A DNA stretch of 64,000 bases from Paenarthrobacter sp. A20 (GTDB lineage Bacteria; Actinomycetota; Actinomycetes; Actinomycetales; Micrococcaceae): positions 2,790,001 through 2,854,000 of the forward strand of contig NZ_JALJWH010000001.1 in assembly GCF_024168825.1 (NCBI RefSeq). The letters run 5' to 3'. Positions 1 through 64,000 of this stretch are shown one piece after another. Every line of letters starts with the position of its first letter. Position 1 is the stretch's first letter. A model generated the notes under the pieces. It saw only the letters and a program-made list of their open reading frames with translations. It made no database searches and was not told where the DNA came from. The position numbers and the translations under genes were made by a program.

Positions 1-447
1 CTGTTCGGCACGCGCAAGGGCGTCCTGCCACGCCCCTTCCTGCGCCTGGGCCGTGACCTGCGTTGCATCGGCGAAGCCTTGCTCGATGCTGTTGATCCTG
101 ATGTCGTCTCCACCGGCCGCAACTGCGGCCGCTATAGCCGCTGGAGCATCCGCATGCGAACGAATTCCCACGTGCAGGGTGGTCGAGGCCACATAGGCCG
201 TCACCTTTTGGCCCTGCCCTTCCACCCAGACCAGATCGGCGCGCAGGTTCAGGCCGCTGGTCCTCAGGTCGACGTCGGTGACGCCTGCCAATCGCAGACT
301 GGCAGCGACAGCGCCGGCCGCCTTTCCGGCGTCGTCGTAGGCTTTCGCTGCTGTGTCCCGGCGCGTCTCCACGCCGAGCATCAACGTGACCAGGTCCGGA
401 ACAGCCTTGGCGCTCGCGGTCCCGGTAACAGTGATGGTTCGTTTCAT
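1..447 (-). CDS. SIMPL-domain (DUF541) protein, 3' end outside window
   Basis: The first 149 codons of a minus-strand gene are visible; it runs off the left edge. Translation from the ATG at 447 begins MKRTITVTGTASAKAVPDL and contains VTLMLGVETRRDTAAKAY, LRTSGLNL and VTAYVASTTLHVGI. This is the usual order of SIMPL/DUF541 proteins (ITVTG..., ...LGVET..., ...TSGL..., ...YxASNT...). No signal peptide is seen, so this copy is probably cytoplasmic, unlike many periplasmic relatives. SIMPL proteins are linked to oxidative-stress tolerance and IRAK/signalling-like folds, but a biochemical function is not established. The start codon overlaps the stop of the upstream HExxH gene (ATGA), so the two are probably translationally coupled. 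Confidence 0.8.
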   Translation of the reverse strand, partial: MKRTITVTGTASAKAVPDLVTLMLGVETRRDTAAKAYDDAGKAAGAVAASLRLAGVTDVDLRTSGLNLRADLVWVEGQGQKVTAYVASTTLHVGIRSHADAPAAIAAAVAAGGDDIRINSIEQGFADATQVTAQAQEGAWQDALARAEQ

Positions 448-893
448 GAGGCCTCGATTCCGTTGCCGGCAGGTCGGTCCCGCCGATGGTGGTCAATGTC
501 AATGTATCCGCCTGCCGCGAGCCCTGCCTGGCGCTCAAAGAAGTTGCCCGACGCCGGATTGCCGCTGCGGAGCATTGACCAGCCAGCGGCGACTCCATAG
601 AGGGCAAGGAACGGCAAGCCCAGGCAGTACGCGTATTGGGTGCTGTGGCGTTCCTCGTGCCCCAGCAGTACAGCGTTGCTGCCAGCTACCCCGTGGGGTG
701 CGCGGTAGATGACGACGTTCCCCAGCGTGAAAGCTCCTGCGTGGGGGAGTTTCCAGTCGTACCCGGCGGCGATCAGAAGTCCGCGGGGCCCTCGGGACAC
801 CGTAGTCCGGGCGGCGGTGGCGACACCGAGCCCCAGCAGCGTGGACAGGTTCAGGACGTTTGCGACCTGCCGTAGGCGTTGCGCGGGAGTCAT
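444..893 (-). CDS. Small membrane protein with HExxH zinc-peptidase-like motif
   Basis: The product has 149 residues. A hydrophobic stretch near the N-terminus (VLNLSTLLGLGVATAA) is followed by NVVIYRAPHGV, the motif LLGHEERHSTQ (HExxH), a hydrophobic segment (YCLGLPFLALYGVAAGW) and FERQAGLAAGG, whose Glu could be the third metal ligand. The pattern suggests a small membrane-linked gluzincin-like fold, but I do not recognise a named family and no activity can be claimed. Its last four bases overlap the start of the SIMPL gene, giving a two-gene operon. Another long frame on the same strand (535-900) is arginine-rich nonsense and was discarded. The ATG at 893 is the first in frame; no strong ribosome binding site is visible. 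Confidence 0.65.
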   Translation of the reverse strand: MTPAQRLRQVANVLNLSTLLGLGVATAARTTVSRGPRGLLIAAGYDWKLPHAGAFTLGNVVIYRAPHGVAGSNAVLLGHEERHSTQYAYCLGLPFLALYGVAAGWSMLRSGNPASGNFFERQAGLAAGGYIDIDHHRRDRPAGNGIEAS

Positions 894-996
894 GAAGCAA
901 TGCTAGACCCCTCGCCTATGGCACGGCGCGGGCGGCGAGGATACGCTGATCGGGCACCCGCCGGTGCAGGGGAATGAATATGGGGGAAGAGGATCA

Positions 997-1926
997 ATGA
1001 ACGCGAAACGCGCCTTGGGCGTCGTCGGTGTCCTGCTTGCGGTGATGGTTGCACTGACCGGTTGCGTCAAGCTCAACATGTCCGTGAAGGTCAACAATGA
1101 AAAGAGCGTGGACTACGAGGTTGTCTACGCCATCCAGAAATCCGTGCTGGGCGAGAAGTCCTTCGACGAGTTCATGGAGTCCAATGGCAGTGGCAGCCAG
1201 CAGATGGATATCCCCGACGGTGCCACGGTGGTGGACTACGAAGACGAAAAATACAAAGGCAAGCGGATCACCGCGGCCAACCTTGACCCGTCCAAGCTCG
1301 CTGAGTCTTCCAGTTCGGAGAACCCCTTCGAGCTGAAGAAGGAAGGGGACTTCTATGTCCTCTCCATGGGCGGAGTGACCGGCGCCGACAGCAGCGACCC
1401 CCAGGCTTCCAGCATGGCCAAGTCCATGTTTGACGAAGCCTCCGTCAAGTTCACGTTCCCGGGCAAGGTAGTGGAGGCAAAGGGCGCCACCGTCGATGGC
1501 AACACGGCAACGTTCGACATGCTCTCCATTAACGAGACGGTGGTCCAGGCCAAAGCTGAAGCCAACGCGGGCGTGCCGATGTGGATCATCTGGACGCTGG
1601 TGGCTTTGCTGGTCATCGCAGCAGCATTAGTGCTGCTGTTCGTGCTGTTGCGCAGGAAGTCCGCGAAACCGGCGCTCGCCGGCGCAGCACCGTATGGACA
1701 GCAGGGCAATGCACCCCAACCGGGGCAGGAAACTTACCAGCATCCAGTTCAACAGGATTCCTACCCCCAGCCGCCCTCCCAGGCACCCCGGCAAGATTGG
1801 GCCGGGCAGGGTTACACGCCGGGCGCGCCGCCAGCGCAAGGGCCGCAGCCGCCCCAGCAGCCGGTTCAGAACCACGACGACGGCCAGTCGCCGCCGCCGC
1901 CCACCGCACCGCCGTCGGGCGCCTAG
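997..1926 (+). CDS. LppM-like lipoprotein with C-terminal membrane anchor
   Basis: The product has 309 residues. An N-terminal lipoprotein signal (hydrophobic core then lipobox LTGC at about residues 17-20) leads into an extracytoplasmic domain of about 175 residues resembling the LppM domain of M. tuberculosis LppM (KLNMSVKVNNEKSVDYEVVYAI, a late SVKFTFPGKVVEAKG). A transmembrane helix follows (MWIIWTLVALLVIAAALVL, near residue 200), then RRK and a Pro/Gln-rich cytosolic tail of about 100 residues. Having both a lipid anchor and a transmembrane helix is typical of actinobacterial LppM homologues. I chose the ATG at 997 because gggggaagagg lies directly upstream; an in-frame GTG at 964 lacks this. 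Function unknown; mycobacterial LppM is linked to surface lipids and phagosome arrest. Confidence 0.75.
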   Translation: MNAKRALGVVGVLLAVMVALTGCVKLNMSVKVNNEKSVDYEVVYAIQKSVLGEKSFDEFMESNGSGSQQMDIPDGATVVDYEDEKYKGKRITAANLDPSKLAESSSSENPFELKKEGDFYVLSMGGVTGADSSDPQASSMAKSMFDEASVKFTFPGKVVEAKGATVDGNTATFDMLSINETVVQAKAEANAGVPMWIIWTLVALLVIAAALVLLFVLLRRKSAKPALAGAAPYGQQGNAPQPGQETYQHPVQQDSYPQPPSQAPRQDWAGQGYTPGAPPAQGPQPPQQPVQNHDDGQSPPPPTAPPSGA

Positions 1927-2009
1927 GGGATTGCCGCCGTCGAAAGTTTCACATAGCGGGACGTGTTCCGGTGGGTTAAATCCCGTCCGTGACGTTCAAC
2001 TAGACTGAA

Positions 2010-2052
2010 GGGTAGTGCCTGCCGTCCGCGGCGAGCACTGCCCTTTCGTTTT
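2010..2052 (+). terminator. Strong hairpin plus T-tract ahead of pheS (terminator or attenuator)
   Basis: GGGTAGTGC (2010-2018) pairs with GCACTGCCC (2035-2043, one G-U), with an inner GCCG/CGGC stem, followed by TTTCGTTTT. It lies about 84 bases after the lppM-like stop and 48 bases before pheS. It can end the lipoprotein transcript. A TAGACT -10-like element at 2001-2006 sits just before it, so it could also act on pheST transcription. No Phe-rich leader peptide was found. Confidence 0.7.
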
Positions 2053-2100
2053 GCAGGCCTGCCTTGCCGGCCGCTCCCTACTCGTAGCTAAGAACAGTAG

Positions 2101-3162
2101 ATGACTGACACTTTGCCAGGCGCTGCCATCCCGAATCCGCTGGATGAAGCCGCCATCAACGCCGCCGTCGAGGACGCCATTGCCGCAATTTCGGCTGCAT
2201 CCTCCCTCGAAGAACTCAAGGCTGTCCGCCTCGCCCACACCGGCGAGAAGTCGCCGCTGAGCCTGGCCAACCGTGAAATCGGTGGGCTCGCCAAGGAGCA
2301 CAAGGCTGCGGCCGGCAAGCTCATGGGATCCTCCCGTGGCCGCGTCAACCAGGCGCTCGCAGCCCGCACCGAGGTCCTCGAGGCCGAGAATGACGCCCGT
2401 ATCCTGGTGGAAGAAACCGTGGATGTGACGGCCGCGCCGCGTCGTCGCCGTGCAGGCGCCCGCCACCCGCTGTCGACTTTGCAGGACCGGGTTTCGGACA
2501 TCTTTGTTGGCATGGGCTGGGAAATTGCCGAAGGGCCCGAAGTTGAGTCCGAGTGGTTCAACTTCGATGCTTTGAACTTCAAGCCGGACCACCCGGCCCG
2601 CGAAATGCAGGACACGTTCTTCGTGGAGCCCCCCGAGGCGCACCTGCTCATGCGTACCCACACCTCGCCCGTGCAGGTCCGCTCCATGCTGGAACGTGAA
2701 GTTCCCATCTATGTGCTGTGCCCGGGCAAGGTGTTCCGCACCGATGAACTCGATGCCACGCACACGCCTGTCTTCCACCAGTTCGAGGGACTGGCGATCG
2801 ACAAGGACCTGAGCATGGCGGATCTCCGCGGCACGCTGGAGCACTTCGCCCGGCAGATGTTCGGCGACGAAGCCTCCATCCGCCTTCGCCCCAACTACTT
2901 CCCGTTCACGGAGCCTTCCGCCGAACTGGACATCTGGCACCCCGGTGCCAAGGGTGGTCCGCGCTGGATCGAGTGGGGCGGCTGCGGCATGGTCAACCCC
3001 AACGTCCTCCGGGCAGCCGGTATCGATCCGGACATCTATTCAGGTTTTGCCTTCGGTATGGGTATTGAGCGCACGCTCATGTTCCGCAACGAGGTCGGCG
3101 ATATGCGCGACATGATCGAAGGCGATGTACGTTTCAGCGAGCACTTCGGGATGGAGATCTAA
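2101..3162 (+). CDS. pheS: Phenylalanine--tRNA ligase alpha subunit
   Basis: The product has 353 residues, normal for bacterial PheS. It is the catalytic subunit of the alpha2-beta2 enzyme that charges tRNA-Phe. The N-terminal 100 residues form the coiled-coil tRNA-binding arm (SLEELKAVRLAHTGEKSPLS). The class II core shows RHPLSTLQDRVSDIF, the substrate-site segment HTSPVQVRSML, TPVFHQFEGL and motif 3 FGMGIERTLMFR near the C-terminus. pheT starts two bases after the stop, so the pair is co-transcribed. No good Shine-Dalgarno sequence precedes the ATG, which is the first start after the upstream hairpin. Confidence 0.97.
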   Translation: MTDTLPGAAIPNPLDEAAINAAVEDAIAAISAASSLEELKAVRLAHTGEKSPLSLANREIGGLAKEHKAAAGKLMGSSRGRVNQALAARTEVLEAENDARILVEETVDVTAAPRRRRAGARHPLSTLQDRVSDIFVGMGWEIAEGPEVESEWFNFDALNFKPDHPAREMQDTFFVEPPEAHLLMRTHTSPVQVRSMLEREVPIYVLCPGKVFRTDELDATHTPVFHQFEGLAIDKDLSMADLRGTLEHFARQMFGDEASIRLRPNYFPFTEPSAELDIWHPGAKGGPRWIEWGGCGMVNPNVLRAAGIDPDIYSGFAFGMGIERTLMFRNEVGDMRDMIEGDVRFSEHFGMEI

Positions 3163-3164
3163 CA

Positions 3165-5708
3165 GTGCGTATCCCACTTTCCTGGCTGCGTGAATTCGCG
3201 CAGGTACCGGCCGATGCAACGGCCGAAGACGTCATGGCTGACCTGGTCAAGGTTGGCTTTGAAGAAGAAGATGTCCACCGTCCCACGGACGAATTGACGG
3301 GTCCTGTTGTGGTGGGCCAGGTTCTGAGCCTGGTCAAGGAACCGCAGACCAACGGCAAGACCATCAACTGGTGCCAGGTCCGCGTGGTCCCTGAAGGCCA
3401 GGAGCAGATGCTCACAGGCGAGGGCATTGATCCTTCAGGCGTGCAGGGCATCATCTGCGGTGCCCACAATTTTGTTGAGGGCGACAAAGTGGTTGTCACC
3501 CTGCCGGGAGCTGTCCTGCCCGGTAACTTCCAGATCTCGGCGCGCAAGACCTACGGTCACCTTTCCGCGGGCATGATCGCTTCGGTCCGTGAACTGGGCA
3601 TCGGCGATGACCACGATGGCATCCTTGTCCTGTCCCGCATCGGCCTGGACCCGGAGATCGGCACTGACGCGATGGAGCTCCTGGGTCTCTATGACCAGGC
3701 AGCCGAAATCAACGTCACGCCGGACCGCGGGTACGCGTTCTCCATCCGCGGTGTAGCCCGCGAGTACGCCCACGCCACCGGAACCTCGTTCGTGGATCCG
3801 GCGTCGAAGGTCAACGCGCCGGACTCCCTTCACGGCGGCTACGGCGTCAAGCTCAACGACGACGCCCCCATCTACGGCAAGCCCGGCTGCGACCGTTTCG
3901 TGGCCCGCACGGTCCGGGGCGTGGATGCTTCACGTCCCACGCCGCCGTGGATGTCAGCCCGCCTTCGCCTGGCCGGCGTTCGCTCCATCTCGCTGCCCGT
4001 GGACATCTCCAACTACGTGATGCTTGAGCTCGGCCAGCCGAACCACTGCTACGACCTCGACAAGCTCGCGGGCGACATCGTGGTGCGCCGTGCAGTGGCG
4101 GGGGAGAAGATCACCACCCTTGATGACAAAGAGCGCACGCTCGACGTCGAGGACCTGCTGATCACCGATGACTCCGGCGCTATCGGCATCGCCGGGGTGA
4201 TGGGCGGTGCGCACACTGAGGTGTCCGACGCCACCACGAACATCCTGGTGGAAGCCGCGCACTTCGATGAAGTGTCGATTGCCCGCTCGCGGCGTCGTCA
4301 CAAGCTGCCATCCGAGGCTTCCAAGCGCTTCGAGCGCGGGGTGGACTGGCACGTAGCCAACATTGCTGCCCAGCGCGTCGTGGATCTCTTGGTGGAGCTC
4401 GCCGGTGGCACTGCAGATGAGGCCGGGACCGATGTCGGAACCGCTCCTGACGCCGTCACCATTGATCTGCCGGCAGAGTTCGCCGCAGCCCGTATCGGCA
4501 TCGATTTCACCGAAGAGCAGATCACCACGTCCCTTGGGGACCTTGGCGCTGTGGTTGAAAAAACCGCCGCCGGTTACAGGGTCACGGCTCCCAGCTGGCG
4601 CAATGACCTCGAAACCAAGGAAGACCTGTCCGAGGAAATCGCGCGCCTCGTCGGTTACGACAACATCCCCTCGACCCTTCCGGTGGCCCCTCCGGGCCGT
4701 GGCTTGAGCCGAAACCAGCAGCAGAAGCGCCGCGTCGTCCAAGCTCTGGCGGATGCGGGGCTCACCGAGGTGCTGTCCTACCCGTTCGTCTCCAAGGCAG
4801 CCAACGACACCTTCGGTGTGGCCGCTGAAGGTGCGGCCCGGCCGGCGTTGAAGCTGGCCAACCCCATCAGCGAGGAACAAGGATTCCTCCGCACGTCCAT
4901 CCTGCCGGGCCTGATCGAGGTCGCCCGCCGCAACCACTCGCGCGGTTTCCGTGACCTGGCACTATATGAGGCCGGCTCGGTCTTCCTTCCGGGCGAGACG
5001 CTGGGCACGGATTCCATTCCGCCGCTTGGCGTGAAGCCCTCGGATGAGGTTCTTGACGCACTGTACGACGGCGTCCCGCACCAGCCGCTGCACATCGCCG
5101 CTGTTCTGACCGGACATGATTCACCGGCCGCAGCGACGCACACGCCGCGGGCCTGGGACTGGGCAGACGCTTTGGATGTTGCCCGTCTGATGGCCGACGT
5201 CCTGGGTGTTGAGCTGGTTGTCAGCCAGGGCAGCCACCAAGCGTTCCACCCTGGTCGTGCAGCGCAACTCGCGCTGCGCAACGGCGATGTCGTCGGCTAC
5301 GCCGGAGAGCTTCACCCCAAGCTCCTGGCTGCGCACGACATGCCGGCACGCTCCGTGGCACTTGAGGTCAACGTGGAGGCACTGTTCGAAGCTGCCGCTG
5401 ACGTGATCGTGGCCAAGCACATCTCCGGATTCCCCGTAGCGACGCAGGACGTTGCCTTGGTTGTCCCGCAGGACGTGCCGGCAGACCAGGTCCTCTCGGC
5501 ACTGCGTGAAGGTGCCGGCGAACTCCTCGAAGACGTCGCGTTGTTCGATGTCTACGCGGGTCCCGGCATCGACGAAGGCAAGAAGTCATTGGCGTTCGGC
5601 CTCCGCTTCCGTGCTGACGACCGCACGCTGACGGCGGATGAGGCTTCTGAAGCCCGTGCCGCAGCTGTTGCTGTTGCGGCCGAGCGCTTCGGAGCAGTCC
5701 AGCGCTAA
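3165..5708 (+). CDS. pheT: Phenylalanine--tRNA ligase beta subunit
   Basis: The product has 847 residues and begins at a GTG two bases after the pheS stop. Domain order by eye: N-terminal domain (MRIPLSWLREF), OB-fold tRNA-binding domain (about 45-160, with IICGAHNFVEGDKVVV), the B3/B4 editing domain (about 215-400, LPVDISNYVMLELGQPNHCYD), the B5 domain (about 420-490), the catalytic-like core (HSRGFRDLALYEAGSVF) and the C-terminal FDX-ACB anticodon-binding domain (about 755-845, FPVATQDVALVVP). The length matches full editing-competent bacterial PheT. A terminator follows 17 bases after the stop. Confidence 0.97.
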   Translation: MRIPLSWLREFAQVPADATAEDVMADLVKVGFEEEDVHRPTDELTGPVVVGQVLSLVKEPQTNGKTINWCQVRVVPEGQEQMLTGEGIDPSGVQGIICGAHNFVEGDKVVVTLPGAVLPGNFQISARKTYGHLSAGMIASVRELGIGDDHDGILVLSRIGLDPEIGTDAMELLGLYDQAAEINVTPDRGYAFSIRGVAREYAHATGTSFVDPASKVNAPDSLHGGYGVKLNDDAPIYGKPGCDRFVARTVRGVDASRPTPPWMSARLRLAGVRSISLPVDISNYVMLELGQPNHCYDLDKLAGDIVVRRAVAGEKITTLDDKERTLDVEDLLITDDSGAIGIAGVMGGAHTEVSDATTNILVEAAHFDEVSIARSRRRHKLPSEASKRFERGVDWHVANIAAQRVVDLLVELAGGTADEAGTDVGTAPDAVTIDLPAEFAAARIGIDFTEEQITTSLGDLGAVVEKTAAGYRVTAPSWRNDLETKEDLSEEIARLVGYDNIPSTLPVAPPGRGLSRNQQQKRRVVQALADAGLTEVLSYPFVSKAANDTFGVAAEGAARPALKLANPISEEQGFLRTSILPGLIEVARRNHSRGFRDLALYEAGSVFLPGETLGTDSIPPLGVKPSDEVLDALYDGVPHQPLHIAAVLTGHDSPAAATHTPRAWDWADALDVARLMADVLGVELVVSQGSHQAFHPGRAAQLALRNGDVVGYAGELHPKLLAAHDMPARSVALEVNVEALFEAAADVIVAKHISGFPVATQDVALVVPQDVPADQVLSALREGAGELLEDVALFDVYAGPGIDEGKKSLAFGLRFRADDRTLTADEASEARAAAVAVAAERFGAVQR

Positions 5709-5724
5709 GCGCCCTGTTCGAGTA

Positions 5725-5763
5725 AATCCCCGGGACCTGATGGTTCCGGGGATTTTCTTTTTA
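5725..5763 (+). terminator. Rho-independent terminator of pheST
   Basis: AATCCCCGGGACC (5725-5737) pairs with GGTTCCGGGGATT (5742-5754, one G-U) around a TGAT loop and is followed by TTCTTTTTA. Confidence 0.9.
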
Positions 5764-5785
5764 TTGAGATTGAGCTCCCAGCATC

Positions 5786-5832
5786 TTGACAGACTATTCA
5801 CATCAGTATGACAGTTTTGTCATGCACATGTG
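5786..5832 (+). promoter_or_regulatory. Putative promoter with overlapping palindromes upstream of the secreted protease
   Basis: A consensus -35 (TTGACA, 5786-5791) is followed at 15 bases by TATGAC (5807-5812). The inverted repeat ATGACA-GTTT-TGTCAT (5808-5823) overlaps the -10 region and a second palindrome CACATGTG lies at 5825-5832. This arrangement suggests repressor control of the protease gene. The regulator is not identifiable from the sequence. Confidence 0.5.
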
Positions 5833-5891
5833 AAGCATGTGTATCACATCCCTCGCACGGTTCATTGAGAGCCGTCCCTTGAAAGGTACCC

Positions 5892-6758
5892 ATGAAGAAG
5901 CAGAACGTTGCTTTGCTTGTCGGGGCTGCAGTTATGGCTTTGACGTCCTCGCTTGGTGGAGCCGCAACAGCGTCAGAGCCGACGCCGCAAGTAGCCTCCG
6001 CCGAGGTCCAACCTGTATCGCACACAGTGGACCCGTCGCAGACGTCCGGTTCCGCCGCGTCAGCATTGGCAGACAGATACACGATTGCCGCACCGTCCAA
6101 GAACGGCGGCGCCTCCACGGACTCAGTCATCGGTGCGGATGGTCGCGTCCGCATCACTAACACCACCGCTGCACCCAACCGCTCCATCGTGCAGATTGAG
6201 TTCAACGGCGGCTACATCTGCTCCGGTGCCCTGATTTCCGATGACACCGTGCTGACTGCCGGGCACTGCGTGCATGAGGGTGGCACGGGATCGACAGCTG
6301 ACTACTCCTGGGGCGTCAAAGTGGCGCCGGGGCGCAATGGATCAACCGATCCCTACGGTACGTGCGGCGCCACACAACTCCTGACGGACCAGCGCTGGAT
6401 CGACTCGGCGAACACCAACGCCGACTGGGGCGTCATCAAACTCGACTGCACCATCGGCAACACCACGGGCTGGCTTAACTACACCGGTACCACCGCCAGC
6501 CTGAATGGCACCAGCACAACGGTGCGCGGCTACCCGGGGGACAAAGCGTTCGGCACCATGTGGTCCATGACCGGCCCCATTGAGAGCACCACCACCGAGA
6601 AGGTCTACTACAAGATGGATACCTATGGTGGCCAGAGTGGTGCCCCCGTCTACAACAGCTCCAACACCATCATGGCCATCCACACCAACGGCGGCAGCTC
6701 CAACTCGGGTACCCGCATCACACCCACGCTGGCGAACTACCTGACGTCGGTGAAGTAG
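5892..6758 (+). CDS. Secreted trypsin-like serine protease, glutamyl endopeptidase (S1B/V8-like) type
   Basis: The product has 288 residues. It has a typical Sec signal peptide (MKKQNVALLVGAAVMALTSS..., cleavage likely near the ATAS region) and a pro-region of about 60 residues. The mature domain carries a chymotrypsin-fold triad: His125 in TAGHCV, Asp178 in ADWGVIKLD and Ser249 in GGQSGAPV. Cys pairs flank the active site (GGYICSGALIS...GHC; GTCGATQ...LDC). The YGGQSGAPVY stretch and late HTNG resemble Glu-specific endopeptidases of the V8 family. It is probably exported, self-processed and used for extracellular protein breakdown. It stands alone between two terminators, with the SD-like gaaagg before the ATG. 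Confidence 0.88.
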   Translation: MKKQNVALLVGAAVMALTSSLGGAATASEPTPQVASAEVQPVSHTVDPSQTSGSAASALADRYTIAAPSKNGGASTDSVIGADGRVRITNTTAAPNRSIVQIEFNGGYICSGALISDDTVLTAGHCVHEGGTGSTADYSWGVKVAPGRNGSTDPYGTCGATQLLTDQRWIDSANTNADWGVIKLDCTIGNTTGWLNYTGTTASLNGTSTTVRGYPGDKAFGTMWSMTGPIESTTTEKVYYKMDTYGGQSGAPVYNSSNTIMAIHTNGGSSNSGTRITPTLANYLTSVK

Positions 6759-6780
6759 CCCAGTTGAGTTAACCCACCAA

Positions 6781-6823
6781 CAAGTGTTCCCCACAGCGTC
6801 TTCAGGGCTGCGGGGAACACTTG
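6781..6823 (+). terminator. Hairpin terminator after the protease gene
   Basis: A perfect 12-bp stem, CAAGTGTTCCCC (6781-6792) with GGGGAACACTTG (6812-6823), lies 22 bases after the protease stop. The T-tract is poor on the plus strand. Confidence 0.7.
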
Positions 6824-6830
6824 TCAAAGT

Positions 6831-7127
6831 TTGCCAAGGCTGCAGCTTGCTGGGGCGAAAGTTACAGAGGTGGATGAATGCCTGGAGTACATCGCCGACG
6901 AGAAAGCGTCCGAGGAGGATTGGAAGTTACTGGGGGAGCCGTTCCTGAGGGCCCTGCATAAAGCCCAGACAGGGAATCCATAAAGGTTGGCCCGCAACAG
7001 AGAACGACGGAGTGAAGCATACAAGGCCGGCGGCGCTGGCACTGCATTCGTCAGCGTAGCCACGGACAGGATTGACTGCTCGTTGGGGCTACGGCAATGG
7101 AGATACCCCCAGCCTTTGTGTGTCTGA
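6831..7127 (+). pseudogene. Interrupted ORF (one in-frame TAA), possible gene remnant
   Basis: One reading frame stays open from about 6768 to 7127 except for a single TAA at 6981-6983. The first part reads VDECLEYIADEKASEEDW... ending ALHKAQTGNP; after the stop the same frame continues RLARNRERRSEAYKAGG...AFVSVATDRIDCSLG and ends at TGA 7125-7127. Composition looks protein-like in both halves and a terminator-like hairpin overlaps the end. It could be a decayed gene fragment or two tiny ORFs (from TTG 6831 or GTG 6870, and TTG 6987). I recognise no family. The competing minus-strand frame 6824-7207 looks random. Confidence 0.3.
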
Positions 7128-7140
7128 GGGTATCTCTTTA
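7100..7140. terminator. Terminator-like hairpin between interrupted ORF and lipoprotein gene
   Basis: GAGATACCC (7100-7108) and GGGTATCTC (7128-7136) form a perfect 9-bp stem, with TTTA following on the plus strand. It lies 34 bases past the stop of the minus-strand lipoprotein gene, so it could serve convergent transcripts. Confidence 0.5.
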
Positions 7141-7170
7141 TGGAAGAACGGCCTTCGACAGCCTCCTCAC

Positions 7171-7902
7171 CTACGGAAGTTTCACGAAACTGTCGAGGCG
7201 CTCCCATTCATGGGTTTCGTTGTTCAGTACGGTGGTTTGGGCGCCGTTGCCTCTAACCTCCCTGAGCCCGTACTGGTAACCCTGCACTGAATATTCTGAC
7301 AATTGGCCATCCTGGCCCGTTTGTGGCATGAGTAGGGCGACATACTCTTTACCGGCCTCGACGTCGACGTCGTCGGTGATCTTTGCCCTGATGAACTTTG
7401 CATCGGTAGGCTTCGTGCCGCCGTTTAGTTTCAGGATCTTTTCCTGCTGGGCCTTGTTGAGACTGTTCCAGTATTCGTCGTAAGTTACAGTTCCGCCAAC
7501 CCGCGAATAGTTCACCTGCGCGCCCGGGACAATGTCGCCCTTGTAGGCCTCTCGGACAGTCATTTTCCCCACGGTCTGAGGAAACACATACTGATTGGTG
7601 ATGGGGCTGAATGTACGTCCACCGCTGATTGACTCGACGTGAATTCGCGCGACGATAGGATACTTGTTGAACCCGTAGAGGGGGTCCGTTGGTTCCCAAA
7701 TAAAATCAACATCGGTCCCGGCAAGTCGAATCTGGTCGGCTGGAATATTGGCATAGGCGTCGTTGGAGCTTTGTGGAACCGACTGCTGACCGAGCTGACC
7801 GGACTCCGTGTTTGTGGAGTTGGGCATGCCCGCTGCGCATGCCGGCAGGTTACCTAGCAGCAGCACTGCCAGGATCATGATGGGTGCTTTTAGTTTGTTC
7901 AT
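7171..7902 (-). CDS. Putative secreted lipoprotein of unknown function
   Basis: The product has 243 residues. The N-terminus MNKLKAPIMILAVLLLGNLPAC has a hydrophobic core and a lipobox LPAC, so the mature protein should be lipid-anchored at Cys22. The remainder is polar and globular: a Ser/Gln/Asn-rich linker, then WEPTDPLYGFNKYPIVARIHVESI, TVGKMTVREAYKGDIVPGAQV and DVEAGKEYVALLMPQ. The last two segments resemble proteins that test a value against a time or dose limit, but I do not recognise a named family. AGGGGGAA lies nine bases before the ATG. The gene follows the metalloprotease gene on the same strand after 87 bases and may be co-transcribed with it. Codon choice is less GC-biased than in the backbone genes, hinting at acquisition. 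Confidence 0.7.
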   Translation of the reverse strand: MNKLKAPIMILAVLLLGNLPACAAGMPNSTNTESGQLGQQSVPQSSNDAYANIPADQIRLAGTDVDFIWEPTDPLYGFNKYPIVARIHVESISGGRTFSPITNQYVFPQTVGKMTVREAYKGDIVPGAQVNYSRVGGTVTYDEYWNSLNKAQQEKILKLNGGTKPTDAKFIRAKITDDVDVEAGKEYVALLMPQTGQDGQLSEYSVQGYQYGLREVRGNGAQTTVLNNETHEWERLDSFVKLP

Positions 7903-7989
7903 GGTGTAGGTGTTCCCCCTTGCATTCTGTAGCTGGAGAGGCGTGAGCTGCTGGCCCGCCAGGGGCGAAGCATTGGTCCTGGAGTGGAA

Positions 7990-8730
7990 TCAGTACAGGA
8001 TGTTGATGGCATCGTTATCTACCCCTGTCACTCGTTGGGCGACACGTCCATAGGCTGTCTGGCACATGATGCTGAAAGGAATGTTGTTGTAGTGGGCAAG
8101 TCCGAAAGCGTGACCCATTTCGTGGATGGTAGTCCCGAGAGCTGATTCGTTGCTGGTGCTGGCCAAGCTATACACGGAGTTGTTTATGTGTACCTCTGCA
8201 TACGTCCAATTGGACGACTCGGGGTAGATTGTGCCGCCGGTGGCGGAGAAAAAGGAGGTCCAGGCTAAGACGTTCATACCTCCACCAAAGTAGGCATCAT
8301 TGTGTTGATGAAAGTCCATGGTGGAGCCAATATTGCTACCGACGAAGCTGATGTAGATGGGATTACTCCACCCGGGATACATCCAGTTATTTGCTGCACC
8401 TTTGATGAGGTGTTCCCAATTGCCGACTCCGGAGGAGTAGTTGAGCCACGCCGTGACGTTGCCAACACCGTTTTGATAGCGGTGGCCGAATGTTGGTGTT
8501 GCTGCGTGGGCGCTGGTGGCCGGCAGCATGATCATGATCATTACGACCAAAATTGCCAGCAAGGAATTTCCAGCTCTTACAAATCTTCGGGTGAATTCCA
8601 ATTTGCCTAAGTGGAAAAGTTCATCCAGGGCTAAGCGTGACTTTTGATTGAGATTCTGCGGGATTTGGTGCATTTGGCCAAGATCGTATTGGGAATCTTT
8701 ATTGGCAGCGGTAGGGCGGTTTTTCATCAT
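7990..8730 (-). CDS. Secreted matrixin-like zinc metalloprotease (metzincin)
   Basis: The product has 246 residues. The catalytic motif is HEMGHAFGLAH (HExxHxxGxxH), followed by a Met-turn candidate SIMCQTAYG, which together define metzincins of the M10/M57 type. A hydrophobic signal segment (NSLLAILVVMIMIMLPATSAHA) ends in an AxA site, but it is preceded by about 50 polar residues, unusually long for a Sec signal. Translation may therefore begin further downstream. I set the start at the ATGATG near 8730 because AGGGGGA precedes it; a longer frame reaching 8778 lacks this. The mature enzyme is only about 155 residues, a bare catalytic domain with no obvious propeptide cysteine switch. Likely an extracellular protease, next to the serine protease and a lipoprotein. 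Confidence 0.82.
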   Translation of the reverse strand: MMKNRPTAANKDSQYDLGQMHQIPQNLNQKSRLALDELFHLGKLEFTRRFVRAGNSLLAILVVMIMIMLPATSAHAATPTFGHRYQNGVGNVTAWLNYSSGVGNWEHLIKGAANNWMYPGWSNPIYISFVGSNIGSTMDFHQHNDAYFGGGMNVLAWTSFFSATGGTIYPESSNWTYAEVHINNSVYSLASTSNESALGTTIHEMGHAFGLAHYNNIPFSIMCQTAYGRVAQRVTGVDNDAINILY

Positions 8731-9390
8731 CGGGTCCCCCTGTACATTTAGAACACCATTGTTCCATGTTGCGCACAAGGGTCATCCCTTATGCAATCCG
8801 AAGCTACAAGCTCCGGAAGATAGTCGCTTCATCTTTTAGGCTGAGAATGTAGAGCCAACCAGCCCATTTAGTTTCGTTTAGCTGCAGAGTACAGGAGGCG
8901 AACCTCCTTGTCAGGAATAAAGTCCAGATTCAAACGGAAACTTCAAAAAGGCATATAAATCAAGGGGTGTTTTAAGACTCAAAATAGATAGTGCAGAAAC
9001 ATTCCTATTCTCGCGTCACGATTCTAGGTTCGATGTCACTTAAGCAAAATCGCGATGAGTATGACCAGGGCCGGCTTTAGGGCTAACGATCGAGCATGTC
9101 CGGGAATTTATGACGGCGCCTGCATGAGCGATCGCTCAGGGGAGATGACTAGCACGGAAGGCTGCTGATTGTTCAGCAGGTCGTCGGGTCGCTGGTTCCG
9201 AAGGCTGGGCATCGCACGTGTTCGGCATTTCGAATTCCTCGTCGCAGAATGCCCTGCAACGTTTCGTGAGGGAGCCCGATTTGGGCATAGACACGGGGAG
9301 ATGGCAGAGTCGTTTGAAGCCTGGCTGACGGGGAAAATCCTCCCATAGCTGTTGCAACATGTCGCTGGGAACATAGCCGTGAGAGGGGGC
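8731..9390. other. Gene-free, AT-richer intergenic region
   Basis: No convincing gene is seen. The left part, AT-rich for this genome, should hold the promoter of the minus-strand metalloprotease. It contains an AGGAGG-cgaa-CCTCCT hairpin (8893-8908). The right part contains a perfect 14-bp palindrome TGAGCGATCGCTCA (9125-9138) and a CTGCTGA-TTGT-TCAGCAG hairpin (9162-9179). Long minus-strand frames here (9108-9509, 9136-9636) overlap the phosphopantetheinyl transferase and lack family motifs. Confidence 0.5.
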
Positions 9391-10032
9391 ATGATGCAAA
9401 GCCCAGTGATTGATCTGCGCAGGCTCGATGATGTGCCTGGTGCGGGCATCGACCTCAAAAAGCTCGGGGAACCTGCCCAGGAACGCGCACTCCGTTTCAC
9501 CAGTGCCAAGGACCGTGAAGAATTCGTCGCTGGCCGCGTGGCCTTGCAGCACTTCGCCGCCTCGCTGCTCTACGTGGATCCTGCCCGGCTCGTCCCCGAC
9601 TATCACTGCCCGCAGTGCGGCCCCGGCCAGGATCACGGCCGCCCCGGTTTCCTGCTCGACGGCGGTCCCGCGCCACTGGCGCTCAGCGCGTCCCGGGCGT
9701 CGGGCTGGCTGCTGTTGGCCGGCGTCGTACGTCCAGCAGAGGGTCTGCGGCTGGGTGTGGACCTTGATGTGGTCAGCCGGGTTGGCTTCGACGGCTTCGA
9801 CGACGTCGCCTTGACCGCAGCCGAGAAGGAATTCCTGGTCTCCATCCCGGAGCAGGATCGAGCCATGCAGCGCGCCCGGCTCTGGGCGCGTAAGGAAGCA
9901 TGGCTGAAGATGACCGGCGAGGGCCTGCGGCGTAACCCGGCTGAGCTGGACGTGTTGGACCTGCCCGGCCTGCGGGATGTCACCGATGCGGAGCTGCCTG
10001 AAGGATTAGTCGCCGCTCTGGCCGTTGGCTAG
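9391..10032 (+). CDS. 4'-phosphopantetheinyl transferase superfamily protein
   Basis: The product has about 213 residues, of Sfp/AcpT type. It shows the Mg-binding motif LGVDLDVV (usual GIDxE/GVDIE) near residue 130 and the second motif LWARKEAWLKMTGEGL (usual WxxKEAxxKxxG) near 175. The N-terminal half has FTSAKDREEFVAGRVALQHFAA, which in family members contacts coenzyme A. Role: transfers 4'-phosphopantetheine from CoA to a carrier-protein serine. The gene converges on the aminopeptidase-NRPS operon and overlaps its end by four bases, so the NRPS-type carrier domain is the obvious substrate. Start uncertain: gagaggggg lies just ahead of ATGATG (9391/9394). An upstream in-frame TTG at 9352 is less likely. 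Confidence 0.88.
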   Translation: MMQSPVIDLRRLDDVPGAGIDLKKLGEPAQERALRFTSAKDREEFVAGRVALQHFAASLLYVDPARLVPDYHCPQCGPGQDHGRPGFLLDGGPAPLALSASRASGWLLLAGVVRPAEGLRLGVDLDVVSRVGFDGFDDVALTAAEKEFLVSIPEQDRAMQRARLWARKEAWLKMTGEGLRRNPAELDVLDLPGLRDVTDAELPEGLVAALAVG

Positions 10033-11372
10033 CGCGCTGAAGGCAGCGGCGGAAGCGCAGCCTCGTAGAGCCATGACCGGAGAATCGACGCAGCATCAAA
10101 GCCTGGAATGAACGAATCCGCGGCCTCAATGAACGCGTCCGTGGACACCGAGCTGTGCCGGTTGGTGGCCGTCCAGTGCTGAAGGAAACCAAAGAAGGCC
10201 TCGTCCCCAGCTGCCATTCGCACCGCATGAACGGCCAGCGCACCGCGCTTGTAGACACGGTCATCGAACATCAGCTCCGGGCCGGGATCGCCCACCAGCA
10301 GATCCTGCGGCCCGGCGTCGAGCCTCTTCCATGCAGCCGTTGCCCGCGCAGCAACAGTCATGGTCCGGGATTCTTCGGACCACAGCCACTCCGCGTAGCA
10401 GGCGAAACCTTCGTGGAGCCAGATATCTTTCCAGCTGCTCACGGTCAGCGAGTTCCCAAACCACTGGTGGGACAGTTCGTGGGCGATCAGGCGCTGGGAA
10501 TCCCAGGAGTCGCGCATATGGTTTCGGCCAAAGATGGAGACGGTCTGGGCTTCCAGGGGGATTTCCAACTCGTCCTCCGTGACAACCGATGTGTAGTCGG
10601 TGAACGGGTAGGGGCCGAAGCAGTCCTCGAAGGTCCGCATCATATCCGGCTGGCGTCGCAGGCCTTGAAGAGCATCCACCGCCATTTCGGGGGTGACCGC
10701 GACGAACTGCGGCACCCGGTGATGGGTGTCGTCCACGTGCAGGGGAACCTTGGCGTAGCGGCCGATCTGCACCGTAGCGAGGTAGGTGGCCATGGGTTCA
10801 GCCTGTTCGTAAACCCACGTCTCACGGCTCGACTTGCGGGAGTGGGACACCAACGTGCCATTGCACACAGGACGGTAGTTGTCGTCTGTGGTGACGGAGA
10901 TGAGGAAGCTGGACTTGTAGCGGGGATGGTCATTGCAGGGGAACCATGAGGCCGCGCCGTTGGGCTGGCCGGCGACCAATACGCCGTCGTTCAATTCTTC
11001 CCAACCGACATCGCCCCAGAGGCCGCGGCGGGGCTGGGGGTTGCCGTCGTAGCGGATCTCAAGCGAGAACTGCTGGCCAGGCTTCAACGGGGACGCCGGA
11101 GTGAGAACCAGGTGTTCTGCCCTGTGGCTGAACTTCTGGAGCTTCTTGCCGTCCAGTTGAACTTTGCTGGCCCGCAGGCCCACCAAGTCAAGGACAATCT
11201 GCGCCAGAGGTTCCAAGGCTGTGCATCGCAGGACCGCCCTGCCGACCAGCCTGTTGCTGCCCAGCCTGACGTCGAGGTCCAACTCGTACCGGTCCACGCG
11301 GTAGCTGGTGCTGCCGTGGTCCAACGTGTAGGGGTCGGCTTCGGTCATGGGGGTGGGGATTGGTACGGTCAT
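10029..11372 (-). CDS. Short M1-family zinc aminopeptidase
   Basis: The product has 447 residues, about half of classical PepN, because the long C-terminal helical domain is absent. The N-terminal beta-saddle domain is followed by the exopeptidase strand LEIPLEAQT (in place of GAMEN, Glu retained), the zinc motif HELSHQWFG and the third ligand in WLHEGFACYAEW (HExxH-18-E). No signal peptide, so cytosolic. It starts 12 bases after the stop of the Pls-like NRPS with an SD-like GGACGG in the gap, so the two form an operon. M1-type aminopeptidases are known to degrade epsilon-poly-lysine in Streptomyces. Trimming or degrading the NRPS product is therefore a reasonable inference, but general peptide turnover is equally possible. 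Confidence 0.9.
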   Translation of the reverse strand: MTVPIPTPMTEADPYTLDHGSTSYRVDRYELDLDVRLGSNRLVGRAVLRCTALEPLAQIVLDLVGLRASKVQLDGKKLQKFSHRAEHLVLTPASPLKPGQQFSLEIRYDGNPQPRRGLWGDVGWEELNDGVLVAGQPNGAASWFPCNDHPRYKSSFLISVTTDDNYRPVCNGTLVSHSRKSSRETWVYEQAEPMATYLATVQIGRYAKVPLHVDDTHHRVPQFVAVTPEMAVDALQGLRRQPDMMRTFEDCFGPYPFTDYTSVVTEDELEIPLEAQTVSIFGRNHMRDSWDSQRLIAHELSHQWFGNSLTVSSWKDIWLHEGFACYAEWLWSEESRTMTVAARATAAWKRLDAGPQDLLVGDPGPELMFDDRVYKRGALAVHAVRMAAGDEAFFGFLQHWTATNRHSSVSTDAFIEAADSFIPGFDAASILRSWLYEAALPPLPSAR

Positions 11373-11384
11373 GATCCGTCCAAT

Positions 11385-14300
11385 CTACTTGAGGCGCGGC
11401 GCTTGTGCAGACGGGCCCACCCACGGGCTCACCGGGTTACCCATCCAGTACGTTCCGGCCGGGACTGTCTCACCGCGCATGACCAACGACGCCGGCCCAA
11501 CAGTTCCGCCGTCGCCGATGCTGGCTGCGGGGAGGATGACGCCGTGCGGACCCATGGTGGCTCCGTTACCCAGCGTCACGGTGTCCAGGCTCATCACACG
11601 GTCGTGGAACAGGTGCGTTTGCACTACGCAGCCGCGGTTGACGGTGGAGTTCTCGCCGAGGGTCACGAGGTCGGCTTCGGGCAGCCAATAGCTTTCGCAC
11701 CACGTTCCGCGGCCGATCTTGGCGCCGAGACCGCGCAACCACCACACGAGAGCGGGAGTACCGGCGGCAGAGCGGGCGAACCACGGGGCGCTGACCATCT
11801 CGATAAAGGTGTCCACTACCTCATTGCGCCAAATGAACGAGCTCCATAGGGGGTGTTCGCCTGAACGGATGGTTCCCACCAGGACCCATTTGGCAACAAT
11901 GGCGCTGAGCGCTGCTACTGCTCCTGCTGCCAGCATCACCACGCCACCAAGCACCGCCGCAATCCAGTAGCCCCACCCTCGCGCAATCCAGTCCAGGACC
12001 AACATCACCCAGACGGCGATGGTGACGGTGAGGATGACCGGCACCAAGCGGCACAGTTCCCACAAAGCCCGTGCAACCTTGAGTTTGAGGGGCGGCCGGA
12101 AGGTTCGGGTTTGGTCCGCGTCGACGGCGGTGCGGCGCAACCTGACCGGCGGGCTACCAAGCCACGAGGTTCCGGATTTTGCCTTGGCGGGGGTGGCGGA
12201 CAGCACGGCGACGAGGGAGTTCTTGGGAACGTTGCGTCCCGCCGCTGTCATGCCCGAGTTGCCCAGGAAAGAGCGTTTTCCGATCTTGGCCGGGCCGATC
12301 TTCATCCAACCGCCACCGAGCTCGTAGGAGGCCACCATGGTGTCGTCGGCCAGGAAAGCCCCGTCGCCGATGGTGGTCATCTTGGGAACGAGCAGCACCG
12401 TGGAGGCCTCTACGTTCTTGCCAACCTTGGCTCCGAGGAGGCGCAGCCACATGGGTGTGAACAGACTGGCATAGACGGGGAAGAGCAGGTCCCGTGCCAT
12501 GTCCAGGAGGCGTTCGGTGGCCCAAACCTGCCACCCGATTCGGCTGCGAACCCGGTAGTAGCCCTCCTTGAGGCCCAAACCGAGGAGGCGGGCCACGACC
12601 AGGATGAGTACCAGGTTGCCGAAGAACCACACCAAGGCGGCAAGCGGGACGGCCAGCGCAATCTGCGGAAGCGCAGTTTCCAGGGATTCGTGTCCCTGGA
12701 TGAACGCCAGGACCACCAGGGCACCCGCGAATGCGGAGATGTAGGGGATCAGGGCCAGCAAAGCCGAAGCGCTGGCAAAGGCGGAGAACCAGAGCCGGTC
12801 AACCACTGGCCGCCTGGTGATTGTTTCCGGCCATTCGTGCTTGGCTTTTCCGCGGCGCTCAGCAGGGGAGCCGGCCACAAGGTGTCCTGCTTTCACTTTG
12901 CCCAGTACTGCCGATCCTGCATCGACGTGGGCACCCGCGCCGATGGTGGCCCCCGGCATCAACGTGCTTCGAGCACCGACGACTGCACCGGCTCCCACAT
13001 GGATCTGGCCGATGTGGACGGAGTCACCGTCAACCCACCAGCCCGAAAGGTCCACTTCGGGCTCGATGTTCGCTCCGCTGCCCAAGGACAGGAGACCGGT
13101 GACCGGGGGAAGCGAGTGCAGGTGGACGTCCTTGCCGATCTTGGCCCCGAGGGCCCGTGCGTAGTAAGGGACGAAAGGCGCGCTGGCCAGGCCGATGGCG
13201 CCCGACAGGTCTTGTATTTGTTCGGCCAGCCACAGTCGCAGATGGGTCTTCCCTGAACGCGGGTAGGTGCCGGGTTGGATCCTGCCCAGCAGCACCTTGG
13301 CTGCAACCACTGAGATCGCCATCCGGCCGAGGGGACTGACGAAAATCAGCCATGACGCCGCGATCCACCACCACGAGACGACGGGTGCGGCGGCAAAGCC
13401 GGCGAAGTCTGCCAGCAGCCTGTTGGCGGCCATGAGGTAGGTGAGCCAGCGCATGCCCACCAGGATGTGCAAGGGCACGCCCATCAGGACTTGGAAGATC
13501 TGCGACTTCAAGGCGGTAGGACGGACGGTCCGCTCAGCAGCCGGACCCGGCGCGCCGCCGTCGGGGAGTGATTGCCGGGCGGTATCGATCAAGGCGCCGA
13601 CGCGCGGCGTGGCATAGATGTCCGCCACGGTGATGGTGGGGTAACGGACACGAAGGGCAGAAACGAGTTGGGCCGCCGCCAAGGATCCGCCGCCGTAAGC
13701 GAAGAAATCGGCGTCGAGGGAGCTCACAGGGCTCCCCAGCACGGACTCCCATTGCTCCACCACCCAACGGGCGTCATCGGGCAGGTTCAGCGGGGCGTTC
13801 CCGGCCTCGGTTGCGCCGGCACCGGCCAATGGCCAGGGCAAGGCATGGCGGTCCACTTTTCCGCTGGTCTTGGTGGGGAGCGAATCCACGACGGTCAGCA
13901 ACGGAATCAAGGCTGCCGGGAGGCTTTCGCCCAGCAGACGGCGGGCCTCGTCCATGGACAAGTCATGGCCGTCAACGGGGGCCAGGTATCCAACAAGGAT
14001 CTGGTTGCCGGCGGCTGTGGTCTGCACGGCCGCTGCCGCGCCGGCGACACCAGGCAAAGACTGCAGTGCCGCATCCACCTCGCCCAGTTCGATCCGGCGT
14101 CCACCGAGTTTGACCTGTTCGTCGGCGCGGCCCATGAAAATCAGGCCTTCGGCTTCGAAGCGCACCAGGTCACCCGAACGGTAGGCGCGGTCCCATCCGA
14201 GGGTTGTCATGGACGCGTACTTCTCGGCATCCTTGGCCGGATCGAGGTAGCGGGCCAGCCCCACACCGCCGATGATCAGTTCGCCGATCCCGCCTTCGGC

Positions 14301-15341
14301 GACCGGAACCCCTTGCGAATCGACGACGGCGAGGTCCCAGCCGTCCAGCGGCAGCCCGATCCGCACGGGGCCGGGTCCGCCCAGCGGAGCGGCGCAGGCC
14401 ACGACAGTGGCCTCTGTGGGTCCGTACGTGTTCCACACTTCGCGACCGTCCACGGCGAGCCGCTCGGCCAATTCGGGCGGGCATGCTTCGCCGCCGAAGA
14501 TCAGCAGGCGGACGTTTTCCAATGCCTCGGCCGGCCAGAGGGCAGCAAGGGTGGGCACGGTGGACACCACAGTGATGCCGTGGTTGATCAACCAGGGCCC
14601 GAGGTCCATACCGGTTCTAACCAACGCTCGTGGTGCCGGGACCAGGCAGGCACCGTGGCGCCAGGCCAGCCACATTTCTTCGCAGGAAGCATCGAAGGCC
14701 ACCGAGAGGCCTGCCAAAACACGGTCCTGGGGGCCGATGGGTTCAGCCTGGAGGAAGATCCGGGCTTCTGCATCAACAAATGCCGCAGAGGAGCGGTGTT
14801 TGACGGCAACGCCCTTGGGAGTCCCGGTAGATCCGGAAGTGAAGATGATCCAGGAGTCATCATCCAGCCCGGGCTTGGTGGGGGTGGAAACAGGCTCCCG
14901 TGCTGCACCGAATGGTTTGACGTCCAGGCCCGCACCGATGACAGCGCCAACGTTGGCTTCGCCGAACACCAGGCGCGCCCGCTCGTCGGGATCGTCGGCA
15001 TCCACCGGAACATAGGCCGCCCCGGCCATGAGGATGCCCAGGATGGCAATGTAGAGCTCGTTGGTCCCGGACGGGATGCGGACGCCGATTTTGTCACCGC
15101 GGCCCAGGCCTGCGGCGTTCAACGTCGCCGCAAACTTACGGACAGCCTTGAGCAGTTCGGTGTAGCTCAAGGACTTGTGGCCATCATCCAACGCCGAAGC
15201 CTCGGGGAATGACGCGCTGGTCTCTTCCAGGATGTCTACGAGGGTCCGCTCGGCGGGTGCTGCGGCGCCGCCCGGCAACTGGGGGCGGTAGGTGGTCAAG
15301 GCAGGCGTCTGCCCGGCCCCCACGGGATGTTCTGTGCTCAC
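11385..15341 (-). CDS. Pls/PosA-type membrane NRPS (poly-amino-acid synthetase candidate)
   Basis: The product has about 1318 residues. The adenylation domain (about 20-500) has IFTSGSTGTPKGV, NTYGPTEATV, YRSGDLVR and TKTSGKVDR. A carrier domain (about 530-600) holds the phosphopantetheine serine in YGGGSLAAAQL. Then come six predicted membrane helices in three pairs alternating with three hexapeptide-repeat (left-handed beta-helix) domains, e.g. IGQIHVGAGAVVGARSTLMP and VTLGNGATMGPHGVILPA. There is no condensation or thioesterase domain. Length and architecture match epsilon-poly-L-lysine synthetase of Streptomyces albulus, in which the tandem C-terminal domains form the isopeptide bonds. 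Pocket residues read by hand (GrsA numbering) are D-A-E-S-I-G-T-V-V-K; the acidic residue at 239 suits a basic amino acid. The frame also allows a TTG start at 15371; I prefer the GTG at 15341 (VSTEHPVG). Confidence 0.88.
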   Translation of the reverse strand: MSTEHPVGAGQTPALTTYRPQLPGGAAAPAERTLVDILEETSASFPEASALDDGHKSLSYTELLKAVRKFAATLNAAGLGRGDKIGVRIPSGTNELYIAILGILMAGAAYVPVDADDPDERARLVFGEANVGAVIGAGLDVKPFGAAREPVSTPTKPGLDDDSWIIFTSGSTGTPKGVAVKHRSSAAFVDAEARIFLQAEPIGPQDRVLAGLSVAFDASCEEMWLAWRHGACLVPAPRALVRTGMDLGPWLINHGITVVSTVPTLAALWPAEALENVRLLIFGGEACPPELAERLAVDGREVWNTYGPTEATVVACAAPLGGPGPVRIGLPLDGWDLAVVDSQGVPVAEGGIGELIIGGVGLARYLDPAKDAEKYASMTTLGWDRAYRSGDLVRFEAEGLIFMGRADEQVKLGGRRIELGEVDAALQSLPGVAGAAAAVQTTAAGNQILVGYLAPVDGHDLSMDEARRLLGESLPAALIPLLTVVDSLPTKTSGKVDRHALPWPLAGAGATEAGNAPLNLPDDARWVVEQWESVLGSPVSSLDADFFAYGGGSLAAAQLVSALRVRYPTITVADIYATPRVGALIDTARQSLPDGGAPGPAAERTVRPTALKSQIFQVLMGVPLHILVGMRWLTYLMAANRLLADFAGFAAAPVVSWWWIAASWLIFVSPLGRMAISVVAAKVLLGRIQPGTYPRSGKTHLRLWLAEQIQDLSGAIGLASAPFVPYYARALGAKIGKDVHLHSLPPVTGLLSLGSGANIEPEVDLSGWWVDGDSVHIGQIHVGAGAVVGARSTLMPGATIGAGAHVDAGSAVLGKVKAGHLVAGSPAERRGKAKHEWPETITRRPVVDRLWFSAFASASALLALIPYISAFAGALVVLAFIQGHESLETALPQIALAVPLAALVWFFGNLVLILVVARLLGLGLKEGYYRVRSRIGWQVWATERLLDMARDLLFPVYASLFTPMWLRLLGAKVGKNVEASTVLLVPKMTTIGDGAFLADDTMVASYELGGGWMKIGPAKIGKRSFLGNSGMTAAGRNVPKNSLVAVLSATPAKAKSGTSWLGSPPVRLRRTAVDADQTRTFRPPLKLKVARALWELCRLVPVILTVTIAVWVMLVLDWIARGWGYWIAAVLGGVVMLAAGAVAALSAIVAKWVLVGTIRSGEHPLWSSFIWRNEVVDTFIEMVSAPWFARSAAGTPALVWWLRGLGAKIGRGTWCESYWLPEADLVTLGENSTVNRGCVVQTHLFHDRVMSLDTVTLGNGATMGPHGVILPAASIGDGGTVGPASLVMRGETVPAGTYWMGNPVSPWVGPSAQAPRLK

Positions 15342-15459
15342 GGGCCCAGCTTTTCGCAGAAAGGTGAACAAAAGGTGTCGGACGTTTCCTGTACTTCACA
15401 TTTTGTTGCGTTGCTGTTCGCCTGAAGGTCGCCGGATGTTGGGGAGCCGGGCATGGCTG

Positions 15460-16425
15460 CTACGGCACCAGCAGGACTTTGCCCGTGGTGAGGCGGCCTT
15501 CCAAGTCCCGGTGGGCCTGGGCTGCCTCTGCCAGGGGGTACGTCGCTCCGACCCTGACAGCGAGAGTGCCGTTGGCGGCGGCGTCGAAAATCTCCGCTGA
15601 GCGCCAGCGGCGCTCGTGGGTGTTTTGCACGAAATGGGCCATCGTGGGCCTGGTGAGATTGAGGGAACCCGCGGCGTTCAGGCGCTGGGGATCGAAGGGT
15701 GGCACCGGTCCGGAGGCTGCGCCGAAGAGCACCATGGCGCCGCGGATGCGCAGGCTCTTCAGGGAATCGTCAAAGGTGTCCTTGCCGACGCCGTCGTACA
15801 CCACGTTGACGCCGTCGCCGTCGGTAAGTTCGCGGACCTTGTCAGCAAATCCGTCGTAGCGGAGTACCTCGTCGGCGCCGGCCAGGGTGGACAGATGGGC
15901 TTTTTCGTCCGAGGACACGGTGGTGATCACACGGGCTCCGCGGGCCTTCAGCAGTTGCGTCAACAGCAGACCAACGCCACCTGCGCCTGCGTGAAGCAGA
16001 ACGGTGTGGCCGGGCTCCACGCGGAAGGAGGAGTTCATCAGATAGTGGGCTGTAATTCCCTGCAGCGGCAAGGCTGCGGCTGTGTGATCGTCGACGCCGG
16101 CGGGAACCGGGAGTGCCTTGCTTGCGTCCACGATGGCGTACTCGGCGTAGGTCCGGGACCCCTCGGCGGTGGCAATCCGATCGCCAACGGAAATGTCCTC
16201 CACCCCGTCGCCAACGGCCTCGACGGTGCCGGCTGCTTCGGTGCCCGGGGTGAAGGGGTATTCCACCTTGTAGGCCCCGCTGCGTTGATAAGTCTCAATG
16301 AAGTTGACCCCGGCAGCTGCGACCTTGATCAGCAGCTGGCCGGGGCCAGGTGTTGGTGGTTCCACGGATGCATACTCAAGGACGTCAGGTCCTCCGGGCT
16401 GCCGTGCAACGATGGCGTGCGTCAT
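15460..16425 (-). CDS. NADPH:quinone oxidoreductase-like (zeta-crystallin, MDR family)
   Basis: The product has 321 residues, normal for QorA. The GroES-like N-terminal domain has VAAAGVNFIETYQRSGAY and FTPGTEAAGTVEAVG. The Rossmann domain has HAGAGGVGLLLTQLLKARGARVITTVSS, whose AGGVG loop binds NADPH. The zinc ligands of alcohol dehydrogenases are missing, as expected for the zinc-free quinone reductase branch. Likely reduces quinones or enals in the cytosol. It stands alone on the minus strand between the Pls-like gene and the desaturase, so no pathway can be inferred. Confidence 0.88.
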   Translation of the reverse strand: MTHAIVARQPGGPDVLEYASVEPPTPGPGQLLIKVAAAGVNFIETYQRSGAYKVEYPFTPGTEAAGTVEAVGDGVEDISVGDRIATAEGSRTYAEYAIVDASKALPVPAGVDDHTAAALPLQGITAHYLMNSSFRVEPGHTVLLHAGAGGVGLLLTQLLKARGARVITTVSSDEKAHLSTLAGADEVLRYDGFADKVRELTDGDGVNVVYDGVGKDTFDDSLKSLRIRGAMVLFGAASGPVPPFDPQRLNAAGSLNLTRPTMAHFVQNTHERRWRSAEIFDAAANGTLAVRVGATYPLAEAAQAHRDLEGRLTTGKVLLVP

Positions 16426-16511
16426 GGTGGCTCCTCACTCCGGGGCGGTGGTTTCCGGTGCCCGGTTTCAGATTCCATCCTAGGGAGGTTGGGGCCTCCC
16501 GTGTCGAACGC

Positions 16512-17600
16512 CTAGAAGCGTCCGTGCGTCGACGCCACCGGGCAGTCGAAGCCGCGTCCGGCGGCGAGGCCCACTTCGTTGAGGTAGCTGACCACGATCC
16601 CGTAGGACTGCATCAGCGTCGTTTCCGTATAGGGAATTGAGTGCTTGGCGCAGAATTCACGCACGATTTTCGTGGCCTTGTACAAATGGGGGCGGGCCAT
16701 GTCCGGGAACAAGTGGTGCTCCACCTGACGGTTGAGCCCACCGAGGAGGAAGTCCATGAAGATGCCACCGGAGATATTGCGCGAGGTCAGGATCTGGCGG
16801 TTGAGGAAGTCAACACGGCTGTCCTTGGGGAGGACCGGCATGCCCTTGTGATTGGGCGCGAAAGAGGCTCCCATATAGAAGCCATAGACCATGATTTGCA
16901 CGCCAAGGAACGCGAATGCCATTCCGATGGGGAGGAAGGTGAAGGCGAGCACTGGAAGAGCCGCGAGCCTTGCCACGAGGATGGGCGTCTCCACCCAGCG
17001 GTGGCGTACCTTCTGCTTGCCGAAGACAAAGCGAAGCGAATCGAACTGCAGGCTCAGGCCCAGCAGCGTCAGGAGCGGGAAGAAGAACCAGCCCTGCTTC
17101 TTGGTGAGGAACGCCAGGCGTCCCTTGCGCTCAGCGGCCGCATCCTCGTAGAACACCAGGGCGTTGTTCCGGATATCCGGGTCTTTGGAAATGACATTGG
17201 GGTGGTTGTGGTGGGCACCATGCTTCTGCTCCCACCAGGAGTAGCTGATCCCGGCGACGCCGGTGGCCAGGAGGCGGGCTGACCAGTCGTTGGCACGGCG
17301 TGAGGCGAAGATCTGCTTGTGCCCGGCCTCGTGCGCCAGGAAGCTCAGTTGTGTGCAGAGAATGCCCACAGCTGCGGCGATCAGGAGTTGGTACCAGGAT
17401 TCGCCGATCAAGGCGAAGCCGAGCCAAGTGCCGGCCATGAGGAGTGCCAGGGCCACGAAGACCCAGATGTAGAAGCCGCTCCGGCGTTCGAGGAGTCCTG
17501 CGGCTTTAACGCTCTTGAGGAGCTCTGAATAGCTTTGGACGACGGGATTGGGTTGAATAGCGCGAGCTTTGGGGCGCTCAGCGGTGGACGTGGGTGACAT
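16512..17600 (-). CDS. Membrane fatty acid desaturase
   Basis: The product has about 362 residues. The three histidine boxes of membrane diiron desaturases are present: HEAGHKQ, HGAHHNHPN and QVEHHLFP. Four hydrophobic segments (for example FYIWVFVALALLMAGTWLGFALIG and ILVARLAALPVLAFTFLPIGMAF) would span the membrane. The QVEHH box, with Gln in place of the first His, is characteristic of front-end/linoleoyl-CoA-type desaturases, although no cytochrome b5 domain is fused. Likely introduces double bonds into membrane acyl chains. The ATG at 17600 (MSPTSTAERPKA) is chosen; the frame extends upstream to 17666, but those 22 residues look untranslated. It diverges from argC. Confidence 0.9.
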   Translation of the reverse strand: MSPTSTAERPKARAIQPNPVVQSYSELLKSVKAAGLLERRSGFYIWVFVALALLMAGTWLGFALIGESWYQLLIAAAVGILCTQLSFLAHEAGHKQIFASRRANDWSARLLATGVAGISYSWWEQKHGAHHNHPNVISKDPDIRNNALVFYEDAAAERKGRLAFLTKKQGWFFFPLLTLLGLSLQFDSLRFVFGKQKVRHRWVETPILVARLAALPVLAFTFLPIGMAFAFLGVQIMVYGFYMGASFAPNHKGMPVLPKDSRVDFLNRQILTSRNISGGIFMDFLLGGLNRQVEHHLFPDMARPHLYKATKIVREFCAKHSIPYTETTLMQSYGIVVSYLNEVGLAAGRGFDCPVASTHGRF

Positions 17601-17717
17601 GAATGTGCCCCGTATCGCTAACGGGCAACGCTGCAGCCGACGTTCGGACTGCACGGTCTGGATCACCCTCCACTAAGCATACGCGCAATGGTCTAAATAA
17701 TGAGACGCATCACAACT

Positions 17718-17753
17718 GCATGCATAAATATCGGACAGCATGAATATTCTTGC
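17718..17753. promoter_or_regulatory. ARG-box-like operator upstream of argC
   Basis: GCATGAATATTCTTGC (17738-17753) is palindromic except for one position per arm and contains GAATATTC. A related AT-rich half (GCATGCATAAATAT) starts at 17718, giving the tandem ARG-box arrangement bound by ArgR hexamers. It ends 14 bases before the argC ATG and would cover the promoter. ArgR is encoded in the same operon. Confidence 0.65.
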
Positions 17754-17767
17754 TGTACAGTGGAGCT

Positions 17768-18799
17768 ATGACTATTTCTGTTGCCGTCTCCGGTGCCAGC
17801 GGCTATGCCGGAGGAGAAGTGCTGCGCTTGCTTGCGGGCCATCCGAACGTCACCATCGGTGCGATCACTGCGCACAGCAATGCCGGTTCAAGACTAGGGG
17901 AGTTGCAGCCGCATCTCCATGGTTTGGCCAGCAGGATTCTTGAAGACACCACCGTGGAAAACCTGTCCGGCCACGATGTCGTGTTCCTGGCCCTGCCGCA
18001 CGGAGCTTCCGCTGAGATCGCGGCCCAGCTGCCGGAAGGCACGGTAGTCATCGACGCCGGCGCGGACCACCGCCTCCAGGATGCCGCGGCGTGGGAAAAG
18101 TTCTACGGTTCGGCACATGCGGGAACGTGGCCTTACGGCCTGCCGGAATTGCCAGGCCAGCGCGAGGCCCTCAAGGGTGCCACCCGCATCGCCGTCCCCG
18201 GCTGCTACCCGACGTCGGCCCTGCTGGCCTTGACGCCCGGGTTCGCCAACAACCTCCTCCTGACGGACGACGTCGTGATTGTCTCCGCCTCAGGTACCTC
18301 CGGTGCCGGCAAAGCAGCCAAGGTCAACCTTATTGGGGCTGAAGTCATGGGTTCCATGAGTCCCTACGGCGTAGGTGGCGGACACCGCCACACTCCTGAA
18401 ATCGAACAAGGGCTGTCCAACGCTGCTGGCGAGCCGGTGACGGTGTCCTTCACGCCTACCCTGGTTCCCATGAGCCGGGGCATCCTCACTACGGCCACAG
18501 CGAAAGTTGGCCACGGCGTCACTGAAGCCGAGCTTCGCCAAGCCTGGGCAGATGCTTACGACGACGAACCGTTCGTGCACCTTCTTCCAGAAGGCCAGTG
18601 GCCCACCACCAAATCGGTGCAGGCTTCCAACCACGCCGTGATGCAGTTGGCCTTCGACCAGCACACGGGCCGCGTGATCGTGACCTGCGCTATCGACAAC
18701 CTCACCAAGGGGACCGCAGGCGGAGCCGTGCAGTCCATGAACATTGCCCTCGGCCTGGACGAAACCGCCGGCCTGAACCTGCAGGGAGTTGCACCGTGA
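17768..18799 (+). CDS. argC: N-acetyl-gamma-glutamyl-phosphate reductase
   Basis: The product has 343 residues. Third step of arginine synthesis: NADPH-dependent reduction of N-acetylglutamyl phosphate. The NADP-binding start [18 protein letters not shown] and the catalytic Cys in [15 protein letters not shown] are clear, as is HRHTPEIEQ near the active-site His. First gene of argCJBDFRGH. I start at the ATG 17768; an upstream in-frame start at 17750 lies inside the operator. Distance from operator to start is so short that the leader must be very short. Confidence 0.96.
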
Positions 18800-19962
18800 C
18801 CATTACCGCACCCAAGGGATTCCGCGCCGCTGGCATCAAGGCCGGCATCAAGGCCTCCGGCAACCCGGATTTTGCCCTCGTGGTCAACGACGGTCCGTCC
18901 AAGGCCGCCGCCGCAGTCTTCACCTCCAACCGGGTAGCCGCTGCGCCGGTTCATTGGTCCCGCCAAGTGGTCAGTGATGGCCGTGTAGACGCAGTAGTCC
19001 TGAACTCCGGTGGCGCCAACGCCTGCACCGGGCCGCAAGGGTTCCAGAACACGCACGCCACGGCTGAGAAAGTGGCCGAAGTGCTGGGTGTCTCAGCTTC
19101 CGACGTCGTGGTTTGTTCCACCGGTCTGATCGGCGAGCAGCTGCCGATGGACAAGATCCTTCCGGGCGTGGATGCGGCTTTCCGCGAATTGTCGGAAGAT
19201 GGCGGCTCCGCTGCCGCCACGGCGATCATGACCACGGACAGTGTGTCCAAAGAAGCAGTCTTCACAGGTTTGGACGCCGAAGGAAAACAGTTCACCGTGG
19301 GAGGCATCGCCAAGGGTGCCGGCATGTTGGCGCCGGGTCTGGCAACCATGCTGGTGGTCCTGACGACGGATGCCCAGGTGCCGGCAGATGAGCTCGACGT
19401 CGTCCTTCGCGACGCCACCCGGGTCACCTTTGACCGCGCAGACTCTGACGGTTGCATGTCCACCAATGACACCGTTGTGCTGCTGTCATCGGGAGCCTCT
19501 GAGGCCTTGCCGTCCACCGAGCAGTTGGGCGCAGCCGTGACGCAGGTCTGTGCTGAACTGGCTCGCAAGTTGATCGGAGACGCCGAGGGCGCCAGCCACG
19601 ACATTGCGATCCGTACCTTCAACGCAGCCAGCGAACGCGACGCCGAAATCGTCAGCCGCAGTGTTGCCCGGTCCAACCTCTTCAAAGCTGCCATCTTCGG
19701 TAAGGATCCCAACTGGGGCCGCGTGCTCTCAGCTGTGGGAACCACTGATGCAGTGTTCGAGGCGGACCAACTCAACGTCGCCATGAACGGTGTGCAGATC
19801 TGCCGCAACGGCGCTATCGGTGATGACCGCAACCTGGTGGACCTGGAGCCTCGCGAAGTGCTGGTTGAAATCGACCTTCAGGCCGGCGACGCCGAGGCGA
19901 CCATCTGGACCAACGACCTCACGCACGACTACGTGCATGAGAACAGCGCCTACTCGAGCTGA
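18796..19962 (+). CDS. argJ: Bifunctional glutamate N-acetyltransferase / amino-acid acetyltransferase
   Basis: The product has 388 residues and starts at a GTG that overlaps the argC stop (GTGA). ArgJ transfers acetyl from N-acetylornithine to glutamate, recycling the acetyl group. The proenzyme cuts itself before the nucleophilic Thr in [17 protein letters not shown] (around residue 180). GGVNAC-like SGGANACTG and the late [13 protein letters not shown] are also typical. The reading frame is open far upstream (to 18598), but that part is the shadow of argC. Confidence 0.96.
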
Positions 19963-19966
19963 GCTT

Positions 19967-20917
19967 ATGACAATGACTGCGCATACCCGCGAAACCACGT
20001 CCATGAGCGACGCCCAGGACAAAGCCGGCACGCTGATCGAGGCGTTGCCTTGGATCCAGCGTTTTGCCGGCACCACCATGGTGATCAAGTACGGCGGCAA
20101 CGCCATGGTTAACGATGACCTTCGTCGCGCCTTCGCCGAAGACATCGTGTTCCTCCACCACGTGGGCATCCATCCCGTGGTGGTCCACGGCGGTGGCCCC
20201 CAGATCAACTCCATGCTCGGCCGGCTCGGCATCGAGTCCGAGTTCAAGGGTGGTCTCCGTGTCACCACTCCCGAGGCCATGGACGTAGTCCGCATGGTCC
20301 TCACGGGCCAGGTGGGCCGTGAACTGGTGGGGCTGATCAACTCACATGGTCCCTACGCCGTGGGCATGTCCGGTGAGGATGGCGGGCTGCTGCGCGCCGT
20401 TCGGACGGGCACTGTTGTTGACGGCGAAGAAGTGGACCTCGGCCTGGTGGGCGAGGTAGTTGGCGTCGACCCTGCCGGTATCAAGGACATTCTCGACGCA
20501 GGTCGTATCCCCGTGATTTCGACCGTCGCCCCGGAGATCGTGGACGGCGGAAATGGCACCGGCCAAACCACTGGGCAGGTCCTGAACGTCAACGCAGACA
20601 CGGCGGCCGCAGCAGTAGCTTCGGCATTGGGTGCCACCAAGCTGGTCATCCTGACCGACGTCGAGGGCCTCTACGCCAACTGGCCGGACAAATCGTCGCT
20701 GATCTCATCGCTGACAGCCTCGGAACTCCGCGACATGCTGCCCAAGCTCGAATCGGGCATGATCCCCAAAATGGCTGCGTGCCTCAAAGCCATCGATGAA
20801 GGCGTAGAACGCGCACATATCGTCGACGGACGCCTCCCGCACTCGATGCTGCTGGAAACCTTTACGACCGCGGGCATTGGCACGCAAGTAGTACCCGACG
20901 AGGAAGTGAACGCATGA
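19967..20917 (+). CDS. argB: Acetylglutamate kinase
   Basis: The product has 316 residues. It phosphorylates N-acetylglutamate and is normally the arginine-feedback-inhibited step. Motifs: VIKYGGNAM (ATP), [10 protein letters not shown], and [25 protein letters not shown], all canonical for the amino acid kinase fold. An N-terminal helix of about 25 residues before ALPWIQRF is consistent with the arginine-sensitive hexameric type. Start at 19967, four bases after the argJ stop; a second ATG follows at 19973. Confidence 0.96.
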
Positions 20918-22305
20918 GCGAAACTGTTGGCCGCAACCCGACCGGCGATGGACCCCCCGCCCGTCCCCAGCCGCTCCCCGTCCTCGCAAGCTCGGACGGG
21001 GACCCCGGCGGCAGTGGGCCCATCGCGGTGCCCGAGCACACCCGGGGGTCCATCGCCGGATCGGATGCCAAAGCTTCCGTCATTACTGGAGTGAGTAATG
21101 GCGCCGACTGGCTTGCCCGTTACTCGTCCTCGCTGATGGGTGTTTTTGGTACCCCGCAGCGTGTCCTGGTCCGTGGTGCTGGGTGCCTCGTGTGGGATGC
21201 CGATGGCAAGGAGTACTTGGACCTTCTCGGCGGCATCGCAGTGAACGCCCTGGGCCACGCCCACCCTTTCGTCACCTCGGTGATTTCCAGCCAGTTGGCT
21301 ACGCTCGGGCATGTATCGAACTTCTTCACCAGCCCCACGCAGATCGCACTGGCCGAGAAACTTCTGGCCATCAGCAATGCACCGGCCGGTTCCAAGGTCT
21401 TCTTTGCCAACTCCGGCACCGAGGCGAACGAGGCAGCCTTCAAGCTGGCCCGCAGGAACAACCCGGACGGGAAGCGGACCAAGATCATCGCCCTCGAGGG
21501 CGCCTTCCATGGCCGCACCATGGGCGCCTTGGCACTCACGGCGAAGGAAGCATACCGTGCGCCATTCGAGCCGTTGCCCGGTGGTGTGGTCCACATTCCG
21601 TTCGGTGACATCGATGCCCTGCGTGCCGCCGTCGACGATTCCACAGCAGCCGTTTTCCTGGAGCCGATCCAGGGCGAAGCAGGCGTCCGGCCCCTGAGTA
21701 CCGAGTACCTGCAGGCCGCCCGCGAGGCAACCACCAAGGCCGGTGCGCTGTTGATCCTCGACGAAGTCCAGACCGGCATCGGCCGCACCGGAAAGTGGCT
21801 GGCCAGCGAAGACGCAGGAATTGTGCCCGATGCCGTCACGCTCGCCAAGGGCCTTGGCGGCGGCTTCCCCGTGGGTGCGCTGGTCACCTTCGGAAGTACG
21901 ACGTCGGCCCTGCTCACCGCAGGGCAGCACGGCACCACCTTCGGCGGAAACCCGGTAGCTACGGCCGCCGCGCTGGCCACGCTGCACGCCATCGAAAGCC
22001 AAGGTGTCCTGCAGAACGTGCTGAACCTCGGAGCGCATCTGCGCGAGGGACTGTCTGCCGTCGATGCTGTCACTGAAGTCCGCGGCGAGGGCCTGCTGAT
22101 TGGCTTCGATGTGAACGCCGACGTCGCGCCGGCCATGGTGACCGCAGCTTTGGATGCAGGCTTCATCATCAACAGTCCGGGCCCGCGGACCATCCGCCTC
22201 GCCCCTCCGCTGATCCTGACCACCGAACAGGCCGACCGATTCCTGTCAGCCCTGCCCGCCTTGATCGCCACGGCTACCGCCCAAACCGCTAAGGACGCAC
22301 AGTGA
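20914..22305 (+). CDS. argD: Acetylornithine aminotransferase with atypical N-terminal extension
   Basis: PLP-dependent enzyme converting N-acetylglutamate semialdehyde to N-acetylornithine. The core is normal: [46 protein letters not shown], and the PLP lysine in [14 protein letters not shown]. From the ATG that overlaps the argB stop (ATGA) the product is 463 residues. The first 59 are a low-complexity Pro/Gly/Asp/Ser segment encoded largely by an inverted-repeat element (20942-21059). An in-frame GTG at 21091, directly before [10 protein letters not shown], would give a 404-residue protein of usual size. Which start is used cannot be settled here. Confidence 0.94.
20942..21059. repeat. 118-bp inverted-repeat element at the argB-argD junction
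   Basis: The ends are perfect 16-bp inverted repeats: CCGGCGATGGACCCCC (20942-20957) and GGGGGTCCATCGCCGG (21044-21059). Inside is a second perfect hairpin, CCCCGTCC (20976-20983) with GGACGGGG (20994-21001) around a 10-base loop. The element is in frame with argD and encodes most of its odd N-terminus. The form suggests a REP/MITE-like insertion; no second copy was noticed in this window. Confidence 0.7.
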
Positions 22306-23306
22306 GCACGTCAACCACCCGCCACTTCCTCAAGGACACGGACCTGAGCCCAGCCGAGCAGGCTGAGGTCCTGGAACTCGCGGTCCGGATGAAGGCAGCG
22401 CCATACAGCGTGCAACCCTTCGCCGCAGAGGGCAACGGCCGCAAGACCGTAGCAGTGATCTTTGACAAGACCTCCACACGCACGCGTGTTTCCTTTGCCA
22501 CCGGCATCGCGGACATGGGCGGCAACGCACTGATCATCAACCCGGGTGAAGCGCAGATCGGCCACAAGGAATCCGTGGAGGACACGGCCAAGGTCCTGGA
22601 GCGCATGGTGTCCACCATTGTGTGGCGGACCGGTGCGCACTCCGGGCTGGTGGCCATGGCGGAAAATTCCAAGGTCCCCGTGATCAATGCCTTGTGCGAC
22701 GATTACCACCCGTGCCAGCTGTTGGCCGACCTCCTGGCCGTCAAGGAACATAAGGGTGACTTGGCTGGTTTGAGCATGGCTTACTTGGGCGATGCGGCGA
22801 ACAACATGGCCAACTCCTACCTGTTGGCCGGTGTCACTGCGGGTATGCACGTTCGCATCTCCGGGCCGGAGGGCTACCTGCCTTCCGCGGAGATTGTTGC
22901 CGCTGCACAGGAACGCGCTGCAGAGACCGGCGGCTCGGTGCTGATCACCAGCGATGCCGCCGAGGCCCTCAAAGGTGCGGACGTCGTGGCCACCGACACG
23001 TGGGTCTCCATGGGCCAGGAATCCGAAAAGGAAGCCAGGATGCAACTCTTCCGCGAGTACTCCGTGGACGAGGCCGCCATGGCGCAGGCTGCGCCGGACG
23101 CCGTCGTGCTTCACTGCCTTCCCGCGTACCGCGGCTACGAGATTTCGGCCGGCGTCATTGATGGCCCGCAGTCAATCGTGTGGGACGAGGCAGAGAACCG
23201 GCTCCACGCCCAGAAGGCACTCATGGCATGGCTGATGCACCGATCGGGACTTGCGTTTGTTGACGGGCTTTCCCCCGTTGAGGGCACTGGGGAGAGCACG
23301 TTCTAG
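22302..23306 (+). CDS. argF: Ornithine carbamoyltransferase
   Basis: The product has 334 residues and starts at a GTG overlapping the argD stop. It makes citrulline from ornithine and carbamoyl phosphate. Signature motifs: STRTR (carbamoyl phosphate), HPCQ, the SMG loop in DTWVSMGQE and HCLPA near the C-terminus. The SMG loop distinguishes it from N-acetylornithine carbamoyltransferase. Normal length and normal codon use. Confidence 0.97.
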
Positions 23307-23845
23307 TGTCCGCCAATCCGTCCGTGCCGGGCGCCAGCCCTGCCACCAAGACTGCCCGGCAGGCGCGCATCACCGCGATCCTGACGGGTGAGTCCGTGCG
23401 CTCCCAGGCAGAGCTTGCAGCCCTGCTGGCGGACGACGGCGTTCAGGTCACCCAAGCCACCCTGTCCCGCGACCTTGTGGAACTCGGCGCAGTCCGGGTC
23501 CGTGGCAAGGAAGGCGCGTTGGTTTATGCCGTTCCGGGGGAGGGCGGGGACCGCAACGCCAAGAGCGGGGTCACGCAGGAAATCTTGGACGCACGGTTGA
23601 CCAGGCTTTGCGGCGAACTTCTGGTCACCGCGGAGGCGTCGGGCAACATCGTTGTCCTCCGCACCCCGCCTGGAGCCGCCAACTTCCTGGCACTGGCCGT
23701 GGACCACTCGGTGATGCCCTCTGTATTAGGTACGATCGCAGGCGACGACACTTTGCTGTTGGTCGCCCGGGATCCCGATGGCGGGGCGGAACTGGCGGCC
23801 CGTTTTCTGCGCATGGCCGAAGAAGCCGGGCCGGCCAACCAATAG
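23306..23845 (+). CDS. argR: Arginine repressor ArgR
   Basis: The product has 179 residues. The GTG start shares one base with the argF stop. The N-terminal winged helix-turn-helix shows [35 protein letters not shown]. The C-terminal hexamerisation/arginine-binding domain shows [18 protein letters not shown] with the Asp pair that binds arginine. It is expected to repress this operon via the operator before argC and possibly a site before argG. Confidence 0.95.
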
Positions 23846-23850
23846 ATTTT

Positions 23851-23886
23851 CCAGCATTGATTCACACCAGCATTGATTCGAATGAA
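23851..23886. promoter_or_regulatory. Direct repeat and ARG-box-like site before argG
   Basis: CCAGCATTGATTC occurs twice (23851-23863 and 23867-23879) with a 3-base spacer. The second copy runs into TTGATTCGAATGAA (23873-23886), palindromic apart from one position per arm around ATTCGAAT. The position between argR and argG and the similarity to ARG half-sites suggest an internal ArgR-controlled promoter. Confidence 0.5.
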
Positions 23887-23912
23887 CCAAGCAACAACAA
23901 AGGAGCACTCTC

Positions 23913-26533
<2,621 letters not shown>

Positions 26534-26619
26534 AACGCCAGGCGGGGCGGCATTTCGCAGCGATGCCTTTTGGGCAGAGCATTGCCAGGTGCCGTCCCGC
26601 TGTGCGTTAACATGGCGCT

Positions 26620-27357
26620 ATGACTCAGATCACCCCCGACGCGCTGCCCGCAGAGCTTCACAAAGCCGCCGGCACCGTCACCCGCCTGCTCGCCAAACTG
26701 GACGACTCGTCCGTCGCTGAACCGTCGGAGCTTCCTGGCTGGACCCGGGGCCACGTCCTTGCCCACCTTGCCGGAATCTCCAACGCGATGGGCCGTCAAC
26801 TTGAGTACGCGCGCCGCGGCGAGACAGTGGAACTGTACGACGGCGGCATGGACGGGCGTACCAAAGCAATTGAACTTGCCGCTGGACACAGCCTCGCGCA
26901 GCACACAGAGTCCCTCACCTCTGCGTTGGGGTCTGCTGTTTCCGCATTTGACGCTTTGGGACCTGACGATTGGCAAGCGCGCATCGCCTACAGGGACGGA
27001 ACAGTGTTCGACGGCGGCCTCGCCTTGTGGCGCGAACTCACGATCCACGCCTCGGACCTGGGCCTGGGGTTCGGTCCGGAGACCTGGAGCCGACCGTTCT
27101 GCGAACACCTCATCGGGTTCCTCGCGGCACGCGTTCCCGAGTCGCGCAAGTTCGTCCTGCAGCCCACCGGCCTGCCCCCGCGGAGCATCGGCAGCGGCGG
27201 CACTTCGGTTGCCATCACGGGCATGCTCACGGACATCGCCGCGTGGCTTGCAGGCCGCGAGCCCAGCCTGGGAAGCCTCAGGGCTACGGCCGCTGCCGAC
27301 GGAGTCGAGCTTCCGGATCTTCTCCCGTGGCCGGCTGCCCTGCCCGCCAACCGCTAA
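26620..27357 (+). CDS. Maleylpyruvate isomerase-like, mycothiol-dependent DinB-fold protein
   Basis: The product has 245 residues. The four-helix DinB/MDMPI N-terminal domain shows LPGWTRGHVLAHLAGISNAM, in which the His residues would bind the metal, and WRELTIHASDLGLG, which supplies further ligands. The family uses mycothiol as cofactor, consistent with an actinobacterium. Annotated relatives include maleylpyruvate isomerase, but no aromatic catabolic genes lie nearby. The substrate is therefore unknown; a thiol-transfer or detoxification role is possible. Preceded by an 86-base gap after argH. Confidence 0.75.
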   Translation: MTQITPDALPAELHKAAGTVTRLLAKLDDSSVAEPSELPGWTRGHVLAHLAGISNAMGRQLEYARRGETVELYDGGMDGRTKAIELAAGHSLAQHTESLTSALGSAVSAFDALGPDDWQARIAYRDGTVFDGGLALWRELTIHASDLGLGFGPETWSRPFCEHLIGFLAARVPESRKFVLQPTGLPPRSIGSGGTSVAITGMLTDIAAWLAGREPSLGSLRATAAADGVELPDLLPWPAALPANR

Positions 27358-27371
27358 GCACCCAGACGCTG

Positions 27372-27459
27372 TCTCACGGATTTCCCTCTTTGGGGCGGCC
27401 CCCTCTCACGGATTTCCCTTTTTGGGGCGGCCCTCTCTCACGGCCCCTTGGAGAGAGGG
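27372..27459. repeat. 32-bp tandem repeat plus hairpin after the DinB-fold gene
   Basis: A 32-bp unit beginning TCTCACGGATTTCCCT repeats at 27372 and 27404, with a third partial copy (TCTCACGG) at 27436. The third copy merges into a perfect hairpin, CCCTCTCTC (27431-27439) with GAGAGAGGG (27451-27459). The hairpin lies between convergent genes and may act as their terminator. Confidence 0.75.
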
Positions 27460-27496
27460 ACGGCCGGAAGGGGGCGGTTGGTGACAGGGGCGGCCC

Positions 27497-28987
27497 CTAC
27501 GAGATTTTGGGCCGTGCCGCTGCCCGCCATAAGTGCATGGTCGCGTACGAGCGCCACGGGCTGACTTCCCGGAAATCCGCGCTGAGACCGGCCCCGGCGG
27601 GCAGGACCTTCAATCCGTTTCGCACCGCGGCATCATTGGCCAGGAAAACATCCGGAGAGCCGAGGACCCGCATTGCCACGTAGCCCACTGTCCAGGGCCC
27701 AATGCCGGGCAACGGGAGCAGCTTGCGTTCAAGGCCGGCAGGGTCGTCGCCGTAACCGAAGTCCAGTGCTCCTGTGGCCATCGCTTCGGCCGCAGCCACT
27801 ATGGAATCGATCCTGCGTTGTGGTCCCCTGAGTAGTGCCCGGCCGTGCTCGGCGATCTCAACCGCCGTCGGAAACAAAGTCTCCAAGCCTGGGGCGCCGG
27901 CCCCGGCCGGGGAACCTGCGGCGGACAATTGCGTGAGTGCTGTTCGCGCCGCCGCCACGGTGATCTGCTGGCCGATCATGGCCCTCATTAGCAGTTCCTG
28001 GGGATCCATGGCTCCCGGGACACGAATTCCGGGGATGGCCTCCACACTGATAGCCAGCCGGGGGTCTGAGGCCAATGCGTCGTCAATGGCCTGCGGATCG
28101 GCGTCGAGGTCGAACAGTCGGCGCACCCGACTCAGCAGCGCGGGGAGATCGTGCAGGTCCACAGCCGTGGCCGTGAGCTGCAATGGTTTACCCACTGCCG
28201 AGGGGCTGTACTTCACCGAGAACGAAGCACTGCCCCCCGCGAGCCGGATGGTCCGGGCGTAGGTCCGGCTGCCGTCGGCCCCTGTTCCTGCCAGTTCGAC
28301 TCCCGGGACCGCGCGAACTGCCAGGAAGTCGAAGATTCCCGGATCGAACGGTTCCCTGTAGGGCAGGGTCAGCGTCAGGGCCGCGGGAGCCGACTCGCAG
28401 GGAGCCGCAGAACCCCGGCGAACTCCGGATTTCACCCCGGTGGCGCGCAACGCCGTCGGGGTCATCGCGAACACCTCGCCGATGGTGTCATTGAATTGCC
28501 GCACGCTGTTGAACCCTGATGCGAAGGCTACATCCGCCAAGAGCATGGTGGTGGAGACCAAAAGGGTCCTGGCCGTCTGTGCCCTGCTTGCACGGGCCAA
28601 GGAGAGGGGACCGGCACCCAACTCGGTGCTGAGGATGCGGTTGAGCTGCCGTGCGGAGTAGCCCAATCTGTGGGCCAGTCCGTCAACGCCTTCACGGGTG
28701 ATGACGCCGTCGTTGATCAGCCGCATTGCCCGGCCGGCGATGTCCGAGCGGATGTTCCAGGCGGGCGTTCCGGGGACAGCTTCGGGGAGGCACCTCTTGC
28801 AGGCCCGATACCCGGCTTCATGGGCAGCGGCGGAGGTTTCGTAAAAAGTGACGTTCTCAGCTTTGGGCGTCCGGGCAGGGCATGAGGGCCTGCAGTAGAT
28901 TCCGGTGGAGCTCACGGCCGTAAAGAACTGGCCATCGAACCGGGTGTCGCGGGCGTCGATTGCCCTGTAGCGCTGCCAGAAGTCCAT
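27497..28987 (-). CDS. Ada-type methyl-sensor / AlkA DNA glycosylase fusion
   Basis: The product has 496 residues with four parts: an Ada N-terminal zinc domain (about 1-75) with Cys32, Cys36, Cys63 and Cys66; an AraC-type helix-turn-helix (about 85-175, [16 protein letters not shown]); an AlkA N-terminal domain (about 200-300); and an HhH-GPD glycosylase (about 310-490, [22 protein letters not shown], with catalytic Asp in ANDAAVRNG). The Cys spacing equals Ada 38/42/69/72, so Cys32 should accept methyl from DNA phosphotriesters and switch on transcription. The protein thus couples damage sensing with excision of alkylated bases. It diverges from mpg over 83 bases. Confidence 0.92.
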
Positions 28988-29070
28988 GGCTTCATCCTGC
29001 CAGCCCGCCAGTGACCCCTGCTAGCGGGAATCGGACATGGCCGTGGAGTGGGTCTTGCTAGGGTCTGGGC

Positions 29071-29739
29071 ATGGGTTCGTTCATGGAAGACGGAATCAGC
29101 CACCCCGATGAAGTACGCAGTTTCCTCACAAGCGACGCGCGCGTCATCGCTCCGCTGATCCTGGGCTCCGTCCTGACATACCACTCCGATGCCGGTCCGG
29201 TCTCGGTCAGACTCACCGAGGTCGAGGCCTACATGGGTCCGCGTGGTTCGGAGCATCCCGACCCCGGATCCCATACATTCGGGGGTCCCACCGCCCGGAA
29301 CGCGCCTATGTTCGGCCCGCCCGGTTACCTTTACGTCTACTTCACGTATGGGATGCACTATTGTGCCAACATCGTGTGCGGACCGGAGGGCTTCCCGTCT
29401 GCGCTGCTGCTGAGGGCTGGAGAAATTGTGGAGGGGGAGCAGCTTGCCGCCGTTCGCAGGCCGGCCTCCAAAACGCACAAAGACCTCGCCAGCGGCCCTG
29501 CCAGGCTCGCCTCCGCACTGGGACTCACGACGGCGGACACCGGCCGCGACGCCCTCGCGGAACCGTTCAGCCTGTGGTTACCCAAGACGCCGGCGGCGGC
29601 CGTGGCCAGCGGACCACGGGTTGGGGTGGCCGGGCCGGGCGGCACCACTGAATATCCGTGGAGATTTTGGATTGAAGACGACCCAACGGTGTCCCGGTAC
29701 AAGGCGGCCCGGCCGCGAAACCGCACCGCCTCAGGGTGA
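29071..29739 (+). CDS. mpg: 3-methyladenine DNA glycosylase (Mpg/AAG family)
   Basis: The product has 222 residues. TEVEAYMGP supplies the catalytic Glu; DPGSHTFGGPTARNAPMFG and YLYVYFTYGMHYCANIV form the DNA- and base-binding core typical of the AAG fold. It excises alkylated purines such as 3-methyladenine and hypoxanthine. Divergent partner of the Ada-AlkA fusion, so both may answer to the methylated Ada domain from the shared 83-base promoter region. Start at 29071; a second Met follows four codons later. Confidence 0.94.
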   Translation: MGSFMEDGISHPDEVRSFLTSDARVIAPLILGSVLTYHSDAGPVSVRLTEVEAYMGPRGSEHPDPGSHTFGGPTARNAPMFGPPGYLYVYFTYGMHYCANIVCGPEGFPSALLLRAGEIVEGEQLAAVRRPASKTHKDLASGPARLASALGLTTADTGRDALAEPFSLWLPKTPAAAVASGPRVGVAGPGGTTEYPWRFWIEDDPTVSRYKAARPRNRTASG

Positions 29740-29829
29740 TTTGCCGCGAAAGCAACGCAGCCGGCAACGAACTTTATGTGACGCAGTCCGCTTGATGACT
29801 TGTACCCCGCACGTTTACCAAAATCGCTG

Positions 29830-29835
29830 TAGAAT
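29830..29835 (+). promoter_or_regulatory. -10 element of the helD promoter
   Basis: TAGAAT lies 36 bases before the helD ATG, preceded by TG one base further out (extended -10 look). No clear -35 hexamer is seen at 16-18 bases. No rifamycin-associated palindrome, as known before some helR genes, is visible. Confidence 0.4.
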
Positions 29836-29871
29836 GGTAGGTCTGTCTTTTGCGATAGGGGTTACGGTTCG

Positions 29872-32100
29872 ATGCACGATGCTGATTTGGTCCACGAGCA
29901 GGAATATGTAGCTGGGCTGTACGCCCGGCTCGATGAGCTGCGCGCAGAAAAGCGCGCCCAGCTGGCGCAGGTGCGCAGGGCCGGCGCGGTGGGAACCATG
30001 CAGAACGTCTCAGAACGTGACGCATTCGCGGCACTGTACGAAGACCGCCTGGCCCAACTCGACGCCGTCGACGATCGCTTGGTCTTTGGCCGTCTGGACC
30101 TTGATTCCGGGGAAGCCCAGTACATCGGCCGCATAGGCCTGTCCACGGCCGACCTCCAGCGGCTGATGGTTGACTGGCGTGCGCCCGAGGCCGGCCACTT
30201 CTACCAGGCCACCGCGTTCGACCGACAAGGCGTGCGCCGCCGTCGTCACCTGATCCTGCAGGGACGCGACGTCAAAGCCATTGAGGACGACGTCCTGGAC
30301 GCCGGGATGCTCGCCGACAACGACTCCCTTCAGGGCGAAGGCGCGTTGCTGGCTGCGCTGAACTCCAAGCGCACCGGTCGTATGTCCGACATCGTCGGAA
30401 CCATCCAATCCGAGCAGGACCGGATCATCCGTTCCTCCATCTCGGGTGCGCTCGTGGTCCAGGGCGGTCCCGGAACCGGCAAGACCGCTGTGGCCCTGCA
30501 CCGTGCGGCCTACCTGCTGTATACCCACCGCGATCGCCTCAAGAGTGCCGGCGTTCTCCTCGTTGGACCGTCGTCGTCCTTCATGCACTACATCGAACGT
30601 GTGCTGCCCTCGCTCGGTGAAACAGGCGTGGTCATGGCAAGCCTGGGGCGCCTCATGCCCGGAATCCACGCCGTACCGGAGGAAGACGCCGACGTCGCCG
30701 CTCTCAAGGGCAAGCTGGATATGGCCAAGGTGGTGGCCAACGCCGTCGCGAACCGCCAGCGGACACCGGCCGAGGACCGCATCCTCGAAGTTGATTCCCG
30801 CAAGCTGACACTGACCGTCCGTCAGGTTCGCCGTGCCCGTGAGAAGGCCCGCGCTACCGGCAAGCCGCACAACGAAGCCCGCCTGACGTTCGTCAAGATC
30901 CTGTTGCGAGAACTCACGGAACAGCTGACGGACCTTGTGGAGGAATCGAACATCGGCAACAACGCCGATCGCGCCTACTTGGCCGAAGATGTCAGGTCTG
31001 CACGGGACGTGCGCATCATGCTTAATCTTTGCTGGATGCCGATGACCCCGGAAAAGCTCATCTCCGAGCTCTTCAGCAAGCCGGCCATCCTTGAAGCTTG
31101 CACGCCGCACCTCACGCCCGGACAACGTGCGCTGCTGCAGCGCCCTGTAGACGCTCCGTGGACGGAAGCCGACGTCCCGCTGTTGGATGAGGCTGCCGAA
31201 CTGCTGGGTGAGCTGGATCCGGCTGCGGGCAGGGGACTGGCCCAGCAGGAAGCGGATCGCGCCCGCGACGTCGCCAATGCAAAGCAGACTTTGGCGAACA
31301 TGGAAGCAATGGGCGTCGACGTTCTTGTGTCGGCTGAGGAGCTCGCCGACCAGAATCAGGAACGTGAAGGACGCCTGACGGCGGCCGAGCGTGCCACCAG
31401 CGACCGTTCATGGGCCTTTGGCCACATCGTGGTTGACGAGGCCCAGGAACTATCACCCATGCAGTGGCGGCTCCTGGTGCGGCGCTGCCCGCTGAAGTCC
31501 TTCACCATCGTGGGTGACATTGCCCAAACCAGTGCCGCCGCTGGTGCTAATTCGTGGCAAAGCGCCTTGGCGCCGTCGTTCGGTGACCGCTGGACGCTCG
31601 AAGAACTCACCGTCAACTACCGCACGCCGTCCCAGATCGCAGAGGCCGCGGTCCGCATGGCCAACCGTGCCGGCCTCGTTGTCTCGGCGCCCAAGGCCGT
31701 ACGCGAAGGTAAATGGTCACCCATCGTGGACCACGTGGAGGCAGATGGCATTGTGAAGCGCCTGGTTGAAATCCTGCCGGAGGAAGTCGAAGCGATCGAC
31801 GGCGGCCTGCTGGCTGTCATCGCCGACGGACCGTTGCTGCCCCAGGCCACAGCGGCACTGCGGGAGGTCTACGGCCGCCGGATCGGCGCCGGGGCCGGCA
31901 GCTACGAGCAAGACATCGTGGTGATCAGCCCCAAGGAAGCCAAGGGCTTGGAATTCGATGGCGTTGTGGTCCTGGAACCGGCGGCAATGTTGAACCACGA
32001 CCATGGCAAGGTGGGCGATCTCTACGTTGCCATGACCCGGGCAACGCAGCGGCTGCGCCTCATTGCTGCCGCGCCCGTACCTGCCGGCATCGAGCGCTAG
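29872..32100 (+). CDS. helD: HelD-type RNA polymerase recycling ATPase (UvrD/Rep superfamily)
   Basis: The product has 742 residues. The N-terminal coiled coil (HEQEYVAGLYARLDELRAEKRAQ) is the arm that HelD inserts into the RNA polymerase secondary channel. Walker A GGPGTGKTAVAL (near 198) is followed by the 1A domain, a long HelD-specific insert, Walker B VVDEAQELSPMQW (near 520), VNYRTPSQI and the C-terminal SPKEAKGLEFDGVVV and YVAMTRATQRL. This is the actinobacterial class II layout. HelD removes stalled RNA polymerase from DNA and in some actinobacteria gives rifampicin tolerance. tyrS starts 38 bases downstream, probably on the same transcript. Confidence 0.85.
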   Translation: MHDADLVHEQEYVAGLYARLDELRAEKRAQLAQVRRAGAVGTMQNVSERDAFAALYEDRLAQLDAVDDRLVFGRLDLDSGEAQYIGRIGLSTADLQRLMVDWRAPEAGHFYQATAFDRQGVRRRRHLILQGRDVKAIEDDVLDAGMLADNDSLQGEGALLAALNSKRTGRMSDIVGTIQSEQDRIIRSSISGALVVQGGPGTGKTAVALHRAAYLLYTHRDRLKSAGVLLVGPSSSFMHYIERVLPSLGETGVVMASLGRLMPGIHAVPEEDADVAALKGKLDMAKVVANAVANRQRTPAEDRILEVDSRKLTLTVRQVRRAREKARATGKPHNEARLTFVKILLRELTEQLTDLVEESNIGNNADRAYLAEDVRSARDVRIMLNLCWMPMTPEKLISELFSKPAILEACTPHLTPGQRALLQRPVDAPWTEADVPLLDEAAELLGELDPAAGRGLAQQEADRARDVANAKQTLANMEAMGVDVLVSAEELADQNQEREGRLTAAERATSDRSWAFGHIVVDEAQELSPMQWRLLVRRCPLKSFTIVGDIAQTSAAAGANSWQSALAPSFGDRWTLEELTVNYRTPSQIAEAAVRMANRAGLVVSAPKAVREGKWSPIVDHVEADGIVKRLVEILPEEVEAIDGGLLAVIADGPLLPQATAALREVYGRRIGAGAGSYEQDIVVISPKEAKGLEFDGVVVLEPAAMLNHDHGKVGDLYVAMTRATQRLRLIAAAPVPAGIER

Positions 32101-32137
32101 GAAAAACGGGCCCTGCAATCCTGCTAACTTAGATCTC

Positions 32138-33448
32138 GTGTCACACGTAAACAACCTCGAGTCCCAGCACAACGATCCCGCCTTTGCCAACGTCTGGCAG
32201 GAGCTCAAATGGCGCGGCCTTGTCCACGTTTCCACTGATGAAACGGAACTGGAAAAGCTGCTCGCCGGGGACCCGATCACGTATTACTGTGGCTTCGATC
32301 CCACCGCGCCCTCGCTGCATCTGGGCAACCTTGTGCAGTTGCTGGTGATGCGCCGCCTGCAGTTGGCCGGTCACAAACCTTTGGGCCTGGTGGGTGGATC
32401 CACCGGCCTCATCGGCGACCCGCGTCCGACGGCGGAACGCACCTTGAACACTAAGGACACCGTTGCGGAGTGGGTCGGCTACCTTCAGGGCCAGGTGCGT
32501 CGCTTCCTTAGTTTCGACGGCGAAAATTCCGCCCGCATGGTCAACAACCTGGACTGGACGGCGCCGCTGAGCGCAATCGACTTCCTGCGTGAAATCGGTA
32601 AGCACTTCCGCGTGGGCACGATGCTCCGCAAGGATGCCGTCGCCTCGCGCCTGAGCTCGGACGAAGGCATCAGCTACACCGAGTTCAGCTACCAGATCCT
32701 GCAGGGAATGGACTACCTCCAGCTCTTCCGCGACTACGGCTGCGCCTTGCAGACGGGCGGCTCGGACCAGTGGGGCAACCTCACCAGCGGCACTGAACTC
32801 ATCCGCAAGGTGGAGGGCAAGAGCGTGCACGCCATGGGTACGCCGCTCATCACCAACTCCGACGGCACCAAGTTCGGTAAGAGCGAGGGCAACGCCATCT
32901 GGCTGGACCCGGACATGTGCAGCCCGTACACGTTCTACCAATTCTGGCTGAACACTGCTGACGCGGACGTGGTGGACCGACTCAAGGTCTTCACGTTCCT
33001 CTCGCGCGCTGAAATTGAGGCGCTTGGACAAGCCGTGTCGGAACGTCCATTTGCCCGTGAAGGCCAGAAGAAGCTCGCTTTCGAAGTGACTTCCCTGGTC
33101 CACGGCGTCGACGCTACCGAGAAGGTCATTGCCGCTTCAGCCGCGCTCTTCGGAAACGGCGATCTTACGGTTCTGGACGAACGCACACTCGAAGCCGCTA
33201 CGGCGGAACTTCCTTCGGCAAAGATCGGCACCGACGGACTGGGGATCATCGACCTCCTGGTTGCCTCGGGTCTGTCCGACAGCAAGTCCGCTGCCCGTCG
33301 GACTGTGGGGGAGGGCGGCGCGTACGTGAACAACACCAAGGTCTCCGATCCCGACGCCGTCATTGCCCAGGATCAACTGCTGCATGGCCGCTACCTGCTC
33401 CTTCGACGTGGCAAGAAAAATCTGGCCACCATTGAGGTTTCGGCCTAG
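32138..33448 (+). CDS. tyrS: Tyrosine--tRNA ligase
   Basis: The product has 436 residues, class I. The HIGH motif is HLGN in PTAPSLHLGNLV; the KMSKS loop is KFGKS in NSDGTKFGKSEGN; YQILQGMDYLQLF and GGSDQWGNLTSG form the tyrosine pocket. A C-terminal S4-like RNA-binding domain follows (DLLVASGLSDSKSAARRTVGEGGAYVNN). I start at GTG 32138 (MSHVNNLES); the frame extends back to 32063 within helD. No clear Shine-Dalgarno sequence, suggesting coupling or a near-leaderless start. Confidence 0.97.
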   Translation: MSHVNNLESQHNDPAFANVWQELKWRGLVHVSTDETELEKLLAGDPITYYCGFDPTAPSLHLGNLVQLLVMRRLQLAGHKPLGLVGGSTGLIGDPRPTAERTLNTKDTVAEWVGYLQGQVRRFLSFDGENSARMVNNLDWTAPLSAIDFLREIGKHFRVGTMLRKDAVASRLSSDEGISYTEFSYQILQGMDYLQLFRDYGCALQTGGSDQWGNLTSGTELIRKVEGKSVHAMGTPLITNSDGTKFGKSEGNAIWLDPDMCSPYTFYQFWLNTADADVVDRLKVFTFLSRAEIEALGQAVSERPFAREGQKKLAFEVTSLVHGVDATEKVIAASAALFGNGDLTVLDERTLEAATAELPSAKIGTDGLGIIDLLVASGLSDSKSAARRTVGEGGAYVNNTKVSDPDAVIAQDQLLHGRYLLLRRGKKNLATIEVSA

Positions 33449-33464
33449 GAATCCTGAAGTAGTC

Positions 33465-33499
33465 AGGGCCGGCAACCGTTATGGTTGCCGGCCCTTTCT
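33465..33499 (+). terminator. Rho-independent terminator of tyrS
   Basis: AGGGCCGGCAACC (33465-33477) pairs perfectly with GGTTGCCGGCCCT (33483-33495) and is followed by TTCT. Confidence 0.9.
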
Positions 33500-33538
33500 G
33501 CGTCTGACCATGTTGTGCGCCGCGCGGTGGGCGTAAGC

Positions 33539-33585
33539 CGACGCCCGCTCACCTAATCGCCGTTTTTGGTCGACGCCCGCTCACC
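33539..33585. repeat. 15-bp direct repeat upstream of the rrn promoter
   Basis: CGACGCCCGCTCACC occurs at 33539-33553 and 33571-33585 (period 32). The stretch 33500-33700 holds no gene; it is strikingly G/T-rich on the plus strand after 33600, and the small ORFs there look spurious. Confidence 0.6.
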
Positions 33586-33707
33586 GGGGGCTGTGCTTGT
33601 GTGATGGGCTTCACTGAAACCTGTGGCTGCTGTTTTGGGCTGGTTGGCGTGTTTTTGGGGTTGTTTTCCTTGTGTTTGCGGGGTTTTTGGGTGGTGTTGG
33701 GGTGGAT

Positions 33708-33736
33708 TTGGTGTGGGGGTGGGGCGCGTGTAAAGT
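33708..33736 (+). promoter_or_regulatory. rRNA operon promoter
   Basis: TTGGTG (33708-33713) and TAAAGT (33731-33736) are spaced by 17 bases, about 400 bases before the 16S gene. A GC-rich segment (gtcgccgccgctg) follows, as expected of stringently controlled rRNA promoters. Other promoters may exist in the leader. Confidence 0.6.
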
Positions 33737-33941
33737 TATTCGAGTCGCCGCCGCTGTTGCGGATTGATGGTGACAATCTCCCTTCAAATTGCCGGTTTCG
33801 GTGGTGCTTTGGTGCGCTGCTGGTTGGTGTGGGAGGCCCGGGTTCTGGTTTGCTTTGTGCGGCTGGTTCGGGTAAGTTTGAAAAGTTGCTCCGGAGCGAT
33901 CCTGGACCCTGTGGGGTGTGGGTGGTGCCGGTTGTGTCTGT

Positions 33942-33968
33942 TGTTTGAGAACTCAATAGTGTGCCAAG
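33942..33968 (+). promoter_or_regulatory. rrn leader nut-like (boxA) region
   Basis: TGTTTGAGAACTCAATAG occurs in the leader and TGTTTGAGAACTACATAG again in the 16S-23S spacer (36049-36066). The shared core is the antitermination-type motif typical of actinobacterial rRNA operons. Confidence 0.6.
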
Positions 33969-34131
33969 TTTGTTGATACCGATTGTTTTATTGATTGGTT
34001 GAAATTTATGCCAGTTCTGTCATGCACCCCCGTGTGTGGTGGGCTGGTTTTCAGCTGGTTTCGAATTTTGTGCAGCCGTGTTCGCCGTTATTTCCGGTGG
34101 GTGTGGTTGTGTCTGTTTGATTTGTTTTACT

Positions 34132-39343
<5,212 letters not shown>

Positions 39344-39359
39344 CACACAACACACTGCA

Positions 39360-39392
39360 CGCGTCCACTATGTGGTTCCCGAACAACAACCC
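39360..39392 (+). other. 3' strand of the pre-23S processing stem
   Basis: Partner of 36042-36074 (33 positions, one mismatch). It lies in the 23S-5S spacer (39344-39489), which otherwise contains an A/C-rich stretch and no tRNA. Confidence 0.8.
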
Positions 39393-39489
39393 GCTTGTTC
39401 CAGGAACAAAAACACAACAAAATAACAACACCACAGTTGTAACCACGCTTCCCACCCACCCCACCACCGGGGCGCGGACGGGTAACAAA

Positions 39490-39607
39490 GTTACGGCGGT
39501 CATAGCGTGGGGGAAACGCCCGGTCCCATTCCGAACCCGGAAGCTAAGACCCACAGCGCCGATGGTACTGCACCCGGGAGGGTGTGGGAGAGTAGGACAC
39601 CGCCGGA
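39490..39607 (+). rRNA. rrf: 5S ribosomal RNA
   Basis: About 118 bases from GTTACGGCGGTCATAGCG to ACACCGCCGGAC, including the conserved CCCATTCCGAACCCGGAAGCTAAG. The ends pair as helix I. Boundaries are approximate. Confidence 0.95.
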
Positions 39608-39618
39608 CAACCATTAAG

Positions 39619-39653
39619 AAGAGCCCCGACCACGACGGTCGGGGCTCTTCACA
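39619..39653 (+). terminator. Terminator of the rrn operon
   Basis: AAGAGCCCCGACC (39619-39631) pairs perfectly with GGTCGGGGCTCTT (39637-39649) around an ACGAC loop. Confidence 0.88.
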
Positions 39654-39945
39654 TTTAACCACCAACACAGCGTCCACTACATGGCTTCGTGCCTTTAACC
39701 AGCAGAGTAGATACCCGGTAAGAGGTGACCAACCAGGAGCAACCGCGAGTGCAAGGGGCCTGTGAGACTTGCCACGGGGCACCTCTAAGAGCCCCCTTAC
39801 GTTCGGCGGCCGTGGTCGCGTCGAATAGAATTGCATAAGACATACGAGTCGGTAGCTGAGCGCTGCCGGCGGCGTGACAACGAAATAAGGGTTATGAGCG
39901 ACTACGCACGCGCCAGTGGTCGGCTCGCAACAGGAGGAATCCACC
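39654..39945 (+). other. Leader/promoter region of the repeat-protein operon
   Basis: No gene is seen. A -10 candidate TAGAAT lies at 39826-39831 and AGGAGG (39932-39937) precedes the ATG at 39946. The last ~110 bases would be a 5' leader. Confidence 0.5.
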
Positions 39946-41964
39946 ATGGCTGAGCACAACGGCGGCAATCGCGGCGGTAATCGCGGAAACTTCGGCGGGA
40001 ACCGGGATGACCGCGGTTCGTACCGCCCCAACAACAACTCAGGCGGCGATCCCCGTGGGTTCCGTTCCAGGGAGAACCGGGACGGCAATGATCGTCCGGC
40101 CCGTGATGGCGAGCGTCGCTCGTTCAACAATGACCGTGGGGATCGTAAGCCGTTCGGTGACCGTCCGGCCCGTGATGGCGAGCGTCGCTCGTTCAACAAT
40201 GACCGTGGGGATCGTAAGCCGTTCGGTGACCGTCCGGCCCGTGATGGCGAACGCGGCTCCTTCGGCGGAGACCGTGATCGTAAGCCCTTCGGTGACCGCA
40301 GCGATCGTCCTGCCCGTGATGGCGAGCGTCGCCCGTTCAACAATGACCGTGGTGATCGTAAGCCCTTCGGTGACCGCAGCGATCGTCCTGCCCGTGACGG
40401 CGAACGTCGCTCCTTCGGCGGCGACCGCGATCGTAAGCCCTTCGGCGACCGTGACCGTAAGCCCTTCGGCGACCGCAATGACCGTCCGGCCCGCGATGGC
40501 GAACGCCGTCCGTTCAACAATGACCGTGGTGATCGTAAGCCCTTCGGTGACCGCAATGACCGTCCGGCCCGTGATGGCGAACGTCGCTCCTTCGGCGGCG
40601 ACCGTGATCGTAAGCCCTTCGGCGACCGCAATGACCGTCCTGCCCGGGACGGCGAACGCCGCTCCTTCGGCGGCGACCGCGACCGTAAGCCCTTCGGCGA
40701 CCGCAATGACCGTCCTGCCCGCGATGGCGAACGCCGCCCGTTCAACAATGACCGCGGTGATCGCAAGCCGTTTGGCGACCGTCCCGAACGTGGTCCGCGG
40801 GAATTCGATGGTCCCCGTCGTGATGGCGATGATCGCCGCCCGTTCAACAATGACCGTGGTGATCGTAAGCTCTTCGGTGACCGCAATGACCGTCCGGCCC
40901 GTGACGGCGAACGTCGCTCCTTCGGCGGCGACCGCGACCGCAACGACCGCGGCAACTCCTGGGAAGACCGTCCGGCCCGCGTTCCGAACGCCAAGGACAT
41001 CCGCAGCTCCAACCGTCCCGACCGCGAACGCTCTCCCGAGATTGACGAGGACGTTACGGGCAAGGAACTAGATCGTGCCACGGGTCACCAGATCAAGACC
41101 CTCGAGGAGCAGAGCGCAGGCTGGGTGGCCAAGCACCTGGTGATGGCCGGCCGCTTGATCGACATTGAGCCCGAGCTGGCCTTCCAGCACGCATTGGCCG
41201 CAAGCCGTCGCGGCGGGCGCCTTTCGGTTGTTCGTGAAGCTGTGGGCCTGACGGCCTACGCCGCGGGCCACTATGGCGAGGCGCTGCGTGAGTTCCGTAC
41301 GTACCGCCGCATCAGTGGCTCCAACGTGCACTTGCCTGTGATGGCTGACTGCGAGCGTGGCCTCGGACGTCCGGACCGTGCACTGGATATGGTTCGTTCT
41401 CCTGAAGCCCAGGACCTTGATGCTCCGGGCAAGGTGGAGCTCGCCATGGTCGCTTCCGGCGCCCGCACAGATCTCAAGCAGTTTGATGCTGCTGTCACCG
41501 AATTGGAGATCCCCCAGCTGGACATCAACCGGGCCTTCTCCTACAGCCCGCGTTTGTTCCGCGCCTACGCTGAAGCCCTCAGCGCGGTGGGTCGTACCGA
41601 GGAAGCGGACAAGTGGGCCCGCCAGGCGCTCGTGGCAGAGAATGCCTTGGGCGTTGGCGACTTCGCTGAGCCGGAGATCCTCGACCTTGGCTGGGACGAG
41701 CAGGAAGAAGCAGCTGCGCGTAAGCCGCGCTTCGAAAAGCGGGCCCCGGAGGCCGACGTCGTAAAGCTTGAAACGGAAACGGTCATCGCGGAAGCCGCGG
41801 CGGCCGACGTTGAGCACGATGAGGTTGATCTTGACGACGCCGAGTCGGACTACTTCGAGTCGGATGACGCGGAGTCGGACATCGACTCAGCTGAGGAAGA
41901 AGCTGAGGAAGCAGCCAAGGAAGAAGACACCGAGAACGAGGGCAACGACTCCCAGCATGGCTGA
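39946..41964 (+). CDS. Arg/Asp/Gly-rich repeat protein with TPR-like domain
   Basis: The product has 672 residues in three parts. Residues 1-48 are Gly/Asn/Arg-rich. Residues 49-333 hold ten copies of DRPARDGER, each followed by RSFNNDRGDRKPFGD or RSFGGDRDRKPFGD, i.e. highly charged, low-complexity and surely disordered. Residues about 370-590 form a helical TPR-like domain (GGRLSVVREAVGLTAYAAGHYGEALREFRTYRRI). An acidic tail of about 55 residues ends the protein. The TPR part fits the small M. tuberculosis protein Rv1691, also next to the HAD gene and tlyA. Arg/Gly-rich tracts often bind RNA, and the gene follows the rrn operon, but function is not known. Strong SD AGGAGG; first gene of a six-gene operon. 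Confidence 0.85.
   Translation: MAEHNGGNRGGNRGNFGGNRDDRGSYRPNNNSGGDPRGFRSRENRDGNDRPARDGERRSFNNDRGDRKPFGDRPARDGERRSFNNDRGDRKPFGDRPARDGERGSFGGDRDRKPFGDRSDRPARDGERRPFNNDRGDRKPFGDRSDRPARDGERRSFGGDRDRKPFGDRDRKPFGDRNDRPARDGERRPFNNDRGDRKPFGDRNDRPARDGERRSFGGDRDRKPFGDRNDRPARDGERRSFGGDRDRKPFGDRNDRPARDGERRPFNNDRGDRKPFGDRPERGPREFDGPRRDGDDRRPFNNDRGDRKLFGDRNDRPARDGERRSFGGDRDRNDRGNSWEDRPARVPNAKDIRSSNRPDRERSPEIDEDVTGKELDRATGHQIKTLEEQSAGWVAKHLVMAGRLIDIEPELAFQHALAASRRGGRLSVVREAVGLTAYAAGHYGEALREFRTYRRISGSNVHLPVMADCERGLGRPDRALDMVRSPEAQDLDAPGKVELAMVASGARTDLKQFDAAVTELEIPQLDINRAFSYSPRLFRAYAEALSAVGRTEEADKWARQALVAENALGVGDFAEPEILDLGWDEQEEAAARKPRFEKRAPEADVVKLETETVIAEAAAADVEHDEVDLDDAESDYFESDDAESDIDSAEEEAEEAAKEEDTENEGNDSQHG
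40090..40944 (+). repeat. In-frame tandem repeats (two alternating ~72-78 bp unit types)
   Basis: Ten units begin with codons for DRPARDGER. Two unit types alternate, NNDRGDRKPFGD and GGDRDRKPFGD, with one internal DRDRKPFG duplication in unit 5 and a diverged unit between 9 and 10. Neighbouring units are nearly identical at the DNA level, so copy number may vary between strains. Confidence 0.9.
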
Positions 41965-42943
41965 TTCACTGATCTCATCCTTTGATGCTGTCCTTTCAGA
42001 CCTGGATGGTGTGGTTTATGCAGGACCGCATGCCATCCCGGGGGCCGTGGAGTCATTGCGGCGTCTCGAAACCGTGGGCGTTGGCCTGGGTTATGTGACT
42101 AACAATGCCTCCCGGACACCGGCCCAGGTCGCGGCGCACCTGCGTGAGTTGGGTGCGCCGGCGGAGGACCATCAGGTGGTCAGTTCCTCCCAGGCAGCAG
42201 GGGAGCTTCTGGCTTCCATGCTGCCTGCGGGGGCGCATGTGCTCATCACGGGCAGCGCGGCCTTGGCCCATGAGATCGAATTGGTTGGCCTTAAGCCGGT
42301 TCACAGTGCTGCCGAGTCCCCTGTGGCCGTAGTCCAGGGCTTCAATCCGGAAATTGGTTGGAAGGATCTCGCGGAGGCATCGTATGTGGTGGCCGGGGGA
42401 GCCATGTGGTTTGCCACCAACACGGACATGTCCATTCCGCAGGCCCGCGGTATGGCGCCGGGGAATGGCACGCTGGTGGCCGCGGTGGCAGCGGCCACGG
42501 GAAAGACCCCCTTGGTGGCAGGTAAGCCGGAGGCTCCGCTGTTCCATGCCGCCGCAAAGCGGCTCAACTCCACCCGGCCCCTGGTGGTCGGAGACCGCCT
42601 CGACACCGACATCCTGGGCGGTAACCGCGCTGGATTTGCGACGGCGGCCGTCCTCACCGGCGTGGACACCACCCGCACCATTCTGGCGGCGCGGACCGAC
42701 GAACGTCCCGACTATCTCCTCGCGGACCTTGGGGGCCTTTACGCGCCATACCCCGAGGTCGTCAGCGACGGCGGAACGTTCCGTTGCGGTGCGGCCTCAG
42801 CGGTTGCCGGGGATGGCACAGTCACGGTAACCGGTGACGAGGACGACCTTGACGCTTGGCGCGCGGCCTGCGCAGCCTGGTGGGCGGCAGTTCCCACCAC
42901 GGCCGTAGCTCAGGCGCCGCAGCTGGACTGGCAAACTCAGTAG
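41957..42943 (+). CDS. HAD-IIA family sugar/glycerol phosphate phosphatase
   Basis: The product has 328 residues. Motif I DLDGVVY (nucleophile Asp), NNASRTPAQVAAHLRELG after it, the IIA-type cap domain, and motifs III/IV in GKPEAPLF and GDRLDTDILGGNRAG. This matches the NagD/PGP branch. The syntenic M. tuberculosis Rv1692 is a glycerol-3-phosphate phosphatase, so that is the best guess for substrate. It overlaps the end of the repeat-protein gene by eight bases; the frame is open further upstream only as its shadow. The stop codon is inside a 17-bp tandem duplication. Confidence 0.88.
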   Translation: MADSLISSFDAVLSDLDGVVYAGPHAIPGAVESLRRLETVGVGLGYVTNNASRTPAQVAAHLRELGAPAEDHQVVSSSQAAGELLASMLPAGAHVLITGSAALAHEIELVGLKPVHSAAESPVAVVQGFNPEIGWKDLAEASYVVAGGAMWFATNTDMSIPQARGMAPGNGTLVAAVAAATGKTPLVAGKPEAPLFHAAAKRLNSTRPLVVGDRLDTDILGGNRAGFATAAVLTGVDTTRTILAARTDERPDYLLADLGGLYAPYPEVVSDGGTFRCGAASAVAGDGTVTVTGDEDDLDAWRAACAAWWAAVPTTAVAQAPQLDWQTQ

Positions 42944-42965
42944 ACTGGCAAACTCACTAGACTGG
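42927..42965. repeat. 17-bp tandem duplication across the HAD gene stop codon
   Basis: ACTGGCAAACTCAGTAG (42927-42943) is followed at once by ACTGGCAAACTCACTAG (42944-42960) and a partial copy ACTGG (42961-42965). The first unit ends with the gene's TAG. Confidence 0.9.
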
Positions 42966-42969
42966 TGCG

Positions 42970-43281
42970 ATGACCGAGCCCAACAACCTTCCGGAACCGG
43001 AACCGGAAAGCCGCAGCGGCCAAGAGGGCCCGGAAGGCCACATGCTTGACAGCCCCGAACCGGAACGCCCCGAGGTTCAATGGCCGGACGCCGCGACTCC
43101 CACGGGAGACCCGCTGGTGGACAAGGCCTTGGGGCTCTTGGGCCTTGTGCCAGCGACTCCTGTGGCAGACCACGGTGACCTTTACTCAGGAATTCATGAC
43201 TTCCTGCTGGAGGCCCTGGACGCCGAGCCCGGACTTCCGGCGTCCCCCAAAAGCATCCCCCGCCCGGAAGGCGACAGCTAA
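42970..43281 (+). CDS. Small acidic protein of unknown function
   Basis: The product has 103 residues. The first half is Pro/Glu-rich and probably disordered (NNLPEPEPESRSGQEGPEG). The second has a short amphipathic pattern, DPLVDKALGLLGLV and DLYSGIHDFLLEALDAEP. The gene fits between the HAD phosphatase and tlyA with tight spacing (26 and 3 bases). A small gene also occupies this place in M. tuberculosis (Rv1693), which supports it being real. No function is known to me. Confidence 0.8.
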   Translation: MTEPNNLPEPEPESRSGQEGPEGHMLDSPEPERPEVQWPDAATPTGDPLVDKALGLLGLVPATPVADHGDLYSGIHDFLLEALDAEPGLPASPKSIPRPEGDS

Positions 43282-43284
43282 GGC

Positions 43285-44097
43285 ATGGCACGTCTCGATC
43301 AGGAACTCGTCACCCGTGGGCTGGCGAGGTCCCGTACCCATGCCGCAAAGCTCATCAGCGACGGAAAGGTCAGTTCGGCAGGAACTGTCCTCGCGAAGGC
43401 CTCCATCCAAGTAAATGCTGACACTGAATTGGACGTGGAAGCCCATCTGGAGGACATCTACGTCAGCCGCGCCGGGCACAAGCTGGACGGCGCGCTGAAG
43501 GCGTTTCCCGCCGTCGTGGTTTCCGGAAAGCGGTGCCTCGACGCCGGTGCCTCCACAGGTGGCTTTACCGATGTCCTGCTCCGGCAGGGAGCGGCAAGTG
43601 TGGTGGCGGTGGACGTCGGGCACGGCCAGTTGGTGCCGCACCTCCGTGATGACGTCCGTGTGGACGTCCACGAGGGCCTTAACGTCAGGTACATGACTCC
43701 CGAGCAGATAGGTGGTCCGGCGCAGCTGACGGTTGCTGATCTGTCCTTCATTTCTTTGACCCTCGTGGTGGCGCCGCTGGCTTACTGCACTGAACCCGGC
43801 GGCGACCTTGTCCTGATGGTCAAGCCGCAGTTCGAAGTGGGCAAGGAGCGGCTGAGCCGAACCGGGGTGGTCTCATCCGAGAATGAACGACGGCGGGCCG
43901 TTGCCCAGGTTGCGCGGGCTGCGGTGGACGCGGGGCTGGATCTGATGGACCTCGCGGCCAGTCCGCTTCCGGGCCAGGACGGAAATGTTGAGTACTTCCT
44001 GTGGATGAAGCGCAGGATGTCCGCTGTGTTGCCTAAGATCGAAGAGCGTGACGGGGACGTTGCTGCGTTGATCAAGAAACTCTGGCCGAACCACTAG
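43285..44097 (+). CDS. tlyA: TlyA 16S/23S rRNA (cytidine-2'-O)-methyltransferase
   Basis: The product has 270 residues. The N-terminal S4 domain (ARLDQELVTRGLARSRTHAAKLISDGKV) is joined to an RrmJ-like methyltransferase domain with SRAGHKLDGAL, the SAM loop LDAGASTGGFTDVLL, VTVADLSFIS, MVKPQFEVG and VEYFLWMKR. These give the K-D-K-E catalytic tetrad. In mycobacteria TlyA methylates C1409 of 16S and C1920 of 23S rRNA and sets sensitivity to capreomycin; the same is inferred here. Starts three bases after the small protein gene. Confidence 0.94.
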   Translation: MARLDQELVTRGLARSRTHAAKLISDGKVSSAGTVLAKASIQVNADTELDVEAHLEDIYVSRAGHKLDGALKAFPAVVVSGKRCLDAGASTGGFTDVLLRQGAASVVAVDVGHGQLVPHLRDDVRVDVHEGLNVRYMTPEQIGGPAQLTVADLSFISLTLVVAPLAYCTEPGGDLVLMVKPQFEVGKERLSRTGVVSSENERRRAVAQVARAAVDAGLDLMDLAASPLPGQDGNVEYFLWMKRRMSAVLPKIEERDGDVAALIKKLWPNH

Positions 44098-44110
44098 AAA
44101 GCAGAACCCG

Positions 44111-45142
44111 ATGAGCAGGCGTGTACTTGTCCTTGCCCACACAGGGCGGGAGGAATCGCTCCGTGCAGCGTGGGATGCCTGTACGCAACTGCATTCGTCA
44201 GGCTTGGTGCCCGTGCTGCAAAAGTCCGAGCTCGCCGATATTGAGCGGTTTTTCGGTGCGTTGGATACGCCTATTGAGATTCTCAACGACCACGTCAACC
44301 TGGAGGACGTGGAGTTGGTCATGGTCCTGGGCGGCGACGGAACCATCCTGCGGGCCGCAGAGTTGGTCCGAGAAGTGGACGTCCCGCTGCTGGGTGTGAA
44401 CCTGGGTCACGTTGGCTTCCTGGCCGAGAGTGAACGCGCCGACCTCGCCCAGACCGTCGAGTGGATTGCCAGCCGTCAGTACACGGTGGAAGAGCGCATG
44501 ACCATCGACGTCCAGGTCTGGGTCAAGGGCCAGAAGATTTGGCACACGTGGGCGCTGAACGAGGCAGCCATTGAGAAGGCCAACCGCGAACGCATGTTGG
44601 AAGTCGTCACGGAAGTGGATGAACGTCCGTTGACGTCCTTCGGATGTGATGGCGTTGTCCTGGCAACCCCCACGGGTTCCACTGCCTATGCCTTTTCGTC
44701 CGGCGGGCCAGTGGTATGGCCTGAGGTGGAAGCCTTGGTCATCGTTCCCATCAGTGCCCATGCGCTGTTCGCCAAGCCCTTGGTGGTGTCGCCGAGGTCG
44801 AAGCTGGCCGTGGAAATCATGAGCAGGACCGACGCCTTGGGCGTCCTCTGGTGCGATGGGCGGCGTTCCGTGGATCTCCCTCCGGGTGCCCGCGTTGAAG
44901 TCACGCGCTCCGCGACTCCGGTGCGGCTCGCGCGCACACACAAGACGCCGTTCTCAGCCCGGCTTGTCCGCAAGTTCGAGCTGCCCATCCACGGCTGGCG
45001 TGGCCCGGCTCCCCGGAGCGGCGAAGTCCACACCGGTCCCATCCCCGTCATCCGTACCCTTTCACCGGCTCCGTTGCCCAGTCCGCGGGATGTAGATGGT
45101 CCCCGGGACGGTGACCTTCCCGACTCCACGAATGCGAAGTGA
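44111..45142 (+). CDS. nadK: NAD kinase
   Basis: The product has 343 residues, somewhat long because of a Pro/Arg-rich C-terminal tail of about 40 residues after the core. Core motifs are MVLGGDGTILRAAELVR (GGDGT), LGVNLGHVGFLAE, DGVVLATPTGSTAYAFSSGGPVV and the later IVPISAHALFAKPLV. It makes NADP from NAD with ATP or polyphosphate. Between tlyA and recN, as in mycobacteria. Confidence 0.95.
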   Translation: MSRRVLVLAHTGREESLRAAWDACTQLHSSGLVPVLQKSELADIERFFGALDTPIEILNDHVNLEDVELVMVLGGDGTILRAAELVREVDVPLLGVNLGHVGFLAESERADLAQTVEWIASRQYTVEERMTIDVQVWVKGQKIWHTWALNEAAIEKANRERMLEVVTEVDERPLTSFGCDGVVLATPTGSTAYAFSSGGPVVWPEVEALVIVPISAHALFAKPLVVSPRSKLAVEIMSRTDALGVLWCDGRRSVDLPPGARVEVTRSATPVRLARTHKTPFSARLVRKFELPIHGWRGPAPRSGEVHTGPIPVIRTLSPAPLPSPRDVDGPRDGDLPDSTNAK

Positions 45143-45145
45143 ACC

Positions 45146-46885
45146 ATGCTTGAAGAACTCCGAATCCGTGACCTTGGCGTCATAACCGACGCCGCCCTGC
45201 CGCTGGGGCCTGGCCTGAGCGTCGTGACCGGCGAAACCGGCGCGGGCAAGACCATGGTGGTGACCGCCGTCGGGCTTCTTCTGGGTGCCCGATCGGATGC
45301 CGGCGCCGTCCGTAGCGGCGCCAAGTCCGCATCCGCCGAAGCTGTGCTGAAGCTGGACCCCGCGCACAGCGCTGTGGAGCGTGCCAAGGAGGCCGGCGGC
45401 GAAGCGGAAGAGTTCGACGGCGTGGCTGAGCTCCTGCTGGCCCGCACCGTGGGTGCCGATGGTCGCAGCCGGGCATACGTTGGCGGGCGCGCGGCACCTG
45501 TGGGCGTGTTGGCCGAACTGGGGGAGAGCCTGGTGGTGGTCCATGGCCAGTCGGACCAGATCCGTCTCAAGAGCGCCACTGCGCAGCGGCATGCCCTGGA
45601 CAGGTTTGCCGGGGCACCACTGGCGAAGGTGCTGGGGGAGTACCAAGAACTCTATAACCACTGGAAAGCCATCCAGGCAGAACTTGAAACGCTCCGCAGC
45701 GAAGCCCGCGAACGCCTGCGGGAAGCTGAGTCTTTGGACGCGGCCCTGAAGGAAATTGACGAAGTGGATCCTCAGCCTGGTGAGGACGACACGCTGAAGG
45801 CCGAGGCAGTGAAGCTGGCCAACGTGGAAGAACTCCGGTTGGCGGCAGCGGCCGCCCATGAGTCCCTCATCGCCGAGGAATTCGGGGATGCAGGGGATGC
45901 AACGTCCATGGTGGATGCGGCGAAACGGACTCTGGAACACGTAGCCGACCACGACGAAGAACTGCGATCCGCTGCTGCCCGGCTTGCCGAGGTGGGATTC
46001 CTGCTCAACGACATCGCGGCCGAGCTCTCAAGCTACCAAGCCGCCTTGGACACCGAAGGCCCTGAGCGGCTCTCCGAAATCGAGGAACGCCGGGCCGCCC
46101 TGGCCAAGCTGATCCGCAAATATGCCCCGAGTATCGACGAAGTGCTCGAATGGGCGGCTACTGCGAGGACGCGCCTGGACGAGTTGCAGGATGACTCCAG
46201 TCGGATCGAGTCCCTGGATGCTGAAGTGGCCTCTGCGGAGGCAACTCTCCGCAAGCAGGCATCGGCCATCAGCAAGGCCCGCCTCAAAGCGGCCAAGGAC
46301 CTCTCAGCCCGGGTGAGCGCGGAGCTGAAGGCCTTGGCGATGGCGGACGCCACGTTGGTCATCGAGGTCGATGGCAGCGGCGCGCTGGGCCCGTGGGGCT
46401 CCGACGAGATCGCTTTCCTCCTCCAGCCGCACTCAGGCGCCCCGGCACGTCCGTTGGGCAAGGGAGCCTCCGGGGGTGAACTGTCCAGGGTCATGTTGGC
46501 CATCGAGGTAGTGCTCGCCGCAGTCGATCCTGTTCCGACGTTCGTCTTCGATGAGGTGGACGCAGGCGTGGGTGGGCGTGCCGCCGTCGAAATCGGACGC
46601 CGGCTCGCCATGCTGGCCCGCCACGTCCAGGTCCTGGTGGTAACGCACCTGCCCCAGGTAGCTGCCTTCGCCGATCAGCACATCCGCGTGACAAAAACGT
46701 CCGTGCGGGGCGCCGACGGGAAGACGACCACAGGTTTCACCTCCAGTGACGTCCAGCTGCTGAGCGATGACGAGCGCGTCAAGGAACTGGCCCGCATGCT
46801 GGCCGGGCAAGAGGACTCTGAGTCCGCGCAGGCGCACGCCCAGGAATTGTTGGACGACGCGAAGCTCCTGCCGCAGCGCGCTTAG
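45146..46885 (+). CDS. recN: DNA repair protein RecN
   Basis: The product has 579 residues of SMC-like type. Walker A GETGAGKTMVV (near 29-36), a central coiled coil (about 160-400, Glu/Ala/Leu-rich), the ABC signature GASGGELSRVMLAIE and Walker B FVFDEVDAGVGGRAA, then VVTHLPQVAAFADQH. RecN acts early in double-strand-break repair. Starts three bases after nadK. Last gene of the operon; the next gene is 140 bases away. Confidence 0.96.
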   Translation: MLEELRIRDLGVITDAALPLGPGLSVVTGETGAGKTMVVTAVGLLLGARSDAGAVRSGAKSASAEAVLKLDPAHSAVERAKEAGGEAEEFDGVAELLLARTVGADGRSRAYVGGRAAPVGVLAELGESLVVVHGQSDQIRLKSATAQRHALDRFAGAPLAKVLGEYQELYNHWKAIQAELETLRSEARERLREAESLDAALKEIDEVDPQPGEDDTLKAEAVKLANVEELRLAAAAAHESLIAEEFGDAGDATSMVDAAKRTLEHVADHDEELRSAAARLAEVGFLLNDIAAELSSYQAALDTEGPERLSEIEERRAALAKLIRKYAPSIDEVLEWAATARTRLDELQDDSSRIESLDAEVASAEATLRKQASAISKARLKAAKDLSARVSAELKALAMADATLVIEVDGSGALGPWGSDEIAFLLQPHSGAPARPLGKGASGGELSRVMLAIEVVLAAVDPVPTFVFDEVDAGVGGRAAVEIGRRLAMLARHVQVLVVTHLPQVAAFADQHIRVTKTSVRGADGKTTTGFTSSDVQLLSDDERVKELARMLAGQEDSESAQAHAQELLDDAKLLPQRA

Positions 46886-47022
46886 CTTTGGAACGAGGCG
46901 CCGAGGGGAGTGCGAGCACTATCACATCCGGATACTTAATCCCGCCCGGCTCTTGCTTGGAATGCGGTGGTGAGCAACTATTGACCATTTGGGGAATCCG
47001 AACAGACGCTTGGAAGGCGTAA

Positions 47023-48771
<1,749 letters not shown>

Positions 48772-48798
48772 ACGCAAGAACTAACGAAGGACGGCGCG

Positions 48799-49461
48799 AT
48801 GCCCGGTATTTCTGAAACCCCCCGCACTTCAAGGCAGGTTTCGGATATGCCGAGCCCGCGCCGTCTTTTGTCTACCAACAAGGTTTACGAAGGCCGCATT
48901 TGGGACGTCGTCAGCGACTCGTTCCAGCTCAGCGAAGACACTGACACCCTGGTTCGCGACTACATCGACCATCCGGGCGCCGTAGCGGTGCTTCCCATGA
49001 ACGTGGACGGCGAGATCCTGCTGTTGAAGCAGTATCGGCATCCCGTGGGTATGGACCTCTGGGAGATTCCGGCCGGCCTCCTTGATATCGAAGGCGAGGA
49101 CTTCGTGGTGGGCGCGGCACGGGAGCTGGCAGAAGAAGCTGACCTCAACGCGGCCACGTGGAACGTCCTGGCGGACTTCTTTAACTCGCCGGGCTCGTCC
49201 AGTGAGGCCATCCGCATCTATTTGGCACGCGGACTCAGCGATGTCCCGGAAGCGGATCGCCACACCCGCACCGACGAAGAGGCGGAGATCGAGTTGCATT
49301 GGGTTCCCCTCGAAGACGCGGTACGGGCTGTGCTCGAGGGCCGCCTCCACAATCCCTCGGCGGTAGTCGGTATCTTGGCTGCTGCTGCCGCGAAAGCTGA
49401 TGGATTCACCAGCCTTCGTCCTGCCAACGCGCCGTGGCCGGCCCATCCGAGCCAGCGCTGA
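48799..49461 (+). CDS. Nudix hydrolase, ADP-ribose pyrophosphatase-like
   Basis: The product has 220 residues. The Nudix box is [24 protein letters not shown], preceded by [21 protein letters not shown]. That upstream segment is diagnostic of the ADP-ribose pyrophosphatase branch (E-I-P-A-G). AAGGACG precedes the ATG. The order pyrG - nudix - xerD is the same as in mycobacteria. Confidence 0.9.
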
Positions 49462-49463
49462 GC

Positions 49464-50423
49464 ATGGCCGAAGCCGCCACGCGAACTCCTACCGGCATTG
49501 ATCGCGCAGTAACGGACTACCTTCAGCATGTAGGTGTAGAGCGCGGCCTGGCCGCGAATACCCTGGCTGCGTACCGCCGTGACCTGGCCAGGTACTCGAA
49601 TTTCCTGGCGACACAGGGAGTGGAACGGCCCGGCAATATTACCCGGCATCACGTGACCGCTTTCGTTCAGGCACTGTCAGACGGCAGCGACGGTGCCGCT
49701 GTGCTGGGTGTGCGCTCTGCGGCGCGAACAGTTGTGGCCGTCCGCGGACTTCACAAGTTCTGGGCGCTGGAAGGAACCACGACGGCGGACCCCGCCAGCG
49801 ATGTCCACCCGCCCATGCCCGGCAAGCGGCTTCCAAAAGCCATCAGCGTTGGCGAGGTCACGCGCATCCTGGAGGCGGCGGGCGCGGATACGCCTACCGG
49901 GCTCAGGGACCGCGCACTCCTTGAATTCCTGTACTCCACCGGAGCCCGCATCAGCGAGGCCGTCGGTTTGGACGTGGACGACGTTTCCCTCGAAGACGCC
50001 GGTGGCGATCCCGCCATCGTGCGGTTGTTCGGTAAGGGTTCCAAGGAGAGGCTGGTGCCCCTTGGCTCTTACGGAGCCCGCGCCGTCGGGGCCTATGTTG
50101 TCCGTGGCAGGCCGCTGCTGGCGTCCAAGGGCAAAGGCACGCCGGCGCTGTTCCTCAACGCCCGGGGTGGCCGGATCAGCAGGCAGAGCGCCTGGACCAT
50201 CCTCAAGGTGGCGGCCGAAAAGGCCAACATCACCAAGGACGTCTCGCCGCACACCCTGAGGCACTCTTTCGCGACACACCTGCTTGAGGGTGGTGCGGAT
50301 GTCAGGGTGGTGCAGGAGTTACTGGGTCACGCCTCGGTGACCACCACGCAGGTTTATACGTTGGTCACCGCGGATACGCTGCGCGAGGTTTATGCAGCGG
50401 CGCACCCCAGAGCGCTCGGCTAA
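49464..50423 (+). CDS. xerD: Tyrosine recombinase XerD
   Basis: The product has 319 residues. The SAM-like N-terminal core-binding domain ([29 protein letters not shown]) is followed by the catalytic domain. Catalytic residues are visible: Arg in [12 protein letters not shown], Lys in [26 protein letters not shown] (His-xx-Arg), [12 protein letters not shown] (His and nucleophile Tyr). It resolves chromosome dimers at dif with XerC. I chose ATG 49464, just after the nudix stop; GTG 49434 is inside that gene. The stop codon lies in a 17-bp tandem repeat. Confidence 0.95.
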
Positions 50424-50454
50424 CCAGGGCGCTCGGCTAACCAGGGCGCTCGGC
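50412..50454. repeat. 17-bp tandem repeat across the xerD stop codon
   Basis: GCGCTCGGCTAACCAGG is present twice in tandem (50412-50428, 50429-50445), followed by a third partial copy GCGCTCGGC (50446-50454). The xerD TAA is inside the first unit. Confidence 0.92.
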
Positions 50455-50465
50455 CAGCCGCCCAG

Positions 50466-51236
50466 TTACCCGAGTACGTCCAGCGTCACTTCCAGGGCGT
50501 CGACGAACAGTGCCAACAACGAGGTCACCAGGCCTGCCACCAGCAAGAGTCCCGGGTGGGCGAGCCCCACCACCACCCGCTTGAGCTCGGGGCGTCCTTT
50601 GAGGAACTTCTTGGGAACCCTCGTCTTCACCGGTACTTGCCGCCAGCCCCGCAACCGCCGCAGGAACCACGCACAGCGCACGATGAACGCCATCCAGAGG
50701 ATCGAAAGCACCAGTGGAACCGCGGCCAGCATGATATTGAAGCCGAGGGCCGTGACTTCCTTTTCGGAGTCGCCTATCAAGGACTGGACCGTTGTGGAGA
50801 TGGAGGCGCTCATCACCACGGAGGCGGCCCACACCATGAAGGCAGCAACGAGCGCCAGGAACCGCACGAAGAAATGACCCAGTACCGTTGCGTCCACAGC
50901 CCTGAGGTGGCTCCGGGGCGTGGCATGCAGGACCACCAGCGTCGAGACCAAGGTAGGCAAGGCAGCCAGAAGGACCAACAGGTACCAGCTCCATCCGGCG
51001 AGGTCCACCACTTCGTCCAACACGATGAGTCCGGACCATACGACCGTCCAGGCCCAGCCTGCGTAGAGCGGGTGCGCCACCAGCCATCGGGGCAGCCACG
51101 TGTCCCGCTCCGGCCTCGCTTTGCGAACAGTTTCAGAAGCAGCTTCGTCGCCGGCACCACCCACGGTGGACTGCAGCTCAGCGGCGTCGTCGACGGCGGC
51201 CACTGTGGCGCGCACGTCACCCCCACCTTCAGTCAT
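50466..51236 (-). CDS. Polytopic membrane protein of unknown function
   Basis: The product has 256 residues. After a polar N-terminal segment of about 50 residues come roughly five hydrophobic helices: WAWTVVWSGLIVLDEVV, WYLLVLLAALPTLVSTLVVL, FFVRFLALVAAFMVWAASVVM, FNIMLAAVPLVLSILWMAFIV and a final LLLVAGLVTSLLALFV. A basic loop (RRLRGWRQVPVKTRVPKKFLKGRPELKR) sits between the last two. I do not recognise the family. It is convergent with xerD and divergent from the MTH1-like nudix gene. Confidence 0.7.
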   Translation of the reverse strand: MTEGGGDVRATVAAVDDAAELQSTVGGAGDEAASETVRKARPERDTWLPRWLVAHPLYAGWAWTVVWSGLIVLDEVVDLAGWSWYLLVLLAALPTLVSTLVVLHATPRSHLRAVDATVLGHFFVRFLALVAAFMVWAASVVMSASISTTVQSLIGDSEKEVTALGFNIMLAAVPLVLSILWMAFIVRCAWFLRRLRGWRQVPVKTRVPKKFLKGRPELKRVVVGLAHPGLLLVAGLVTSLLALFVDALEVTLDVLG

Positions 51237-51292
51237 GGGCTCACTGTAGCAATGGCGGCCGCGGCAGGGGAGATCAGGTTAAGGTAGGCAGC

Positions 51293-51790
51293 ATGACTGC
51301 AGCCCATGTGACCTTGTGCTTCCTCCTCCGCGACGGCGCGGACGGCGAACATGTTCTGCTGGGGACCAAGAAGACTGGTTTTGGCCGGGGCAAAATTGTG
51401 GGTGTCGGCGGACACGTGGAGTTGGGGGAGACCGCCTCGCAGGCGGCGTGCCGGGAGGTCATGGAGGAGATCAATGTAGTGGTCCGTGCCCCGGATCTGA
51501 TTCCGGCGGGCAGTGTCGACTTTGTGTTTCCGGCCAGGCCGGATTGGAACATGGCCACAACGGTGTTCCTCACTCGATCATGGGAGGGAGATCCGTCCGA
51601 AAGCGACGAGATCGCCCCTGAGTGGTTCCCCGTTGCCCGGCTTCCGGTGGAACGCATGTGGGCCGATGCCGAGCATTGGCTGCCGGCCATGATCTCGGGT
51701 CAGCGGATCGCCGTGCGTGTTGCGTTGGCCGAGGACAACGAGAGTGTGGCCGACGTGAGCACCGTTGAGTGGGTGGACCAGGAGCCTTAA
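51293..51790 (+). CDS. Nudix hydrolase resembling MTH1 (8-oxo-purine nucleotide sanitation)
   Basis: The product has 165 residues. The Nudix box begins at Gly40 (GGHVELGETASQ... REVMEEINV, with Asn in place of the usual Gly near the end). Features outside the box recall human MTH1: FGRGKIVGVGGHVELGE resembles its GxGxWGFGGKxQxGE region, and PEWFPVARLPVERMWADAEHWLPAMI resembles its CWFxLDxIPFxxMWPDDxxWFPLLL. Those Trp and Asp residues recognise oxidised purines in MTH1. Likely removes 8-oxo-dGTP or 2-OH-dATP. The stop lies in a 20-bp tandem duplication followed by a strong hairpin. Confidence 0.82.
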   Translation: MTAAHVTLCFLLRDGADGEHVLLGTKKTGFGRGKIVGVGGHVELGETASQAACREVMEEINVVVRAPDLIPAGSVDFVFPARPDWNMATTVFLTRSWEGDPSESDEIAPEWFPVARLPVERMWADAEHWLPAMISGQRIAVRVALAEDNESVADVSTVEWVDQEP

Positions 51791-51810
51791 GGGTGGACCG
51801 GGAGCCTTAG
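51771..51810. repeat. 20-bp tandem duplication across the nudix stop codon
   Basis: GGGTGGACCAGGAGCCTTAA (51771-51790) is followed directly by GGGTGGACCGGGAGCCTTAG (51791-51810), 18 of 20 bases identical. The gene's TAA ends the first unit. Confidence 0.9.
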
Positions 51811-51816
51811 GAACAG

Positions 51817-51859
51817 CGACGGCGGGCCGGTCACCATGTCGGTGACCGGCCCGCCGTCG
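51817..51859. terminator. Bidirectional terminator between nudix and prpC
   Basis: A perfect 19-bp stem (51817-51835 with 51841-51859) around an ATGTC loop lies between two convergent genes. Tails are weak in T on both strands. Confidence 0.8.
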
Positions 51860-51884
51860 TAAGTCTCCTGAAGTACCAGAAGCG

Positions 51885-53024
51885 TTACGGCACGTGCCGC
51901 TCTTCCGGGCCGTTGTATTCGCTCAAAGGACGTATCAGCGAGTTGGCGGCTACCTGCTCCATGATGTGTGCGGTCCATCCCGTGATGCGGCTGGCGACGA
52001 ACAGGGGCGTGAAAGTCTGGGTGTCGAAGCCCATGAGGTGGTACGTGGGGCCGGCCGGGTAGTCGAGGTTGGGCTTGATGGCCTTTGCCTCGTCCATGGC
52101 CTGCTCCAAGCCGTTGTAGAGCCCCAGGAGCTCAGGCCGGCCGTAGTGGGCGATCATCTTGTCCAGTGCGGCCTTCATAGTGGGAACGCGGGAATCACCG
52201 TGCTTGTAGACGCGGTGTCCGAAGCCCATGACCTTCTTCTTCTGCGCCAGGGCGTCCTCCATCCAAGCACGGGCCCGTGTGGCCGCTTCCTCGAGGGATT
52301 CTTCGCTGCGGATACCGATCTCATCGAACGTGTGCATCACGGCCTCGTTGGCACCGCCATGCAGCGGACCCTTGAGGGCGCCGATTGCTGCGGTGACCGC
52401 TGAGTGCAGGTCTGACAATGTGGACGTGACCACGCGGGCGGTGAAGGTGGAGGCGTTGAAGGAGTGCTCGGCGTACAGGATCATTGAGACGTTGAACGCC
52501 TCAACCACTTCGGGAACCTGCTCTTCGCCGAACGTCATCCACAGGAAGTTCGCCGAGTAGTCCAGGTCCTGACGCGGTTCGATCGCGTCCTGGCCGCGGC
52601 GGCGGCGCTGGTCATAGGCCACGACAGCAGGCATGGCCGCCCAGAGGTCGATGGCCTTCTTCATGTTTGCCTCGGGGGAGGAATCCTCGGCCAGTTCGTG
52701 CCGGGCACCGAGCACCGATGCGGCAGTGCGGCAGACGTCCATGGGGTGCGCCGTAGTGGGCAACGTATCCACCACCGACTTGACCACGGGGTCCAGGGCG
52801 CGGCCTGCACGCTCCCGGGCAGTGAATTCTGCCAGCTGGGCTTCGTCAGGCAGTTCGCCGTTCCACAGCAGGTAGGCAACCTCTTCGAAGCTGCATTTGG
52901 CGGCCAATTCCTGGACCGGGTACCCGCGATACAGCAGCGAGTTGGTGTCCGGGTTGACCTTCGAGACGGCGGTGTAATCCACCACGACGCCGGCAAGGCC
53001 TTTTTTGATGTCAACAGCTGCCAT
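51885..53024 (-). CDS. prpC: 2-methylcitrate synthase / citrate synthase
   Basis: The product has 379 residues, the short type II citrate synthase length used for 2-methylcitrate synthases. Active-site regions: AEHSFNASTFTARVV (His), GALKGPLHGGANEAV (His), VMGFGHRVYKHGDSR and the Asp in MGFDTQTFTPLFVASR. It condenses propionyl-CoA with oxaloacetate. Last gene of the gntR-prpD-prpB-prpC operon, 77 bases after prpB, with the SD AAGGAG before the ATG. Confidence 0.93.
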   Translation of the reverse strand: MAAVDIKKGLAGVVVDYTAVSKVNPDTNSLLYRGYPVQELAAKCSFEEVAYLLWNGELPDEAQLAEFTARERAGRALDPVVKSVVDTLPTTAHPMDVCRTAASVLGARHELAEDSSPEANMKKAIDLWAAMPAVVAYDQRRRRGQDAIEPRQDLDYSANFLWMTFGEEQVPEVVEAFNVSMILYAEHSFNASTFTARVVTSTLSDLHSAVTAAIGALKGPLHGGANEAVMHTFDEIGIRSEESLEEAATRARAWMEDALAQKKKVMGFGHRVYKHGDSRVPTMKAALDKMIAHYGRPELLGLYNGLEQAMDEAKAIKPNLDYPAGPTYHLMGFDTQTFTPLFVASRITGWTAHIMEQVAANSLIRPLSEYNGPEERHVP

Positions 53025-53101
53025 GCTGCTCTCCTTCGTTCATAATGCAAGCGGCCCGGAAGCCCCGGACTGCCTGCTTTCCCCTGTATGAATCCCGGGT
53101 C

Positions 53102-54007
53102 CTAGCGAGTGCCAGGAACCTGGAAGTTGAAAACGCCGGTATCGAATTGGTTGTATGCCTCGTAGTCGACGAGTTCGTAGAGGCGCGCACGCGTGAGCAT
53201 GTTTTCCACCTGCGCTTCCTGGGTCCCCGCAGCCTTAATCGATTCCAGAGTACGCTCTGCAGCGCCCATGGCAATGCGGAGCAGGGTGACCGGGTAGATG
53301 ACCATGTTCACGCCGACGCCCTGAAGCTGCTCCACGGTGAAGAGGTCGCTTTTGCCGAACTCGGTCATGTTGGCCAGGATGGGCACGTCAACTGCGTCGC
53401 GGATGGCCTGGAACTCGCTCAAATCACGCATGGCTTCGGGGAAGATGGCGTCGGCGCCGGCATCCACCAGTGCTTTGGCGCGGTCCTGTGCGGCCTGGAT
53501 TCCTTCGACGGCGCGGATGTCTGTGCGGGCCATGATGAGGAAGTTCGGGTCGCGGCGTGCGTCTGCTGCGGCGCGGATGCGTTTGGTGGCGGTGTCGATG
53601 TCGACGACGTTCTTGCCGTCCAGGTGCCCGCAGCGCTTGGGGTTGAACTGGTCCTCGATGTGGCAGCCGGCCAGGCCCGCGTTTTCGAGTTCCTGGATGG
53701 TGCGGGCTACGTTCATGGGTTCGCCGAAGCCTGTGTCGGCGTCCACCAAGGAGGGCAGGTCCGTCATGCGGGCGATCTGTCCGGCCCGGGTGGCTACCTC
53801 GGTCAGGGTGGTCAGGCCGATGTCCGGCAGCCCGAGGTCGTTGGCCAGGACGGCGCCGGAGATGTACACGCCGGCGAAGCCCTTTTCCTCGATCAGCCGT
53901 GCTGAGAGCGGGTTGAACGCACCCGGGAACTGCTGCACGGTCCCGGAGGCCAGCAGTTCCCGCAGCTTGAGCCGTTTCTGTTCGGGCGTGACTTTGGAGT
54001 ACAGCAT
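53102..54007 (-). CDS. prpB: 2-methylisocitrate lyase
   Basis: The product has 301 residues of the PEP mutase/isocitrate lyase superfamily. It has SARLIEEKGFAGVYISGA, LPSLVDADTGFGEP (metal Asp) and the catalytic loop HIEDQFNPKRCGHLDGK, in which KRCGH is the signature. It splits 2-methylisocitrate into pyruvate and succinate. The ATG lies immediately next to the prpD stop (no gap). Confidence 0.95.
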   Translation of the reverse strand: MLYSKVTPEQKRLKLRELLASGTVQQFPGAFNPLSARLIEEKGFAGVYISGAVLANDLGLPDIGLTTLTEVATRAGQIARMTDLPSLVDADTGFGEPMNVARTIQELENAGLAGCHIEDQFNPKRCGHLDGKNVVDIDTATKRIRAAADARRDPNFLIMARTDIRAVEGIQAAQDRAKALVDAGADAIFPEAMRDLSEFQAIRDAVDVPILANMTEFGKSDLFTVEQLQGVGVNMVIYPVTLLRIAMGAAERTLESIKAAGTQEAQVENMLTRARLYELVDYEAYNQFDTGVFNFQVPGTR

Positions 54008-55528
54008 TTAGAACAGTCCCTTGGGTGCGTTGCTGAGGTCGATCACGCCGGGTGCTGCTGTGATGTTCAGTTGGTCCAGTTCGCCTTCGCCCAGTTCGGT
54101 GACACGTTCGACGGCGGCCAGGAACCTTTCGATTTCGGCTTCCTCCACCAACCCGGCGGCGAGGGTGCGGAACTTGTTCACGTACTGCTCGCGGGCGAAC
54201 GGCCGGGCACCGAGCGGGTGGGCGTCGGCGACGGCGATCTCGTCCGTGACAACCGACCCATCCGTGAGTGTGATGACAACAGTGCCGCCGAAGGCTTTCT
54301 CTGCGATGTCCAACGAGTGGTAGCGGCGGGTCCATTCCGGGTCTTCCACGGTGGTGACTTTGTGCCAGAGTTCCACGGTGTCCGGGCGTGCGGCGCGTTC
54401 GGGGGCGTAGGAGTCCACGTGGTGCCAGGCGCCGTCCTGCAGGGCGACGGTGAAGATGTACGGGATGGAGTGGTCCAGGGTTTCACGGGATGCGGTGGGG
54501 GAGTACTTCTGGGGGTCGTTCGCGCCGGAACCGATCACGTAGTGCGTGTGGTGGCTGGTCTTGATCAGCACGGATTCCACCTTGGCCGGGTCGGTGGTTT
54601 CGGGGTGCTCGCGGTGGAGTTTGCGGGCGAGGTCGATCCACGCCTGGGCCTGGTATTCGGCAGAGTGTTCCTTGGTGTACGTGTCCAGGATGGCGCGCTT
54701 GGCTTCACCGGGCAGCGGCAGGGGAACCTCGTAGGAGGCGTCCGGGCCGTCCAGCATCCAGGCGATCACGCCGTCTTCGCCTTCGTAGATCGGCACCGGT
54801 GAGGTCTGGCCGCGCATGGAGCGGTCTACGGCTTCGACGGCCATTTTGCCTGCGAAGGCCGGGGCGTGGGCTTTCCAGGTGGAGATTTCGCCCTTGCGGG
54901 ATTGCCGGGTGGCCGTGGTGGTGTGCAGGGCCTGGCCCACGGACTGGAAGATCGTCTCAACATCGAGGCCCAACAACGTGCCGATACCGGCTGCGGCGGA
55001 CGGGCCGAGATGGGCCACATGGTCGATCTTGTGCTTGTGCAGGCAGATGGCCTTGACAAGGTTCACCTGGATCTCGTAGCCGGTAGCGATGGCACGGACC
55101 AGGTCCGCGCCGTTGGAACCGACGTGCTGGGCGACGGCGAGGATCGGCGGGATGTTATCGCCCGGGTGGGAGTAATCCGCGGCCAGGAACGTGTCGTGGT
55201 AATCGAGTTCGCGCACGGCAACACCGTTGGCCCAGGCAGCCCACTCCGGGGAGACCTGCTCGCTGATGCCGAAAACGTGGGCGCCCTTGCCGTTGGTACT
55301 GGGCGCGTGCGTGAGGGCCTGCGCGCGGGCGGCGACGATGGGTGCCCGGTTCAGCGAGGCGATGGCCACCGAAGCGTTGTCGATGATCCGGTTGATCACC
55401 ATGTCGGTGACCTCCGGGGTGACCTCGACGGGGTCGGCGGCGACCACGGCGATCTTGTGCGCCAACTGCTCCTCGCGGGGGAGGTTCTCTTCGCTCTTGT
55501 AGACGCGGACGTGGTTGATCTTGACCAT
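54008..55528 (-). CDS. prpD: 2-methylcitrate dehydratase
   Basis: The product has 506 residues, of MmgE/PrpD type. It shows [55 protein letters not shown] and [36 protein letters not shown], all standard for PrpD. It converts 2-methylcitrate to 2-methyl-cis-aconitate. The ribosome site AAGGAG precedes the ATG; gntR ends 23 bases upstream. The hydration partner (AcnA/AcnD) is not in the window. Confidence 0.95.
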
Positions 55529-55551
55529 GGTGCTCCTTCTAGTGAGTCGTT

Positions 55552-56193
55552 CTAGCGGGCCGGATGAGCGGCCTTGACGTGGGTGAGACTGCGGTGGAGG
55601 TGAAGTGTGGTTGCGGCCTCTGCCAGCCGCGGGTTGCCGGCGGCGATGGCCTCGGCGATGGCGGCGTGCTCGGCGGCGGCCGCGTGGAGCCTGGCTGCGT
55701 CGTCGGCTGCCAGCCGGCGGACCCTGACCAAGTGGACTCGGAGGCTGCGCATGGCCTGGGCCAAATAGCTGTTTGAAATTGCAGAGTCGATGGCGTCGTC
55801 CAAGCGGCTAACCAACGCGTAGTACTCGTGCCGCGCGGGGTCCTCGTCGCTGAGCAATTCAGGCGCCAGCAGCAGTTGGGCATGCAGCTCGGCGAACACC
55901 CCCGGCTCGCCACGTTGGGCGGCCAGGGCCGCGGCCCTCACCTCAAGGGTTTCGCGCAGTTCGAACAGTTCGTCAATGCTGTCCAGCGAGATATCGGTAA
56001 CGACGACGCCGCGGCCTCCTGCCGCCGTCGTGAGTCCTTCTGCGGTGAGCCGGCTCAGCGCTTCCCGGACCGGGGTGCGGGACACGCCAAGACGTTCGGA
56101 CTGCTCGACTTCCGCGAGGACCGTGCCTGGCCGAAGGCGCCATTCAATGATGTCTTCACGGAGGGCGTTGTAAGCCCTATCACTGGCGCGCAT
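55552..56193 (-). CDS. GntR family regulator, FadR/FCD subfamily
   Basis: The product has 213 residues. The N-terminal winged helix ([44 protein letters not shown]) is classic GntR. The C-terminal all-helical FCD domain has [15 protein letters not shown] and the metal-ligand His residues around [25 protein letters not shown] and LHLHRSL. It leads the prp operon and two TGTATACA palindromes lie in its promoter region, so it most likely controls the methylcitrate cycle and itself. The inducer is probably a methylcitrate-cycle intermediate or propionyl-CoA; this is inference. Confidence 0.9.
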
Positions 56194-56200
56194 GCCATCA

Positions 56201-56261
56201 GTGTATACACAGGGCCCTCAGATAGTCATTAAGGCGACCATAAATCGCATCTCTGTATACA
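56201..56261. promoter_or_regulatory. Twin GntR-type operators upstream of gntR-prpDBC
   Basis: The palindrome GTGTATACAC (56201-56210, core TGTATACA 56202-56209) and a second TGTATACA (56254-56261) are 52 bases apart centre to centre, about five helical turns. The first ends only eight bases before the gntR start codon. TGTATACA-type cores are typical of FCD-class GntR regulators. Confidence 0.75.
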
Positions 56262-56268
56262 TACGAGT

Positions 56269-56982
56269 TTATGCGCGGTTCCATCCGTACTCGTTTTCCG
56301 GCCGGCCAGGGGTGCCGTACCGCGGCGCCCTGGTGACGGTGCCGGCGTCTGCCAAGTACTCCAGGTAGCGGCGGGCGGTGACGCGGGACATGCCAAGCGC
56401 GTCCATCACCTCACTTGCTGACACCGGCTGATGTCCGGCCCGCACCAGGTCTTTCACTGCTTCCAACGTGGACCCGGATAGGCCCTTGGGTAGTGGAAGC
56501 TCTGTTGGTGCCCGAAGACTGGCAAACGCTTGGTCGACATCCCTCTGCGATGCTCCGGCTTTGGAGATCCCGGACATCGAACCAGCCAACTGTTCGCGGA
56601 AGGTCCGGTAGCTGCCGAGTTTGTCCGCGAACGTAGCGTAAGTGAAGGGCTTGATGAGGTACTGCACGACGCCGATGGAGACGGCGCTGCGCACGATGTT
56701 CAGTTCCCGGACGGCAGTGATGGCAATGATGTCGGCAAACACTCCTGCAGACCTCATGCGCCGGGCGACATCCAGGCCGTGCAGGTCCGGCAAATTCATG
56801 TCCAGGAGGACCAGGTCCACCGGCGTGGCGGATGCGGCGAATTCGCCAAGGATGCGGAGGGCTGACTGGCCGTCGGGCGCCGTCCCCACCAAGGTGAAAC
56901 CGTCCAAGCGGCCTATGTAGACGGAGTGGGCGTCCGAGGCTATCGGCTCGTCCTCCACCACAAGGACGCGGATGTCTGTCAT
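56269..56982 (-). CDS. Response regulator, CitB/DcuR (DpiA) family
   Basis: The product has 237 residues. The receiver domain shows the acidic pair in VLVVEDEP, the phospho-Asp in LVLLDMNLPDLHG, the Thr/Ser in IAITAVRE and Lys in YLIKPF. The C-terminal helix-turn-helix (PVSASEVMDALGMSRVTARRYLEYL) is of the CitT/DcuR type. Its start overlaps the kinase stop by four bases. It probably activates dctA, which diverges from the kinase gene, in response to citrate or C4-dicarboxylates. Confidence 0.9.
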   Translation of the reverse strand: MTDIRVLVVEDEPIASDAHSVYIGRLDGFTLVGTAPDGQSALRILGEFAASATPVDLVLLDMNLPDLHGLDVARRMRSAGVFADIIAITAVRELNIVRSAVSIGVVQYLIKPFTYATFADKLGSYRTFREQLAGSMSGISKAGASQRDVDQAFASLRAPTELPLPKGLSGSTLEAVKDLVRAGHQPVSASEVMDALGMSRVTARRYLEYLADAGTVTRAPRYGTPGRPENEYGWNRA

Positions 56983-58637
56983 GCCTTCTCTTCCTCGGGA
57001 ACCGGAGCGGGCAGCACAACGTGGAACTGTGCCCCGCCGGGATTGCTGATGGTCATCGTACCTTTGAGCCGATCCACTGCTTGACGAACAAGGGCGAGGC
57101 CGACGCCGCGGCCATGTGAACCCCGCGGATTTTCAGTGGAGGACTTGGTGCTGAATCCGTACTGCAGGATGTCATCAATGGAGTCCGGGTTGATTCCGCT
57201 GCCCGAGTCCCGCACCGTGAATTCGACGACGGCGGGCCACGCTTCGACTTCCAGCTCCACCTTCCTGGGCAACCCGCCGGCGGCTGCAGCATCAATAGCG
57301 TTGTCCAGTAGGTTTCCCAGGATGGTCACCAGGTCCTGGACCTCCAGGCCCCGGACACCGGAATCCCCGGACGTCCTGACAACCAGGTCCACCCCACGTT
57401 CATGGGCTTCGGCTGCCTTGCCCATTACCAGGGCGCTCATGACGGGCTCGTCCACAGAGGCCACCATGTCATCGGTCAGCTGCTGGCTGAGTTGAAGATC
57501 CTTGGTGGCAAAGTCCAGGGCCTGCGGAGTGCGGCCCAGTTCCAGCAGGGACACGATCATGTGCAGCCGGTTGGCGTGCTCATGGGTTTGGGCCCGCAAG
57601 GCATCAGAGAGAGTCTTCATCGTTTGGAGTTCCGTGCCCAGGGACTCGATTTCCGTGCGGTCCCGGATAGTCGCCACTGTGCCGTAGACGGCAGGTTTTT
57701 GCCTGCTGCGCTCAGGCACCGGCCCCACCGCAGGAGCCTGGTTGACCACTAGGATCCGTGAACCCGTCAGATGGATTTCGTCGTGTGCTGGCCGGCCGGA
57801 TTCGAACAGCGCCCGCAGGCTGCCATCGAAGGGGAGCTCGGACAGTTTCGGGGCAGCGTCAGGTGACCGGTCGGCGTCGGAGGGTTGGAGTCCCAACAGC
57901 TCCGCTGCCTGGTCGTTGTACATCACGGCTTTCCCCTGTGTGTCGATCAGGATCACGCCCTCGCGGACCGAATGGAGGACGGACTCGTAGTAGGCGAAGA
58001 GCTGCGCCAGCTGTTCGGGTCCCCATCCGCGCGTGACGGAGCGGAGGTAGCGTCCCAGCATCCAGGAAGCGAAAGACCCAAAGGTCAACACCACCAGCGC
58101 AATCCCACCAATCACCCCCAACCGCTCGGCGACATCGGTGTCCACCGTGCGGACCGTGACGCCGGCAGCTACCAGGGCCTTGATGTTTCCATCGCTATCC
58201 TTGACGGGCGCAATGGTGCGGACCGATGGGCCCAAGGTGCCCGCGGTGACTTCGGTGAATGTTTCGCCGCGCAGCGCGGGTTCAATGGTGCCGATGTACG
58301 GCTTGCCCAGCTCCTCTGTCCGGGGATGGGTCCAGCGTGTCCGGTCCGGAGCCATGATCGTGATGAAGTCGGCCTCGGCGTCGTCCATGACGTCCCGGGC
58401 GTAAGGCTGCAGGACCGCAGAGGGATCTGCCGTTCCGGCCGCCTCCAGGACAAGGGGGTTGTTCGCGATCGAGGCTGCGAGGGCAAGCATCCGTCCACCG
58501 GCATTGTCATAGGCCCTGTCCCTGGCCTCCACCACGGAGAACGCCCCGAAGACCGCAGTCAGCACAAGGACGAACAGCAGGTTCGCCACGAACAAGCGGC
58601 GGGCGATGCTCCAGCTGTGAAACACATGGACCTCCAT
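56979..58637 (-). CDS. Sensor histidine kinase, CitA/DcuS family
   Basis: The product has about 552 residues. Two membrane helices (LFVANLLFVLVLTAVFGAFSV and VIGGIALVVLTFGSFASWML) flank an extracytoplasmic CitA-type PAS domain of about 130 residues (LVLEAAGTADPSAVLQPYARDVMDDAEADFITIMAPD). A cytosolic PAS follows (VREGVILIDTQGKAVMYNDQAAELLG), then the SpoOB-type dimerisation helix with phospho-His in AQTHEHANRLHMIVSLLELG and the ATPase (NLLDNAIDAA, RDSGSGI, GRGVGLALVRQAV). A longer frame starts at GTG 58694; I chose ATG 58637 because the first 19 residues are atypical. Upstream lies a CRP-like site. Confidence 0.9.
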   Translation of the reverse strand: MEVHVFHSWSIARRLFVANLLFVLVLTAVFGAFSVVEARDRAYDNAGGRMLALAASIANNPLVLEAAGTADPSAVLQPYARDVMDDAEADFITIMAPDRTRWTHPRTEELGKPYIGTIEPALRGETFTEVTAGTLGPSVRTIAPVKDSDGNIKALVAAGVTVRTVDTDVAERLGVIGGIALVVLTFGSFASWMLGRYLRSVTRGWGPEQLAQLFAYYESVLHSVREGVILIDTQGKAVMYNDQAAELLGLQPSDADRSPDAAPKLSELPFDGSLRALFESGRPAHDEIHLTGSRILVVNQAPAVGPVPERSRQKPAVYGTVATIRDRTEIESLGTELQTMKTLSDALRAQTHEHANRLHMIVSLLELGRTPQALDFATKDLQLSQQLTDDMVASVDEPVMSALVMGKAAEAHERGVDLVVRTSGDSGVRGLEVQDLVTILGNLLDNAIDAAAAGGLPRKVELEVEAWPAVVEFTVRDSGSGINPDSIDDILQYGFSTKSSTENPRGSHGRGVGLALVRQAVDRLKGTMTISNPGGAQFHVVLPAPVPEEEKA

Positions 58638-58655
58638 GACCAATATGACCGCAAC

Positions 58656-58671
58656 GGTGATGTGTGTCACC
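58656..58671. promoter_or_regulatory. CRP/GlxR-like palindrome between kinase gene and dctA
   Basis: GGTGA-tgtgtg-TCACC is a perfect inverted repeat containing GTGA-N6-TCAC, the core recognised by CRP/GlxR-type regulators. It lies in the 126-base divergent promoter region. This fits catabolite control of dicarboxylate uptake. Confidence 0.5.
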
Positions 58672-58763
58672 AACGGCTCAATGATGGATATCACACAAGG
58701 GCAGCGGAGTGGACATCAGTGCAGGACCGCAGCGCCTTTACACAGTATCCAAAGGAGAATCCC

Positions 58764-60110
58764 ATGACCTCTCAACGAGGAGAGTCGGCAGTAGCTGCCA
58801 AAGCTGGACGCAAGGGGCTCGACAAGTCGCATTACTTGTACATCGCTGTCATCCTGGCCGTAGTGCTGGGTGCAGTGGTCGGCCTGGTGTTCCCGGAGGT
58901 CGGCAAGTCACTCAAGCCGCTCGGCGATGGCTTCATCAAGCTCATCAAAATGATGATCGCTCCGGTCATTTTCTGCACCATCGTCCTGGGCATCGGCTCC
59001 ATCGCCAAGGCGGCCACCGTTGGCAAGGTCGGCGGCCTGGCCCTCGGCTACTTCGTGGCCATGTCAACCTTCGCCCTGGCTATCGGCCTTGTGGTCGGCA
59101 ACCTGATCCACCCGGGTGAGGGGCTCAAGCTGACCCCGTACGATCCCACCAAGAAGGCCGACACGAACAGCACCGTCGACTTCCTCCTGGGAATCATCCC
59201 CGGTGACATCCCCGTGCTGCCTACCCTGCTTGCTGCCATCCTGGTCGGTTTCGCCCTGCAGAAGATGGGCAAGCAAGGCGCCCCCATCCTCGGCGCCATC
59301 GGACACGGACAACGGCTTGTCTTCCGCATCCTCATCATGATCATGTGGCTGGCTCCGGTTGGCGCTTTTGGCGCCATCGCCGCCGTCGTCGGCGCCACCG
59401 GCGCCCAGGCGATCCTCAGCATGTTCACCCTGATGCTGGCCTTCTACGTCACCTGCGCCCTGTTCATCGTGGTCATCCTGGGCACCCTGCTTCGTGCAGT
59501 TGCCGGCGTGAACATCTTCCGGCTCATGAAGTACCTGGCCCGCGAGTACCTCCTGATCTTCTCCACCTCTTCCTCCGAGGCCGCACTGCCCCGCCTCATC
59601 GCCAAGATGGAGCACCTGGGTGTCTCCAAGCCGGTGGTCGGCGTCACGGTTCCCACGGGCTACTCCTTCAACCTTGACGGCACTGCGATCTACCTGACCA
59701 TGGCTTCCCTGTTCGTCGCCAACGCCATGGGCACGCCGCTGGACCTCGGTGCGCAGATCTCCCTGCTGGTCTTCATGATCATCGCCTCCAAGGGCGCGGC
59801 AGGCGTTACCGGTGCCGGACTTGCGACCCTGGCGGCCGGCCTCCAGGCACACAAGCCGGAACTCCTGGGCGGCGTGGGCATGATCGTGGGAATCGACCGC
59901 TTCATGTCCGAGGCCCGCGCGCTGACCAACTTCACAGGCAATGCCGTGGCAACCGTCCTGATCGGTACCTGGGTCAAGGAAATCGACAACGGACAGGTGG
60001 AACGCGTCCTCTCCGGGAGCGAGCCCTTCGATGAGCAGACCATGATCGCCCACGGTGTCGAAGAAGAGGCTGCCCCTGAAGCCGACAACCGCGAGAAGGC
60101 AACCGTCTAG
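58764..60110 (+). CDS. dctA: C4-dicarboxylate/proton (sodium) symporter DctA
   Basis: The product has 448 residues, DAACS family. Family motifs are TSSSEAALPRLI (serine-rich re-entrant loop), NLDGTAIYLT and SKGAAGVTGAGLATLA, with eight hydrophobic segments such as HYLYIAVILAVVLGAVVGLVF. It imports succinate, fumarate or malate. AAAGGAG precedes the ATG at 58764; the frame runs back to 57885 only as the antisense of the kinase gene. The neighbouring CitA/DcuS-type system is the likely regulator. Succinate and pyruvate from PrpB enter the same metabolism. Confidence 0.95.
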   Translation: MTSQRGESAVAAKAGRKGLDKSHYLYIAVILAVVLGAVVGLVFPEVGKSLKPLGDGFIKLIKMMIAPVIFCTIVLGIGSIAKAATVGKVGGLALGYFVAMSTFALAIGLVVGNLIHPGEGLKLTPYDPTKKADTNSTVDFLLGIIPGDIPVLPTLLAAILVGFALQKMGKQGAPILGAIGHGQRLVFRILIMIMWLAPVGAFGAIAAVVGATGAQAILSMFTLMLAFYVTCALFIVVILGTLLRAVAGVNIFRLMKYLAREYLLIFSTSSSEAALPRLIAKMEHLGVSKPVVGVTVPTGYSFNLDGTAIYLTMASLFVANAMGTPLDLGAQISLLVFMIIASKGAAGVTGAGLATLAAGLQAHKPELLGGVGMIVGIDRFMSEARALTNFTGNAVATVLIGTWVKEIDNGQVERVLSGSEPFDEQTMIAHGVEEEAAPEADNREKATV

Positions 60111-60140
60111 CAAGGACGAGTTCCTGCAGGACGGATGAGT

Positions 60141-60180
60141 CGAAGGCCGGCATCCCACGGGGTGCCGGCCTTCGGCATTT
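60141..60180 (+). terminator. Terminator of dctA
   Basis: CGAAGGCCGGCATCCC (60141-60156) pairs with the arm at 60159-60174 (one G-U) and ends in GCATTT. Confidence 0.8.
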
Positions 60181-60362
60181 AACGCCCCACCGCCGGACCA
60201 ATTGCCGAACCTTCGACCTCAACTAGAGGGTCAAGGCTCAACGGTGGGACAAAGTCAAGTTCCCCAAATAACCGTGTCGGGCGCTGTAGCCTAGGTGGGT
60301 AGTAGCGCTGTAGCTGGGGGCCAGCGGCAGGGAAGATCGTCGTCGAAAGAGTGGTTAGATAC

Positions 60363-61262
60363 GTGAGCATCGAACGGGGTTCAGCAACGCTGGAAGGCAC
60401 CGAGCTCGATCTGGAAGACGCCATCATGGGGCCCACGGGCCGCCCTCACCGCGAATTTCCGGAACCGGCTCCACTTGCCTCCCACGGCCCGGCGAGAGTC
60501 ATCGCCATGGTCAACCAAAAAGGTGGCGTGGGCAAGACCACGTCCACCATCAACCTCGCTGCTGCGCTCGCCGAATACGGCCGGCGCGTGCTGTTGGTGG
60601 ACTTCGATCCCCAGGGCGCACTGTCCGCGGGTCTTGGTGCCAATCCGCACGAACTGGACCTCACCGTCTACAACGTCCTGATGGACCGCAAAGTAGACAT
60701 CCGTGATGCCATCCAGCAGACCGGCGTCGAGGGCGTTGACCTTCTTCCTGCCAACATCGACCTCTCTGCCGCGGAAGTCCAGCTCGTTAACGAGGTGGCC
60801 CGCGAGCAAGTCCTGGATCGCGCGCTCAAGAGCGTCGAGGACGATTACGACGTCGTCCTGATTGACTGCCAGCCGTCCTTGGGACTCCTGACCGTCAATG
60901 CGCTGACGGCGGCCCATGGAGTGATCATCCCGCTGATTTGCGAGTTCTTCGCCTTGCGGGCCGTTGCGCTCCTGGTGGAGACCATTGAAAAAGTACAGGA
61001 CCGGCTTAACCCGCGACTTCAGGTGGACGGTGTCCTGGCCACCATGTACGACGCCCGCACCCTGCACAGCCGCGAAGTGATCTCACGCCTCGTGGAGGCC
61101 TTCGGCGACAAGGTCTTCGAGACTGTCATCAAGCGTTCCATCAAGTTTGCGGATGCCACCGTGGCGGCCGAACCGATCACCAGTTACGCGGGCAACCACA
61201 TCGGTGCCGACGCCTACCGCCGCCTTGCCAAGGAACTGATCTCGCGCGGCGGCGCGCCGTAG
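60363..61262 (+). CDS. parA: ParA-family chromosome partitioning ATPase
   Basis: The product has 299 residues. A 45-residue N-terminal extension precedes the deviant Walker A, MVNQKGGVGKTTSTINLAAAL. Also present are LLVDFDPQGALSAGLG, VVLIDCQPSLGLLTVNAL (Walker B) and the late ANHIGADAYRRLAKELI. GTG 60363 (MSIERGSATLEG) is chosen; GTG 60351 is an alternative. It is the first gene of parA-scpA-scpB-rluB. This is the second ParA type found with scpAB in actinobacteria, not the parAB pair near oriC. Confidence 0.9.
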   Translation: MSIERGSATLEGTELDLEDAIMGPTGRPHREFPEPAPLASHGPARVIAMVNQKGGVGKTTSTINLAAALAEYGRRVLLVDFDPQGALSAGLGANPHELDLTVYNVLMDRKVDIRDAIQQTGVEGVDLLPANIDLSAAEVQLVNEVAREQVLDRALKSVEDDYDVVLIDCQPSLGLLTVNALTAAHGVIIPLICEFFALRAVALLVETIEKVQDRLNPRLQVDGVLATMYDARTLHSREVISRLVEAFGDKVFETVIKRSIKFADATVAAEPITSYAGNHIGADAYRRLAKELISRGGAP

Positions 61263-61268
61263 CGGACG

Positions 61269-62183
61269 GTGGGACCCTCACTCGCCCCGACCGCGGACGC
61301 GGGTTCCGCCGTCACCGCAGAAGCGCCCGACGCCGGTACCTCCGAAGGCCGTAAGGCGGGCTTCGAGGTACGGCTGGCCAACTTCACCGGCCCGTTCGAT
61401 CTCTTGCTTGGCCTTATTTCCAAGCACAAGCTGGATATCACCGAGGTGGCCTTGGCCACCGTTACCGATGAATTCATCAAATACATCCGCCGTCTCCAGG
61501 AACTGGGGGAGGACTGGGCCCTGGATGAAGCCAGCGAGTTCCTGGTGATCGCGGCGACGCTGCTTGACCTGAAGGCAGCCCGGCTTCTGCCTGCGGGCGA
61601 GGTGGAGGACGCTGAGGATATCGCGCTCCTGGAGGCAAGGGACCTTCTCTTCGCCCGGCTCCTGCAGTACAAGGCCTTCAAGCAGATTGCCGGAATCATG
61701 GGCGAAACCCTGGAACAGGAAGCCCGCCGATACCCACGGCAAGTGGCACTGGAAGGTCATTTCGCCGCCCTGTTGCCCGAGCTCGTGTGGCGGCACACGC
61801 CCGGGCAGTTCGCGGAACTCGCCGCCAAAGCACTGAAACCCAAGGACGCAGCCCCGGCCGAGGTGGGATTGGACCACCTCCATGCCCCTCCGGTCAGCGT
61901 CAAGGAGCAGGCCGAGATTATGGGTTACCGCCTGAAGTTGGGTGCGCCACTGTCCTTTCAAACGCTGATAGCCGATGCCGCAACAACCTTGGTGGTGGTG
62001 GCACGTTTCCTGGCTTTGCTGGAGATGTTCCGCGACCGTGTGGTTGCCTTCGAACAGCCCGGCCCCCTGGCCGAGCTGACGGTTCGCTGGACGGGCGATG
62101 ACGCCGGCTGGGACAGTTCCAGCTTGAATGAGGAATACGAAGCAGGGCCCGATGCGGGAAGCGGAGAGAACACCAGTGAGTGA
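61269..62183 (+). CDS. scpA: Segregation and condensation protein A
   Basis: The product has 304 residues, kleisin of the SMC complex. An N-terminal Ala/Pro-rich segment of about 35 residues precedes the SMC-head-binding helices FEVRLANFTGPFDLLLGLISKHKLDITEVALATVTDEF, which are highly typical. The C-terminal winged-helix lies around SFQTLIADAATTLVVVARFLALLEM. Six bases after parA (GTG start) and overlapping scpB by eight bases. Confidence 0.94.
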   Translation: MGPSLAPTADAGSAVTAEAPDAGTSEGRKAGFEVRLANFTGPFDLLLGLISKHKLDITEVALATVTDEFIKYIRRLQELGEDWALDEASEFLVIAATLLDLKAARLLPAGEVEDAEDIALLEARDLLFARLLQYKAFKQIAGIMGETLEQEARRYPRQVALEGHFAALLPELVWRHTPGQFAELAAKALKPKDAAPAEVGLDHLHAPPVSVKEQAEIMGYRLKLGAPLSFQTLIADAATTLVVVARFLALLEMFRDRVVAFEQPGPLAELTVRWTGDDAGWDSSSLNEEYEAGPDAGSGENTSE

Positions 62184-62832
62184 GCAGGAAACGGCCCTTG
62201 ACGGTCTGTCTGAACTGGAAATGCTGCCCGGCGGTGCGCGGTCGGCCTTGGAGGCGGTCCTCATGGTCATTGACGAACCGGCCGCCTCCGAGGAGTTGGC
62301 CGTGGGACTCAACGTAACGGTCGCCGTCGTCGAGGATTTGCTGCATGACCTGCAGCGGGAGTATAGCGGCTATACTGTTAAAGCCCCGGACGTGGATGCT
62401 GTCGGCTTTGTCGATGCCAGCACTGCACCCCGGGGTTTTGAATTGCGGAACGTCGCCGGCGGGTGGCGGATCTACTCACGGTCGGATTTTGCCGACATCG
62501 TGGGCAGGTTCGTTCTCGAAGGGCAGACCACCAGGCTCACTCAGGCAGCGCTTGAAACCTTGGCGGTCATCGCCTATCGGCAACCGGTCTCCAGGGCCCG
62601 GGTGTCTGCCATTCGCGGCGTCAACGTCGATTCTGTAGTCCGGACTCTGACCCAACGGGGTTTGATCGAGGATTCCGGAAACGATCCCGAATCCGGAGCT
62701 GTCCTTTACCGGACAACCTCCTACTTCCTGGAACGGATGGGCATCGGCTCGGTGGCGGAATTGCCCCAGCTTTCGCCGCACCTTCCAGGTTTGGAAGGGA
62801 TCGACGAGCACTACGACGCCAGCCGGATGTAG
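62176..62832 (+). CDS. scpB: Segregation and condensation protein B
   Basis: The product has 218 residues. Two winged-helix domains: SALEAVLMVIDEPAASEELA and LTQAALETLAVIAYRQPVSRARVSAIRGVNVDSVVRTLTQRGLIEDSG; the second stretch is the family hallmark. It dimerises on ScpA and regulates the SMC ATPase. GTG 62176 (MSEQETALDG) is the chosen start; the frame is open back to 62128 inside scpA. Confidence 0.94.
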   Translation: MSEQETALDGLSELEMLPGGARSALEAVLMVIDEPAASEELAVGLNVTVAVVEDLLHDLQREYSGYTVKAPDVDAVGFVDASTAPRGFELRNVAGGWRIYSRSDFADIVGRFVLEGQTTRLTQAALETLAVIAYRQPVSRARVSAIRGVNVDSVVRTLTQRGLIEDSGNDPESGAVLYRTTSYFLERMGIGSVAELPQLSPHLPGLEGIDEHYDASRM

Positions 62833-62877
62833 CCACGGCTGCATCGGCACAGCACGAGAACTTAATACGGACAAAGC

Positions 62878-62927
62878 GGCACCATACGAACGGTGCCACA
62901 GCAACAAGGGGCAGACGATGTCTGCCC
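62878..62927. terminator. Two consecutive hairpins between scpB and rluB
   Basis: GGCACC/GGTGCC (62878-62883 and 62892-62897) and GGGCAGAC-GAT-GTCTGCCC (62909-62927) are perfect stems but have no T-tract. They may end or attenuate the scpB transcript ahead of rluB. Confidence 0.45.
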
Positions 62928-62985
62928 GGCTGGCTAGTGTTGATTTCAGCACTGAATGCCGGCCATTACTACACAAGGACGGGTC

Positions 62986-64000
62986 ATGACACAGGCGGGA
63001 CGCCAGAGTTCACCACGTAACGGTTCGGGACGCAACAGTTCTGGACGCAATGAGGCCAAGGGCGGCGCAGGCCGCTCCAACGCCGGCGGCTTCTCCGGCC
63101 GCGGCGGAAGCGCCGGCGCGGGAAAGCGCAACTTCACCCAGGGCGAGGGCCGCCCGTTTAAGGCTTCCAAGCCACGGGAAGCGGCCCCCTTCGATCCCGA
63201 TAACCCCACATCGGCTGCCGACTTCGATCGGCGCGAGGCCGCCAGGCCCGCCAAGCCCTTCCGCAAGCCAGGCTCCAACAAGCCCGGCTTCGGCAAGGCA
63301 CCGGGAACTCCGGGCGCAATAAAGCCGAAGGCGAAGCCTGCCAAGCAGTTTGGCTCCAAGGCCTTCGGCAGCGAACGCTTCGGCCAGAACCTCGGTCCCA
63401 TCCGCAAGCCGGGCCGCAACCGTGGTCCGCGCCAGGAAGTCCCGCAGTCGGACCTCCACGACGTTGACGGCGTACGCCTGCAGAAGGTCATGGCCCAGGC
63501 CGGCGTGGCTTCCCGCCGCGTGTGCGAGGAAATGATCCTTGAAGGCCGTGTCGAGGTTGATGGCGTTGTCACCACGGAGCTCGGAATGCGCGTGGACCCC
63601 ACGTCCGCCGTGATCCACGTTGATGGCATCCGGATCCAGCTCGACGAAACCCTCGTGTACATGGTCTTCAACAAGCCCAAGGGCGTCGTTTCCACCATGG
63701 AGGACCCCGAGGGCCGCCCCTGCATCAGCGACTTCCTCAAGAACAACAAGAACAAGGGCGAACGCCTGTTCCACGTAGGCCGCCTCGACGTCGCCACTGA
63801 GGGCCTGCTGCTGTTGACCAACGACGGCGAACTCGCCAACCGCTTGACGCACCCTTCCTATGAGGTACCCAAGACGTACCTCGTCCAGGTGCGCGGACCG
63901 TTCCCGCAGGGCGTCGGTGCGAAGCTGAAGAACGGCGTCGAGCTTGAAGACGGCGTGGCTGCAGTGGACTCCTTCCGCCTGGTTGACTCCACACCTGGCC
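62986..64000 (+). CDS. rluB: 23S rRNA pseudouridine synthase RluB-like, 3' end outside window
   Basis: 338 codons are visible with no stop. Residues 1-155 are a Gly/Arg/Lys/Ser-rich disordered extension (RNGSGRNSSGRNEAKGGAG). Then follow an S4 domain (VRLQKVMAQAGVASRRVCEEMILEGRVEVDG) and the RsuA/RluB catalytic domain: MVFNKPKGVVSTMEDPEGRP, HVGRLDVATEGLLLLTNDGELANRL with catalytic Asp in GRLD, then YEVPKTYLVQVRG. It should modify a uridine in the 23S peptidyl-transferase region. AAGGACGG precedes the ATG. The basic tail is likely to help RNA binding. Confidence 0.93.
   Translation, partial: MTQAGRQSSPRNGSGRNSSGRNEAKGGAGRSNAGGFSGRGGSAGAGKRNFTQGEGRPFKASKPREAAPFDPDNPTSAADFDRREAARPAKPFRKPGSNKPGFGKAPGTPGAIKPKAKPAKQFGSKAFGSERFGQNLGPIRKPGRNRGPRQEVPQSDLHDVDGVRLQKVMAQAGVASRRVCEEMILEGRVEVDGVVTTELGMRVDPTSAVIHVDGIRIQLDETLVYMVFNKPKGVVSTMEDPEGRPCISDFLKNNKNKGERLFHVGRLDVATEGLLLLTNDGELANRLTHPSYEVPKTYLVQVRGPFPQGVGAKLKNGVELEDGVAAVDSFRLVDSTPG

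Follow-up and report, generated by a model that had tools for sequence, protein, structure and literature searches.

The window analysed here, a stretch of 64,000 nucleotides from the Arthrobacter-related soil bacterium Paenarthrobacter sp. A20, carries three adjoining genes: a nonribosomal peptide synthetase (NRPS) of the Pls type, a metallopeptidase of the M1 family and a phosphopantetheinyl transferase (PPTase). The genes and the domains of the synthetase, with the evidence for each, are as follows.

11385..15371, minus strand: Pls NRPS of 1328 codons with a TTG start (TIGR02353 match, identity to a Streptomyces Pls)
13839..15230, minus strand: adenylation domain of Pls, residues ~48-511 (PF00501 at 48-374; alignment with 7WEW at 35-517)
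13584..13769, minus strand: carrier (T) domain of Pls, residues 535-596 (PF00550; S563 in GGGSL is the phosphopantetheine site)
11388..13559, minus strand: C-terminal polymerisation part of Pls, residues 605-1328 (AlphaFold2 model, Foldseek and conservation)
10029..11372, minus strand: M1 metallopeptidase, PldII-like, 447 aa, with an ATG start (PF17900 and PF01433)
9352..10032, plus strand: PPTase of the Sfp superfamily (PF01648; the ATG at 9391 is the likely start and the TTG at 9352 the alternative)

All three genes lie where the earlier note had placed them, and the close spacing and the convergent PPTase that it described were both confirmed. The stop codon of pls and the ATG of the M1 gene, on the same strand, are 12 bases apart (11373-11384), and the PPTase gene runs towards the M1 gene so that the stop codons of both overlap by 4 bases. 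This spacing suggests that pls and M1 form a single transcription unit; transcription of the PPTase is separate and runs towards it. An alternative start of pls, a GTG at 15341, would give a protein of 1318 codons. Just past the PPTase gene lie a matrixin-like metallopeptidase gene (7990-8778, minus strand) and a trypsin-like protease gene (5892-6758, plus strand), relatives of which were found in 2 and 10 of 159 loci, respectively.

The synthetase matches TIGR02353, the profile of the Pls/PosA family, at 702.8 bits (cut-off 423.1) over positions 2-695 of 695, and it is the one match above this cut-off in the genome (5.38 Mb, the window lying on a contig of 5.04 Mb). Over 1310 alignment columns it shares 52% identity with an annotated epsilon-poly-L-lysine synthase (Pls) of Streptomyces, an extent of identity that excludes a chance resemblance. 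Its closest named relatives, by best segments, belong to P. aurescens TC1 (96%), P. histidinolovorans (93%) and P. nicotinovorans (91%), in a listing that may leave out records very near the window's own genome. In a Pfam scan (E<=0.001), an AMP-binding and a PP-binding domain appeared once each, and condensation and thioesterase domains had no match. The C-terminal part was modelled with AlphaFold2 over residues 605-1328, from a 46-row alignment of the window protein and fetched homologs, with a mean pLDDT of 90.1. The model contains pairs of long helices at about 621-695, 859-931 and 1095-1165, each followed by a beta-helical stretch, at about 743-842, 982-1078 and 1218-1316. When this model was used as a Foldseek query, hexapeptide-repeat acyltransferases dominated the 50 matches listed out of 490, at a query TM-score of 0.08-0.17, low values that fit the matching of one beta-helix at a time. 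A sequence search of the same part against the PDB brought up chiefly gamma carbonic anhydrases and acyltransferases with this fold among the best 60 of 67 matches. The scan confirms, and the predicted structure supports, the layout first read from the sequence, namely one adenylation domain, one carrier domain, six helices and three beta-helices, with neither condensation nor thioesterase domain. Across 212 full-length Pls rows (the window is counted twice, once as its copy L039), five residues are invariant, namely S563 in the carrier domain and H1253, E1184, R1108 and D1009 further on, and the motif QTHLFHDR at 1251-1258 is conserved. The earlier note had raised the possibility that catalytic residues are lost from the C-terminal domains; no such loss was found, the conserved motifs being kept in the alignment. 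The architecture is shared with PosA, the delta-poly-L-ornithine synthetase of Acinetobacter baumannii, for which three beta-helices on six helices have been predicted, and our C-terminal model agrees with the one described for PosA (PMC10522769).

The adenylation domain is 66% identical to that of the S. albulus epsilon-poly-L-lysine synthetase (7WEW; 317 of 480 aligned residues). Its pocket, at positions that we take to be those of the ten-residue code of GrsA, consists of D227, A228, E231, S270, I291, G293, T315, V323, V324 and K505 (DAESIGTVVK), the same ten residues as in 7WEW. Since the two pockets are identical, the predicted product is epsilon-poly-L-lysine. This call covers the monomer only; pocket codes do not predict linkage, chain length or stereochemistry. 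Among 211 full-length loci, the code DAESIGTVVK occurs in 191 (the window's own copy included) and DAESIGTVIK in 16, the rarer ones being DFEYNGTVTK (2), DAESIGTIIK (1) and DFECLSVVTK (1). The pocket DFECLSVVTK is that of a Pls-family protein at 33% identity in L252 (G256:C7), and it is unlike the codes quoted in the accessible text of PMC10522769. At the second pocket position, Ala is described as marking lysine enzymes, Met ornithine enzymes and Phe enzymes for diaminopropionate or diaminobutyrate (PMC10522769), and the window Pls has Ala, i.e. the lysine signature.

The earlier note had proposed a new isopeptide homopolymer. Members of the Pls family do yield several distinct polymers (PMC10522769), and the literature examined holds no product measurement for the genus, both of which would leave room for a polymer of, e.g., ornithine, diaminobutyrate or beta-lysine. 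However, the window pocket equals that of the S. albulus enzyme at 10 of 10 positions, whereas PosA has the code DMEHNGTVSK with Met at position 2, the PDAP and PDAB enzymes have Phe there, and an epsilon-poly-beta-lysine enzyme has the code DGESISVVNK (PMC10522769). Also, a peptidase neighbour is reported for epsilon-poly-lysine synthetases and, in the accessible text of PMC8117764, not for three other synthetases. On the identity of the pocket with that of 7WEW we rejected the proposal of a new polymer, which found no support, and a different isopeptide homopolymer appears very improbable. The earlier note also considered the product of this genus to be unestablished. For the chemistry this stands in the literature examined, but Pls homologs in Arthrobacter were already reported in 2021, with lysine inferred as the substrate (PMC8117764).

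The M1 peptidase has HELSH at 298-302 and a distal E321, and all 200 aligned rows keep its active-site residues H298, E299, H302 and E321 (the window and 199 of 204 hits, kept if E<1e-90 and longer than 350 aa). We take PldII, the peptidase of S. albulus, to be an M1 enzyme. As a proxy for it we used an M1 protein of Streptomyces, to which the window protein is 41% identical and whose gene follows that of the 52%-identical annotated Pls with a 4-base overlap; no protein named PldII was among the M1-homolog matches listed (120 of 6837), all of them close relatives. PldII is described as the main enzyme of polymer degradation, its translation being coupled to that of pls, and it is placed outside the membrane (PMC9223678), while the window M1 has no evident membrane helix by hydropathy, a point against our overall reading of the locus.

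The position of the M1 gene was counted in 158 distinct loci grouped by the identity of their Pls. It lies on the same strand and at most 1.2 kb downstream of pls in 139 of the 140 loci where Pls is at least 54% identical, and 2.2 kb downstream in the remaining one (L170). None of the 18 loci with Pls at 44-52% identity has an adjacent M1 gene, and in six of them a same-strand M1 gene is found 3.4-3.9 kb downstream. We consider 139/140 the fair count, because the 191/191 obtained for loci of the adjacent-M1 class is circular, this class being defined by M1 itself. M1 peptidases are general enzymes and this one is known here from its sequence, which could also suit a housekeeping aminopeptidase with no part in polymer turnover. 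Against such a role, the genomes with an ortholog at E<=1e-90 are the 31 Pls-positive ones among 41 of the genus and no others. Weaker matches (E ~1e-16 to 1e-9) are separately present in 40 of the 41, the exception being G268 (68% complete), and for the most part they lie in long frames (~800-1000 codons); a few Pls-positive genomes contain additional M1 paralogs (E 1e-41 to 1e-59). Moreover, of 216 loci with a Pls, 191 have the M1 gene a short way downstream of pls. A purely housekeeping function seems decidedly unlikely, and these results support M1 as the probable epsilon-poly-lysine turnover enzyme.

The PPTase scores 40.6 bits against PF01648 (cut-off 25) and contains GVDLD, with the catalytic Asp of GxD, and WARKEAWLK (WxxKEAxxK). 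In an alignment of the window protein with 128 of 129 hits, D137, W178, E182 and K186 are kept in 126 of 129 rows and K181 in 112. A PDB search with the PPTase returned nothing at E<=0.001. We counted a PPTase as linked when its gene starts 1.0-3.3 kb downstream of pls, i.e. adjoining M1, and found one in 107 of 190 pls-M1 loci (104 convergent, 3 on the same strand), counts that are lower bounds because a few loci end before the expected place. Duplicate loci were removed only in part. L145, which copies L051, was left out; the window itself is present as L039, and L139 and L253, on contigs of the same length, probably stand for one genome counted twice. Linkage reaches 76/100 in Micrococcaceae and 31/58 in the other families of the order, and falls to 0/32 outside the order (Mycobacteriales/Pseudonocardiales 0/31, Kribbella 0/1). 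The families of named loci were presumed from genus names, and f1-f20 denote coded families; coded and named groups may overlap. By coded family, a linked PPTase was found in 0/11 loci of f6, 4/6 of f8, 1/2 of f9, 4/4 of f11, 5/9 of f13, 2/3 of f15, 2/6 of f17 and 5/6 of f19, and by named family in 7/8 Microbacteriaceae, 1/1 Intrasporangiaceae and 0/2 Brevibacteriaceae. Conserved linkage of the three genes across Arthrobacter genomes had been proposed as a check in the earlier note, and the genes do stay linked across Arthrobacter relatives.

Linkage may also reflect the conservation of the whole neighbourhood, and three genes upstream of pls served as controls, searched with the same iterated-profile settings as the PPTase; a less sensitive flank search gave a like picture. 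In Micrococcaceae, a quinone reductase gene is kept in 87/100 loci, argC in 80/100 and a desaturase gene in 33/100, so the first two are kept as often as the PPTase and synteny alone could explain the linkage within this family. Outside the order, the quinone reductase gene is found in 1/32 loci and argC and the desaturase gene in 0/32 each. In the other families of the order, the PPTase stays after the other flanks have vanished: each control is found in 0/58 loci as against 31/58 for the PPTase, and bulk synteny was rejected as the sole cause of the linkage.

Among 41 genomes of the genus, matches to Pls, to the M1 ortholog and to the PPTase (P0003) were found in the same 31, all three being absent from the other 10 (G177, G248, G249, G252, G253, G259, G265, G267, G270 and G280). 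The 31 Pls matches are at E=0, 30 of them at 72% identity or more; G260 has only a 51% type, and the match in G271 lies in broken frames. The M1 gene adjoins the PPTase gene in 29 of the 31 (not in G009 and G256), with 27 convergent and 2 same-strand pairs (G251, G262). Two PF01648 hits, one of AcpS type and one other PPTase, were found in 24 of the 31 genomes, three in 6 and one in G268. No probability is attached to the co-occurrence because the genomes are related; it favours the PPTase as an enzyme in the service of Pls, short of proof. The PPTases beside M1 on the same strand (L254 and L255, of G251 and G262) are only 38% identical to the window's, and they may mark an exchange of the PPTase at this position. 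In G260, an M1-PPTase pair (L250) lacks a neighbouring pls, as that locus gave no Pls match, and only a Pls of the second clade, described below, is found elsewhere (L251).

The genome of the window has a second PPTase of the Sfp superfamily, encoded next to ABC transporter genes and to a frame of 3523 codons for an NRPS, and the window PPTase therefore need not be the only activator of Pls. This second NRPS cluster (L198, G000:C1:3290000-3308000, which holds 2201 codons of the frame) has modules of condensation, adenylation and carrier domains plus a thioesterase, with an ABC transporter, an MFS gene and its own PPTase alongside. The PPTase in the window might be a chance or bulk-synteny neighbour of pls, its real client being elsewhere, e.g. 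another NRPS of the genome. It is encoded on the opposite strand, it is absent beside pls in 83 of 190 loci, including every locus outside the order and in f6, and the other flanking genes are equally well kept in Micrococcaceae. Nevertheless, its retention in the order's other families, where the three controls are lost, argues against this explanation, as does the presence of a PPTase near the other NRPS. Furthermore, in the 24 genomes with two PF01648 hits the single PPTase that is not of AcpS type is linked to M1 in 23 (not in G009), and each of the 10 Pls-negative genomes has a single PF01648 hit, in a frame of 118-178 codons, taken for AcpS. We regard a chance neighbour as unlikely, and the PPTase is supported as the probable activating enzyme. 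In this sense, we lean towards the synthetase, its own activating PPTase and the turnover peptidase forming a conserved three-gene cassette, maintained or passed on as one block in several families of the order, with the PPTase as dedicated activator in place of a general one.

A second Pls clade, at 44-52% identity and with the pocket DAESIGTVIK in 16 loci, was seen in L100, L101, L104, L105, L107-L117 and L251. A gene for a membrane acyltransferase-like protein (family of PF07786, HGSNAT_cat) is present in 16/16 of these loci and one for dihydrodipicolinate synthase, an enzyme of lysine synthesis, in 10/16, mostly with no adjacent M1. The acyltransferase-like gene is found in only 6 of the 191 loci with DAESIGTVVK; L102, L103 and L106, with this pocket, have the acyltransferase-like and dihydrodipicolinate synthase genes, then PPTase and M1. 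Pls-family genes also occur on 41 records of a plasmid collection (E<=1e-100). Some of these records are as large as a chromosome; among the 41 are a linear Kitasatospora plasmid and an Arthrobacter record of 1.35 Mb, the latter at 89% identity.

The locus resembles the Pls-PldII system of S. albulus in the layout of adenylation, carrier and membrane parts, in all ten pocket residues and in the peptidase gene directly downstream of pls on the same strand (PMC4361855, PMC8117764). In S. albulus, pldII overlaps pls by 4 bp in one operon (PMC4361855), whereas a 12-base gap separates the two genes in the window. The Pls of C. variabile and other coryneforms, among which Arthrobacter is listed, are of the same family and share the pls-peptidase operon and the lysine-type pocket (PMC8117764). 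The pockets of the coryneform enzymes are identical or highly similar to those of confirmed epsilon-poly-lysine enzymes, the operon is described in both Streptomyces and Corynebacterium (PMC8117764), and epsilon-poly-lysine clusters are listed in Leifsonia (PMC10628120). Given these previous papers on the homologs, the operon and the Leifsonia clusters, neither the kind of locus nor its likely product is new. The PPTase neighbour is the sole part of the locus that we did not find described before. The main text of PMC8117764 contains neither 'PPTase' nor 'phosphopantethein', in contrast to the linked PPTase of the window, and the incomplete gene tables of one Streptomyces and one Kitasatospora plasmid record show none within 5 kb. 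No account of the PPTase as a conserved third gene of the pls cluster was found in the open-licence papers examined, which is weak evidence of absence.

Taken together, we give a probability of about 90% to the reading of the window as a complete epsilon-poly-L-lysine locus of a Paenarthrobacter, predicted from its sequence to cover activation, lysine loading, polymerisation and turnover. The PPTase would place phosphopantetheine on S563 of the carrier domain, and the adenylation domain, to judge by its pocket, would adenylate L-lysine and load it onto this carrier. As in other members of the family, the membrane-embedded beta-helix part would repeatedly link the epsilon-amino group of a lysine to the next carboxyl, and the chain would be built with no condensation or thioesterase domain. 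The adjacent M1 peptidase would shorten or break down the chains, an activity reported for the S. albulus PldII. Of the earlier interpretation, the layout of Pls, the probable turnover enzyme, the probable PPTase and the linkage are retained, and the new homopolymer is not.

In S. coelicolor, the expressed Pls of C. variabile yielded epsilon-poly-lysine chains of 26 to 35 residues, but C. variabile itself made no detectable epsilon-poly-lysine in culture (PMC8117764), and for this reason the locus in the window could be silent. The synthetase is present in 31 of the 41 sampled genomes of the genus, and many non-filamentous soil bacteria may therefore make epsilon-poly-lysine. This polymer, a natural food preservative, is used by industry and is made in Streptomyces. 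If the linked PPTase is a dedicated activator, it would be an obvious co-expression helper for a Pls that is silent in a new host.
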